Positions 1 through 64,000 of a DNA stretch of 64,000 nucleotides are shown one piece after another (the stretch's first letter is position 1; each line of letters opens with the position of its first letter). The position numbers were made by a program, and so were the translations under genes. This stretch comes from Patellaria atrata CBS 101060 (taxonomy: Eukaryota > Ascomycota > Dothideomycetes > Patellariales > Patellariaceae). The notes under the pieces are model-generated. The model saw only the letters and a program-made list of their open reading frames with translations. It was not told the origin of the DNA and made no database searches. The DNA is taken from NCBI GenBank assembly GCA_010093705.1, contig MU006089.1, positions 2,777,561-2,841,560 of the forward strand. Direction: 5' to 3'.

Positions 1-198
1 ACCCAAGGCTTTGAAAGAGCCATAGGGAAGTAAGTCAACACGTAGGCATAGACTTGAAAGGTACAAATATCTGAAATATCCAGCTTTCCTTTCAATCTTG
101 AAGTTGAGCAGAACTATCTAAGCTAAACAGTGATCTATGTGCTGATCTTCAATATATTGTGCGAGCATCCATCAAGAAGAATGATCTCAGGCGCAAAA

Positions 199-1489
199 AT
201 GATTGTCAATGAATTCTTCAATAACAATATCGAGGTCAAATTCGTCCGCCTCACCTGGGTTGACTTCTTAGGGGCCCTACGTACTCGGATTATTACGAAG
301 AAGCGATGGTTGGATTTAGCAAATGGCTCAAACCATTACTCACTAGCTCTGAACTGCTTGATTATTCCTATTTCTACAGCGCCATGTGTTTCTCCGAAGG
401 CCCTAAAGCTTAGGAATTGCGACCAGATTGGCAAAGTCTACGACTGTGCGGCTTCTCGCCGGTACACTCATCAGTCATGTGTTTTACATGCCACTTGAGA
501 TTCTCAAACATCTTTACAAGGTGTCCAAGAAGCTTTTTAAAGAGCCGACATGCCGAATTTCAAGCAGCTACCGCGTCTCAAAGTCTTGATGGGCTTCGAG
601 ATTGAATTTGTCCTTCTCGATGATGTATTTAACCTCGCAACATCCATAGACCGTATAGCCGGCTATTCCATGGAATTCGAGGACAGAACTTGATAATTTT
701 TGAGGAGATCATAGCCGCGCTGGAAATATCTCGGATCGATGTGTACTACTTCCACACAGAAATTGCGGTCCAACTCGAAATAGCGCTTTCTCCGCTCCTG
801 CCCTTGGATGCTATTGATTGCCTCATGATGGCCTAGGAGACGATTCGTACTATTTCTATCCGCCATGGAATAAGAGTTAGCATGACACCAAACCTATATT
901 TGACGGTCTGCAAAATGGGTGCCACGAGCATCTATCCTTGACTTCTGCTAAAACATTAGAAACCGACTCGTTTTTAGCTGGCATCTTGCAAAAGGTGGGA
1001 TCTCTGTGCGCTTTTGATATGCCGAATTTGGATAGTTACTATCGGGTTATATACGATGGGTCAGGCATGTGGATAGGCTAGGGAACGGAGAACAGAGACT
1101 TACCCATCCGTCAAATCACCCCATCCCGCTGGGAAATTTGATTTTTGGATGCTACGACCAACGTGTATCTCTTCATTGGGGCCCTGCTTTCTGCTGGAAT
1201 GGCCGGAATAAAGCGTAAAGAGCCGTTAAATATTCGCGATTGTCCCATTTTGGCCGGGAAGCTCGGTGTCGGGGAAGCTAGACGGCAGCTTGGGAAATAT
1301 GGTATCACAGAACCTATGCGTCCAAAATTGGAGGTCTCGTTAGACTCCTTGAAAGAAGACAAAGAATGTGAGACCTGGTTTGGATCTGAACTATTCGCCG
1401 AGTATGTCAAAGTAAAGGATAAGGAAGTTGAACATTTCTCGGGAATGACAGAAGAGCAGCGGAGACAGAAGTTCCTAGTCTATTTCTGA
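199..1489 (+). pseudogene. Decayed glutamine synthetase-like (FluG/GS type) gene
   Basis: Pieces of one glutamine synthetase-fold protein follow each other in the right order but in changing frames. The N-terminal beta-grasp part (VKFVRLTWVDFLGALRTR, then NHYSLALNCLIIPISTAP) lies at 232-384. LRPDWQSLRLCGF follows at 417-455, MGFEIEFVLLD at 589-621, FHTE.AVQLEIAL near 752-792, NGCHEHLSL at 914-940, GTENRDLPIRQITPSRWE at 1082-1135, and the C-terminal DATTNVYLFIGALLSAG domain from 1148 to the stop at 1489. At least three or four frame changes separate them, and in-frame stops lie at 411, 834, 1079 and 1139. Two of these stops replace a tryptophan expected from the family, and one replaces an arginine or similar residue. 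The ATP- and glutamate-binding core is thus still recognisable but cannot be made as one protein. The full FluG amidohydrolase half is not visible; it could lie upstream of the window or be absent. Confidence 0.85.
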
Positions 1490-1973
1490 ACCTCGGCGGA
1501 TTTATCATACCAACGCATTATCGCTTTGTTGTTTCGCTTATTCTGTAACTTTCATGTGCTAGTATGCTCTTGGGGCGGTGGAGAGGTGAGCAAAGAGCAG
1601 GTTGTATCCGGTGGAAGATGGAGTTCTCATTCGAACTTGTACTGAATTACACCGAGCATCGGTGAATAAGGAAGAAATTAGAATGTATGAGGTTAATATT
1701 CCAGTATAATTTATAAGATAAGGAAAATGTGGATAGTTTTACACATTGAACTACTATCGTAACCTGACCTGCTACCTGATGCGTTCTAACCGAAGAAGTC
1801 CAATCCAAGAAATAACCATTGGGGGTAACACCGTGAAGCTGTATAGATGTACATACCATACCCGGAATCCATTCATGAAATAGTGATCGTAATGCCGCGA
1901 AAATGCTTAAGCCAACCCGACTATCCATCGTACTGTACAATATCCAAATGCTGCTGTTTTCCCTGCGACCTAC
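1490..1973. other. Intergenic, nothing recognised
   Basis: This is a gap between the decayed GS gene and the 3' end of the minus-strand F-box-like gene. I see no coding signal and no repeat. Confidence 0.6.
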
Positions 1974-2840
1974 TTAGGCGACGTGGGGAGGATCAACAGG
2001 GCTCAATTCTAACGCAACATTGACACTGAACAGTTTCCTAAACCCAGTCCTTGCATCTCCTGCAATGTCGAACTGTAACTCATGTGGATATGTGTCGACC
2101 AAGTTCCTAACCTCGTCTCTCGGTGCTCTGACGACGCAGATCAACCGCACATCAGCATGGGTTTTTCCTTCCAAGCTTAGGCACAGTTCCCGCAACCGTT
2201 GATCATTATGCCATCGGAATAAGCTCTGTTGCAGCTCTGCGTGCATAGGAATCCAGTACGAGGACCTAAAGAAAATCCACAGAGTTTGGAGATTGGGGAG
2301 GTCGTAGAGAAGGCTTCGTGATGGTGAGGTGGATGATAGATAAGCCGTCCATAGGCGGACGTCCCGGTCTCGGATCCGCAGGCAGATGTTCGTAACGCCC
2401 GTGACGTGTTTGCGGTCCATCAGCCAACGGAACATATTGCAGTCACTCGGGTGAGAGAACATGAACTTGTTATTTGAGTAAAGGAGCGGTCCGGTTTCGG
2501 CATATACGGTCTTGTTGACACGCAGGAGCGCGGGTGTGATCTGTGGAGGAGCAGACCCTGAGTTCGAGGCGAGGCTTGCTAACGGCCAGGTGAAAGGTTG
2601 AGGAGTGGTGAGGGCATAACAAAAGATACGTGCGCGAACCTCGCGAGGGAGCTGAAATAGTGGAGAGCCGGAAACTGTAGGGGAAAGGGGCGGCGAAAGA
2701 GCACGAGGAGGAGCGGTGGTCGGTTCGTGTGTTAACGTAGATAAGTGCTCTGGGGTGGAGTCGTGGAGCCCTGGTGCTGTTACTGATACTGGTACCGGAG
2801 GAGGAGGCGGCGGAATTGGGATGGTTTGGTGTGTCGCCAT
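1974..2840 (-). CDS. F-box-like / fungal DUF domain protein
   Basis: This is an intact single-exon gene of 288 residues. Residues 1-60 are proline- and serine-rich (a run of seven prolines at 9-15) and probably disordered. At 62-77 comes FQLPREVRARIFCYAL, the helix that begins many fungal F-box-like and DUF7730-type proteins. It is followed by TPALLRVNKTVYAETGPLLY at about 103-122, the second hallmark of that family (a former relative has regained its parent-state phrase 'LLRVNKxxYxExxPLLY'). The rest is mixed alpha/beta with no catalytic motif. Such proteins are abundant in filamentous fungi and most have no known function. Some act as substrate adaptors of SCF ubiquitin ligases, but no Skp1-binding evidence can be read here. 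The start was chosen because it is the first ATG of the open frame. Confidence 0.75.
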   Translation of the reverse strand: MATHQTIPIPPPPPPVPVSVTAPGLHDSTPEHLSTLTHEPTTAPPRALSPPLSPTVSGSPLFQLPREVRARIFCYALTTPQPFTWPLASLASNSGSAPPQITPALLRVNKTVYAETGPLLYSNNKFMFSHPSDCNMFRWLMDRKHVTGVTNICLRIRDRDVRLWTAYLSSTSPSRSLLYDLPNLQTLWIFFRSSYWIPMHAELQQSLFRWHNDQRLRELCLSLEGKTHADVRLICVVRAPRDEVRNLVDTYPHELQFDIAGDARTGFRKLFSVNVALELSPVDPPHVA

Positions 2841-4282
2841 GCCGGGGGGATTGTGGTATAGAGGCCTTGCGGAGATGTTATCTTTGGAGTTTGGGGAATG
2901 GAGATTAGGCTGAGACTGGTGGTATTTGATATCGCAGTGGAGGTTGGAGTTAGGTATAATACTGTATTGTTGCCAAGAAGCTTGTGATCTTGACGTCGTT
3001 CAAAAACTACGACTGATCACCCCTAAGGTAACCTTCTCTCGTAACTTCATTACTGGAAATTCAGGATCATTATGTCTTCTATCGATGTAGGTTACCTCGA
3101 TAGGAATAACGCTGGATTGAAGAATAACCTGGTTGCCGCAAGGATGGAGATCTGTTCAACCTAGTCGGGAAGAACACACTCTTCGATCAATCTATGATGA
3201 CCTATCACACAACTGGGCAACGGAGCCTGAGAGCACGTTATTTCCCATACATTACAGTTAGAATCTCATGTTCTGATCAAGTCAAGAACCCTCTCTGGTA
3301 GTGTTTCTGTCCGAGGAGACTACGGCATCTCGTCTGGTCAAACTCTTTTCATGAATGGTTGCAAAGAATCAATCAGACCTCCCCTGATATCATCATGATT
3401 CTCTATGCTCAATTTAAATCTGGAATATGGGGCAAGCATGCGAGCGTATGAGCTTCCTTACGTGCGCAATGTTTGAATCAGCATGCTTGTAATATTGATA
3501 GCAATAGAACCTTTCCTTCAGTCTCAAGGTCTGAGTCAAGCGCCGTTGTGCTCATTGACACGCTGTGTGTTGTAGCACACACTAGAAAACAGAATTTTAC
3601 ACGTCATCAATCAGGACTTATGATCATTATGTTACTTGTAAGATGGTATTTGAATTGAAACGCCTAGCTTTCTCTGTTATATTTCTTAGTGTCTCTTCCT
3701 TCATTACCTTATCCATAAGCGTATTATCTCTGAACGACGATGTTACTCCCGTCGACTCCAAGTTATATCAACAGGTCATCCTAATAAAGATGAAAAGGAT
3801 GCACCATGCTGAGGATGTTGACTTCAAATAGTGACCCCGGACTGTACGTCATCTTGGAAGGGCATGACTTGGGTCTGTATACATTCACCATTCACTATAA
3901 GTTGTATAACTAGCTATTAAAGGCTACGAGTCAGATAATTTTACTGTGTCTTTGCTGTTAGCTGCACGTTACCAGTAAGGCTGGGCGGCACATCACCACT
4001 ATTGACTATAACTCAAGCACCACACTCTCTCATTCTTCAACCGCTCTTTTCCTCCCCCACTCCCAAACACAATAACTCACACACTCCTTTGTTTGATTCA
4101 ACTAGATCACTCTTTTACAACAACACATTTACTTCTCCGGCAGAAGTGCTTTCATTCCTTCCATCACCTGCGCCAGGGAACAATCAGCTTTACACAAAGC
4201 CATTTTCTCTACTTAGAGTTCTATTACATTGAGCCTTTATCTTTCATTGAATATACTTTGCAACATCCAGACGTACGACAAT
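2841..4282. other. Intergenic: two gene 5' regions
   Basis: This 1.4-kb interval lies between the starts of two divergent genes. The last 270 bases (about 4010-4280) are pyrimidine-rich and probably form the promoter and 5' leader of the LPMO gene. No convincing exon, RNA gene or repeat was seen in the rest. Confidence 0.5.
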
Positions 4283-5332
4283 ATGTGGGTTAAGTCGTTA
4301 CTCGTTGCTCTCGCTGTCTCTGCTGTGCAGGGACATATGCAACTGTATGAGCCTGCTGCACTGAAAGGTGGTAACAACCCCTACAATGAAGGAGGGCCGG
4401 ATCCGTATATTCAATATCCCTACGGATGTTGCGACAAACCTCATCCAGGTATGTGTCGCGGACATCTTGACCTCTTGGGTACTCGACAAGGAACACCTAC
4501 GGCGACATGGCAAGCTGGTACCAAGCAGACCTGGAGTATATATGGCCTCGGTAATGATTCCCTTTGATTCATGTTAAACGATTTAGTGTACTTGGACTAA
4601 TCGGTTGTCCAACTAGGACCCTTCGCAGGTAATCATTATGGCGGTTCATGTCAGACCGGCTTCTCGATTGACAAAGGCAAAACCTTCCACGTCGCAACAT
4701 CTTATATTGGTAATTGCCCTCGTCGCAAAGGTGGAATGAATGAAACTGCGCAGAAATTCGAGTTCACTGTGCCTTCTGATCTTCCTGTCGGTGAAGCAGT
4801 TTTTGCTTGGACGTGGGTCAACCGCCAACAGGAGTTCTTCATGAACTGTGCAGTCGTCAATATCACGAAAGGGGAATCCACCATTGCGGGACCTCCATCT
4901 CATCCGCCTCAAACAGGTCCAACTGGCAGTGGTGAGCTCGACCTTGGCGGATGTGATTGTCACTGCTCTTCTGCGGTTCTCAATCCCGATACCGACTCCT
5001 ACGACGGCAGGAATTGTACCTGTACCTGTTCACCACCTGTCAGGCAGCGCGATCTCATTGTCGCACATCAACACCACCGGCACAATATCTATGAGCGATT
5101 CCACCACGTTCACCCTAAGCATAAGCGAGCTGTCGCATTCCGGGATAGACCTCTCATGATGATGGCGAACATCAATCCTGGTTTCTCCTGCAAGACAGTC
5201 AGGGAATCAGGAATAGAAACTGAGTATCCGAATCCCGGACCAGACGTTGTGATCGGTGATACTGAATATGGAGGATATTCATATGGGCTACCGATTGGCG
5301 ATTGTGATGTTCCAATGCCTTCACCAGCGTAG
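4283..5332 (+). CDS. Secreted lytic polysaccharide monooxygenase, AA11 family
   Basis: Two exons (4283-4550, 4617-5332) encode 327 residues. The 66-nt intron has a CTAAT branch motif. The enzyme is a copper-dependent oxidase expected to cleave chitin chains outside the cell. A signal peptide (residues 1-17) ends just before His18, which becomes the N-terminal copper-binding histidine of the mature protein. The second copper ligand is His96 in GNHYGGSCQ, the AA11 pattern. SYIGNCP and EAVFAWTWVN, also typical of AA11, follow. After the catalytic domain come a cysteine-rich linker (CDCHCSS, CTCTC) and a histidine-rich stretch (HQHHRHNIYERFHHVHPKH), then a conserved tail with FPNPG-like YPNPGPDV. 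I used the ATG at 4283 rather than an in-frame upstream codon because it starts directly at the signal peptide. The family assignment is strong; the substrate is inferred from the family. Confidence 0.9.
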
Positions 5333-6276
5333 AGATCTCGAGAAGTGACACTACTGGAGAAGAAATTTCGAGAGCACATATCATCATGTGGTTTGTGGGT
5401 GGCAACTGCAAAAGATACGAGGTACATTGTTTGATCGAATTATTCTAATGTATTTGCACCTTCCCTTGATTGCTTTGCACTTGTGGGTACACCTCGTAGG
5501 TATTGAAGTTAGGTTGATTGAACTGAAATACAACATTAACCTGAGGCCTTATTTTTCTTTGGTTCCATGTCATTTTTCTCTTGTAACATTTGACACTCCT
5601 CGGTTGGTGTACGATTGTTATAGTTTGAAATCTGTTTGGCGGATGCTCAAACTATGAACTAGGCACCTATTTTGAATTGTGTACGGAATAGGGATATACA
5701 GCTTATAGTCTGTTGTACTGTTATGTACAGTGGAGCCCGGAGACCGTGAGTAGAGTAGTAGATCGAGCGTGCGGCGACCTAGGATTATCACTGGGCACTT
5801 GCAATGATAGAACGTGTATAATTAACTGTATAGTTCTTGATTCTAACTAAAATAAGACAGATAACAAATAGTCCTTGAACAAGATCAAACCACATTGCTT
5901 AGTCATGGCGTTATCCCGATTGGGAACGTTGACTTCCAAGTAACCACGCCCCACGTCTACTACCTCATGCGCTCCTCGTAGAATTCATCATCATACCGGA
6001 CCATGCCCTGGTCTGTCCGATCACTGGCTTACAAGTTCACAGTCCAGGGAACTTCCAGTCCAGACACCATGCGGGGCAATCAGCTAGCGGGGTGTGGAGG
6101 AAGCCGACATGTATTATATTTGTCATGGAAGCAGCTATAAGAACCTCATGCCACTAATCATGTCCCTTTAGAAGGACTACCGGTCTTGTTCTACTTATTC
6201 TCAAACCCTCTCCCCAGAACCGCTTCCCACAGCACTTATTACCCGTCCTCACAACCCATAACGATAAAACCACACC
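5333..6276. other. Intergenic, nothing recognised
   Basis: This interval contains the 3' flank of the LPMO gene and the promoter of the hydrolase gene. No coding or RNA gene signal was found. Confidence 0.5.
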
Positions 6277-7130
6277 ATGCCCCCCTCATCTCTCCGCCAG
6301 ATCCTCGGAGCTCCCCCCTCGACCGCTTCCCCCACAGACTCAGTCCTCGTGATCATCGACGCCCAGAACGAGTACGCGAAAGGCCAATTGGCCGTCAAAG
6401 ATGTGGACGAATCTCGCGCCGCTATCAAGGGCTTGCTGGAGAAGTATAGAGACGCGAAGGGGAAGGTCGTGCATGTCCAGCACCAGGTTCCTGAAGGAGC
6501 ACCGATCTTCACCCCTGGAACGGAGTTGTTCGATGAGTTTGAGGAGTTGACCCCGAAAGATGGGGAGGCGGTGAGTGTGGTTTTTGCTATGTTATTCTTC
6601 GCTGCGATACGGGAGACTGGTGTATCAAGGGCGATTGCTGGATATACTTCCTGTTGGATTTGATAGGATTTTAGTTGGGGATATGGCTGATTTGTGCGCG
6701 AATGGTAGAGAATCGTTAAGCATCATCCTGGTGCGTTTTCGGAGACGAATTTGAAAGAGGTATTGGAGGAATTTGGGTTGAATAAATTAGTTGTGACTGG
6801 CTATATGGTAGGGAATCCCCCAATCGGTCTTAATCTTAAGAGCGTGAAAATGCATCCTTCGGGTGAATTGATGTGTGCTATGCGTACAGGCACACGTCTG
6901 CGTTTCTACCACGGTACGACAGGCGGATGAAAGGGGTTATGAAGTCCTTATTGCCGCGGATGCGGTAGGAGACCGGGATATTCCAGATATAGATGCTGGG
7001 GACTTGAAAAGGGTAAAGCCTCAATGATAAACTGCTTCTCTGGATGTTAAAGCTGACTCTAGAGTAGGTTGCGCTTGCAGAGTTGAATGACACGTTCGGT
7101 ACTGTGGTTCAAAGTAGCGATATCAAATAG
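6277..7130 (+). CDS. Isochorismatase-fold cysteine hydrolase
   Basis: Four exons (6277-6570, 6709-6807, 6890-7012, 7068-7130) give 192 residues, the usual length for this family. The Asp-Lys-Cys triad of isochorismatase-like hydrolases is present: Asp28 in [10 protein letters not shown], Lys102 in [10 protein letters not shown], and Cys135 in [11 protein letters not shown] followed by a conserved DER. The family hydrolyses small amides or vinyl ethers (nicotinamidase, N-carbamoylsarcosine amidase, isochorismatase). The substrate cannot be told from sequence. There is no signal peptide, so it is probably cytosolic. The first intron (138 nt) is longer than the others (82 and 55 nt). All junctions keep the frame and use GT-AG. 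Confidence 0.85.
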
Positions 7131-8103
7131 AGACTACCGTAGAATACCAATGATATTTTTCACGATCACCAGGCTACTAACAGACCCCAAATACTTCAAA
7201 GGGATTCTTTACTACACAATGAGATAAGCGCAAGGATGAATTTGAAGTCGCGTAGGTGCCCATGAATGTATCTTCTGTTTCCCTCCAGATCATTCTGGAG
7301 GATTTAGAAAGATTGTAATTTGTCTGCAAACCATGCCGAGGAATTCCCCCCCTCAGCCCCCTACCTAAAAAATATATACTAAATAATCAATAGATAGGGC
7401 AGTTGGGAAAAAAAAAAAAAAAAAAACTGAAAAAAGATATAGCAAAAAACCGAACCCAGATGAACTTGAAGTCAACTGTGACGGCAGTGCAGGTAGACGA
7501 AGTACCCGCCTACTCGGCCACATACCCGGATTCGATAGAAGAGGTGGTTGAGGGTGATTATGACTTGCAGACTGTAAGGGCAGTCACTCGTGGTTTGTAC
7601 GTGACTTCCTCTGGGCCTCCAACTCTGCCTATGCTCTCGGCTTGAGACTTAGACTGATCATTTTTTCAATCGACTTTTTTAGATCTTGCAATTCGGTTAC
7701 TATGGCAACAGCGCGTACTGAGGTTTTCTTTGAACAACAATCTTCGGGCAGGGAGCTGCAGAAGCATACCAATCAATATACCTTTTGCTTTGAGTAGAAT
7801 AAAAGTGACTATATTTCGATAGAAAGGTGAAATGAATGGCTTATATTCGCTCTAGAGTAAATACCGTAGAATCAATTGTATCGGTTATCTGTTTTCCTTC
7901 GCCGTACCTAGACCCTTAACATACCATATCTACCTGAAAATCCGACACACACCCCGCTCCCTTGCAGAACTAAACCCATACCCCATCTTTTTTGATTGAC
8001 CGAATTTCCATAGCCCTCTACTCGACGCCGAACAATGCTCCCGCGCAGCAAGACCCATCTATAACCCATATCTCGTCACTTTTAGGAATATCAGTACTGG
8101 CTC
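7131..8103. other. Convergent intergenic region with a 19-A run
   Basis: This lies between two convergent gene ends. It holds a run of 19 adenines at 7408-7426 and short A-rich stretches. The small open frame beginning with polylysine there is a product of that run. Nothing else was recognised. Confidence 0.6.
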
Positions 8104-9315
8104 TCACTTGAATGCTTTCGCCCCAACTCGTTCCTGATATGCTTTCCAGGCCTCCTTTCGGTACCTCTCTGCCTCTCTGTGAGGATCCTGTGCGGTGATA
8201 ATCCCACGACCCACGATGATGATGTCGGCGCCTTGTTCATAGATGATCTTACGCGGGGTATTGTATTGTTGACCCTTGCCATCGCCCATTCTGCCGTCTA
8301 CTGTTTTTCCAGGGGGAGGTAACTTCACACCGGGTGTCATGGTGAGAAAGTTATCGCCGTCTTGTGTATTGAGGGAACGCTGGGCAATGAACCCAATCAC
8401 AAACTCTTTATGCTCGCGTGCGATTTCAACGCACCTGGCAGAGTATTCAGAAGTCAAGAGGTGACCTTCTGAGCTCATCTCCGCAAGCAGCAAGAGCGAC
8501 CGCAGATACGGCGGGTTACCAAGCCTGTTGAACATCTCTACAATATCCTGATCACCCTCCGCATCGAAGTTGGGAATCGCTTGGGGGGAAATTGGGTCTG
8601 TCTGCTGCGATATAGTCGTCGAAATCGAGACGATACTCTGTTTTCTGTCGACGTGCTGCAATTGGGCATCTAGTTTATCAATCTTGTCCAGTTCCACGGG
8701 GCCAGAGAGTGAGGCTCTCGGGATGGGACTGTCATTCTCGGACGCTGTGTAAGTTTCTGGGGTTCCAACGGAGATCTCAGTATGCACGGCACTGTTATAT
8801 GTCGCAATCGCGCGGGCTGCGGCTTCCTCAAGTGCGGTTACGATGGCGGGGCCGGGTAGAATGTGGGCGTTGGTTATTTCGGCCCATTTTGCAATACTGA
8901 GAGGACCGGCAGTGTATTGCTTTTGCACCGTCTCTATAGTAGAAAGATGATAAGTATTTGTAAATCATGTACGATGGAGAGCAAAGGAGAGTTATCTACC
9001 TCCAATGTCCGCAAACTTGCGATCCTCGAAGATGATGAATCGTTTCCTCCGCGCTATCTCTCGCAGACCCTTAACAGTCCTATCGCTGAAGTCATTGACT
9101 ATATCCGCGTGCGTCTTGAGGAGGCATATTGAATCACCCACTTCCTCCGCGATTGATAGAAGCTCTGCGGTGGTAGAAACGTCGGCGGAGAAGCATAGGT
9201 TGGATTTCTTGATGGTGATGAGACGTAAGAGGTAAGCAGCTAATGGTGGGGCAGTAGCGGCGCGGTCTCTGTAAGATTGAGTCCAAGTGATATGCCTCGA
9301 AGTACCAGACGACAT
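8104..9315 (-). CDS. pyrG: Orotidine 5'-phosphate decarboxylase
   Basis: Two exons (9315-9000 and 8933-8104, 66-nt intron) encode 381 residues. The enzyme makes UMP from OMP, the last step of de novo pyrimidine synthesis, in the cytosol. The catalytic Asp-Lys-Asp signature is plain in FIIFEDRKFADIGETVQKQY, split by the intron. SIAKWAEITNAH, MTPGVKLPPPG and ADIIIVGRGI, all phosphate- or substrate-binding parts of the barrel, follow. Between about residues 130 and 215 lies an extra low-complexity segment (many Ser, Thr, Asp) that yeast Ura3 lacks. An insertion at this place is normal in filamentous ascomycetes and explains why the protein is longer than the usual 265-270 residues. It is probably a single-copy housekeeping gene. 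Confidence 0.95.
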
Positions 9316-10421
9316 GGCGGGAAGTAGGTGTAAGGTCTGAATGGAAAGTTGTATCTGGGAGAGGTATCAATGAGTGCACGAATTTTCGATTCGCATCCAG
9401 TTCGTAGTGGGAGAAAGTGGGTTGAGATGTAAGTGCAGTGCAGGTCCACAAGTCGTCTTTAAGCCGAGGAGGTGCTCACTCAAAAAGCTGTGTACAGTAC
9501 GGAGTACATCTCAACTCCTCCATCGAACTGCGAAAGAGGCCATAAAACACCGTGGCTTCCATCCAAAGTGGGAGGGGGAAATTCGATTATCAGGCCATTC
9601 AGTCCATGCCTCAACTTATGGTGCAGGACTCGCAGACGACTCCAAACTTTCTTCGTCTTACTGGTAACTACTGCGTATCACCTAGGAATCTCCAGGCATC
9701 TTTAACGGTCCGCGTCTGCGAGATTTCCGCTTGTCTTGTCTGGACGCCGCGAAATATGCAGGCAACCGTGTGTGCTATCGCTGATTTCTAGCTTGCTAAG
9801 GTCCCGAATGTATGGAATCACCTAGTTCTAAGATGGCACGGAGGATTGCGTGTACAGCACAACATGGATATACACGTTCAATGTTTATTCAAGAGGATGT
9901 AAAAAGTAGGAAGAGAGTACATGCATAGCGCGATAGAAGTTGGCACGGTCTGTGCGGATCGTGTCCAAGGTAAGTAGCATTAGTTCTATGCCCTTCCTTT
10001 TATATTTATTACACACCTTTAATCTCAATCCACCGTCAAACCATGTCTGCCACGATGATCGCCACCGACACTCGTCTATGCAAGATCAAGCAATATCATA
10101 CCTGCAAACAGTGCTTGCAAATTTAAGGCTGACAAGGCCGCCCTACCGTATTTAGGTATACGGTTAAATCAAAACTGTAGGAAAGAAGAGGGGAAGCACA
10201 TCCAATTTGTTGAGAATGATATAACCGTACGCCCATTGGAGATTGGCAAAATAGCTCTCAATGACTTCGACTTTGATGTGACCAAATGTGTAATCGACAA
10301 CCCATATATATCATCCCGCTGATCTTCAGGGTATCACAGTTCATTAATAACACGCTAGCTAATTTAAACCAATATAGAAACACCATTGATAACCATCTAC
10401 GGGTATTCCCTCTCACACTCT
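9316..10421. other. Intergenic: pyrG promoter and fet3 3' flank
   Basis: This holds the pyrG promoter on the left and the fet3 3' end on the right. It includes GTACAGTACGGAGTAC near 9484, a palindrome-like motif seen several times in the window. No gene was recognised. Confidence 0.5.
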
Positions 10422-12464
10422 CTACTTTTCTACCACACTAGATTCTTCTACCCTTCTCTGCGATGCGGCCAGCTCTCCCGAAGTAATTGGTGCCGCTCCA
10501 TACCAAGCAATCACCGCCATTCCTAGGAAAGCTGCGAGGACGCTGAAGACAAGGGCAACTATACCCTTCGCAGTAAATCCAGCCGGTAGCAGATCTGGAC
10601 TCTTGTTCTCGCCAGTCAAATCGAGGAAGTCGACGGTATTGCCAGCCGCGTTCCCTTCTGTAGGGACGCCAGCAGCGCGGCAAGCAGCATAGTGGTCTTC
10701 TGGGACGTGGAGGGTTTCCTGTAATTCTCTAGGAGCTTCGATCATTGTTGCAATGAGACCTGACGCAACATGCCTGAAATCGAATGAGTAACAATGCTTG
10801 AGGACGACTGAGCGCTAACTAACCATTCGATATGACAATGGAACAACCAGATTCCTGGATTATCTGCCTTGAACCTAAGCACTATGTGACCATTGGGCCG
10901 TACAAGAACTGTATCTCGTCTCATAGGCTTTCTTGGAAGGCCAGTAGCATTATTGCCGTATGCACCAGCTTCATCCTCTGATCGTACGACCAACTGGAAG
11001 TTATGCCCATGAAGATGGAAAGGATGTTTACCAGGATCATTATTGTTGAGAACTGTAGTATTTAATTAGTTTACCTCCGTAGTCCAGATCCAGGTAGCTT
11101 ACCAATCTCGACGATATCATTCTTATTCAGTACGAAGGAGTTTGTGTTACTACCGTAAATTGCCACGTTCTCAGCGTCCTTGCCGGAACTAAGAGCCGTG
11201 AAAAGAGTTGGCACTTTGGTATGGACATAAGTGATATCATTGAAGAATGCGCTAACTGGTGTCAGTCACGGGAAAGGAATGGATTTCAATTGTAGCTTAC
11301 TAGTTCGCGCCATCACCAAGGTTATCCATCTTAAGATCAAGGTTGAAAGAATAGTCGACATTGTCGAAAAGGTCTAATCCGTCCTCAGGCGCTAGAGTCA
11401 TATCGTCAAATGGATCAAATTCATCCACGAAAGCAGGGGTAGGTAGCTCCTTTGATTCATTATAGAGAAGATAACTTGTAACATTCGGATTCAACCCCTC
11501 AGGGATAGCATCGAAGAGATCCTAAACATGTAAGTCTAAATCCCCTTCAATTTGAATAATACTTACCTGGTCCATACTCCCAACAATTGCAAAATTCGCA
11601 CTTGTATCATTTTTCGTTGTTACGAGCACACTGTAGCGCTGAGCAGCAGTCATATAGATCATATCCGCTTCTGTTGGCTCAGTATATACGCCGTCAACCT
11701 CGACAATGCGCATGGTATGTCCCTCAAACCAAACGTACTGTGCTGCAAAGGCACCCATATTGATCATCCGGAACATGTACGTCTTTCCTGGTTGAACTGG
11801 TATCGTGAGATTCTGCGTATCATTCATCAAAGCTGAATTTGGAACAGGCTCTGCTCCGGTAGGATTTGTTACGCTCATGAAGTCGGCGAGAAGCTTTGGC
11901 ATTTGATCATGGTACCAATCCGAGAATGTCAAGACCAATTCTTCATCAAATTGATCCACGAACGGATTTTCGGGGTCGAGAACTATGAACGGACCGCGAA
12001 GACCATCAGGATATTGGCCTTTTGAATGTGAGTGATACCAGTATGTTCCAGGTTGGTCAACAGTAAAGTTATATGTGAATGAGCTTCCTGGGATAATTGG
12101 GCACTATATGAATGAATTTACGACCCTTTCTTTGGAGGAATATATCATCACCTACCTGGGTCACTCCATCCGGACCATCCATATGTGTAGTGCCCTTCTG
12201 GAAAAGACCGTGGAAATGGAGACTGGTGTCTTGGTCAATCTGATTATTGACATTAATAACGAGACGGTCTCCCAAGTTCACAGTGATGGTCGGTATCGGC
12301 CATTGCCCGTTTATACCAATTACTTTGCGTTCGAATGCAGTATCCGGGTTCGCTTGAACCCATGTGATATTGAAATCATAGGTGACAGTTGCGGCGTGTA
12401 TGAGATTCGCGAAGATGGAAGTAATAAAGACTGGCGCAAGACATGCGCGTATAGAGGGAGCCAT
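10422..12464 (-). CDS. fet3: Fet3-type ferroxidase (multicopper oxidase)
   Basis: Six exons (12464-12156, 12103-11567, 11521-11301, 11251-11103, 11052-10824, 10773-10422) with introns of 45-52 nt encode 598 residues. The enzyme oxidises Fe(II) to Fe(III) at the outer face of the plasma membrane for the Ftr1 permease. The protein starts with a signal peptide ending near HAATVTYDF. All copper motifs are present: [27 protein letters not shown] and the HCHIEWH cluster, which is interrupted by the last intron. Near the C terminus a single membrane segment (about [20 protein letters not shown]) anchors it, leaving a short cytosolic tail. The gene is divergent from ftr1, the standard fungal arrangement, so the two are almost certainly co-regulated. 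Confidence 0.93.
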
Positions 12465-12614
12465 TGAAGAAAAGAATCAAGAGGTACCCGGCGAAGTTGA
12501 CAAGTCATACAACTGTCACTGCACAAATCGATAATATCCTAAAACTCTCAAAGTATGTTGGACATTGACTGACTGATTGATTGATTAGATTCGGTCTGCC
12601 TGGATATAAAAAGG

Positions 12615-12623
12615 ATCTGATAA
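12615..12623 (+). promoter_or_regulatory. HGATA site (SreA-type), fet3-proximal
   Basis: An exact ATCTGATAA lies 151 bp upstream of the fet3 start codon. It matches the ATCWGATAA consensus described for fungal SreA iron repressors. Confidence 0.65.
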
Positions 12624-13143
12624 AATCAGTACAGACGTCTTCCTTTCATGAAGCTTAGAATCCGGGCCATGTCATGGTCAAGCTTAAACGAAAAACCACT
12701 TTGGCGTTTTGGCTAGACCCCCAAGGGGGGCTAGAAACCGGCTATTGCATCGACCCTGCTGCAGCTGCAGTTCTCCAAGCCGGAACCGACTATACTTCTA
12801 ACGGAGACGGGACATGACCATGTTTTTCGGTCTTTCTTATTCTGCCTTAAGAGAGCGGAGTCTTACACATGAAAAGAAATGGTTGAATCATTTGCTTCAC
12901 AAATATTAAACCCTCGTCTGATCGCAAGTATAAAACTGACGAACTAAGAGTAAAAACTTACGTAGTAGTTCTCATCCTCGAAGTTTAACAACAAGCGACT
13001 AATACGAGGATCAGCCACAAACAATAGATTTCGCTATGACGGGATAAGCCGGCAACCAAAAGATAAATAGGAAGGAGCGAGGCGTCAACTAAAAAAAAAT
13101 CTGAAGCTGAGAAAAAGACAGTGACTTCGTGTTCCTGGACAGA

Positions 13144-13152
13144 TTATCAGAT
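13144..13152 (-). promoter_or_regulatory. HGATA site (SreA-type), reverse orientation
   Basis: TTATCAGAT on the plus strand is ATCTGATAA on the minus strand. It lies 31 bp from the next site, in opposite orientation, forming a close pair. Confidence 0.65.
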
Positions 13153-13182
13153 GATGAGAGAGAATCTAGACACAGGAAAAAG

Positions 13183-13191
13183 ATCTGATAA
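13183..13191 (+). promoter_or_regulatory. HGATA site (SreA-type), ftr1 side
   Basis: This is a third exact ATCTGATAA, about 690 bp upstream of the ftr1 start codon and paired with the reverse site at 13144. Confidence 0.65.
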
Positions 13192-13879
13192 GCTAAATGA
13201 ACTGATTGATGTATCAACGGTGGGGTGAGAAGGCAATTGGTTACGGATTCCATACTTAGGGCGGGGTCTGCATTCGACGATTTACAGACAATAAAAATCC
13301 TTTAGCCGTTCCAGCCTTTCTAGCCATGTTTGAGTGGGATCTTTGCGTTTTGAAGCGTATCGCCAAGTGAAGTCGCTAATAAACAAGGCGAGATGACAAG
13401 GACTTTATTGAAAATAAGTGATTGCCGATCACACTCAGCATTGCTTGTGTCCGGTAATTCGCGAATACACCTCAACATCCCGAGTCTTCCCTGTCGTCTT
13501 TGTTGCTATAAGACGCGTGAGCTGCCTTTAGCTTCCCTTTTATCCCTTAGTTTATGCCGCATATCGGCGAGAAAGGGCGATATGCTTGCATTCACGGCGA
13601 AATTTGTGTCAACTATGGGACATGTATAGCTTCTGGGTCAGGCGTCGCTCGGAAGAATCCAAAAAAAACTGCAGACCGAAAACGGCTCGATTCGTTTCAT
13701 GGAGTGATGTGGCTTGCGTTCTAGCCAGGAGAGACGGACATTATTGCCATTCATCGCGACTGTGCAGCCCTCATTCCTCTATTCTTACGTTCAGCCGTTC
13801 ATTTAAAGTTATCTGATTCCCCGATTCTTTATCATATCAATCAGATCAAACATCCAAAAAACATAGAACGTGAGACAAT

Positions 13880-15236
13880 ATGGTTAACGTATTCGCTGTC
13901 CCAGGTACGGTAGATGCCAGATGCTGTCAACTTGTTAGCTAATTGTACTAAAGTATTTTTCATATGTTTTAGAGAATGCCTCGAGACAGCTATCATTGTG
14001 TCGATCCTTCTGGCATTCCTCAAGCAGACACTAGGGCCTGATAGAGACCCAATAGTGTACAAAAAGCTCGTCAGACAGGTATAGCTCTCTCCTTGGATTG
14101 AAGAAACCCTTGGACTAACATTAGTATGCTCATAGGTCTGGTATGGAGTCCTAGCAGGAGTGTTTATCGTGGCGGTTGTTGTCGCAGGCATGATTGGTGC
14201 ATTCTATGGTATGGGGAGAAATACCTTCGGAAACACCGAGAACATCTGGGAAGGTGTTTTTGGCTTAATCGCCTGTATCATTATAACCTTGATGGGAGCT
14301 GCTCTTCTCAGAGTTGCGAAGCTTCAAGACAAATGGCGAGTGAAACTGGCACGAGCTTTAGCAACGAAAGATGAGCCTAAGGCTTCTTCCGGAGGCTATT
14401 TGAAGAGATTGATGGAAAAGTATGCTATGTTCTGGCTACCGTTCATTACCGTCCTTAGAGAGGGTTTGGAAGCTGCAGTCTTCATCGGTGGTGTAGGCCT
14501 TGCTTTCCCCGCAAATGCATTTCCACTACCTGTCGTTTGCGGAGTGCTAGCCGGCGTCCTAGTGGGATGGTTGATATATCGGTAAGAATCACAAAGGCAG
14601 AAATCTCGAATGCCCACTAACATAATGCTAGGGGAGCTAGCTTTGGATCCATGCAGATTTTCCTCATCATCTCGACTTGCTTCCTGTATCTTGTTGCCGC
14701 TGGCTTATTCTCCAAAGCTGTAGGAAATTTTGAAGCTGACAAGGTAGGTGACGCCATCCCATTTCGTGACTCATCGTGACTGACGACATCGAAGTGGAAT
14801 AGAGCTATAGGTGGCGATGCTGCAGAGACGGGTTCCGGTCCGGGTTCTTACGATATTCGCCAAAGTGTATGGCATGTAAACGTAAGTCGTTTCCCAGAGT
14901 GTTCTTAACACAGGATTCAGGATTGACGTATTTTCTTAGTGCTGCAACCCTGAGCTAAACGGTGGAGGTGGTTGGGGTGTCTTCAACAGTCTGTTTGGCT
15001 GGACGAATTCTGCAACATACGGAACTGTTATTTCTTACAACTTGTATTGGCTGGTTGTCATTGTCGCGTTCGTAACAATGAGATACCGTGAGACGACAGG
15101 TCGATGGCCGCTCCTCAGAACAAAAAACAGGGACGAAGTTCATCGCGACAGCGAGTCCAACAGTACACATAGTGAACAGGCAAAGAAAGATATTGGTGAG
15201 AAAACCTCAGCTAATGTAAGAGAAATCCGAGATTAG
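13880..15236 (+). CDS. ftr1: High-affinity iron permease Ftr1
   Basis: Six exons (13880-13904, 13954-14078, 14136-14581, 14632-14743, 14795-14881, 14940-15236) encode 363 residues, typical for Ftr1. It is a polytopic plasma-membrane permease that takes Fe(III) directly from Fet3. The two essential REXLE iron motifs are present: [17 protein letters not shown] near the N terminus and [12 protein letters not shown] in the middle of exon 3. Seven hydrophobic segments can be traced. The C-terminal tail is hydrophilic and charged ([15 protein letters not shown]). The first exon is only 25 nt and was placed by frame and by the expected N-terminal sequence [16 protein letters not shown]. It shares its promoter with fet3. 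Confidence 0.93.
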
Positions 15237-15787
15237 TTGAGCAATGGAAAGGGCTTGATGAAGAGTAAATGTACAGAATGGGGACTTGTAAGGAATAAAA
15301 CAGGGATATACTAAAGTAATATCATGAAATCTTCAGTAGTACTGTGATAAACGCTCATCAGTCTACAATGACAACTGGTAATAGCTTTGAACTCAATGAT
15401 GTTGATACACGATGTGCTCTGTAGATCTAGAAATCAGATGTAGGAAAAGCGTCAGCGAGATTGACCCCTTCTTGATTGGTCAGGGTTGCAAGAACACTGC
15501 CACCTCCATCATCTCCGGGATGCCTGATGTCAAACCCTTCGCACCTCCAGAGGAGACAACCAGATGTAACTCTACTGGGTTGTTATTTTCAGAAACTATT
15601 CCGTCCCGGCGGTTTCTCTCGCAATGGCCTGGCCTTATCCGTGAGACATCTATGTGCACTAGAGCATTTACACATAAGGTATGAAAAGAACCGACATTAC
15701 CTCTCTTCCGCTATTTGCCCGCCGCGTTGTAGCAATCTTGTCGAATCTGTAGATATTCCTTGAGATCATTCATTCGCACCGCATACC
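15237..15787. other. Intergenic, nothing recognised
   Basis: Between ftr1 and the BTB gene I see only non-coding sequence, including the probable BTB promoter. Confidence 0.5.
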
Positions 15788-17131
15788 ATGCAGGAGCGGA
15801 ATCGACAGTCTGACGGACCTTCTTTCTACCAATCAAGGAGTGAATTTGACGGACCCATTGTCATCTCTCGAGCTGGGGACCTCATCCTTGACGTTCGAGA
15901 CGATATCTCCGGCGAAAGCTTCTCATATCGAGTAGAAGCAGAACTATTACGACGAGCATCACCATACTTCGCCAATCTATTCGGTGGCCGGTTCAGTGAA
16001 GCAGCGTCTATTTTTGCTACCCACGTCAAGCTTGGGAACTTATATCCCAAAGTCGCTGACGCTTCATGGCAAGAGTTGCCACGGGTGTCTATTTCGGACA
16101 TTGGGAGGATATCGAAGGTCAACACTATCCGAAACCTTACTGCAGACTTCCTTCGCATTCTGCATGACCTTGATCTCGATGTTGTGCCACCTCCGATACC
16201 CAATCTTGCGAACCTTGCGATTGTAGCAGACCGATTCGACGCAATATCATACTTTTCGCGATATGTCAGCAGACGGAAGTTTCTACAAGTGATAGACGCG
16301 AAGTCCAAGGGCAAGGCGCTCTCCGTCCTAACAGAAGAAAGAGTAAGGCAGAGACTTCTGCTTGGCATAATGCTTGACCATGCACCTTGGGTGGTAGTAT
16401 TTAGCAAACGGTTGATCATAACAGGTTCGAGCAAATGGAAAGCGGAAGTTTCAGGCGATAATTCCGCTGCTCTATGGTGGGACTTGCCCAACAATGTTGA
16501 AGGTCAGTTGCTACCACGTATTGCTGGATTACACTGACTAACCAACTTTCAAGAGGAGCTAATATCCCGGCGTGAATACGTTCTCGAGACAATCAACTCA
16601 CTTCAGACGCATTTCTTGAAGCTTTATAGCTCTGGTGAGCGCCAGTGCAAGCTGGGGTACGATTCATCCGTACAGTGTGATTCGTTCCAATTGGGCGAAA
16701 TGATACGCTTTTTCTTACGACTTGGTACATTACGTCTGCAAGGAACAATATTCGACCTAGAACAGCCCAGTATATATTTGGGGGACATAGATCGTCTTAT
16801 TGAGACACTTCGTCAATGCGCAAACTATCAGATTGACCGTAATCATACTCATTGTGGACTCCGGACAAGGTTAATCCCACTGCTTGATATGGTACAGAAT
16901 CATTTGAGCCTCGATGCAGGAAGTCTTGACCTTGGAATATGTGCGGATTGCTGGCGAAACAATCAAGAAATATACACCTGGCGTGAAGCAAAGCGCCCAT
17001 TAATGTGGAGTCGCTCAAGTCTAACGAGGCCTCGTTTCCCCCTTAAGCCTGTATGCCTTGGGAGGCACATCATGATCCGTGACATGTTCACTGCCGTGGA
17101 AAGAGATTGGACTGCAAACCAATCATTTTAA
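15788..17131 (+). CDS. BTB/POZ-like domain protein
   Basis: Two exons (15788-16502, 16554-17131; 51-nt intron) encode 430 residues. Residues about 24-70 read GDLILDVRDDISGESFSYRV then LLRRASPYFANLFGGRFSE, the pattern of a fungal BTB fold in which the bound partner surface is built from 'xSxYFxxLF'. The middle region (PNLANLAIVADRFDAISYFSRYV) is the helical part that follows BTB in many fungal members. A late cysteine pair (LGICADCW) is present. BTB proteins mediate dimerisation or Cul3 binding, but no kelch or zinc-finger partner domain is visible, so the function is unknown. Only the fold assignment is supported by the sequence. Confidence 0.75.
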
Positions 17132-17947
17132 AGAATATGCTTAAATACAGCCTCTTGGATTAGTCTTAGCGAGTTTTCTTCATAAGAAGTGTCGATGAGG
17201 ATCTACCGGAAAGGACGAACTCACCTGCGAAACGTCTTATAGGCGCAAACAGGCCCTAATAATACTTCTCAGATGTATATAATATTAGATGCGGTCGCTA
17301 CTTCACATCAAACATGTGATCTGGAAGAGCGGTAGGAAAGCATCTGGGCTTGTCATCCGTATGCTTGAGCTTTTATTTCTCCGTGTTGTACAGTACTACC
17401 TAAAAAGGGATTCTATCATAGCATTTTTCAGGCTGTAGCCATGTTAAGGTCAGGTAGAATCGTCACTCTCAGGGCATCCCGGAAGTTCACGCGGACCGAC
17501 TTTCATGAGCTCCGGACCGTCGTGCCGGATCAATCTGTCCACCTTGAAGAAAAACCGCATATCTACAAAACATTATAGAATGAACCACGGCATATTTTTG
17601 CGTTCGGGTGTCCTAATGTTTAACAGCTATCACAAGTGAATTTTCGATTATGACGTTCTATAAACTTCGTCTTGGATATAGCTTTTCGTGCTCAAACCAG
17701 GTTCGAAGTCAAAGATTCACCTGTATATCTGAAACTGCGGGGAGCACTATGCTGAATTCCCTTGTATAACACTACCATATACATCCTATATTAGACAAAG
17801 CTCCGCACTGTACCTCTATTGAACGTATATTTCCTAGTTCGATATCATTACTTGAATAAGCTATTTCCCGGCCCAACCACTATTTAAACCTCAATTTTCC
17901 CAATTCCTCAATCCTTACTCTCTGCTCTCCTCCCATCACCCGCCAAA
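17132..17947. other. Intergenic, nothing recognised
   Basis: This is an AT-rich gap between two plus-strand genes. No coding frame with family resemblance and no repeat was found. Confidence 0.5.
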
Positions 17948-18628
17948 ATGCTCCCCCTACTCACCGTCACCCTGGCGCTTTGCGCCCACCTAACCACCGC
18001 CGCCCCCGTCGAAGCCGTCCAAGTGGCAAAATCCTACCAGATCCGCGGCGTCGTCGCGCCCATCTTCCATCTCTACCTCCAAAGCCTTCCCAGCAACAGT
18101 ACATCTCCCCATCTCCAATTTTCCATCCTTCTCCCCAGTACTCCACAAACAAAATGCCACCATGCTAACCACCCCGCCAGGTGCCGTGCCCGTGATGGGC
18201 CCCGAATCCGGCGCGGAGATGTTCCAAATCGGCAGCACGATCCAATCGGACAAGTCGAAGCTCTTCCTCAACATCGGCGCCGCCAGCACGTCCTACAAGC
18301 CGCTCAGCTTCGGCGCGTCCGGGAACACGACCGCGTGGGGCCTCGAGGGCGACACGATCATCACGACGCAGGGGAGTAGCTATGGGCGGCAGTTGAACTT
18401 TTTGGCGTGCGCGAGGAGCGGCGCGAGCGGGTATTATGACGTTTATCTGCAGACGGGGAGTGATACACCGTTAGTAGTTCCTTTTATTTGCGGGTTGTTT
18501 GTTTGGGCTTTTAGGAGGGTCAGAGGTGCGGAGGTTGGCTGGGAAAGGGTTGTGAGTGCTAACTTGAGATTAGGTCGGGCCAGACGTGCAGTAACTACCA
18601 GACGTTGCACTTGCCGTGTTTGTGCTAG
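17948..18628 (+). CDS. Small secreted protein of unknown function
   Basis: Three exons (17948-18098, 18181-18469, 18574-18628) encode 164 residues. A clear signal peptide (residues 1 to about 18, ending TTAAP) indicates secretion. The body reads as a compact beta-type domain with TTAWGLEGDTIITTQGSSYG, QLNFLACARSG and YYDVYLQTG. It ends in TCSNYQTLHLPCLC, so four or five cysteines may form disulfides. The last exon was found by following this cysteine-rich ending. I believe similar sequences occur in other ascomycetes, but I cannot name a function. Codon choice is strongly C-ending at the 5' end and G-ending at the 3' end. It is convergent with the MFS gene 129 bp away. Confidence 0.75.
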
Positions 18629-18756
18629 GTTCGTAGAAGGTCGCGGGAGAGAGACTAAAGGTGTTTGGAATGGCATATCCATCAATTGGAGATATACGTA
18701 CTTTTGCAAACATGCAACATGCTTGAACGCTAAACCCACAACCTCCGCCGCTCCAA

Positions 18757-20630
18757 TCATGCCTCCAAATCTTTTCTACCATGCTCCCTATGCGAATGCT
18801 CCTCCGGGAAAATATCCCCATCATCCTCCTCCCCCACCCCTTGCTCCTCCCTCTTCTTCTGCAATAGATACTGACAAAACTTACTCCTCGCCCTGATTTC
18901 CGGCCCATAATTGTAAAAGACAAAAGGAATAACGCACATTAAGACCTGCAAGAACCCCAACAAACTGCACGCCCACGGAATCCCGAGTCTGGCATAAAGC
19001 GGCGTCGCGGCAAACGGCAAGCACGCGCCGAACACACTTCTCGTGCAATTTGTCGCCGCCATGGCGGAAGCAGCGAATATTTCGTATGCGTCAACGACGT
19101 AGTTAAGCAGAGCCATGAAAATGAGCATGAAACCGAAGCCGAAGAAGATACCAGAAAGGATGGGTACGATCCAATGGATGTCCGGGCGCGCGGTCCAGCC
19201 AGTCCAGAACATGGAAATGACGAGGAAGGGGCCGGAGATGCAGGCGAGAGGGAGACGTCTTCCTTCTTCGGTGAAGGCCCAGGGGGCTGCGCGGGCTTGG
19301 GCGCGTTCGAGGTAGGAGTCGTACCAGAAGTAGAGGATTCCGGCGATGGTGAAGCCGACGCCGACTATATTTTGTTAGTGATCTTGTCAGTTTAGACTTA
19401 TCCTCTAATATGACCGAACTCACGAGACAGAAATGCTAATCCTTGTTGCCCTGGTGAAAATCCATATGTTCCTTCGTAGATGATCGGATACGCTTGGAAG
19501 AACATGAAGAAGATACCATAGATCAAGGAGAGATAAATGCAAGTAAATGTGACGATTGGTTCAAAGAGGATCATTCGCATAGGTCTCATCAAGATAATTT
19601 CAAGCGTCCTCCTGAGATCTTTATGTTCCAACTCTATCGGCGCGTACACATTGCTTTCTCCCTTCTTTCGTCTCTCTCTAGCTTGGTTCTGTAATAACTT
19701 TGCCGCGTAGGTTTCCGGCATAATAACGAGGGTCGCCAAGGTGATACCAGCTATTATGAGTGCCACCCAGAACGTCCATCTCCAGGATACCGTCGATATG
19801 TACCCCGAGAGTATAGGACCAAGTAGTGGGCCGAACCCAGTCACTCCCATGAAGAACGCCATTGCTCTTCCACGAGATTTAGGACTTTGATAGATATCTG
19901 CACAGATTCTGTACCCGTTAGCGCCGATTATTGATTTATGAGAGAAGGGATACTAACCCACCCACAACTGCTAGGGGACAAGAGGCGAACACCCCACATA
20001 TCAAACGAAATATCACAAAAGCAGCAAAGTTGGGTGCAAGAGCGCAGGCCATAGTGAATGTTGTGAATACGGCGAAACTTAGGACTAAGATTGGTTTTCT
20101 ACCGTAAGATTCGCTAATCGGAGCAAATACCAGGGGGCCAAGGATGTATCCGACGAGATACATTGCAATTGGGAGAACTAGAAGAGCGTCGCTTGTGACG
20201 TGGAAATCCCTAGCAATATATTTTGACCCGCCGGAGGGGAGAGAAGTGCCAACGGTACTATTGAAGACGTCTAACATTGTAATACCCAGGATCCACGATT
20301 TCCTGGACTAAACTTTGTTAGAATCTATTACTGTGTGCATAGTAATTGATATAGTATTACCGAAGACCAATTGTGAGGATGTGCCGGATCACCGCTTTGA
20401 AATGATATCAAAGACTTCTCTAGAGAATCACCAGAACCCGAGTAGTCGATGTGTGCATGGTTTGACCTTTCTTGAGCAGAAACTGATCGAGACGGATATC
20501 TCACCATATCTTCTACGTGTCGATTAGCAGATAATTTTAGAATGGATATATCCCTACCATTGTCGCCTCCATGATTAATTTTACGAGGGGAAATTTTATT
20601 TTCCCCTCTAAAACTCTCATCGTCCAGCAT
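18757..20630 (-). CDS. MFS transporter, DHA1 (drug/polyamine:H+ antiporter) type
   Basis: Four exons (20630-20361, 20307-19958, 19908-19424, 19364-18757) encode 570 residues. After a hydrophilic N-terminal region of about 85 residues ending DPAHPHNWSS comes a 12-helix MFS body. The DHA1 signature between helices 2 and 3 is clear (APISESYGRKPILVLSF), and FGPLLGPILSGYIS lies at helix 5. The C-terminal tail is charged. Such proteins export drugs, polyamines or secondary metabolites at the plasma membrane; the substrate here is not readable. No biosynthetic cluster surrounds it. Introns are 49-59 nt with intact GT-AG sites. Confidence 0.88.
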
Positions 20631-21140
20631 TGGGAAGTGGTTCTAAGTTGACGAAGATCTCAATAACGAAAGAAAGTAACATAAATACAAGAAAAGGATG
20701 CACGCGTTGATAAATAATGAAGATAGCATTGACCTACGTAAAGCCGGGGTTAGCATATAAGAATTGTGAAAACACGCCCTATGTGCTGTACAACTGTAGA
20801 GCGGGAATCATAGTGACGGGATGTAGCTTTCCCTTAGTCGGTGATGGGTATCGACACCCCCCGGTTATGACGGCATCGGTGGTGGTGAGGTACTGGTGGT
20901 TCATCAGATGGTCCAGGGTAGATCTACCGAGAGGGACTATCGGAAGGTCACCTCGAATTTCATAGATTCAAATGCGAACTTGAAGTCTAGGAAGATAGAA
21001 GACCCAAAGTGCTCGGAGACCGATGCGTTATGTGCAAAAGTATGTGTACAGTACCACACAATGTTGGACGATGTCGTGAGGAAATGATGGAAATTCTTAA
21101 GAGTGTTGGAATAGAAATTCAACCATTCGATGCTCCGGAA
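20631..21140. other. Intergenic, nothing recognised
   Basis: This is the upstream flank of the MFS gene and the 3' flank of the prefoldin gene. No feature was recognised. Confidence 0.5.
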
Positions 21141-21721
21141 TTAGGTTTCCAGATTGATACTTCTTCCAAACCGAGCATAAAGCGCCACCTTTAACTCCTG
21201 CATTTCGTCTCGAACTTTGCTGAGTTTTTCCTCTGCTGATGAAACGTCCTTTTCTATCCTCTCGGTTGAGTCTGACAGTAAGGTCATTACCTCGGCCTGT
21301 GGAAGATGGACAAAGCAATCTCCAATCTTGTATCTACATAATTTCAGTAGGCAGTAATGCATGGGAATCGTTTATGCTCAAAGATTGATATACTTACGGC
21401 ACTTTCTCATCCTCATCCACCAGCTCTAATTCGTTCGAGACCTCTTCAAGATCTTCTTTGTCTTTCTAGATGGAACTTTAATCAAACGGCACTCCATGAA
21501 ATTGGAATGAACAACTCTACCTGCTTCGCCTTGACTTCTTCCTCAAGAGCTAATTCACGCTGATGCAGTCTGCTGAATTTATTGATCCTATCTTGATCTT
21601 CGCGGCGGACTACAACCTCTTCACCTCCTGTCGCTGCCTCATCCTCCTTCGACAGCTATGCGTCGGTTAGAAACCGAAAATAGATGTCTGCAGATAGAAC
21701 CCTTACCATGCGGCGTTGCAT
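21141..21721 (-). CDS. pfd4: Prefoldin subunit 4
   Basis: Four exons (21721-21707, 21655-21521, 21465-21398, 21333-21141) with introns of 51, 55 and 64 nt encode 136 residues. Prefoldin is the cytosolic hexamer that hands nascent actin and tubulin to the TRiC/CCT chaperonin. Family hallmarks are unmistakable: RINKFSRLHQRELALEEEV, ELELVDEDEKVPYKIGDCF, the long coiled coil EEKLSKVRDEMQELK and the C-terminal LYARFGRSINLET. Only the last exon is long enough to stand out as an open frame, so the gene is easy to miss. The 15-nt first exon (MQRRM) is placed by frame and by analogy with relatives. An additional upstream exon cannot be excluded. Confidence 0.9.
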
Positions 21722-23197
21722 ATTGTTCGATTTGAGTTTTCAGCAACTGTGCCCTATTATTCTTGACGGTTAGACGAGGACAGGTTTTGTCGGGTCGGAA
21801 TGAGGTGGTTGTGCGAGTTGATGTTTGGTTTGTAGAGTGCCCAGCGTATGCCCCGATTCGGTTCACTGGGCCCCCAAACAGCTCGGCCATCAATGTGATT
21901 CTACAGGTACAGTCCAATTGCATCCTAAGCAGTCTAAAGAATTTCTATTTAGTTCCTGCTCCGTATGTACAACCATACTACATACTTGCGTCAGAATAAC
22001 CTATTCTCGGTGATTTTGTTGCTCTCCTTAAGACCTAGCTGGGAGGACTATGTCACGACTGCTCCGTACATATTCTGAACCCCTTCGAGAGCATAAGGTA
22101 GAGCAAGCATATATGGTCCGATATATAGTCCAACACCGAAATTCTCGGAGTGCTTTATAATTGAAATTAAGGGCTCAAAACCCGTGATATAAGAGGCTCA
22201 ACGGATCTGCATAAAAATTTCCGGATGGATCTCAACCACAGCGATGGGAAACAGGAAGGCTTCCATGACGACCGATGAGCTGTTGTAGAACCGGAGACGC
22301 TGTAAAGTCCTAAACAGGCAACATGTATCTTGTTGACCCAAATAGAACTCTGCGCTTAGGAATGATTGATATCTTGTCTCACGTACGGGAAGTATGAAGA
22401 AGGTATCAACTCCTTGAGTTCACCTTTCAACATAATGTTCTGACATGGAACCCAGAGAGAGTTTCGGTTAGGTAGTTGATAGTTGATAACTGTCCGCGAG
22501 TCAGACGGTATCGATCAAGCCTTTTCGCCGAGAAGAAAGCACGAATGGGGGTCTCTACGCTTAGGCCTCTGTCCTGCATGAACTCCACGATATCGTCAAA
22601 CTAGAAGAAGACTAGACAATACAGAGCAGTTCTATCCAGTTGTGTGTATCGCAGAATTCGCCTTCAGCATCTGTTTACCTCTTCTACCTTCCCTATATCA
22701 AATACCTACGCCACCTACAACACACTATAACAGGTATTCTCTTCATGTGCGACCCTTTTCCGCTTTTCGCCTCTCAGACCCAGTATGAGGTCCTCGAAAG
22801 CCAAGGATGCCTAACGTCCAGTCAATCAGCGTCTTACATTTCACATGTACGGACGCACTTGGGTCTCCAGCCGAAGGATTTCATCACCTACCTGCAGCAT
22901 GGCGGGGGTCCCAGGTCCCTCGATCTTGTGATGATCTACCACAGGTGGGAGGGAACTTGTGGGAACTAAATCCAGGTCGTGTTGTGTTATAGCATTGATA
23001 TAAGCGGTGCCGCAGATAACCAGCTATCTTACCGCTCCCATCTGAACGGTCCTTACCGGCTATCTGATAGCTAGGGCTCGTGGACTTTATGTAGCTATGG
23101 ATATAAAGGTAGGGTTCGCCTAGCGCGTGGTCTATCTGTACAGTACTTTGACTTCCCTCCTCCTTCCTTCATACTTGTTGTATCTTCCTTGAGCACA
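21722..23197. other. Intergenic, nothing recognised
   Basis: This is a 1.5-kb promoter-side gap between prefoldin (divergent) and the permease. Small open frames near 22640-22990 lack family resemblance and codon bias. No RNA gene was found. Confidence 0.5.
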
Positions 23198-25088
23198 ATG
23201 GCAGATGTTAAGGGAACCCCCGGCATAAGGCGTGCTTCCGCCGCCTCCGATGCTGTCCATGAAGGTCTTGCAAATGAAGCAGATGCTTCTGTACTTGGTA
23301 CGGTCTATCTTTAGTCGCCAGACCTATGTATGTGTTGACGAAGTGGTATAGCGCAATTGGGATACAAGCAGGAGTTGAGACGGAATTTTACAGTCATTGA
23401 AATATTCGGTATGGGCCCCTTTTCAGCCATACTCCCGTATGACTAATTCGTAGATAGGTATTGCTTTCAGCATTATGGGCTTGCTACCGTCAATTGCAAG
23501 TACTCTCGTATATAGTATACCAGCTGGTCCTGTGGGCATGGTCTGGGTACGTTAATTGTAAAACCGTCAGTCGTTTTCATCCCATTGATAGTAAGCAGGG
23601 GTGGTTCATAGCCAGCATGCTTATCTTCGTGATTGGACTTGCTATGGCAGATCTAGGTTCTGCAATGCCCACATCCGGCGGTCTGTACTGGTGGACCCAT
23701 TATTTTGCCTCTCCCAAATGGCGAAACCCCTTGAGCTTCCTCGTTGGATACAGCAACACCCTTGGGCTCATAGGCGGTCTCTGCTCGATCGACTACGGAT
23801 TCTCTCTGATGTTTCTATCCGTCATCGTCATTGCAAAAGACGGCGAGTGGACTCCTTCTAACGGCGTGGTCTATTCCGTCTTCCTTGGATGTGTCTTCTT
23901 GCACGCGTGTCTAGCGTCTACGATGTCTAATATCATGGGAAAATTGCAAACCGTCTTTGTGGTGATGAATCTGATCCTTATCGTAGCGTCCATAATCGCT
24001 CTTCCGATCGGAAGAGCATCTCAGAGAAACGATGCTGAATTCATCTTCACAAAGACGGCGAACTTCACGGCATGGCCTTCTGGATGGAGTGAGTTCTATT
24101 GTATCAGACCAGGCCCCATATCAGTATACTAATGCCCGTCCCAGCATTCATGCTCGCTTGGCTCTCCCCCATCTGGACTATCGGGGCTTTCGACAGCTGC
24201 ATCCACATGAGCGAGGAAGCTGCGAACGCGACTATCGCCGTACCCTACGGTATTCTTATGTCAATCGGTGCCTGTTGGATCTTGGGCTTCCTTCTCATGA
24301 TCGTCCTTGCCTCCTGCATGTCACCCAACCTCGAATCTGTTCTAGGTTCGCCGTATGGCCAGCCAATGGCCCAGATATATTACGACGCCCTCGGAAAGAA
24401 AGGTGCCCTTGGTTTTATGTCCTTCCTCTTTATTGTTCAGTTCCTCATGGGTCTCTCCATTCTCGTCGCCGCCAGCCGCCAAACTTGGGCCTTCTCTCGC
24501 GATGGCGCGCTCCCATTTTCCCGTTTCTTCCGCCCCATCAGCAAACGCTTTGGTTATATCCCTTTTCGCGCCATCTGGGGCTGCGCCATTCTCGGCATGG
24601 TGCTCGGCCTGCTCGCGCTCATCGCGCCGGCGTCGGCAGCGGCGTTGTTCTCCCTCGCAGTCGCCGGGAACTACCTCTCCTGGCTCACTCCGATCTTCTG
24701 CCGCCTCGTCTGGGGTCAGCACAAGTTCCGACCCGGACCCTTCTACACTGGTAAATTCAGCATACCGATCGCATGGGCTGCTATCATCTTCATGGTGTTT
24801 GGAATTGTGTTGTCCATGTTCCCGGTGGGCGGACCGAATCCGGATAAGGAGACGATGAATTATACCATTGTGATTAATGCCGTGGTATGGGGTGGCTCCC
24901 TAGCATACTATTATATTGATGCCAAGAAGTGGTTTACCGGGCCAAAGATTACGGTTGATGCGGCCGAGGTGACCGAGGAGCAGGCGCAAGTGTTAAGAGA
25001 GGAGGGAAGAGACATCAAGGGAATGTCACCACCAAGTGAGAAAGAGAGTACAAGTGGTGAGGATGTAGAGAAGGGAAATAGTCGCTAG
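23198..25088 (+). CDS. Amino-acid/GABA permease (APC superfamily)
   Basis: Five exons (23198-23297, 23352-23408, 23458-23546, 23599-24088, 24145-25088) encode 559 residues. The N-terminal QLGYKQELRRNFTVIEIFG, then GLLPSIASTLVYSIPAGP, and ADLGSAMPTSGGLYWW are the hallmark segments of the fungal AAT/GABA permease branch (GabA/Uga4, choline and polyamine transporters). FDSCIHMSEEAANA is the conserved helix-6 motif. About 12 membrane segments are present, and the C-terminal tail is acidic and hydrophilic. It probably imports GABA, an amino acid, choline or a polyamine at the plasma membrane; I cannot choose among them. Introns are 49-56 nt. The C-rich and G/C-ending codons of exon 5 differ from the more AT-rich exons 1-4. 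Confidence 0.9.
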
Positions 25089-28000
25089 AGGTGGCTGCAA
25101 CTTTTCAGGAAGGAGCGACGTGACCCGTCGAGCACGTGGTGACCCAGTTAGCCTTGAGGCAGTTCTAACATCGTGCTTCTGCTGCGTTCGACGATTTTTG
25201 AAAACTTTCCTGATTAGGGATTTCTAACTCGATTAGGCTATCAGAATGATTTTGCAATATCAGGTCAATATCAGGTCGCCATTTTGCGATATCAAATCCT
25301 GTTGAGACCCTCAAGCACGCCCTCTCGCAAACCCTTTTTCGCATTTTTACACTTCCGACTCCTCATCATACATCCTACAGGTTATATGTATTCATTTGCA
25401 TCGTCTTTGAGCTTTTTGATCATGCACTAAGAACCAAACCGCCGATGTCCCCGACCTTGAGCGATGTCTGCCTGATTCGGCTAGCGTGACTTTTTGACCA
25501 ACCGTGAGTTTAAAGCGTATGGCACATTATTTAATTAAAAAGGTAGAATATATCTCATGACTCCTCTATCTTCCCTCATAAAATTATCACCCGGGAGGAT
25601 TGGGGCAATTCAAAACAACCTTTACACCTTACCCCCTACCGCTTAACCCAAATTCCCAAACCAACTATCACTCTCCATATTTTCACCACATTAGAGCCAA
25701 GTCATCATTCTAAATTTCTCTTAATTTCTCTTACTTCATCCCGACAGACCCCCGATTCAGGCGTTTGATCTAGATGAAGCGCTGTCATAATTTTGTACGT
25801 GGGTCATGCTTTGTTTTTCTGGAGACGCATCCCTCACCTGACTTATATATCATTCTAGCCAACGGTTGTCAAACTGTAACATAACACTCTTAGTATACAT
25901 GACTCCATCCTCTATCCTTTTCCATCTTTCCTCGTGAAAAGCATTCGCTCTAAGGCTCATGCAATACGAGGGATTTATTGTCGTTCCTCTGCGTGTACAG
26001 GGTATCACAAGAGGGTCATTGGAGGTGTGGAGCGTGGAAAATTGATAAAGAGGGTGATCCGTTTGGTCAGAGGATATACGAACTAGGAAATACTACAAAG
26101 AAGAATAACAGCAGGGAAGGTGATGAAAAGTATTGCCATAGCATGATAATCCGCATCATTGTCACCACCATCATCATCACCGTGCCTATCTCCTACCCAC
26201 TCCTTTACCTCTGTACATTCCAAGGTCTAACTTCCCCGGGGGCGCCAGATCGACGGTGTCTGTATTAATGGACTACCCTAGAGCAGAAAAGGCACAATAA
26301 GGGGTATTTACACTAGTATGTGATTCCAGCGTGCTCACAATGCTTGAATGAAGTAGAAAAGAAGGAGAAAAGAGGAATTAGAGAAAGGTCTTATATCCCT
26401 TCGCGTTTTAGCGCCACTACCGGAGCACTGGACCGCCAGCATGTGTCTCAAAATGACCAAGACCCAAGGGACCGTTTGACACCCCCTCGCTTTCCTTCCC
26501 ACAGTATCGCAAATAAAACGACATAATATTCTTTTTTTCTCTTCTTCAACAACGCAAAACCTCACAAGTGGTCATCTCAGAAGATGTGTTACTTCCCCGA
26601 AATTTGAGCAGCTTTAGTCTGACCTAACCTTCATTATCGGCGACCGTTTCTAGGGCTGAATGGCGTGCCCGTATAACAGATCCTATTGGGGTTCATTTGG
26701 TTTGAAATCAGAAGGGGGAATTAGCCGGGACGTCCTGGACAGACTTGGTGCTCTTGTTGATATTATGGAAGTGAGAATAATGATAATGCTAACCACTTCC
26801 GTGGCAAAAGAATAATCCCCAACATCGATGGTTGGTACGCTGAAGCAAAGCACAATGGTTCACAGTGTCATTTTTAAACTGGTAAAGGGTTAAAAAATAT
26901 ATACTTCTCCTCCTCCTGGGCCCTATCCAGAAAAAAAAAGGGCCAAAAGAGAAGAGACAGAAGTTGAAGACATATCCACGATCACGGTGATGTATCAGCC
27001 ACAATCTTACCATGAATAAACATTCCCGGAACCCCAGCTGACCAGCTACCACATGAACAATCTCATACGAAATATTCCTCTCCCTTGTAATTTTTAGATT
27101 GAATAGATAGCTTTGAGTCTGAGAGTGATCGATATCAATTTCAATAAGGAGCGGTCCGAGCACCTCTGAATATTGACATGTACTGTACCAGCTGACAAAT
27201 TACGCAACGCACCACAAGCGCAGCCGAAGCCACAGGTACGCGCGTACTCAAAGGTCGCTGGACGTCGCTCTTGTCTCATACACTAGCCCACTATTGCAGG
27301 CGTGAATCCAGCTCAAAATCCCCATATTAAGGAAGGGGACCGAGCGAGGCAAGAGACTGTGCTTGTATTCAACATTTTGGGGATGAAGGAGAAAGGGGAT
27401 ATTGTCTTTAAGCGTACTGAAATTGTGGAAAGATCTGAAATGAAGGATGACTGAGGACTAGAAAGCACACTTGTTGGCGATCTGATTGGGTCTTTTGTTA
27501 CGGTTGTCCAATATGGTTGTCTGACCATCCGTTTACATCTTCCTTTCTCACAATGAGGAGCTATTAGTCACTGTGCACATGCTGTACATAGACTGGCGGA
27601 CTATGAAAATCAACTTCTCATTGAAGCATACGGAACTGTACAGCTCAGGTCGGAAGTTACCGTTTCGAAAGCGCAGAATCAGCCAGAAAGATAGTAACAA
27701 AGTCAAGACAATATTTGAATGATCATGACTGTTTACTCCTGTGAGTCTGGATGGGGGAAGGAGACATTTGAACGAAAGCTCATCTTAATCGAAGTTCGGC
27801 TTGGGAATTTTTCGCTTGATGCCAAGCGCGGAAGACTTGCCCGCGCTTTCAAACGTCCCGCCGAGCAACTTTACGTCAACTACAACCAATACGCCGCGGA
27901 TACGTACTCGAAAAATATTTGCTTTTACCCCGAGCTGATCTTTCTGATTAGTTGAAAAATATAATGTTACTGCACATGACCGGGAAGAAAACGTTACAAG

Positions 28001-28217
28001 CAATTAGAACGCGCAAAATCGATGGCGTCTTATCACGCCAGTCGAGGGTAGCTTTTACTGGACAAAAAACAACCGGGATAGTGCATTGTTAGCCACATCT
28101 CGAATGAATGGCTTGGTCGTGCAGCGGTTTTGCCACCGTATAAGAGCCTCTCCTCGTTCCATTGTGTGGAATTGTTGAGAGCAAAAACTGTCGAGAGACT
28201 GCGGGAAAATTCGAACC
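25089..28217. other. 3.1-kb gene-free interval with promoter-like blocks
   Basis: No convincing coding region was found. The interval has a short direct repeat (ATATCAGGTC twice near 25256-25277). It also has several blocks in which a TATA-like stretch is followed by a pyrimidine tract (near 25550, 26520 and 26898) and a CACCACCATCATCATCACC block at about 26163. These resemble the landmarks of the array at 47.7-53.2 kb but are less regular. The last part is the promoter of the Dal5-type transporter. Confidence 0.45.
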
Positions 28218-30183
28218 ATGGCATCTACCCTGGATCCAACTAATGAGAAGCGGGTACAGACTCACGCTGTATCTGACGAGCATGTCATTCCTCGCGGCGG
28301 GTTTGATGAAGATGTTGCGCTTGCTCTTGTAGGAGAGCATGCTCAATATATCGATCCTGCATTAGAGGCTCGGGTTGTAAGAAAGATCGATCTGTTCCTG
28401 ATACCTACCATGTAAATACCAAGGCGCATCTGCGCGGTTTCATACGGACTGACATTCGATAGGATTGTTGGATATGGTCTTGTGTACTATGACAAGGCAA
28501 TCCTAGGTTCCGCTGTACTGTTCGGCATGACTAAAGATCTCTCCCTTGCCATTGTCGATACCTCAACCACACCACCAAAGACTGATACTTCCCGTCTCAG
28601 TTGGGCAACCTCCATGTTCTATTTTGGAATGCTGGCTGGTCTCTATCCAATGACCTTTGCGCTGCAGCGCTTCAACCTTGGCCGTATCTTAGGGATTGTT
28701 GTGATTTTCTGGGGCGGTGTCTGTATGCTCACTGCTGCAGTGACTAGCTGGAAAGGTCTCTATGCACAGAGATTCTTCTTGGGATTCGTGGAATCGATCA
28801 TCCCTACTGGTTTCATGTGCATTATCAGTGGTTACTACACCCAACGGGAACAAGCACTCAGACAGTCGTGGTGGTTTAGCTCAACGGGCCTCTTCACCAT
28901 AATCGGAAGTGCCTTGAATTATGGATTCGCTCAGGTAACAGGTGGGAATCTGAAAGCGTGGCAGTACATATACCTATTCGCTGGAGCATTGACAGTAGTA
29001 TATGGTTGTTTCTGCTTTGCTGTACCGAACTCTCCCGTAAGTGCATGGTTTCTAACCCCTGAGGAGCGTGTTGTAGCAGTTGAGCGGTTGCGTAGGGGAC
29101 AGACTGGAGTCAGGTGCCAAAAGATCAAGCTCTCCCAGGTCATTGAAGCTTTTACGGATATTAAGCTTTGGCTTGTCGCACTGTTGATGGCATCAGCGTA
29201 TGTTCTCTCAGTTCCAGTCTTCTAACGCATTGACTTACCGTCCTGTAGATATACCGTCAACGGAGCAGTCTCTGGATTTGGACCATTAATCGTTTCAACC
29301 TTTGGGTACTCCACGCTTGATTCTATTTTGTTTCAATTTCCGCTCGGTGCCATCTGCTTCATCTTCATTCTGCTCAGTGGGCTCATTTCTTCCAAAGTCC
29401 CCCACACGCGTTTAATCCAGCTTATCGTCTATTGCTTGCCTGTTATTGCCGGCTGTGCTATCATATGGCGGTCTACTTGGTCCCATAGACCTGTCGCGCC
29501 AGTGGTCGGGTATTCTATTATTGGATTCTTCGCCCCTGTGGTCAGTTTGACCATTAGTGTTGGCATGGCCAATGTAGCAGGTGCTACGAAGAAGAGTACA
29601 ATGGCTGCGGCAATCTTCGTTGCTTACTGCGTGGGGAATATAGTAGGACCCCAGCTGATAAAGAGCCAAACAAGGTCAAGACATTACCCCGAACTGTGGC
29701 TTGGTCTCATAATATGGTACGTATGAGCGAACTCGAAATGGGAAATTCTGTATGTTACCCCCCATCTCGGTGCAAGCTTCGCCTACTGTACGCTTGCCGT
29801 CAGGCTGTTCTCCGTCCCCTGTATGGGAGGTCAAAATAATACAAACAAGGCCCAACCGTACATTTGGCTTAGCCGTAACACAATGGAGATGAATTGATAT
29901 TGCGAAGTAGCAGCCGGACTCGTAACTATTGGACAAGCGTACAGAAGCTGAAGAATGCTGACCATGATGGGGAGTTGATAAATTTCTCTATTGAATCCTT
30001 GCTGACAATTTTTGCGACTACAGTTATTGTATTACGATCATCACAGCCATTGTCCTTTACGTGGTTCTGCGGCGGGAGAATAAGCGACGAGATAGAGTCA
30101 GCCTTGATGAAGATGAGAGAGACAAACTCGCTTTCAAAGATCTCACCGATAAGGAGAATCCGTACTTTCGGTATGTACTGTGA
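28218..30183 (+). CDS. MFS transporter, Dal5/allantoate permease (anion:cation symporter) type
   Basis: Four exons (28218-28411, 28463-29197, 29249-29716, 30024-30183) encode 518 residues. The N-terminal VRKIDLFLIPTM and LVYYDKAILGSAVLFGM are the family signature at helix 1, where the fungal Dal5/Tna1/Vht1 transporters start. GLYAQRFFLGFVES lies at helix 4, and FRYVL follows the last helix. Family members import allantoate, nicotinate, biotin, pantothenate or similar carboxylates; which one is not readable here. Introns 1 and 2 are 51 nt each, but intron 3 is 307 nt and falls inside the last membrane helix (LWLGLIIW to CYCITIITAIV). I joined it by frame and by family continuity. Confidence 0.85.
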
Positions 30184-31771
30184 TCAACGTTACCGTCAAG
30201 CATAGCATAGCCCTTAGGAGAGCATACCGTATACTCTTGGCGGAAGCTGAGAGCGATATGTCGCTTAGATTGTCATGATTAAGCATGTTTTCGGATTTAA
30301 GCATGCTTCATGGTTGAGAAGGGCATTTCGAGACGGTGACGGGCCTTGCTAACACGAAGGACTGTACCTATTGCGAAATAAAATTTTGGCAATCCGGGAC
30401 GATAAGAGGCCTGAACAGGGTAAATATTCTATGGTAGATCAGTAGTCGAAATAATCATCTCACTACTAAACATAATGGATGTAGAGCTCTGTTTCGTACT
30501 CAAGTTTACCATATTGTTTGAACGGTGTTTACGGGCGTATCTTTTGCTGTATCCTTCCGTTCACGTATCTCAGTAGAAGAATTTCGCTTTAAGATAACTC
30601 TGTACAGAGTCAATGCCAACTGTCTTGCATCGTACAGTTAACTAATTTGAAATGAAGTGCTGATTTTCTGGATTTCACCCTATGTGCATGTTCACAGCCT
30701 ACTTGTTGATAGGGAATCGGCGCTCGGTACGGTCGGAGTTCCATAGCGATCGGCTCCAAGTCTAAATATAGCTTAGCCGGTACAGTCAAGGAATATCCAA
30801 CAGGACTTGCGTAATCATATATCCTCTTCCGCAACGCTGCGCCAGTCACTTATTGGAATTATACTGCTCTTCTCAGATTGAGGATTAAAGATGTGTTCAA
30901 TCGTCTATCTATGATAATGGCTGAGTATCATTCGGAGTCTCTTCAGCGGGCGGAGGAGGACAATATTTGAAAAAGACGGTGATCACGTGGTTCTATCGAA
31001 AGGCCAAGTTGCTCTTTCAATGGGAAACTAGCCATCTTGAGAATATGGTTCTACTAGAAAAGTAGCAGACTATCTTCCCCCTATCATACCGTGTTCCCTT
31101 GTATACAAGTAGGATGAGGACACAATGCATATCGGCCCTTCGCTGTTGTTGCACAGTGAACCTGGAGGAACACTGTCAAGTTGGAAAGACGGAGTAAACA
31201 AGTTACCGATGATAGAGATGTTTGTCATATATACTGTATGATTGGTTAACAGAACCCCCCTTATGGCCGTAAATCTCGTAACTCATCCCTGATGGGATAA
31301 CTGCGGGACGAGACCCTCCTCTTTAGCATGTTCAGCTCAGGTTTGCACGGGCAGGACGGCTTGTCAAGGCGAAACTTTGGATGCACAGCCTCATCATGTA
31401 GAACTCGTTTCGAGCCCCTCGGCGACTCCCTATTCCTCCAAGCCCGTCCCAAATCTTCGCCCAGTTCTTTATCTCACAACACTGGATTCTAACTCTCGTT
31501 CATCCTATTTACATTCACCTACTCAATAAATAAAATCATACAAATCACCGACTCTCGTTGACAAGAAAGGTGGCTTCAAGAGAGAAGCGTTGGAACCTGA
31601 AAGGAATACGCTACTCTCGCTTGACGTCTGTAAGGCCACTAGTCAGCAGCTGACGCGGCCTCGTTCAGCATCCTGAAGAAGTGAAGAACAACATAATCAC
31701 CTCAAGGCCTGACTACTGAGGCATCAGAAGTCTGTTTACAACACCAGAAACCCCATATACCTCCATACTCG
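30184..31771. other. Intergenic: Dal5-type 3' flank and bZIP promoter
   Basis: No coding gene was recognised. A minus-strand open frame at 30610-30849 starts ALRKRIYDYASP, faintly like a fungal DUF start, but nothing follows it. The last 500 bp probably contain the bZIP promoter and leader. Confidence 0.45.
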
Positions 31772-33616
31772 ATGGCAACTGCATTCGCCATGAGTTCTTC
31801 GGCTCCCTATGGCAATCAATGCTTCGATCCCTCCGATATGGAGTCATTCGTTGACTTTGGTACCATGCCATCACCTAGTCCGACCAGTTCTTCATCGAAG
31901 CCGCATATGTCAAGATCCACGTCGGCCATTACAAGTCCTACAAATACACTTTTACCCCTTGACGGTTCAGAGGACCTTCAGACCCCAGCCAAGCCCAGTC
32001 ATGAGTACGAACGTTGGAAGCAACAAACAGGATTACCCACCGGCTCTGTTTCAGGACTGTCTACCTTGAGTCCATCTATAATTCACAATGGTCACCAGAG
32101 CTTCGATAATTCTGGTCTTGGAATTGATGATATGGGCCTTACCTTCGGGAGCAATACTGGCTTCGGTGTCGGCTCAGGGATTAGCAATGACTTCAATATG
32201 GATGTGGACCTAACTACACCCTCCGGCTTACCAGCATACTTCTACGCGCCGAATAGTGACTCCTCCGCTATGAACGACTTTATCGATCCGAGTGCTATCG
32301 ATTCACCAGAAGAACCTGCTCCCATCCAACGTGTCTGGCCTGGGATGCATCAGCAACAAGCTGCTCTCGCAAAAGCTCAGCAAGCTCAGCAACAGCAGAG
32401 GCAAAAGATGCTACAACAGCAGAGACAGAAAGCTGCGGAACACGCCAAGGCTAGGAAACCCAGTTCCAATGCCATCACCGATGCTCGTACTGAGGAGACA
32501 ATTGCTCGTGTTGTTAACCAAATCAGGCAGAACAGCCAATTGGCCTCGAACAACAGCCCTGGATCTGACTCTGTTCTCCCTAACATCATCAGGATGAAAA
32601 AGGATGAGGAAGATATGGATGAAGACGAGAGGCTCCTCGCTAGCGAAGAAGGCAAGAAGCTTAGCTCGAAGGAACGACGTCAATTGCGAAACAAGGTCTC
32701 TGCTCGCGCTTTCCGCTCGAGAAGAAAAGGTATGCAATAACCGTCTTACATCTATACGACGAATCGCTAATTTTTCCCAGAATACATCACCCAGCTTGAA
32801 GGCGAAGTCGCCGTGAAGACCAACGAAGCAAATGAACTTCGTTCGCAAAACCAGGCTTTGATGGAGGAAAATGCCCGTTCTCGTGCCTTCATCGAGAAGC
32901 TTCTCCGCCACCCTGCTTTCAATCCCTTTCTTGAGGACCTCAGCCGGGATACCTCCCTTAACGAGTCTCTGGGAACGCTCCCTTCCCAGTCAAAGAGCGC
33001 AGCCCCCGCTCCAGTTTCGGCACGCAAGGACATAAACCCCTACTCGAATTCTCAACCATTCCAAGAGGCTCCTCAAGCACATAATCCTCAGATCGGCATG
33101 GCTCTCATCCCAGAGACTCCTGTGGATTTGTCGTTGCTTAATATTGGTACAAACTGGACTATGAACAGCATGACCCCTTTCAACTACCAGCAACCCCAAG
33201 TTTTCTCTGTTCTTGAGATCCCTGAGGGTCCCGCTGAACCTCTCAACCTTAGTGCTCTCTCTGGAAAGGAATCTTCAGTTGAAGAAGACTTAAAGGTGGA
33301 TTACCCTGTCATCGAGAGTGCAGCCCCAGTTGAGGCCGAGCAAGACTCTATCACCACGATTGAGCAGGAAGAGGAAGAGGACGAGGAGTTCCCCCTTTAT
33401 TCCAATGTTCGTACCATCTCTACCAAGGCATCCACTCCTCATGAACCCCACTCAACTGCTATCTTCGGTACCATCCCCCTCGAAAAGGCCCTTGAAAGCA
33501 ACATTATTCACTTAGTTATCGTCGACGATGTTGCTTCCGAACTCCTCGCCGCACGTCTTGAGCAATTTTGTAGTCGCGCCGACCTCATCGTTTCCAAACT
33601 CGACGCCTTATTATGA
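31772..33616 (+). CDS. bZIP transcription factor
   Basis: Two exons (31772-32729, 32781-33616; 51-nt intron) encode 597 residues. The basic region SSKERRQLRNKVSARAFRSRRKEY spans about residues 298-321. It carries the bZIP DNA-contact pattern N-x7-R (NKVSARAFR), is split by the intron just after the basic region, and is followed by heptad leucines in QLEGEV..KTNEANELRSQ. Preceding it are low-complexity Ser/Pro segments and a glutamine-rich coiled stretch (HQQQAALAKAQQAQQQQRQK). The C-terminal half is acidic (EEEEDEEFPLY) and ends in a conserved helical piece (VDDVASELLAARLEQF). It is a nuclear regulator that should bind as a dimer. I place it in the ascomycete IDI-4-like group with low certainty. 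Confidence 0.9.
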
Positions 33617-34522
33617 TTCTCTCTGCTCGAAACTTAACCCTACTCGAACTTTAGTTCAACGACGGACACGATTTTCTTTGGTTTAAACTGTTACATTAGA
33701 AAGGAATTGGTGGTTTGGGCGTCTTTAGCATTTTGCCCCTACGGGCTTTTCATTTGTATTGTACATAAGTCTCCTGTTCGAGGAGTAAATTAGCGAGGAG
33801 GCTGCCTAGAGCGAGAGGCAATTCTTTCTTTGGAGATGCGAGATTGTTGATATGGACAGATGACACTGTCGAGAGTGTCTGGGCGAAGTAGCCCCTATAT
33901 AGCTTTATACAGCTTAATACTGAACATCATCCAAACCTTCATATTGTGCATTTTCTACTCATTGTAAACGGGGTCTCGGCATACTCATATGCATAAGTCT
34001 CTAGACTTCCCCGCCATCTCATCCTGCCCCACCATAGAAGTTGGGAGGTTTGAACAATCTTTGAATTGACCGTAAGGAAAGAGTTTTGGGTAGTTCTAAT
34101 TCTACCGAATATATCCCACTTGAACATTTCCTGCGTGAAGATGTCACCTGTACTGAGTACTTTTATCAGTTACTCAAGCTGCCATAATCTGTCAATTCCG
34201 CACCTCTGCAGGGCGTGTTCAAAGTGAGGATTGTTTTGACAATTACAGTTCACTGGCAGATATTCCAGCCAATTGAGCCACCTCTCCTCCCATGAGTAAG
34301 CATCGGAAAGCGGCGTCTCTCTGCGGGTGACTGTTTATCGAAGTCTATCCTTGAAGAAGCAAGCTAATGACGAATTGTGAATCCCAGAAGGCACAGGTAC
34401 AACGAGGCAAATATAACAATACCTTATCACCCAAGTTTTCGGCTCGATAATTAGAAAACTATACATTCTGCCCTATTCCTACATGTTGTGTTCAAAACCT
34501 TGACTTTACCCCGCAACATAAA
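33617..34522. other. Intergenic, nothing recognised
   Basis: This is the 3' flank of the bZIP gene and the promoter of moaA-moaC. No coding signal was found. Confidence 0.5.
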
Positions 34523-37027
34523 ATGCGGCTTTCTCGAGTCCTCCCTAACGGTGGCAAAGTAACTACACGACTGATAGCAGGGCAACGGCATAATATACGA
34601 CGCGCATCTACTTCTACAGCGATACAGCAGCCCGACTTTGAGAATCCGTCCTCCATACCTCAACATCCTATATCTCATCCAATCCAAAAGGCTCGACGAG
34701 ATGCTATCAAGCAGGCGAAACCGTTCTCTGAGTTCCTTACAGACAACTACCACCGTCAACACGATTATTTGAGGATAAGCGTCACGGAGAGGTGTAATTT
34801 ACGATGTCTGTATTGTATGCCAGAGAGTTAGTACTGTCTAATATCCGTTGTTAACAGGTTCAATTGCTGATTAAGTGTCTCATCTAGAGGGCGTCCCCTT
34901 ATCACCCCAGTCGCACCTCCTCACATCCCCCGAAATCTTCTACCTCTCCTCGCTTTTCGTCTCCCAAGGTGTCACGAAGGTCCGTCTCACGGGTGGTGAG
35001 CCAACTGTTCGTCGCGACATTGTACCCTTAATGCATAGTATAGGTTCTCTACGACCCAGAGGATTACGGGAGCTAGCAATAACAACTAATGGGATTTCAT
35101 TACATCGTAAACTCGATAGTATGGTCGAAGCAGGTCTCACTGGCGTAAATCTAAGCTTGGATACCCTAGACCCATTCCAATTCCAGATCATGACCAGAAG
35201 GAAAGGCTTCGATGCTGTTCAGAAGAGTATAGATCGCATACTCGAAATGAACAAACTAGGTGCTAGTATTAAACTTAAGATCAACTGCGTAGTCATGCGC
35301 GGTCTAAACGAACGTGAAATCCTTCCCTTCGTCGAACTTGGCCGGGAGAAAGATATTGAGGTCCGCTTTATCGAGTATATGCCATTCGACGGCAATAAAT
35401 GGTCCCAAGGCAAAATGGTCTCCTATGCAGACATGCTCGATATCATCCGAACAAAGTACCCTGGGATTCAAAAAGTCAATGGACACAAGAACGATACGAG
35501 CAAAACTTGGGAAGTCCCTGGTTTTGTCGGGAAGTTTGGCTTCATAACGAGCATGACGCACAACTTTTGCGGAACTTGTAATCGACTACGTATCACGAGT
35601 GATGGTAATCTGAAAGTCTGCCTTTTTGATGGTACCACTGAAGTGTCACTGCGGGACCTCCTTCGCAAAGGTAATAATAACAATCCCATCGACGAAGAGG
35701 CTTTTGAGGCCATGAAGCAAATCGAGATGGATCGACATCAGGGCCGTATCAGTAGCGAAACGGCACTCGGATGGGGAGAAAGGGAAAGAAAACTCCTGGA
35801 GATTATCGGCATAGCTGTAAAGAATAAAAAGGAGAAGCATGCGGGAATGGGCGAATTGGAGAATATAAAGAATAGGCCTATGATATTAATCGGTGGGTGA
35901 TATCCTTCCCATCGCTGTATATGATCTATGGTTACATATCCACTGTTATGAGGTTGAGTTTGATATGTATGGATTCATGCCCGGTTCTAAGGGTCAAGTT
36001 CATAATTTGATTTGCATATGGGCGGCGTTTAGATACCAGTTGTCTGGCGTACGAAGAGCTATATTAGCAGAGAATGCATCAGTTTTATATTCAGAATCAC
36101 TCGATTATCTGTACCATCATTCAGCACTGTGCCAATCCATGTGTTCCCCAACCTTTTTCAGCATCTTACTGATATATACATATTCCAGATAAACACATAG
36201 CCGCACTATCGAACTCACCACACCTGCACTCGAACCTTAACTTCAACCCCCAAACAAACTCCACAATACCCTCCCTCAGCAATCGAAACCCGAAAATCCC
36301 TTCCCACCTCCTTCCCCCACACCATCACACCCTGCAACAAATTCGAGCCTTCTCCACATCCACATCCACCCACAAACACAAACACAAAGTCTCCCCGACC
36401 CCGCAACCTCCCCCCTCCTCCTCGCCCCCATCCTCATCCCAACAATCCCAACCCCACCTCACCCACCTCACGTCCACCGGCTCCGTCCACATGGTCCCCA
36501 TCGCCCCCAAACCGCACACAATCCGCCGCGCCATCGCCGTCGGCCGCGTCGTCTTCTCCAATTCGAACCCGGTAACGCTCATAAAAAGCAACGGGATGAA
36601 AAAAGGCGACGTCCTCGCCGTCGCGCGCGTCGCGGGCATCATGGCTGCGAAGATGACGCCCGCGCTCGTGCCGCTTTGTCATCCTATCGCGCTTACGGGG
36701 GTGGTTGTTGAGGTGGGGGTGTTGGAGACGGGGGAAAACACGGGTGGGGAGGGGGAGGCTAAGGGGGGTAAGGGGGTTAAAGGTGAGGGGAAGGGACAAC
36801 GGTATGGCTCAATTGATATCATGGCACGAGTCGAGTGTACGGGGCCCACGGGCGTCGAGATGGAGGCCCTGACAGCGGTTATGGGCGCTGCGCTTGCGGT
36901 TGTGGATATGTGTAAGGCGGTCGATAGGGGGATGAGGGTGCAGGATGTTAGGGTTGTGAGGAAGGAGGGGGGTCGGTCGGGGGGGTTTAGGGAGGAGGGG
37001 TGGGAGGAGCAGGGGGTGGAGGGTTGA
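34523..37027 (+). CDS. cnxABC: Bifunctional MoaA-MoaC molybdopterin precursor synthase
   Basis: Three exons (34523-34826, 34888-35892, 36189-37027) encode 715 residues. The protein makes cyclic pyranopterin monophosphate from GTP, the first step of molybdenum cofactor synthesis, usually in mitochondria; the N-terminal 70 residues are basic and look like a targeting sequence. The radical-SAM cluster motif CX3CX2C is at Cys91, Cys95 and Cys98 ([10 protein letters not shown]), followed by the SAM-binding [12 protein letters not shown]. The C-terminal 4Fe-4S motif is [10 protein letters not shown]...LKVCLF. The MoaC half carries [41 protein letters not shown] and DMCKA. Intron 2 (296 nt) is far longer than usual. 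Reading through it, the first protein ends MILIGG-stop (438 residues). The MoaC exon changes from C-rich to G-rich. Confidence 0.92.
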
Positions 37028-37466
37028 GTCTTAGGGGGTTATCTGTAAGTCAAAGTAAATAGCAAATAGCTGTAAAATTAGAAGATGGATGCCAGACGGG
37101 GTAAGACAGCATAGATAGAGTACTCATACAGTTCGCAATCAATGTGCTGTACAGGTTATGTTGAGGTATAGGTCATCACTTGTACAGGAATGTGGCTGGA
37201 CATGTCAGAGGGGATTGTATTCGCTGACACTGGCGTTCTGAGCGGAGTTTCACAACATGTCAATGAAAGGGAAGAGCATATGCTAAGTCACAGGACACTT
37301 CTTAGATACAGCTGAAATATTTCTTTCTCAAATGTTTTGAATTAAAATAGGGATAGGGATAGGGGTAGAAAGATGTTGGCGAAATGAAGAAGATAGGTAC
37401 TGAGGACTATTATAAATTTATTGAATCTTCTTTATTGTCTATAAGCGGTCCGTTCGCTGATGACTA

Positions 37467-38200
37467 TTATCGGAAGTCTGTTGTGCTACCCCTTTCCTCG
37501 GCACGACGAAAAGAGATAATATTTATGGTGATATTCTGGTAGAACCGTAGCTTGGCGTAGATAATAGGATATCCAGGTCGCTTCGATGGCGAGATTATTA
37601 GATGATTGATCCACAGACCATTATCGAGTCTCAGCTCCCACGGCTTGTTACACAACTCGAATTTCACCTGTAGAAGTTGGTATCAACGATGATTCTGATT
37701 AGTACGGGACTTCGATGTCCAAACAGGAGCTGAAGTGATGACTTCAGAACTGGTGGGAGCGCGAAATAGAACGGCGAGCTCTGACCAGTAAGACTTTGCT
37801 GCCTACTATTAGGCGTGCAAAGAAGTTGTTGGAGTTCAAGCAAGTCGCTGAAAGGCATTTGTATATAAGAATTGCGGTGTCTGTTGGGGTCCAAAATAAC
37901 TGCATCTCTGAAACTTATCCGGGATGCTGGGATTCCATCAAAGTTGGAATCGGGACCACTTACGGTGGAGTTCCGTACTTGCAGCTGGGTTGTGCAGTAA
38001 CAAGGCTACACGTCTCAATAGATGTATGGGAAATTCGGGTGGTTGCCACTCGTACCTATATCAGCCTTGTACTCGTACAAGTCGTGATCGTGTTCCACGG
38101 GGATGTATCGGTTTTCGCCTTTTCGCGGAATTTTGCGGTACCTTCGTACAGTATTCAGCTTCATCTTGGCCGTACTTCTAAGTTGGGTCATTGGAATTTG
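37467..38200 (-). CDS. Candidate unrecognised multi-exon gene
   Basis: Several short minus-strand frames look coding but match nothing I know. One reads TVRRYRKIPRKGENRYIPVE then HDHDLYEYKAD near 38040-38150. Another reads VSGPDSNFDGIP then DAVILDPNRHRNSYIQMPFS at about 37830-37970. A third starts at 37667 with VKFELCNKPWELRLDNGLW and stops at 37467. A strong donor (GTAAGT near 37967) and a good acceptor (CTTCTACAG ending at 37668, with TACTAATC 25 nt before it) are present. I could not join all pieces in one frame, so this may be a decayed gene. Start and exon limits are unknown. Confidence 0.28.
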
Positions 38201-38280
38201 AGATCTCGGAGTTTGGATGTAAATAGAAGATCTGGAGATGAAGATTCTATCTATTGGCAGAGGTGTACTAAGTGATGAGG

Positions 38281-39081
38281 TATTGAAATATGATAAGTTA
38301 CTGTACGGTACTGGTAAAGGGATTACCTTACCTTACCCGCTATTCGGTAACTAATTGATTCTTCCGGGTGACAACCTTGCAAAACCAGCAGAACGGCAGC
38401 TGCAACATCTGTAATACTGTGATGTCAGATTCCAGATGATCATCTTACACTCTGTGACAGACCAACCTCACCTCAGTACACGCCTCTATACTTGTACTGT
38501 ACAGTAACTGTTAGAAATATGGGACAGCTGATGGCTTACATCTGCAGGTACGGCTGTGAAACATTTCAATTCCCCAATACAGACAGGTTTCCAGGGTACT
38601 TTTCACGTATGGACTCACTAGAACTACCTTACGTTACTTGAGGGGAGCTGGCATCCCTAACGTGGCTATACACCGGAGATATGAAACAATCATGATTTCT
38701 ATTTTGAGCATGACTATAAACCCGTTTTCAGGCCTTCTACGAATCTTCAGAGATCCATACGCCATTCCTTCCCCTATTTGCTCCTTGAGTTCGCCTCAGC
38801 CTTGAACCCCGAGAGCGGCATCCCGCCAGTGCACGCCAACCCTAGAAACCGCCAAAAACAGCGGGGGTCCCCAGTGTTTTGAGATCAGTCCCTCAAGTCT
38901 ACTTCAAAACCCGCAAAATCTATTACATTACCCAGGACTATTGAAGAGACTCTCACATAAAGCCGAATTAACATTAACATACGGTAGAGTTGCCGTGCAA
39001 AGAGAAATATCCAAACAATTGCATCACCTTGCACCAGCTCCATAGGCGAACCTATACCCCTCATTGCAACGTTTTGACAGG
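38281..39081. other. Intergenic, nothing recognised
   Basis: This is the promoter region of the large DUF gene. It contains CTTGTACTGTACAGTAACTG near 38493, one of several GTAC-palindromic motifs. No gene was recognised. Confidence 0.5.
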
Positions 39082-41902
39082 ATGCCGTCCGCATCTCTTG
39101 CGCTGCGAAAGTCTACCAACAGACTGTCATCTATCTTCTCCAACTCGAGTTCGAATTCAGGATCACAACCATCAACGTCTTCTATTGCGGCTGACTCTCA
39201 ATCCGAACTATCATCAAGCCACCTTCCTGAGCCAGCAGCGCCGCCAGGAAAAATCATCAAACGGCTCTCTAGGTTGACTGGCGGTAACCTCTCCACTTCG
39301 CAATTACCAACCGGAGTAGCATATCCTACCCCAACTCGACCAGAAGCTGCGTTAAGTAGCCCGAGTATTACTCCAGTCCCTCTCGAGTCCATTGATTCCA
39401 GCGATACTCTACAACCTCCACCTCCTATCCTATCTGGTTCGCACTCCCGACCTTCATCACCTATACGATCAAGGCGCAACAGCCATACATCAAGTCGCAG
39501 TCGAGATTCGAGTCGCCCTGTCACTCCTAATCCCGATGGATCGTCTGCAGTCATTACTAAAAAGAAACGGCGTTCAATCTTTGGGCACTCTCAGTTAGTA
39601 CTTCCAAGCGATGACAGCACCGACATCGGTAGGCCTCTGGCTTGGGTCGTTGGCCACCAAGGAAAGCCACCGTACAATCTTTCGATATTACTAGGAGCTG
39701 AGAAGGTATGTTGAAAAATGAATAACATTACGTATCGCATCTTAAATTATACACATCAAGTTCTACTTTGAGATTCGGTAATTGCGGACACCTTGCGCTA
39801 ATTACTATTAGGTACCGGAACTTTGGGATGAGAATGGGGATACATACGTCTATTTATTCCCAAAGGAATCGGGAAAAGGCCCTTCGTTCCGCATCGACTC
39901 AGCAACATATGCTGAATCCTTAGTTTTGACCAAGATGGCGTATGGTGGAATTTACAGCAGTAATGCTGCCTCAACTGCAGAGTCAAGAGATGCATCAATA
40001 GATCTTATAACTACAAACTTAGATCAAGACGTTCCTGCTCCTTCCCGCTCACCACCACCACTGCCTTCAAAATCTCCTCCCCCAATTGGTGGATCAAGCT
40101 CAGATGGAACCCAAGATTCACGTACGTTCAGTGTAGAATCGATCCAAGGACCAATTCACCTCTACTTGCGTCTGAAATTAAGCACTGATAATGCCGTCCC
40201 TGGTGGCGTAGAACCAAAACCAAACACCCAGGATGCAGATACGCTTGTAGGGATTAGAAACTTGTTTGCTTTTCTTGCAGGTCAATCTCTTGTTGCTACC
40301 GAAAATTGTCCAAGTGTTTTCAACATATTCTTAAGGATATCGGACCTCTTACATTCTTATGGATTCTCAAACATAGATGGGTCCACTTTTGGAGAGTGTG
40401 CAGCGAGCAGCTTCGACAGTTATGTAGACGAGCTCCAACTCGGTGATATGACAAAGAGCAGGGAAAAGACTATCGAAGGCATCATCCTGGGTGAGAAAAT
40501 GAGGTCGGTTCTTTTGTACAACGAAGCTTTTGTACATGGAGTAGGCCGATACGAAGATATACAGGCGTTGAACAGCCCGAAATGGTCTATAATAACGCCA
40601 ATCACACGGAATAGACTGGAGCGCGCGTCCCTAGATCTTGAAGTACGGTTGAGAAATATCCACACAAAGCTGTCCGACTTCGATTTCCCCTCGATATTCT
40701 CCGGTATCATGAATAGTAAGGAAGCCGAAGAGGGAAAATTGGTTCATTTCGAGGCCTGGCGCAACGCTTTTAATGCTATGCGAAAATTCGTCTTATCATA
40801 CTACAAACAACAATTCGGCGCATGGCCCCCGAAGGCGACATCCAAGAAGAATGACCTAGAAACAAGCGGACTGAATCGGCTAGTACTGAAACGCCTCTAT
40901 CACGACTTTTCTGATCTGTATGATCTTCTCGTCGACCGCACTTCCTTAACTGCCCGGACTGCGGACGGGCCTCTAATCGACGAAGCGGAAGCAACTATCA
41001 ACTTGGCAGATCTTCCATATCAACAGGCTCTAGTTAGAGCTCTGAGAAGTGTACTCAGTGAATATGACCGAGCTACACCACCTGTACAACCACCCATGCC
41101 TTACGACACGCCCATCTTCCCGCCAACATCTAATCAGAAAACCCTCGTAGACAAGAAGAAAGATGCTAAACAACGATCAAAGAAGCTAAATAGTGATGAT
41201 CTCGATCGCACACTGGACGCATCGTACAATTCTGACGGGATCACGTCAAATCCGTTCGTCGCAGCTTTCCGTGACTTCGAGCGAAAGATTAACCATAACA
41301 AGTCTTACGACGATATTATCAGTAACCGGATGGGTCAATGGCTCTTCCTGTATGCTGTACTACAGTCGCTCCCGATGGTGGTGGTAGACGCTCCAGCAAT
41401 TAAATGGACGCATGGGGTCGAGTACTTTCTTTGCGAACCGCCCCGTGCCGGAGTCCCCTGGGCCAAAGAGGATACCGGTGTTGCAAGGAGTTGGTACGGC
41501 ATCGCTGGAGGTAGTAAAGTGGTCAGCCTTCCCTCCGATCTCGTCGAACACGGTGTTGAGGGCATCTATCGGCGAAGTCATTGCTGGAAGATGGCAGAAA
41601 AATGGAGCGGTCATGGCGGTATACTGGAAGCAGCCAGGCACGAAAGTATCGCTGATGCTTTGCCCGCTCCTCCCGGTATGCGACTAGACTCCATCTCATC
41701 TTCTCGAGACACATCACCTAGTAGGCGGAACATGGAAAGCGTTATGAACCTAGGGCTCGAACAGTTACCTATACCTGGACAGATTGCACCTTCGGGTAGT
41801 CCTGCTCTTAGACCAGCTCCGACCCATAATGATCCGACGAAGACGTTCGATGCTATTCTTGGTTTATCGGAACCTGTTAGCCACCAAAAGAAAAAGAGAT
41901 GA
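39082..41902 (+). CDS. Conserved fungal protein of unknown function (DUF8004-like)
   Basis: Two exons (39082-39705, 39812-41902; 106-nt intron) encode 904 residues. Residues 1-165 are Ser/Pro/Arg-rich and disordered. From about 180 the protein is globular: GRPLAWVVGHQGKPPYNLS, then ESIQGPIHLYLRLKLS, LVGIRNLFAFLAGQSLVAT, FGECAASSFDSYVDELQLGD, KMRSVLLYNEAFVHGVGRYE, a long helical region, and a C-terminal WLFLYAVLQSLPMVVVDAPA with GVEYFLCEPPR. This layout is shared by a family of filamentous-fungus proteins that I associate with DUF8004. No enzyme motif, membrane segment or signal peptide is seen. The function is unknown; the tail again is low-complexity and ends in KKKKR. Confidence 0.8.
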
Positions 41903-42430
41903 GTGGCTGTCCTTCTTCTTGGAAATTTCATTATCATTATTAGCATACTTGCATTTGAGGAATGATAAAATTAGACAAGGGTTGGCTTGGTGTTTGGAGA
42001 AAAGGCCCTATTCGGAGGCTGTTCTGTCCTGTGGTATATAGTATACTGCTACAGCTTAAGAAGAAGCTGAATTAATGACTTTGTATGATACTCCTGGAAT
42101 AGATGAGCAGTCTAAAGTTGGCTGATCTCTACAAAATACTTCAAATTCAAACGTGTTATGTTGTTAGTGGTGATTTGCCCAATCAGTGCTTTGTCAATGC
42201 TAACAGCATCCGGGGGAAGCTCGATGCCGAATTCGGCGATGGGTAAATGGGCACGAGAGCTTCACACCGCCAAACAACCTTTCGAGAGATACGACACCCT
42301 CACATCTCTCCTTCGACCATTTGTAGCAGTTATGTTAATATCGTGATAAGGCTCGTTCACTTGTAGAGCTACATCACCCTCAATTTCTACCTAAGCTCAT
42401 ATTCCCCCGCTCACGCGATAATCGTTCCCA
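41903..42430. other. Intergenic, nothing recognised
   Basis: This is the gap between two plus-strand genes. It contains the sideroflexin promoter. Confidence 0.5.
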
Positions 42431-43771
42431 ATGTCAGCTTCGTTACCTGGAAATCGTGACCTCCCGGCGTCGCAGTATGACTTGAGTACATACTGGGGAA
42501 GAGTTAGACATTCGGCGGATTTATCAGACCCTAGGTGAGGAATTGACGCTCCGAAAGCTTTCTCATCTACCTATCTTCGGGTATGGTGAGTATGAGACCA
42601 CTTTTTCTCCAACACATGCGCTATAACCTGCAATGAGCTTTAAAAGTATCATATAGCTAACCGTATTCCCTGAACAGAACACTTTTCACCTCTTCAGCCG
42701 GTCTTGAACATGCGAAACAACTTGTGTCGGCGTACAAACAGGGACAGATTAGGGACATGACGCCGGAGCTATGGAAGTCAAAGAAGATTATTGATTCCAC
42801 GTTACATCCAGGCACGAATTATACAATGGGTTTATGGAGTATCTGAAATATCGAAGCTAATTGTATCTCTAGATACGGGGGAACCGGTGTTCCTCCCATT
42901 CCGGATGTCCTGTTTTGCGATATCTAATCTGGTCGTCACCGCTGGCATGCTAACTCCGGGCCTTGGTGTACGTAATTCCTCCACCAGATGCTGGTCTCAA
43001 TCCTGGTATTCAAACATACTAACATTCTCGTTCGAAGACGGCAGGGACTGTGGGATGGCAAGTAGCAAATCAATCCCTCAACGTAGCGATTAATTACTCC
43101 AATGCGAACAAGTCCACCCCATTGACCACAGGACAAATCGTACAATCTTATTTCGCAGCTGTAACTGCATCCTGTGGTGTAGCTTTGGGTCTCAACGCAC
43201 TCGTTCCACGCCTAAAACGGCTTTCACCAGCTGCAAAAACGACACTTTCACGATTAGTTCCATTTGCAGCTGTAGCTACGGCAGGAGTGCTCAATGTGTT
43301 CCTCATGCGGGGTGAGGAAATCAGAAGAGGCATTGACGTCTTCCCCCTACTCAGCGAAGAAGAAAAAGAAAAAGTAGAGAAGGGCGAAAAGCAGATTCAA
43401 AGCTTAGGTAAAAGTAAGAAAGCCGCCACTCTCGCAGTCGGAGAGACAGCAGCTAGTCGAATATTCAACGCAACACCTATCATGGTTCTTCCTCCTTTGA
43501 TTCTCGTGCGGCTGCAGAGGATGGAGTGGTTGAAGCAGAGGCCTAGGATGGTGTTGCCTGTCAATCTTGGTATGGTTGATAATACTCGAAATAGAGTTCC
43601 AGGGAGCTAACGGGATATCTAGGTCTTATCCTCGGTATACAGATTTTTGCTCTTCCGCTTGCACTGGCGGTGTTTCCTCAACGTCAAGCTGTTAGTGCAA
43701 AGACTCTGGAAGAGGAGTTTTGGGATAAGGGTGGAAAGGGTGGTCTAGTGGAATTCAATAGAGGTATCTAG
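42431..43771 (+). CDS. fsf1: Sideroflexin (mitochondrial serine/amino-acid carrier)
   Basis: Five exons (42431-42534, 42678-42811, 42873-42965, 43045-43569, 43623-43771) encode 334 residues, the family length. Sideroflexins sit in the mitochondrial inner membrane; animal SFXN1 imports serine for one-carbon metabolism. Family marks are DLPASQYDLSTYWGRVRHSA at the N terminus, HPDTGEPVFLPFRMS, LTPGLGTVGWQVANQSLNVA, NYSNANKS, and the conserved C-terminal GLILGIQIFALPLALAVFPQ. Intron 2 must begin with GC rather than GT (CCAG/GCACGA, with a GCTAAT branch) to keep the conserved HPDTGEP. The other introns are GT-AG. The first intron is 143 nt, the others 53-79 nt. Confidence 0.9.
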
Positions 43772-44390
43772 GATGGTATAGGGAAGTAAACACGATATAT
43801 GAGGGATGTATATGAATATGCGGGAGTGAGTTTAAGCATACTGAATGGAGGTCATTTGCTTTTAAGGTACATACTATCTTATAGTCAATGCAGTTTTACG
43901 TTTAGGTTATAATCCTTTGAAGACACATGATTCATAGCAATATATATTACTTAATCGTAAAGATCATATATGTGTAGCATGTGGTTCCCCTATGTTCTGT
44001 GCAGTTCTGACAGACGAATGTGGGATCCCTGCAAAAATGAAAGGTGGCTCACTGGCGAAGTGACATCTGTCCAAACCGCACAGCTGGTCTACGTTTTCGA
44101 ATACAAAGAGCTGGCACGTCCAATAATAAAGCTATCTGTACAAAATAATTTCGTCTGGTAACGTCTTTTCTTCACATACCAATAGATTTGTTTCCCAGGC
44201 ATCACTCGTTTCCGTTTGTGTTTTCAAAACACTAAAAAGAGGATATCCCCACCATCCAAGCTCCATTGGAACAATTCGAATTCGAGCTTCGAATTTCATA
44301 ACACAAGCTCTGGCTGCTGTTACCCTCATCGACCGAGCTCTAAGCTCAAACTAATATAACAACAAGCTTCTTATCTTTCAAACCCACACA
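43772..44390. other. Intergenic: lhs1 promoter
   Basis: This holds the 3' flank of the sideroflexin gene and the lhs1 upstream region. I found no clear UPR element. Confidence 0.5.
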
Positions 44391-47354
44391 ATGGCGCCTC
44401 CAGGCAGACGGCGTAACCCTCTCTCCCTCCCCTCCCTCTTCCTCGCATTCTGTCTCCTCGTCAGCACCGCCTCTGCGGCCTCAGCCGTTCTAGGAATAGA
44501 TCTCGGAACTTCCTACATAAAAGCTGCTCTCGTGAAACCCGGTATTCCCCTCGAAATCGTCCTTAGCAAAGACTCGAAACGCAAAGAGGCCAGCGCCGTC
44601 GCATTCAAACCCTCCAAGAACAAGGGTAGTGAGAAAGAATTTCCAGAGCGATTGTATGGTGGCGATGCATTGGCTCTACAAGGGAGGTTTCCAGGCGATG
44701 TCTACCCAAATCTGAAACCACTGTTAGGCCTCCCGGCGGAGGTTGATGAGGTTACCAGTTGGTGGAACCGACGACCCGCACTCCAACTCGTAGATGCGAA
44801 AATCGAGGGACGCCAAGGCGTCGGGTTCAAGAGCGGAAGTTTCGCGGATGACGAGAAACCCTGGAGTGTTGAGGAGCTATTGGCAATGGAACTGAAGAAC
44901 GTGAGGGAGAACGCGGAGTCGATGGCGAGTGGAAAGGTCGTCAACGCGGTCATCACAGTTCCTGCGTTCTATACCGCGAGAGAGAAGAAGGCGGTTGAGT
45001 TGGCGGCGGAACTAGCGGGACTGAATGTTATGAGTTTGGTTACGGACGGTGTGGCCGTCGGGATCAATTATGCGACATCCAGGACTTTCCCGAGCGTCTC
45101 TGAGGGTGGCCAGCCTGAATTCCATCTGGTTTACGATATGGGTGCGGGCTCTACCACGGCAACCCTGTTGAGATTCCAAGGCAAGACAGTCAAGGATGTT
45201 GGGAAGTATAATAAGACGATTCAGGAGGTACAGGTCATGGCTACAGCGTGGGATAAGACTCTGGGTGGTGATGCTCTCAATGGGGTCATTGTGGATTATC
45301 TGGTTGACGAATTCATCACGAAACCTGATGCGAAGAAGTTCACCGCTTCTGAAGTCAAAAACCACGGCAGAACTGCAGCTAAACTATGGAGGGATGCTGA
45401 AAGAGTGCGACAGGTTCTTAGCGCTAACGTTGAGACTTCGTTTAGCTTTGAGGGTCTCTATGAGGATGTTGATTTCAGACACAAGTTCTCCCGCACGAAA
45501 TTCGAAGAGTTGGCGGAAGGCTTCGCTGACAGAGTCGCTGGTCCTATCGAGGAAGTTCTAGCTATGTCTAGAATCCCTATGAAGGAGATCAACTCTATTA
45601 TTCTTCACGGTGGTGCTGTTAGGACCCCATTTGTCCAAAAGAAGCTTGAGGCTTTGGTTGGGGACCCTGCTAAACTTCGCAGCAATGTAAATGCAGATGA
45701 GGCAGCTGTATTTGGAGCTGCATTTAAGGGCGCAGGACTTAGCCCGAGCTTCAAGGTCAAAGAGATCAGGGATATCGACGTCGCGAATCACCCCGTTGGT
45801 ATTCGTTACAAGGAGGGGAGCGTGAAGAATATGAAACTCTTCCGGGAACTCTCGCAGAACGCGTTCGTCAAACACATGCCATTCGATATCCAAGACGATC
45901 TGGAGTTCACCCTATATCAGCAGGTACAGTCTCCCTTTGCCGGTTCAAAGTTCATCGAGAGCGATGTACTTCGCGTCAAGTCTACCAACCTTACCGCCTC
46001 TGTGGAAAAGCTTGGAGCAGACTTCGGCTGCAAAAAGTGGAACGTCAGCACTCGGTTCCAGATCCAGATTAGCCCTATCGATGGTCTTCCTGAGGTCATC
46101 AGTGCGCATGTGAGTTGTTCCCATGAGGTTGTGGAGAAGAAGGGTATGGTCGAGAATATTAAAGATAAACTCGGTCTCGGCGCGAAGAAAGACGGACAGC
46201 AAGAGGTCTTGAAAGATGAGAACGGTGAGGAAGTAGACACCGAGTCCTCCCCCGCTGATCCCCTCGACGAAGCCACGTCCTCTGTCTCGAGCTCCAGTGA
46301 AGCGACATCACCTTCAGACGCCCCTGAAAAGGAGAAGAAGGAAGAAGTAAAACCAGTGGTCAAGAAAAAGACGGAGATTATCAAAGTCGCATTTACTCAG
46401 ACCCCACTAGGACCAGAGAACCTTTCCAAAGAAGAACTACGAAGAATGAAAGACCGCCTCGCTGCCTTCGACGCCTCCGACCGTTCCCGTTACGCTCGCT
46501 CCGAAGCATTGAACACCCTCGAAGCCTTCACCTACCGCGCCCGCGACGTCATCACCGAGGAAGGTTTCATCGCTGCTTCAACCTCCGAAATCCGCCAGGA
46601 GATCGAGGACCTACTATCCAGCACCAGCGAATGGCTCTACGGCGAAGGCGTCGACGCACCCGTCGACACCCTCAAGTCCAAACTGAAGGATCTCAAGAAC
46701 CTCGTCGACCCCGTTTCTAAGCGGGCGGCGGAAGCGGTCAAGAGACCCAAGAGCGTGGAACTACTCCAGCAAACGCTCGATCAGACTAAGATGCTGCTCG
46801 GCGTCGTCGAGGACAGCATCGCCAGCGCTGCGGCTTCCGCCGCTTCTCTCGCGGCTGAGGCGAGCAAATCCGCCACCGAGGCCGCCAGTTCGGTCTCTTC
46901 GGTCGTGACGCCGGAGAAGTCGGGTGATGAGCTGGATGAGCTTGAAGAGGGATTGGAGAGCGACCTTCCGTCTACCGCTTCTTCGGCAACTGAGCCGGCG
47001 ACTACGCCCGACGCGCCACTTTACTCGGAGGAGGATCTCAAGGGCATCAGGGAAGCGTATCAGAGCGTGAGCGCGTGGTTGGAGGAGAAGACGGCTCTCC
47101 AGGAGAAGCTAAAGCCGTGGGAGGACTCGGCACTGTCGAGTCAAGAGCTCGAGGTCAAGGCGAGGGAATTGAATGAGGCCGTTTCGGGCTTGTTGACTCG
47201 GAGGATCAAGGTTGGGGGGGATAAGAAGGCCAAATCGAGCAAGTCGAAGAGTAAGTCGAAGAGTGCGAAGGCGAGTAAGTCGAGGAAGGCGGAGAAGGGG
47301 AAGGAGACGAAGGAGTCGGGGAAGGAGAAGAATGATGGGCATGATGAGTTGTAG
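44391..47354 (+). CDS. lhs1: ER Hsp70-family chaperone Lhs1 (Grp170/HYOU1 type)
   Basis: This is a single exon of 987 residues. The signal peptide (residues 1 to about 30, ending SAASA) and the C-terminal HDEL place it in the ER lumen. The nucleotide-binding domain starts VLGIDLGTSYIKAAL and includes VITVPAFYTAREKKAVELAA, LVYDMGAGSTTATLL and ILHGGAVRTPFVQ. The substrate-binding part is followed by an acidic, Ser/Glu-rich insertion (about residues 615-660) and a long helical C-terminal domain. The end is lysine/serine-rich. These are the features of the Grp170 class, which acts as nucleotide-exchange factor for Kar2/BiP and as a holdase. Its 3' end points into the repeat array at 47.7-53.2 kb. 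Confidence 0.93.
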   Translation: MAPPGRRRNPLSLPSLFLAFCLLVSTASAASAVLGIDLGTSYIKAALVKPGIPLEIVLSKDSKRKEASAVAFKPSKNKGSEKEFPERLYGGDALALQGRFPGDVYPNLKPLLGLPAEVDEVTSWWNRRPALQLVDAKIEGRQGVGFKSGSFADDEKPWSVEELLAMELKNVRENAESMASGKVVNAVITVPAFYTAREKKAVELAAELAGLNVMSLVTDGVAVGINYATSRTFPSVSEGGQPEFHLVYDMGAGSTTATLLRFQGKTVKDVGKYNKTIQEVQVMATAWDKTLGGDALNGVIVDYLVDEFITKPDAKKFTASEVKNHGRTAAKLWRDAERVRQVLSANVETSFSFEGLYEDVDFRHKFSRTKFEELAEGFADRVAGPIEEVLAMSRIPMKEINSIILHGGAVRTPFVQKKLEALVGDPAKLRSNVNADEAAVFGAAFKGAGLSPSFKVKEIRDIDVANHPVGIRYKEGSVKNMKLFRELSQNAFVKHMPFDIQDDLEFTLYQQVQSPFAGSKFIESDVLRVKSTNLTASVEKLGADFGCKKWNVSTRFQIQISPIDGLPEVISAHVSCSHEVVEKKGMVENIKDKLGLGAKKDGQQEVLKDENGEEVDTESSPADPLDEATSSVSSSSEATSPSDAPEKEKKEEVKPVVKKKTEIIKVAFTQTPLGPENLSKEELRRMKDRLAAFDASDRSRYARSEALNTLEAFTYRARDVITEEGFIAASTSEIRQEIEDLLSSTSEWLYGEGVDAPVDTLKSKLKDLKNLVDPVSKRAAEAVKRPKSVELLQQTLDQTKMLLGVVEDSIASAAASAASLAAEASKSATEAASSVSSVVTPEKSGDELDELEEGLESDLPSTASSATEPATTPDAPLYSEEDLKGIREAYQSVSAWLEEKTALQEKLKPWEDSALSSQELEVKARELNEAVSGLLTRRIKVGGDKKAKSSKSKSKSKSAKASKSRKAEKGKETKESGKEKNDGHDEL

Positions 47355-47699
47355 GATGGGGTTTGGGGTTGGAGTGGGGAAGGGGGAGCGATGTGTATAA
47401 GTATCTATATAGATAGGGAATAGAGGATGAAATGGGAACATGGAAATTTTATTTTTATATTGCTTTCGTTTACTTTAGGATGTTTGTGGTATTGTCGCCT
47501 TTCTGTATTGTACAATACGTCTCCAAGATGTCGTTAAACCGGACCGTACAGCAGAGTTGTGAGGGGTTTAGGGGTTTGGGATTAAGGTGCAGAGCGGTCG
47601 AGGACTGCTAGCTGTGTAGTGATCATTGTGTTTATGATAGGGATTCAGATGGTCGGGTGAACCGGTCAAGTGCGCTTCTGTTTCACTGGTATGCAATGG

Positions 47700-50600
47700 T
47701 CTGCTGGTCTGCTGCTGGTGGCGCCAGTATCCCAAAGCCAGGGTATACCACCTCCTCCCCCTTCTCTACTCTCTTCTTTCCCTTTTACTTGTCAAGAAAG
47801 AAAGGAAAGGGTCCGCAACTCACTTGCGTGGGAAGAGTGCATTGGGTTTGGAAACTGAAGACAGTCAGTCATTGGGTCTGCTCTGAGCCTCTTGCGGAGC
47901 CTCTTGACGATTCTCCATCCATCCGAGGTTTCAGTACGTTTTGACACATCCAAGTCGGTTTATTGGAGGGTAGTTCTCGTCTGTTAAGCAGAGAAGAGTC
48001 TTGATATTGGTGTGGGTTGGGAAAACCACTCTCTCTCGATTTGGTATCGTTTGAGTTATTTCAGGGTTAGGGGAGGGGAGGGTTGGTGATGATGAGGATC
48101 AACCGTGAGGGTACACCGTATGACTTCCCCTTTTGATGTATATCGTCATCTGTTCAGGGGCGGGGGAGTGTTGGTTTAGACGGTAGACTATCCCATCACC
48201 AAGGGATCAGTACGTCGGCCGAGAAGGCGCTGCCCTGTACAAATAAAATTACTCTACTGCTTCCGGAAAGGAACAATTGAGGGTTGACTCGGTGCCCGGA
48301 AAAATGGATTGGAGTCTTTTGAAAAAACGGCCAATGACTGATAGAGCTTGACGTTAGAGAGGAGTAAATGGAGGTAGAGAGGATATATAATGCCTCAGGA
48401 GCTCCTTTTATGGTGAAGAAAGAGTGATGTTTTAGTCACGTCTAGGTAAGAGATAGTCAGGGGGTGTTGTCAGATGCTCCTTTGGTCTACTGCTCTGGAG
48501 GTATGCCGCTGGAAGAGCAGAAGGGAGAAGGGGTAGAGGTATAAAATTTCTCTCCTCCTACTACTTGCTCCCTTCTTCTTCTTTTCTCCATTAGGATTTC
48601 AGAAGACTCGCGGCCTACTGGTCGTATCGCTTCCTTGAGGGAGTCAAAACTAGTATTAGGTCCAACTTGAAACGACACACGTTGGGGGAGGTTAGAGAGT
48701 ACAAGGTTAGAGCTCAGGGGAGGACGTTACCGTAAGAAGAAGGGATAATAGTAAGTGCGTGATGGTGATGAGGATCATTGTCGTACCATAGAGGTGTTTG
48801 AAATCGTTATTACTAACATCGTCACCATGGCCATGGCAAAATTATACAAACTTATTCTTACACGAGTGCTAAGCCCCATGATGAAGTGGACTCCACGGAT
48901 TCCAACCAATTCCAATGCTCGTTTTGACCCTTCCCACCTTGTCATCTTGAACCCACCTAGCACTTAACGACAATTGGAAGCATTCTTTTCCTGCAATAAC
49001 AGTGTGGGAGCCGACGAAGCCACTCTTAAATGCATTCTTAGATGAGTTGTTGACGACGAAAAAGGGAAAAAGAGAAGAAGGAGATTTATGACCTTGAGGA
49101 AAGGGTAAAAAGGAAGAAAGGAAGTCATGCGGTACAGTCACCAGTCTTGAGGCTTAGAAGAACGTATGAATAGTCTAGGAAAGTCCGTCTGCCAAGATGA
49201 AAGGGGTATAAGTCTTCGACTACTGTCTCTTCCTCTCTTCCTTCTTTTCCATTAGGACATCTGGAGCAGTTGGATTGCCGTATCATCTTGAAGCCGGATA
49301 TTTTGGGGGTTTTAACTGGGGGACCGACTTTATTGGAGCGCTGGTTGAACATTCATCAGCGATCGATTTGGTTGTGGGTATTGGAGATCTGGAAAGGGGG
49401 GGATTGATAAAGGCTAAGAGTCAGAGGTCAAGGCAGAGATGTTTTGGCTATCGGTCACCCTAGGACTCCGTTACTGATATCCTTCATCACTATGGACATA
49501 TGATACTTTTCTCGCTATCAAAACCTAGATACGATATTTTTTGACGTCCGCCCCTTAACTCCGAATGTCTCGCATAGAAAACCCCTTTGCTCTTATTCCC
49601 TCCTTCCCTATGCCAACTGCCCCTTTTCTCTCAGCATCCCCATTCACTCCGCCTACCACATGTACTATGAGGCAATCGTTGACACAATGAGGAGCTGAGG
49701 ATTACTACGACTCGTACCGGTACACAAGCACATCTAGAGGCTGGAGAGTCTGGTTAGCCCCCGAAGTAAGGAAAACGTTCTGTACAGAAGGAAATGGGTT
49801 TTAAAATAGAAAGGAAAGAAGAACCAAGACTATGATAACATTTTGCGTCAGAAGGGCTTAAGAGAAGATAAGTGGATAACTGGTCAGCCAGCGGTGTCTT
49901 GTTATTGTATAAGGAGTTCCCTATTCGGTTATTCCTCCTTCTCCAACAGATCAACTGCAGAGGGTATTAATTAGTATTCACACGGTACAGGGAAATTCCT
50001 GAATCCTGTTTGTCTGAATAAGTGCACAAGCCGTTTTGTTGACATCATTACCACTACCTAACGCCAATCATCGCCATCGAGGTCTCATGAATTTCACTAT
50101 CACCGCTTTCTCCCGCCTTTAGCATTCATCTATTCCACTTCCCCTAGAGTTCAACACCCCAAATTCTCCATCCACAATATTTTGTGTATACTTTTTTAGG
50201 GTCAGTTTCTCGCCCACACAAACCTAATGGGTCTAATAGTAACCACGTTGGGCTCATTAAACCTATCCAAGATAGAGGACTCTATCACTATTGTGCAAAG
50301 TTGAGCAGGAAGAAAGAAGGAGAGAAACTTAAGTAGTGAGAAATGGGGAGGAATATCCATGTCAAATATACGTAAAGGTTACGGTATAGGGGTTAGGGAA
50401 TACAAGCCAAGCATGACTGAATGCCTGAAAGTTCTGGCACGTGGAATGAACAGTGTTATGTTTCGATATAAGTTCTCTTCTCTCCCGTGTTCTTTGCTTT
50501 CTTCGCCGTGCACTTCTTAGATTGGAAATAACGAGAATGGATGGAGGGTCGCCATTGTATTTTATGCTGAACAACCAACAAGTATTTTGGGGCTCCGGTA

Positions 50601-53250
50601 TCTCATAGCACTCAGCTGCCCTATCCGGAAGGCTAGAGATAAACATAGGATTCAATACCACTTACTGGGACAAACTCCTGATAAAAACCTTTTAATATTG
50701 ATTCCCATCACTACCCCCAGCTGATAATCCCTAACATTTACCCCTTTAATCCTCCATTAAGATCTCACATAGCGTCACCATCGTACTAAAACTCCTATTG
50801 CCCTTCATATCTCTACAGGACACGGTGACGGTACAGTACGAAAAGCCCTGTCAAACTCGCGGTTTGATTGTATTTGCTTTACACAGCACAATGATGATCC
50901 TTTGCTTTTCAATGTCTTCAAAATGTCCGGTACGGCCTCATTTTTGTCCAGAAGAAAATAGTTTACTTGTGAGATTTCAAGGTAGGATCCCAGTCATTTC
51001 TACAGAAACGAATGAAGAGTTGGGGAGAAAGGATTTAAATAGTAGAAAGGGGTAGAGGAACCGATTATAGATGTACGGTTAGCCATAAGAAGTACCTTAA
51101 TCGGAAGGTGAGCGTCGCATGGTGTAAGGGGCCGAAATGTCCGATTGCAGTGGCACACATCCAAATATTTGTCTCCTTTACTTCTTCCCACAATTGAGAT
51201 CCTACGAATTGTATTTTCCTAATGAGAAGACCTCGAATATCCGTGGCTTCTTTCTTTTAGACAAGTGCCGCCTCTGTATTCGCTTCTGGAGGACTAAAGA
51301 CAGGCTTATTAGCTCCATTGCCAACTCCATTTAATCAGACTATCAGAGAAATTCTCTGAAATTGCATCCCTAATAATGAATCTCATCGTCGACTAAACGC
51401 GATATTCCTCACCACCGACTTACCTATTCAGATATCTCTGAGCACCTCCCTCCTCCCCATCTAGATCCCCCATATCTCCAACTCTCTAATTTCCAACCAC
51501 TCCTCCACCGACAATAAGATAGGTTATCATATCATAAACTTCCCAGCCCACAGAGCCCAATGTTTTGATGTGGCCGGAATTCCCACAATCAAAACTGTCC
51601 CAGATAATGAAAGGAAAATCGCCAATTTAACTAACCCAAGCTAACTATTCAGTCTTTTTTGGTAGATGGAATAGCGAGGGAGGAACAGGCTCTAAATAGC
51701 AAAGAAACATAGAAGAGATAGGTCATAGGTACGTAGTAGTCAGCAGAGGCAGATGCAGGCGATGAGAGCATAGAGACGTAATGTACAGCCGAAACCAGGA
51801 GAAACGGTCATATGAAGTATGACGAAAAGGGGTAGATTCATGAGTGGGAATAGGGGTGGGCCGTGTATATAAAGCTCTTCCTCATATCTGAGATTTCTTT
51901 CTTCTCTAGATAGTTAGCGGAACATACTACTAATGAAGATGGGTTTGGAATAACATGGTTCAATTTTATCACCAATATATTCACAGCCGTTGGGGAAGGG
52001 TGGGTAACTGGATACCCGACTCACGAAGGTGAGATACTCCCCTAAGACATCCCTTATTCTCCATACTAATGCACCCCATCACCACGTCCACACACTACCC
52101 TTCACCGTCTTATATACAATCATCCTCACTATTACTTAGTCCTTCCCTTCCTTCCTTCATTCCTATCCCCTTCCCAATCTAATCCCCCAATCCTCCTCTC
52201 CATCCCAATTTCTCCCGGCGTTTGACGTATCCCACACCACCCAATTTGCATCACGTTTATGATGCACAAACCCAACCTAATCACGCTCTTGTATTGCAGA
52301 TCCGGAAAAGAATAACCGGTTTCCAACGCTCGAGCACAATGAGTCTGTGTCTTGGTTGTTGCGTTTCAGAAGATAGAAGCTAACGAGAGAGGAAGGGGTT
52401 TTATATAGTAGAGATCCACAGGTAGGAAGAGGGGATGGTATCTCGATCACGAGAAGGGATATGTCATGAGGTATTAGGGGAATAGAGGGCGTATGATATA
52501 CTTCCAATCGGAAGGGATGCCATCACATTACTGAGACGCAAAATCGCCGGCGTGGAGATCCGTACATAAACCCTCCTATTCCTCTCAGAATCCTTTCTCC
52601 AACAACTGAGCCGTAGGTTTCATGGAGTGGTAGACTCTAATGGCCATCTAAAGATGCTATTGCGCTCCGCATACATAAGAAAGATTTCCCATTCGGCTTT
52701 GGGCTTGTCCTGGGTATACGCCCATTCTAAACCAAAATTCCCAAAGATACTTACAACGGCAGTAAACCTCCAGCTCGAAACTGACCCCTTGATCCCTCGA
52801 GCCTGAACCCCATCACTGTAGTCACACGCTCCTCAGAGTCCAAGATTCTCACCACCATCAGTACTCTCAATTTTATTCCAACTCAGACTGCATCCTGATC
52901 CCCCTCCCCCATTTCCATTTCCACTTCCTCCATCTCACACAACCACACCCTCCCTCCACCCAATAAAGAATTGATGTAGCAGTGTCACCACACACACGCA
53001 ATCAATATGGTAAGGTCTTTCATCTCAAGACAATACCACAACTGAATCTCCATCCACCCAATTTTATGCATGATTCTAATATCTCAAGGACTCAACCACC
53101 CAAAAGAGGTGCGCTATCGTTGAAAAAAGACAAACACCGAGTGAGAAAAGGAAGGTGTTAAATAATCAAGATTCCTGGGGGACCGGGTCGTAAGAAAATA
53201 GTACTCATGACGAATTGGGCAACGTATGACCGGTTCAGCTGATTCGGGGA
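47700..53250 (+). repeat. Diverged tandem array of ~0.7-kb promoter-like units
   Basis: No coding sequence is found in this region, which lies between two convergent genes. By eye it shows the same three landmarks in the same order about every 560-800 bp. Landmark A (CATCACYACC-like) lies near 48192, 48820, 49484, 50042, 50704, 51407, 52076 and 52808. Landmark B is a purine-rich block around TTWAAATAGTAGA. It lies near 49800, 50327, 51033, 51691, 52397 and 53156, with weaker forms at 48381 and 49085. Landmark C is TATAA or a variant, then a 30-50-nt pyrimidine tract ending in YAG. It lies near 47744, 48540, 49207, 49908, 50467, 51164, 51868 and 52566. Spacing A-B is 190-350, B-C 108-177 and C-A 134-280. 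GTGATGATGAGGATCA (48087) and GTGATGGTGATGAGGATCA (48761) are similar. Copies are strongly diverged, so the array is old. Function unknown. Confidence 0.5.
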
Positions 53251-54011
53251 CGATATCATGTAACATGCTATCATACGGGAATGTGAGCTAGTTATCCCAC
53301 AATATGGTGGTTGTACTGTCCGCAAACTTGACCTCAGGCTAGTCCTTTCCCTATTACGGGTTGATTCGCTTACTGCACGCTCGCTCCCGGGGGAATCTCC
53401 GACCTTGCTGTACAGACGAGTACAAACCATAAAGAACACGTAGCAGTACGTAGGATTCGACCATGTAGATACTGGAGATTGGCTGATACTGCGGGTTAAT
53501 AATTTCCCATTACCTGTTTACCAAGCGTACAGAGCCCTAAGAACATCCACGGGAGAGGGAGAGTAATTTTATTTGCAAGTACAAGCATATGCAATAAACA
53601 TCTAGAATTGCAGTGATTCAAACTTGAAGATATTATATTCTCACATCCATGTCTACCCTAGCATGTCCTCATCATCAGCGTAGGAGAGAGGAAGTAATAA
53701 GAAAAATTTGAATGGCATTGACACAACTCATCTCGTCGTCGCCTAGAAGCCTCTAGCCAAAGCTAATTGTTCCCCAGACATCAAACCATTGACTTGAACA
53801 AATGAAGAGGTGTTGAATATACGTCCACTGTGAAAATGTACTGCAGGAAATGTAAAAGTAGGCATCGACATGTTTAGCATATGCGCTAATGACGGATGGA
53901 AGGCGTGGTGGAAAAGAAGACTTTTCGTTTATATGGGTATGATATGTGGCATGATGATGAAAAGAGTCCTGCAAACATGTAATCATAGAAGAAGAAGGGG
54001 TATCTCGTCGT
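53251..54011. other. Intergenic, nothing recognised
   Basis: This is the 3' flank of the minus-strand Hsp70-like gene, beyond the last recognisable array landmark. Confidence 0.45.
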
Positions 54012-56411
54012 TTATCGGAACCTGGCTGAACAACGGCCCATGACCTCACCCTGGCAGACAAGTTCGGCGTTGAACTCACTACCGTCAAGAGTGAGATATA
54101 TGTCGAAGTAGACGCGGTAGAATGTGCCTTGAGGAGTATCCATGCGTTCGAAGTCCTTCTCAAGGTTCTTTCTTGAGAGATCAGAGGTAAGCGTGACAAC
54201 TTCCTTGATACCTGGATGTGTGTTAGAATCGTTCTATTGACTTCACAGAATAAAACTTACGAGGATCCTTGGTATATTCGGGACAAACATCGTCATCACA
54301 AGCGTATAAAATATCTTCATACATGAGAGTTGCACCTGGTGCCACCTGTCGGAAGAAAGAAACTTTGACAGGCTCTCCAATCTTGACTCGCTGGCCTTTC
54401 TGGACGAATATTTGCCTGGTGTACTTGCAACGATCTTTGCCGTCCAGGGAAGGTACACGGTATTGTTCTGGGTGATGGCCCTCCTTGAACGGTTGGAGAG
54501 TAGCCATAAGGTAATGCCGACGAGCGACACGATGAGTGACCACCCGCTCTGTGATACCTGCTGTGACTGCACCCTTAACGATGGCAGCTACTGAGTCCAT
54601 AGGACGGACGACCTTAGATTGGAATTGAGGAGGAACGTGGAGTTTGATTTGCTGGAAAAGATATTCTGAAGCGCCGAAACCACCCACAACAAGCACGTTC
54701 TAAGACAAGTAAGCGAGTGGTCTGCTATAGAAAAGTTGGTACATACCTGCAATGCTCTGTTTTGAGCTTGAATAGCGATGATTTGATTTCTTACAAGCTC
54801 CAAGATCCTATTAACTACAGGTTCGAAGCACTGTAAGATCTCCTCATTCGTAAAAGTCATGTATCCTTCCTCGATACCAGCTTCTGGGAATTCTGCTTCA
54901 ATACCAACGTCAACGGCCCATTTCTGACCGTTATTTCTGAAGTCTGCTTTAATTCTGTTTTCGAAGTCCATGATACACTTCGCATATACCTTTCCAGCTG
55001 TTCTTGAACCGTCCGGGAGCTTCATTTTCCTGATCTTGGCACGCAGAATGTTGCTAAAATTTCGATTGAGCGCCGTTGAACCGCACGAGTCACCTGAGCC
55101 TGCAGTACATTCAGCTACAGAGAACGGTTGCTCCTCCTCTACCTCATAGGCGATCAAATCGACAGTGCCGCCACCGCAATCGACGATGAGCACTGCATCG
55201 TGTATCTTGAGGTTTAGAAGACCAGTCTTGGAACAGAACATAGCGGCTGCTTCAGGTTCTGTAATCAGTGTCAGACGGTTGTCGTTCTCGTCTCGTAAGA
55301 ATCCAGCTTGAATGGCTGCGGCTCTCGTTGCGGCTTTACCCGCATCATTCCAGATGGCCGGGACCGTGAGAAAGTATTTGATGTTGCGCTCCTCCCGATT
55401 GAATACCTCGCCTAGGGTTTTCTGTAACTGATTTCTCATCGCTTGTCGTAGGTGGAAGAGATAGTCTGCTGCAACATCAATCTCAGACTTCCCTGGTGGG
55501 AGAGGAGGAAGATTGATGGGGTCAATATATGTATTGCCAGAAAGCATGAGCTGTAGTTTAAACCATTCAACCTTCTGGACACCAGGTTTAGGGTATCCGG
55601 TGGGCGCGAGGGCATCCGAGATGTCAGGGCCCCAACCTACGACTTTTTGATACTGATCATAGTAGAGAACTGTGGGTATCTGGAACATATTGTCAACACT
55701 GATCACGTCATATGGTAAAACTGTGTGTTATACCTTTTGTTTTGTCTGATTTCCAGCTCCCGGCCACTCAGTTATGATGTCTTCCTTTGCTTCAGTGTTT
55801 GTTGCAAAAGCGAAAGCAACGCCAGAAAAGGTTGTTCCCTAAGTGAACGACTGTTAGATATAGCAATTCTGAAATAGTGGAGAGGATGATCGTACAAAGT
55901 CTATTCCGACAATCAATTGGGCCTTACTCCTGCCCGCACCTTCCACTTCTACAGCGGTAGCACCTGGGGGTCTTTGATAGGACTGTGGTCCCGCTGGAGG
56001 AGGACCACCATACGGATGCTGTCCGAATCCTTGTTGAGGTGGTGGTATGTATCCAGGTGGTCCTTGAGGAGGTTGTTGGCCATACAACTGTTGCTGTTGT
56101 GGCGGGTAACCGTGTCCAGGAGCAGCACCGGTGTTGATAGGCGGTGGAGGCATGGGGCTGGTCGGTCTGCCATGTTGTTGTTGCTGAGGGGCGAGTCCTC
56201 CGGGAGGAGCGTAAGTGTACGACGGCGGGCGGCCGAGAGGATTGTTTGGATTCATTGGGAGTGAGGTGGTAGAGGAACTGGGGTTGGAGGGAGGGGAGAG
56301 CGAAGAGGAACTGCCTAGAGGCGGGGTGGTGTTCGTTGGGGACGCGACGTTGTTCGATGATCGTCTTCGCGAGCCTACAAGATTTTTAAAGCGAGCGTTC
56401 ATGGACGACAT
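54012..56411 (-). CDS. Hsp70/actin-fold ATPase domain protein (HSPA12-like)
   Basis: Five exons (56411-55896, 55838-55734, 55679-54747, 54699-54261, 54211-54012) encode 730 residues; introns are 47-57 nt. Residues 1-160 are rich in Pro, Gln, Ser and Gly (PPQQQQLYGQQPPQGPPGY) and disordered. The ATPase fold then starts with LIVGIDFGTTFSGVAFAFAT (phosphate 1). Further on come FLTVPAIWNDAGKAATRAAA, LITEPEAAA, VLIVDCGGGTVDLIAYEV (phosphate 2) and VLVVGGFGASEYLFQQIK (adenosine). It lacks the canonical Hsp70 substrate-binding domain and EEVD tail, as in the HSPA12-like group common in fungi. The cellular role of these fungal members is unclear. It has no signal peptide, so it is probably cytosolic. 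Confidence 0.88.
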
Positions 56412-57885
56412 GAATTATATTAAGAGAAAAGGACGGGAAAGGAGGGAGGAGGTGTGGAGGGGTTTTTCCCTTGGGAGTGAGCTGTTCGAAAGGTTTCGGG
56501 GCTGCTTGGGTGCGGCTGAGAAAGCACAAGAACTTCAGCCTTGCCTTACAGTATGGATTACGGGTAGTATCATGAGCACGCCTAACCATAAACGTGACAA
56601 TTAACCTGGTTTAAGCTGCCGCAGTGAGTTTCAAAAAAGGTCAAGAAGAGTTGCTCAAGACTTTCGGAAAAAGCTTCAAGTATCCGTATTCGGATCCGAA
56701 GGAAAAGCCCCAAACAATTAAACAAAGGGTGGAGGCGCAGATGACAAGTCCAACAGGTTCATAACTAGGTATCATCCACGAGCCCGTTCTTTGGGGGCAC
56801 AGAATGAGGGGCATAATAAGTATGGACACTCTACTGTACAGTGTACTGTAACATTTGAAGCAAACCCAAGCAACCCTAATGCCACTCACGCCGTCAGACC
56901 GGTGAAGAAAATCCCGATCATCCAGCGAAATCCTATCAAAATTTCTGGGGTTCGTCTTTGTCCCTTAATAGATCTACAAGAGGCACAGAAGGCCCCCGAT
57001 CGTGCATCTCTTTTGACCTTCTAGACTCCAATATCAAAACACAAAGAAGCAACATACTATGCAAACAAAGACTTTGCGAGTTGAGTTTTCGGAGACCCGT
57101 AGGTCTCATTAAATGATCAGTTTGATTGGTAGCCTAGCTATCTACATAGAAAGGCACATGCTCCTCCCTGACACGTTTTTGTGAAGATGCATTGGGAGCT
57201 ATGTTCCTAGAGGTAGGGGACAGAACGTCGTAGGGAACAAAACGTCGTGCAATGAGTCCAGCCCAGGTCTACTCCAGGTCCCCAACACCGATCCATACCC
57301 TCCATTTTCGCCATCCGAAAAAACCTGAAGACCGAAACACCGTCGCTGCTTGAAAGTACTAGATGCTTTTTCTATCTTTTTGATACTATTTTCGCCTTTT
57401 CGAATTAGAAAGGGGTGGAGCGGAAAACACAAACCTCGAATTGAAAGCATTATCAGACGTCCCCATGGGGATCGAAGCTAGGCGCGACTTTTGTTTGCTA
57501 TTTGTTGATTTCCATTGACGAGGATCGATTCGAATATTTAGCGTCTTTCTCAAATGTCGTGCTCGGGCGGGTATCTGGACACAGCAAAATCTGTCAGAGG
57601 CATCGACACGGTAAAATAGTCCTCCGATCGAGGAACAAATTAGTAAACAAGACCTTAGAATTCAACCTGCCGACGCTGCAATTCCGTTGGTTTGGTGTCG
57701 CTTTACACCTTTACTATCGTCCTGCGTACGCAAATAACAATGTCAGCTAGGAATCTTCTCTTGTCGTAGCAAAACGGAAGGTTGTCTATAGTTGCCCAAG
57801 GGCTAATACTTTGACGGAGCGAGGGTTCACGTGGACCGATCGAGGTGCCGTCATGAGTATATGCCCGAGGGCCGTACAACCAACC
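56412..57885. other. Intergenic: Hsp70-like promoter and pap1 3' flank
   Basis: No gene was recognised in 1.5 kb. It contains CTACTGTACAGTGTACTGTA near 56829 and a short direct repeat GAACGTCGT / AAACGTCGT near 57222-57247. Confidence 0.5.
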
Positions 57886-59910
<2,025 letters not shown>

Positions 59911-61593
59911 TATTTGATTTAAAGCCTTAAAACTCTATGCCATACGGGCGAGAAGGTAGTAGTTTGGATGAAAAGACGATCTTCGGCGGAGGAGTAGCGC
60001 AGGAATAGTAGGTCAAGTTCGTGGAGAGTGGAGGCGCGAACCAGCATCACGGGAAGACGAGAGTCATATATGTGACTTGTGATCAATAATAATGCCGGGC
60101 TCAGAGTCTAGTTGATCCGGCAAGGCATCGAAATGATAGTCCTAAAGTGTGAGAAAATCTTTGGAAGCGGCGTAGCGAACGTGTTGACGGGAAAGGTAGT
60201 ACTAACGTCTGGTGCACGGACCACCAACGTGTCACTACTTTACTTCACCTCAGCCCTAGGGATTAATATGTACAAGTACTGGTAGTCTGATTAAACAGAT
60301 AGACTTAGATAGTAGTAGATAGAAGCTTGTTATAGTAAGGTATTGACCTCTTCAATTTCTACTCGGTTACGTCATTTTCATCTTCATCAGTTATCTAGTC
60401 ATAGTTATATTTCCTGCTTTATTCGGTACTCTTAATTGTGGCATATAAACCAAGAATTGGATACAATTTAGTAACTAGTGAAGGTGAATGGCCTAAGGGT
60501 GTTCGAACGGCGACTAACAATTCATCCAAACTGGGAAAAAAAAAATTTGTCCCCGGTTCGATCCCAGTCTTTCGCATTTTTATATGAACTATATGGTACG
60601 CCTCAGTCATCGTATGTTAGTTGTATACTCATCTGGCCGCGCTTCGAATTTAAAGAACAAATGGCTTCAGGATAGATACTAGTCTATGTTCGTACAGCAT
60701 GCAATTGTTCTAACTAGTTGATTAGATGTAGCGGAGTCAAACGCCCAAAGGATTCCCTTCCCAAAGCTACCGCACAGTAAGACATGTGTACAAGAAAGCA
60801 AAACATATTGCACTATAATCTGTAACCTAGGGTGTTATGGAATAGAGGTAAACCGCTGTTCCTGGCGAATTTAACAACCAAAAGGCGCTTTCACATGCCT
60901 AGTCTCCCGAACTCACTTCCATCAGAGTTTTACACCAAGCAGTTGTACATATAACGCACCTCAAACTCGTTCCACTTAGGTCGTATTGCAAACAGGTACC
61001 GGATTGCACATGTAGCCCTCGGCAATGAACAAATCAGTAACCACGCTTCAAGCAGCAGAGCTTGTTCAACTTACCTAAAGACGTAGTATACAGTGGCGGA
61101 AGAGCTAAAATTGAGGAAGTGCTGTACTGTTTGTAGGGTCTTATTTAGTATGAAAGAAGTAGGGTGTGGAGAAGGCGACAGAGTATTTTGGCTGTGTTGA
61201 TACGTGGTTTCGGGACTGGTTGGGGTTGTGTAAGGTGGATTTAGGGTGATTGAAAGGAGAAGGAGACAGAAGATTCGAGTCGAGTAGGTTGAGACTCGGA
61301 TGAAGTTATCTTTATTGCTAGCTGATAAGGTGGTCAGGCGTACATTCTACTATGATTCAGAAGTGATATAACTCTGACTTACAGTCAACATCAGGGAGTA
61401 CATGGAATGTAGAGATTAGGCGGAGACAAACCACATCCTTTATTCCCTATACTAGCTTTGTCGACTGAAGTAAGTATCAATTAAAATGGTAGTAAATTAT
61501 TATTAGGATCAGACAAGTGTTGGGTTTAGGGTATCATATTGCTCATTAACGGTTACCACCTATACATCCAAGTTAAAACCATCTCCTCTGCTT
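59911..61593. other. Intergenic with a tRNA-like relic
   Basis: This is a 1.7-kb gap between the starts of pap1 and the end of the phytase gene. Apart from the tRNA-like stretch listed separately I see no feature. Confidence 0.5.
60478..60576 (+). other. tRNA-like relic (probable tRNA-derived pseudogene)
   Basis: GTGAAGG (60478-60484) can pair along all seven positions, with two wobbles, with CTTTCGC (60569-60575), which is followed by an A as in a discriminator base. GGTTCGATCCC (60555-60565) is a good B box, and ATGGCCTAAGGG (60488-60499) resembles an A box. The T stem has two mismatches, the D loop is too long, a run of ten A lies inside, and I cannot find an anticodon arm. It is therefore unlikely to be a working tRNA. 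Confidence 0.35.
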
Positions 61594-63221
61594 TCAATCA
61601 AAGCATTCATCCCATTTCCCACCATGCCTAGCAAATGACAAGCTCTCTACAAAATTATCCAGCGTGCAGCGGCCCAGACTATCACCTTCGCATGTCTCAA
61701 GGGGTAACACTCTATCATTCAGTACCACCCTCACCAACTCATCATCTATACCGTCACACTTCATCTTCTCAAAGTACGCACGGGCTGCAAATGGCACAGT
61801 ACGAGCAGCAGAATACCCATGCGTCTCTTCTATGCTCATGCGTGTCGTATTAGACAGCTGCGGGACGTTGTGGAACATCTCAAGCGCGCTAAAGATGTCT
61901 GTCATATCGTTGTCATGACTAAAATCTGCGAACAGAACATGACCTTTGCCTAAGGGGAAAGTCTCTGGATGGTCGTCCAGCGTATGATTAGTGGAGGTAT
62001 GATCCTGAAGGGGTTTACCCGTTAATCGGGCAATAAGCTCATTCGCAAAGCCCACACCTTGCGTTGGGCCGAGCGGGTTGCCGTGGCTGAAGCCATACCA
62101 TTTACCAAGGGTTTGGTACCAGTCATAGATGCGCCATTCATCTTCATTGAAGAGGTCACAGAAAGGGGAGATCTCGCCGGTTGGGGAATGAACCGTCTCA
62201 AAGGCGCAGAGATCCATGAGATAACTAGCTTCTTCCGAGGAAACCTTGAGGCCTGGGAGTTCCCGCTCGAGTCTCTCTTGAATTACAGGGAAAGCTTCTT
62301 TGGCGTACTTGTCTTGGGCAATGGCTGCGAGGTGGCCATTATGACCAGTATCGCTTTCGAAATTCTTGCATAGGCCGTGATTCAACGTGTTATTAGATCC
62401 AGGTGCTTCACTAATGACTACAAAATCATAGTGTCGACCATCTTTAATCGAGTCCTTATTCATAAGGTCGGACATCTTCGCTTGGTGGAAACCTTCAATC
62501 CAGTATTGTGCGGACATGACTACCCTGTCCTGACCTGACGCTCTAACAAAAGGCATGTAATCCACGGCAAGATCTCTGTACCGTTCATAGTATTTGATTC
62601 CGGAGTCATAAAGTTCTTGCTCCCCGAACTTGCTCAGTTGATCTTCCCCGAGAGTGTACTCATAGTCTTTCAAAAAAGCATATTTCCCATCAAACACTTC
62701 CACATCCGACTTGATTTTCTTCACCAAGTTCCTATAGTAAATGGTCTTGTATGCCGTTGGGTCCCGAGCCCCGTGCCTGGACAAGATCTGTACGAAAGTG
62801 ATCTTGCAGGTATCGGGTACCGTGTTATTGATCTCCGATGGGACACTAAAGTACGGAGAATATTGACCCCAGTAGTGGGATATTTCTGGCCTGCATTGGT
62901 ATCCATGCTGACGTGTATCACACGGATTCCCAGGACGTTGGACCTGTGAAATATCGGTTCTGAGCCACGATCTAATGTGATCGCAAAGGATTAGTGCTAT
63001 AGTTTAGGAAGGGGTATGTGTTGGGAGTCGCACATTGGATGTCTTATGAAAAAGACGACAGCAGTAATGGTTGCAAGAGCGACCCATAATCTCCGTAGGG
63101 ACGAGTCCTCCTTTAAGAGCTTCCGGGACGGTGATCGCTCGAATCTGTGCACGGGTAATTCTGACTGGAATCGTCCGGCCTTGTGTGGGACGCGAATTCT
63201 GTTGAAGTTCTGTTTCTCCAT
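61594..63221 (-). CDS. Histidine-acid phytase (PhyA-like) with N-terminal membrane anchor
   Basis: Two exons (63221-63034, 62971-61594; 62-nt intron) encode 521 residues. The enzyme releases phosphate from phytate or other phosphomonoesters. The catalytic motif LSRHGARDP puts the nucleophile at His129, and His415-Asp416 (FADFSHDND) supplies the proton donor. CDTRQHGYQCRPEISHYWGQ and YSPYFSVPSEI match the N-terminal region of fungal phytases. Cysteines expected for disulfides are present. Unlike secreted PhyA, it begins with about 44 basic, hydrophilic residues and then a single hydrophobic segment (LWVALATITAVVFFI, about residues 45-59). This suggests a type II membrane protein facing the cell surface or a secretory compartment. 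Confidence 0.9.
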
Positions 63222-64000
63222 TTTGACGATAAGGTTGGGAGAGAACAGAGTACCGGACTCTTTTCAATTGGGAAATCGTTCAGGACATGCCCCAAACCCA
63301 AGCTGCCAGCAGTTTGAGGGGAGACAACAAGGTGAAGATTGCTAACAGAAAGGCTTGGTGGTCTGCGCTCAGGAGAATGTCCCGTCCTAAGCGGCAGCGC
63401 CACTTCCATTAAAACCATCAGGGTAAGTGCCAAGACGTGGCTAGTATGTGGCTGTGCGGTGCACGTACAGTTTTATGTCAGCCGAATAAAGCCAAACAAG
63501 ACAAACTCGGAGACAGCAAGAACCGTCAGTCCGTCAATGCTCTTTACCAGCTTCACACGCTCCACCACCACAATTAAATTCCCCATATTCTCCGTATGAA
63601 TATCCATCACCCAAATTCTCGTTTATGCGAACTGTCCATGTAGAGATCTTGCCAAGTTTGAGTGGCTTTCTTCTGTTTGCTTATTTCCATCTTTATTGTA
63701 CATACAGTACATACATTCTCCTCTAAATCATCATCAATTGTTGGAATTGGAGTTCAAAGTTGGTCTTCCATAACCTTCCCTCAACTCCTTCCGCCCTCAA
63801 TCTCAATTGCCCACCCGAACTCGGCCACGATCGTCCACACGTCTATCAGATATCGGTCAAGTCACGGGAGAACGCCTTTGGGATTTGAGGGTTTCGCTTC
63901 TTATCGCGGGGTCGTTAGTCGATGCACCAGCTGCTCTTGATGGTACACAAAGTAGATCTATACATCAGCCACGAAGGATTCCCAGGGCTATAAAACGGAC
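63222..64000. other. Intergenic: phytase promoter, nothing else recognised
   Basis: This is the upstream region of the phytase gene to the window edge. It has a TACATACAGTACATACA stretch near 63699. Small open frames here show no family resemblance. Confidence 0.5.

Follow-up and report, generated by a model that had tools for sequence, protein, structure and literature searches.

What occupies a 6.6-kb interval of gene-rich fungal DNA that is bordered by two gene 3' ends and holds no recognisable coding sequence? We addressed this question in a stretch of 64,000 nucleotides from Patellaria atrata CBS 101060 (contig MU006089.1), hereafter the window. An initial annotation had read the interval as an old tandem array of about eight promoter-like units of 0.7 kb, with repeated non-coding transcription units, small-RNA precursors or decayed mini-genes as possible meanings; our analysis confirmed the array and partly supported the interpretation. 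The array fills most of the interval, and both flanking chaperone genes, which are convergent, point their 3' ends towards it, in agreement with that annotation.

44391..47354, strand +: left flank, LHS1-type Hsp70 gene (Pfam PF00012, E 2.8e-66; protein ending in HDEL), called lhs1 in the initial annotation
47500..53220, no strand: tandem array, units U0-U7 and a truncated U8, period about 690-700 bp
54010..56411, strand -: right flank, Hsp70-like gene with introns (CDS end and introns placed by eye; ORF 54588-55706 matches Pfam PF00012, E 1.4e-6)

The LHS1-type protein had no relative among viral contigs, 16-mer matches to viral contigs (40) were at chance level, and an LHS1-type query (390 of 987 aa) retrieved from prokaryote contigs one bacterial relative at 27%, which was not useful.

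Tandem periodicity of the interval

The tandem array is real, and its periodicity exceeds what base composition alone produces. Purine autocorrelation (48000-53250) peaked at 0.465 at a lag of 683, and block permutations at three block sizes, 300 per size, never attained this value (maxima 0.33, 0.32 and 0.39); among 118 segments of 5.25 kb, the best one free of overlap with the array reached 0.322. Banded self-alignment at offsets of 625-775 bp scored 204, above every shuffled control (0/40 each): 83±12 for global dinucleotide shuffles, 128±18 and 132±16 for local shuffles of 40 and 25 bp, and 132±17 for purine/pyrimidine-preserving shuffles. The second harmonic (1320-1480) scored 142 against 79±9 in global shuffles (0/40), a level also attained in 2-3 out of 40 runs of the local or purine/pyrimidine shuffles, and off-register bands below 1200 bp scored like controls.

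The old tandem array proposed by the initial annotation also stands without reliance on the landmarks by which it had been described. In a landmark-free scan at offsets of 600-780 bp, from which 19 border starts were excluded, scores of at least 90 were found at 19/56 starts inside the array versus 11/554 outside, with similar means at a control offset (63.9 inside, 64.3 outside). The mean similarity z of the array was 1.12, versus 0.60 for the best 5-kb stretch elsewhere in the window. Neighbouring copies were the most similar (p=0.003 raw, 0.04 composition-corrected), as expected from tandem duplication. Leave-one-out profiles, with hits inside training units removed before ranking, recovered five of seven units, the left-out unit being ranked first for U1, U2 and U5 and second for U4 and, by a tiny margin, U7; U3 and U6 were unrecovered. 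A global cyclic profile scored 2019, compared with 1878±22 in global shuffles and 1927±22 and 1939±24 in local shuffles (0/10 each), but in its leave-one-turn-out version the best score (2002) was higher than any local shuffle (maxima 1966 and 1940) and lower than the global maximum (2024), so we do not lean on it. TRF, run with a longest period of 500, reported nothing in this array of longer period, a repeat finder returned short fragments only and BLAST self-comparison a single weak pair; offset-restricted alignment thus recovers a tandem array too diverged for these two particular searches.

The number of units had to be extended at both ends, by U0 before the first listed unit (+ TATA-like site at 47744; U0-U1 alignment 130) and by the truncated U8 (- site at 53164; U7/U8 alignment at about 760 bp). 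U8 was rejected as a full unit: its expected + half (53224-53618) matches an MFS gene region instead.

Paired promoter-like sites and a solitary relative

The promoter-like sites of the units were scored by a scan for a TATA box and a CT tract, with hand-set TATA matrix and thresholds (Y, pyrimidine).

47744..47795, strand +: U0 plus promoter-like site, TATAC, Y tract, score 16.0 (no - partner in register)
48335..48389, strand -: U1 minus promoter-like site, TATATAT and Y tract, score 12.2
48540..48592, strand +: U1 plus promoter-like site, TATAAAA, Y tract 0.92, score 18.6
49040..49090, strand -: U2 minus promoter-like site, CATAAAT and Y tract, score 17.0
49207..49256, strand +: U2 plus promoter-like site, TATAAG, Y tract, score 15.3
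49750..49837, strand -: U3 minus site, weak, scan peak 8.4 at 49837; block-homologous TATTTTAAAA at 49808
49906..49955, strand +: U3 plus promoter-like site, TATAAG, shorter Y tract, score 8.6
50290..50335, strand -: U4 minus promoter-like site, TACTTAAG and Y tract, score 11.1
50465..50520, strand +: U4 plus promoter-like site, TATAAG and Y tract, score 16.0
51000..51041, strand -: U5 minus promoter-like site, TATTTAAAT and Y tract, score 12.8
51164..51205, strand +: U5 plus site without TATA (AATATT), Y tract partly kept, no scan score
51655..51698, strand -: U6 minus site, weak, TATTTAGAG and Y tract, score 5.7
51866..51915, strand +: U6 plus promoter-like site, TATATAAAG and Y tract, score 13.8
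52350..52407, strand -: U7 minus promoter-like site, TATATAAAA and CCCCTTCCTCTCTC, score 15.5
52563..52615, strand +: U7 plus promoter-like site, CATAAA, Y tract, score 8.4
53115..53164, strand -: U8 minus promoter-like site, score 11.9 (no + partner recognised)

The landmarks of the initial annotation fared unequally. Of its seven TATAA positions five hold, 51164 reading AATATT and 52566 lying inside CATAAA; across the eight + sites TATAA is present in five, with TATAC in U0, CATAA in U7 and none in U5. The motif CATCACYACC, described as recurring in fixed order and orientation, has a single exact match in the interval (50706), and with one mismatch it occurs on both strands (4 + and 3 - matches, against 12 + and 11 - in the whole window). 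As for the purine block, its clearest example corresponds to the U5 minus site, where TTWAAATAGTAGA is found exactly once in the interval, at 51034. This block is a second promoter-like site overlooked by that annotation, a minus-strand TATA box with a pyrimidine tract behind it, so that most units carry a divergent pair of putative fungal-type core promoters, with TATA-to-TATA distances mostly of 115-170 bp.

Core promoters of filamentous fungi usually consist of TATAA with a pyrimidine tract after it, as described in two studies (PMC4046813, PMC9703631). At Aspergillus nidulans start sites, the former places TATAA mostly 30-45 bp upstream and pyrimidines from -50 to +25; in the bidirectional xylP promoter, the latter gives 8% activity after TATA mutation and 22% after pyrimidine-tract mutation. 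On either strand, the array is richer in this RNA polymerase II design than the rest of the window, which upholds the promoter-like character first proposed. At scores of at least 11, the array holds 7/11 + sites (expected 1.0) and 7/16 - sites (expected 1.5) of the window, 5 + and 6 - of them at register positions; strong off-register sites lie at 49575 +, 52111 + and 48545 -, the last being the palindromic reverse of the U1 + TATA. Sites of at least 7 number 21 in 47400-53400, and no other 6 kb of the window has more than 7. All four divergent pairs of the window at cut-off 8 (spacing 80-190 bp) are inside the array, as are 6 of 11 loose ones, one of these six off register; convergent pairs numbered 1 in the window at cut-off 8 (none in the array), 2 at cut-off 6.5 (1 in the array) and 4 at cut-off 5 (1 in the array). 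With local shuffles of 20 bp, the maximum was 4 strict pairs (mean 1.47; 4 observed) and 7 loose pairs (mean 3.79; 6 observed), and with 40-bp shuffles it was 3 strict and 4 loose pairs. Since local shuffles reproduce many pairs, the signal stems in part from purine/pyrimidine architecture. At 14 of 16 array sites (all except U4 + and U6 +), a YCA is present 20-60 nt past the TATA position, where chance would often give one, and at 10 of 16 it is 30-50 nt past it, a context too common to count.

Conservation among units is concentrated at the promoters. Beyond 30-bp local shuffles, it peaked at the minus promoter (z 3.2, 0/60) and again 150-180 bp further on, at the plus promoter (z 3.8-4.0, 0/60). 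With the plus TATA as anchor, z reached 5.8 at +30 (0/60) and only 1.0-1.4 in the minus-promoter zone (4-11/60), owing to the variable distance to the minus promoter. By segment, mean z was 1.41 for promoters (7/28 array pairs above 2), versus 0.13 for bodies and 0.30 for distal segments (2/28 each); the spacers between units are little conserved, and conservation is lowest in the segment that follows the + promoter.

The initial annotation also missed a solitary relative outside the array:

26066..26556, strand -: X, solitary unit relative (similarity and divergent pair; - TATA at 26397, + TATA-like at 26512, spacing 115 bp)

X was first found by similarity, as the best outside match, in register, of U0, U1 and U2, and not of the other units. 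It scored 128 against U0-U2 (79.7±8.7 in local shuffles, 0/500) and 92.1 against all eight units (70.6±4.2, 0/500). At cut-off 6.5, it is the fifth divergent pair of the window and the sole one outside the array.

Candidate products and rival explanations

Several identities were rejected. The idea that the TATAA and pyrimidine tracts mark first splice acceptors gave way to core promoters, which explain their layout, and no conserved exon was found downstream. Protein-coding units, and with them the suggested decayed mini-genes, were discarded since seven units (T-40 to T+400) compared in translation behaved like controls (top 55 versus a control mean of 49.6 and maximum of 62, 24 controls), as foreseen by the annotation of the interval as devoid of recognisable coding sequence. 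Small-RNA hairpin precursors found no backing in fold stability (z below -2 in 6.9% of 376 folds versus 5.2% of 576 controls, below -3 in 1.9% versus 0.9%) or in the nine Rfam matches of the interval, all below gathering scores (best E 0.55). The presence of snR36 in the window, the only Rfam family to reach its gathering score in either intergenic region, had suggested a snoRNA cluster, which was not supported by structure search: the H/ACA design displayed by snR36 as positive control was absent from +30..+330 of the eight units and from X, and no C box followed by a D box was detected in the same range of the eight units. ARAGORN found no tRNA in the window, and both RIP indices of the array were ordinary relative to six other stretches (TpA/ApT 0.85 versus 0.73-0.94; (CpA+TpG)/(ApC+GpT) 1.12 versus 1.06-1.22).

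These results bear directly on the possibility of a cluster of small genes with their own promoters and fast-evolving bodies, encoding unfamiliar non-coding RNAs or very short peptides. Kept promoters and drifting bodies are what separate genes with like promoters should display, U1 has a 46-aa ORF starting at its CATCAC site, and X carries C-box-like and D-box-like motifs 110 nt apart; set against the control-level translated similarity, the missing snoRNA designs and the lack of Rfam families or of a clear excess of stable folds, they leave this explanation improbable. We consider it highly improbable that the units are a recurring regulatory composition without common descent, in which promoters arose separately and their spacing is coincidental. 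The TATA and CT look does appear at other sites of the window, 20 of the 33 outside sites scoring at least 7 have an ATG ORF of at least 80 aa within 1.2 kb downstream (a raw count without control), and the positions of the promoter-like sites alone are weakly periodic (Rayleigh p 0.24 and 0.29, joint 0.09); the offset spectrum, the neighbour effect and a similarity beyond composition that surpasses any other 5-kb stretch nevertheless speak for shared ancestry.

The main rival, less than probable but to be taken seriously, is an inert relic, i.e. an old tandem duplication of promoter-bearing sequence in neutral decay, whose promoter patches look conserved merely through slow erosion or mutational favouring of purine/pyrimidine tracts. 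Consistent with such decay, no product was found, elements are weak or lost in several units and local shuffles already account for much of the score. Neutral decay fits less well with conservation that exceeds local composition at the two promoter-like sites but almost vanishes in the equally old bodies, and with the retention of the same paired design at X.

Proposed mechanism and known systems

We lean slightly towards an array of about eight duplicated bidirectional promoters that would drive serial non-coding transcription converging in each spacer, with the act rather than the product being functional. Ancient tandem duplication would have multiplied a non-coding module of about 0.7 kb with a bidirectional RNA polymerase II promoter into about eight copies. 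Each promoter pair would fire non-coding transcription in both directions, and in the 0.33-0.5 kb spacer the + transcript of a unit would meet the - transcript of the following unit. Because promoters persist while bodies drift, transcription itself, rather than its product, may be what matters in the array, and it is presumably the act and not the RNA that was kept. The likeliest effect of such transcription would be an interval kept open, serving as a buffer or interference zone that separates the two convergent chaperone genes, and overlapping sense and antisense RNA could mark the locus in the manner of Neurospora disiRNA loci. The paired design has its weaknesses, as U5 + lacks TATA, U7 + reads CATAA, and U3 - and U6 - are weak. 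The most far-reaching version, a selected divergent-promoter array with the act of transcription as sole function, convergent transcription in each spacer, a buffer or small-RNA source between convergent stress genes, X as a reusable genome module, and altogether a new kind of fungal locus, appears unlikely to us.

Satellite arrays and the dg/dh repeats of Schizosaccharomyces pombe are, like the array, repeated and non-coding; they are transcribed, dg/dh in both directions, which is predicted for the array. By comparison, the copies described here are few and far more diverged, lie in gene-rich DNA, and persist mainly as promoter-like patches. The fbp1 mlonRNA cascade of S. pombe is, to our knowledge, not built of repeats. 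According to PMC12566771, that cascade is serial non-coding transcription over one intergenic region, opening chromatin upstream of one gene; in the array such transcription is predicted, and repeats with opposed promoters lie between two 3' ends. The xylP/axs5 intergenic region of Penicillium chrysogenum, as presented in PMC9703631, similarly has TATAAG and a pyrimidine tract before the start site; it is active in both directions, which is predicted for the array, and is one promoter region serving two genes, unlike about eight tandem copies without a recognisable gene. Neurospora disiRNA loci, according to PMC3764098, show overlapping, opposed RNA polymerase II transcription in gene-rich DNA, a feature only predicted in the array; the transcription is convergent, with divergent promoter transcripts also noted, and the test locus frq/qrf is a gene with its antisense partner. 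Ant odorant-receptor tandem arrays, as described in PMC12393541, comprise copies whose bidirectional promoters yield sense and antisense RNA, but each copy encodes a receptor and the fungal units have no coding body. In the open-licence literature, we found no report of a gene-free array in a fungus whose promoters are repeated or bidirectional.

Repeated pairs of TATA and pyrimidine tract at 115-170 bp provide a searchable signature for other fungal genomes. If inert, the locus would still document a very old promoter-bearing array. If transcribed, it would represent a natural case of promoters that were multiplied and kept with transcript bodies free to change, and would tell apart the importance of transcribing from that of the RNA made, an old question in the study of intergenic transcription.

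The interval between the Hsp70-family genes and its tandem repeat

Judging by its ORFs, the window carries genes of fungal appearance. The interval described by the initial annotation as lying between two gene 3' ends measures 6.6 kb and is indeed so bounded, since the flanking genes lie on opposite strands:

44391-47354, + strand, LHS1-type Hsp70 gene (Pfam PF00012, E 2.8e-66)
about 54.0-56.4 kb, - strand, second Hsp70-family gene (Pfam PF00012, E 1.4e-6)

The array it contains (units U0 to U7 and a truncated last unit, U8) is real. Offset-banded self-alignment gave maxima at 625-775 bp and then at 1320-1480. In the comparison with shuffled controls that had been proposed, the first peak was higher than in any of the shuffles, 40 for each of four kinds, some of which preserved 25-40 bp block composition or the purine/pyrimidine pattern; the second exceeded all 40 global shuffles and was matched by 2-3 of 40 local ones. 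Smoothed purine content showed an autocorrelation of 0.465 at a lag of 683 bp, reached by 0 of 300 block permutations at each of three block sizes. A landmark-free scan detected the signal between 47.5 and about 53.2 kb, with scores of at least 90 in 19 of 56 starts within the array versus 11 of 554 outside, and the best 5-kb mean z was 1.12 at the array and 0.60 elsewhere in the window. Leave-one-out profiles recovered five of seven units, missing U3 and U6. Adjacent units were more similar than remote ones (p 0.003 raw, p 0.04 with local composition removed), and tandem duplication is the simplest reading of their descent.

GC skew declines over the array, along 47001-53000, in 1-kb steps (0.30, 0.17, 0.09, -0.12, 0.00, -0.29), such as might result from read-through of the two convergent genes. 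No usable relatives were found in the viral and prokaryote contig collections searched.

Promoter-like sites on both strands

The landmarks first proposed for the units were partly retained: five of seven TATAA positions stood, CATCACYACC and TTWAAATAGTAGA each have a single exact occurrence within the interval, and the opposite-strand reading of the "purine block" as TATA plus pyrimidine tract, exemplified by TATATAAAACCCCTTCCTCTCTC at 52407 (-), had been missed. When each strand was scanned for TATA together with a pyrimidine tract of 32 nt, using a score set by hand, the array took in 7 of the 11 best-scoring + sites in the whole 64-kb window (1.0 expected) and, among the - sites, 7 of the top 16 (1.5 expected); three of these array sites are off register (+ 49575, + 52111 and - 48545). 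Sites scoring at least 7 numbered 21 in 47400-53400 and at most 7 in other 6-kb stretches of the window. At a joint period of 692, the strand phases of the sites are 139 bp apart; periodicity from position alone was weak (p 0.09).

These sites form divergent pairs, the minus site preceding the plus position by 117-170 bp in U1, U2 and U4 to U8 (the plus TATA itself being absent from U5 and U8) and by 71 bp in U3. All four pairs detected in the window at cut-off 8 lie in the array; a fifth, 26397/26512, appears at 6.5, and at cut-off 5 there are eleven, six of them in the array, including one off register. Among 100 controls each, strict pairs reached maxima of 1 in global, 3 in 40-bp local and 4 in 20-bp local shuffles, so the harshest control matches the observation in its extreme.

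Agreement between units, with composition removed via 30-bp local shuffles (n=60), was maximal at the minus site when the minus TATA of 8 units served as anchor (z 3.2, 0/60), with a second maximum 150-180 bp on, at the plus promoter (z 3.8-4.0, 0/60), and a lesser patch 180-240 bp upstream (z 1.7-2.1, 1-3/60). Anchoring on the plus TATA gave a maximum at +30 (z 5.8, 0/60) and z of -0.3 to 1.5 past +60; the minus zone reached just z 1.0-1.4, being blurred because the minus-site distance varies.

Matches of the units elsewhere in the window

The best matches of U0, U1 and U2 in the rest of the window fall at one place, strand and register, 26.07-26.56 kb (-), here called X, which shares its intergenic region with the only Rfam match of the window above gathering score:

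27181-27359, - strand, snR36 H/ACA snoRNA

The scores at X were 122, 142 and 152, against maxima of 142, 133 and 128 in 8 local shuffles each, so the U0 match alone is not significant. Scored against U0-U2, X reached 128 (shuffled X 79.7+-8.7, 0/500). Of 10 TATA+CT sites lying outside the array, it had the highest mean (98.5, with at most 77.5 for the remaining nine), and it is the sole divergent pair there at cut-off 6.5. The whole-unit profile favoured the + strand at X (E 6e-4, versus 0.008 on the - strand; best of 12 shuffles 0.013), so its orientation is not clean beyond the promoter part. The best matches of U3-U7 in the rest of the window were not at X. By eye, a GTGATGATGAGGATC-type motif, the reverse of the CATCAC motif, was seen at 48086-48102 in U0 and 48760-48778 in U1; X, at 26150-26182, has GTGATG/CATCAC in a like arrangement.

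The best match of U8 lies instead in the region of an MFS transporter gene (29643-30028). An element of about 160 bp occurs at 29786-29944 and 53373-53532, with terminal inverted repeats of 12/13 and 10/13 nt, respectively; aligned over 53363-53574, the copies share 126 identities with 80 mismatches, and the extended match 53224-53618 / 29643-30028 scored 221 versus at most 151 in 8 shuffles. Judged by eye, the first copy seems to sit inside an uncommonly long intron of the MFS gene.

Transcription as a candidate role

Two products suggested for the units found no favour: translated similarity between units, expected of decayed mini-genes, was not above control, and stable folds, expected of small-RNA precursors, showed no clear excess in the array. 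No known RNA family scored above gathering score in the interval (Rfam), no H/ACA or C/D design was detected in the units (snR36 passed the same H/ACA test), no tRNA was found, and the array lacks a RIP signature. U1 holds a 46-aa ORF (48827-48967) beginning at the CATCAC site, with no similar ORF in other units.

A serious rival reading is that the array is a neutral relic. Pairwise comparison gave a mean z of 1.41 for promoter segments (7/28 above 2), 0.13 for bodies (2/28) and 0.30 for distal parts (2/28); the promoter-like sites are thus better preserved than equally old bodies. As bodies drift and promoters stay, we infer that the act of transcription may be what matters here.

In A. nidulans, TATAA mostly lies 30-45 bp upstream of the transcription start, with pyrimidine-rich DNA from -50 to +25 and CA frequent as start (PMC4046813); in the bidirectional xylP promoter, mutating TATAAG left 8% activity and mutating the pyrimidine tract 22% (PMC9703631). 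The array sites resemble both in their TATA plus pyrimidine design, and CA is present at 14 of 16 sites, although chance would often supply one. If used, each divergent pair would fire in both directions, and neighbouring units would transcribe toward each other over a 0.33-0.5 kb spacer. Serial non-coding transcription opens chromatin at S. pombe fbp1 (PMC12566771), and at the disiRNA loci of Neurospora convergent transcription induces DNA methylation (PMC3764098); both kinds of transcription are predicted for the array. Such transcription could act as a buffer between the two convergent genes or, alternatively, yield overlapping RNAs that would mark the locus.
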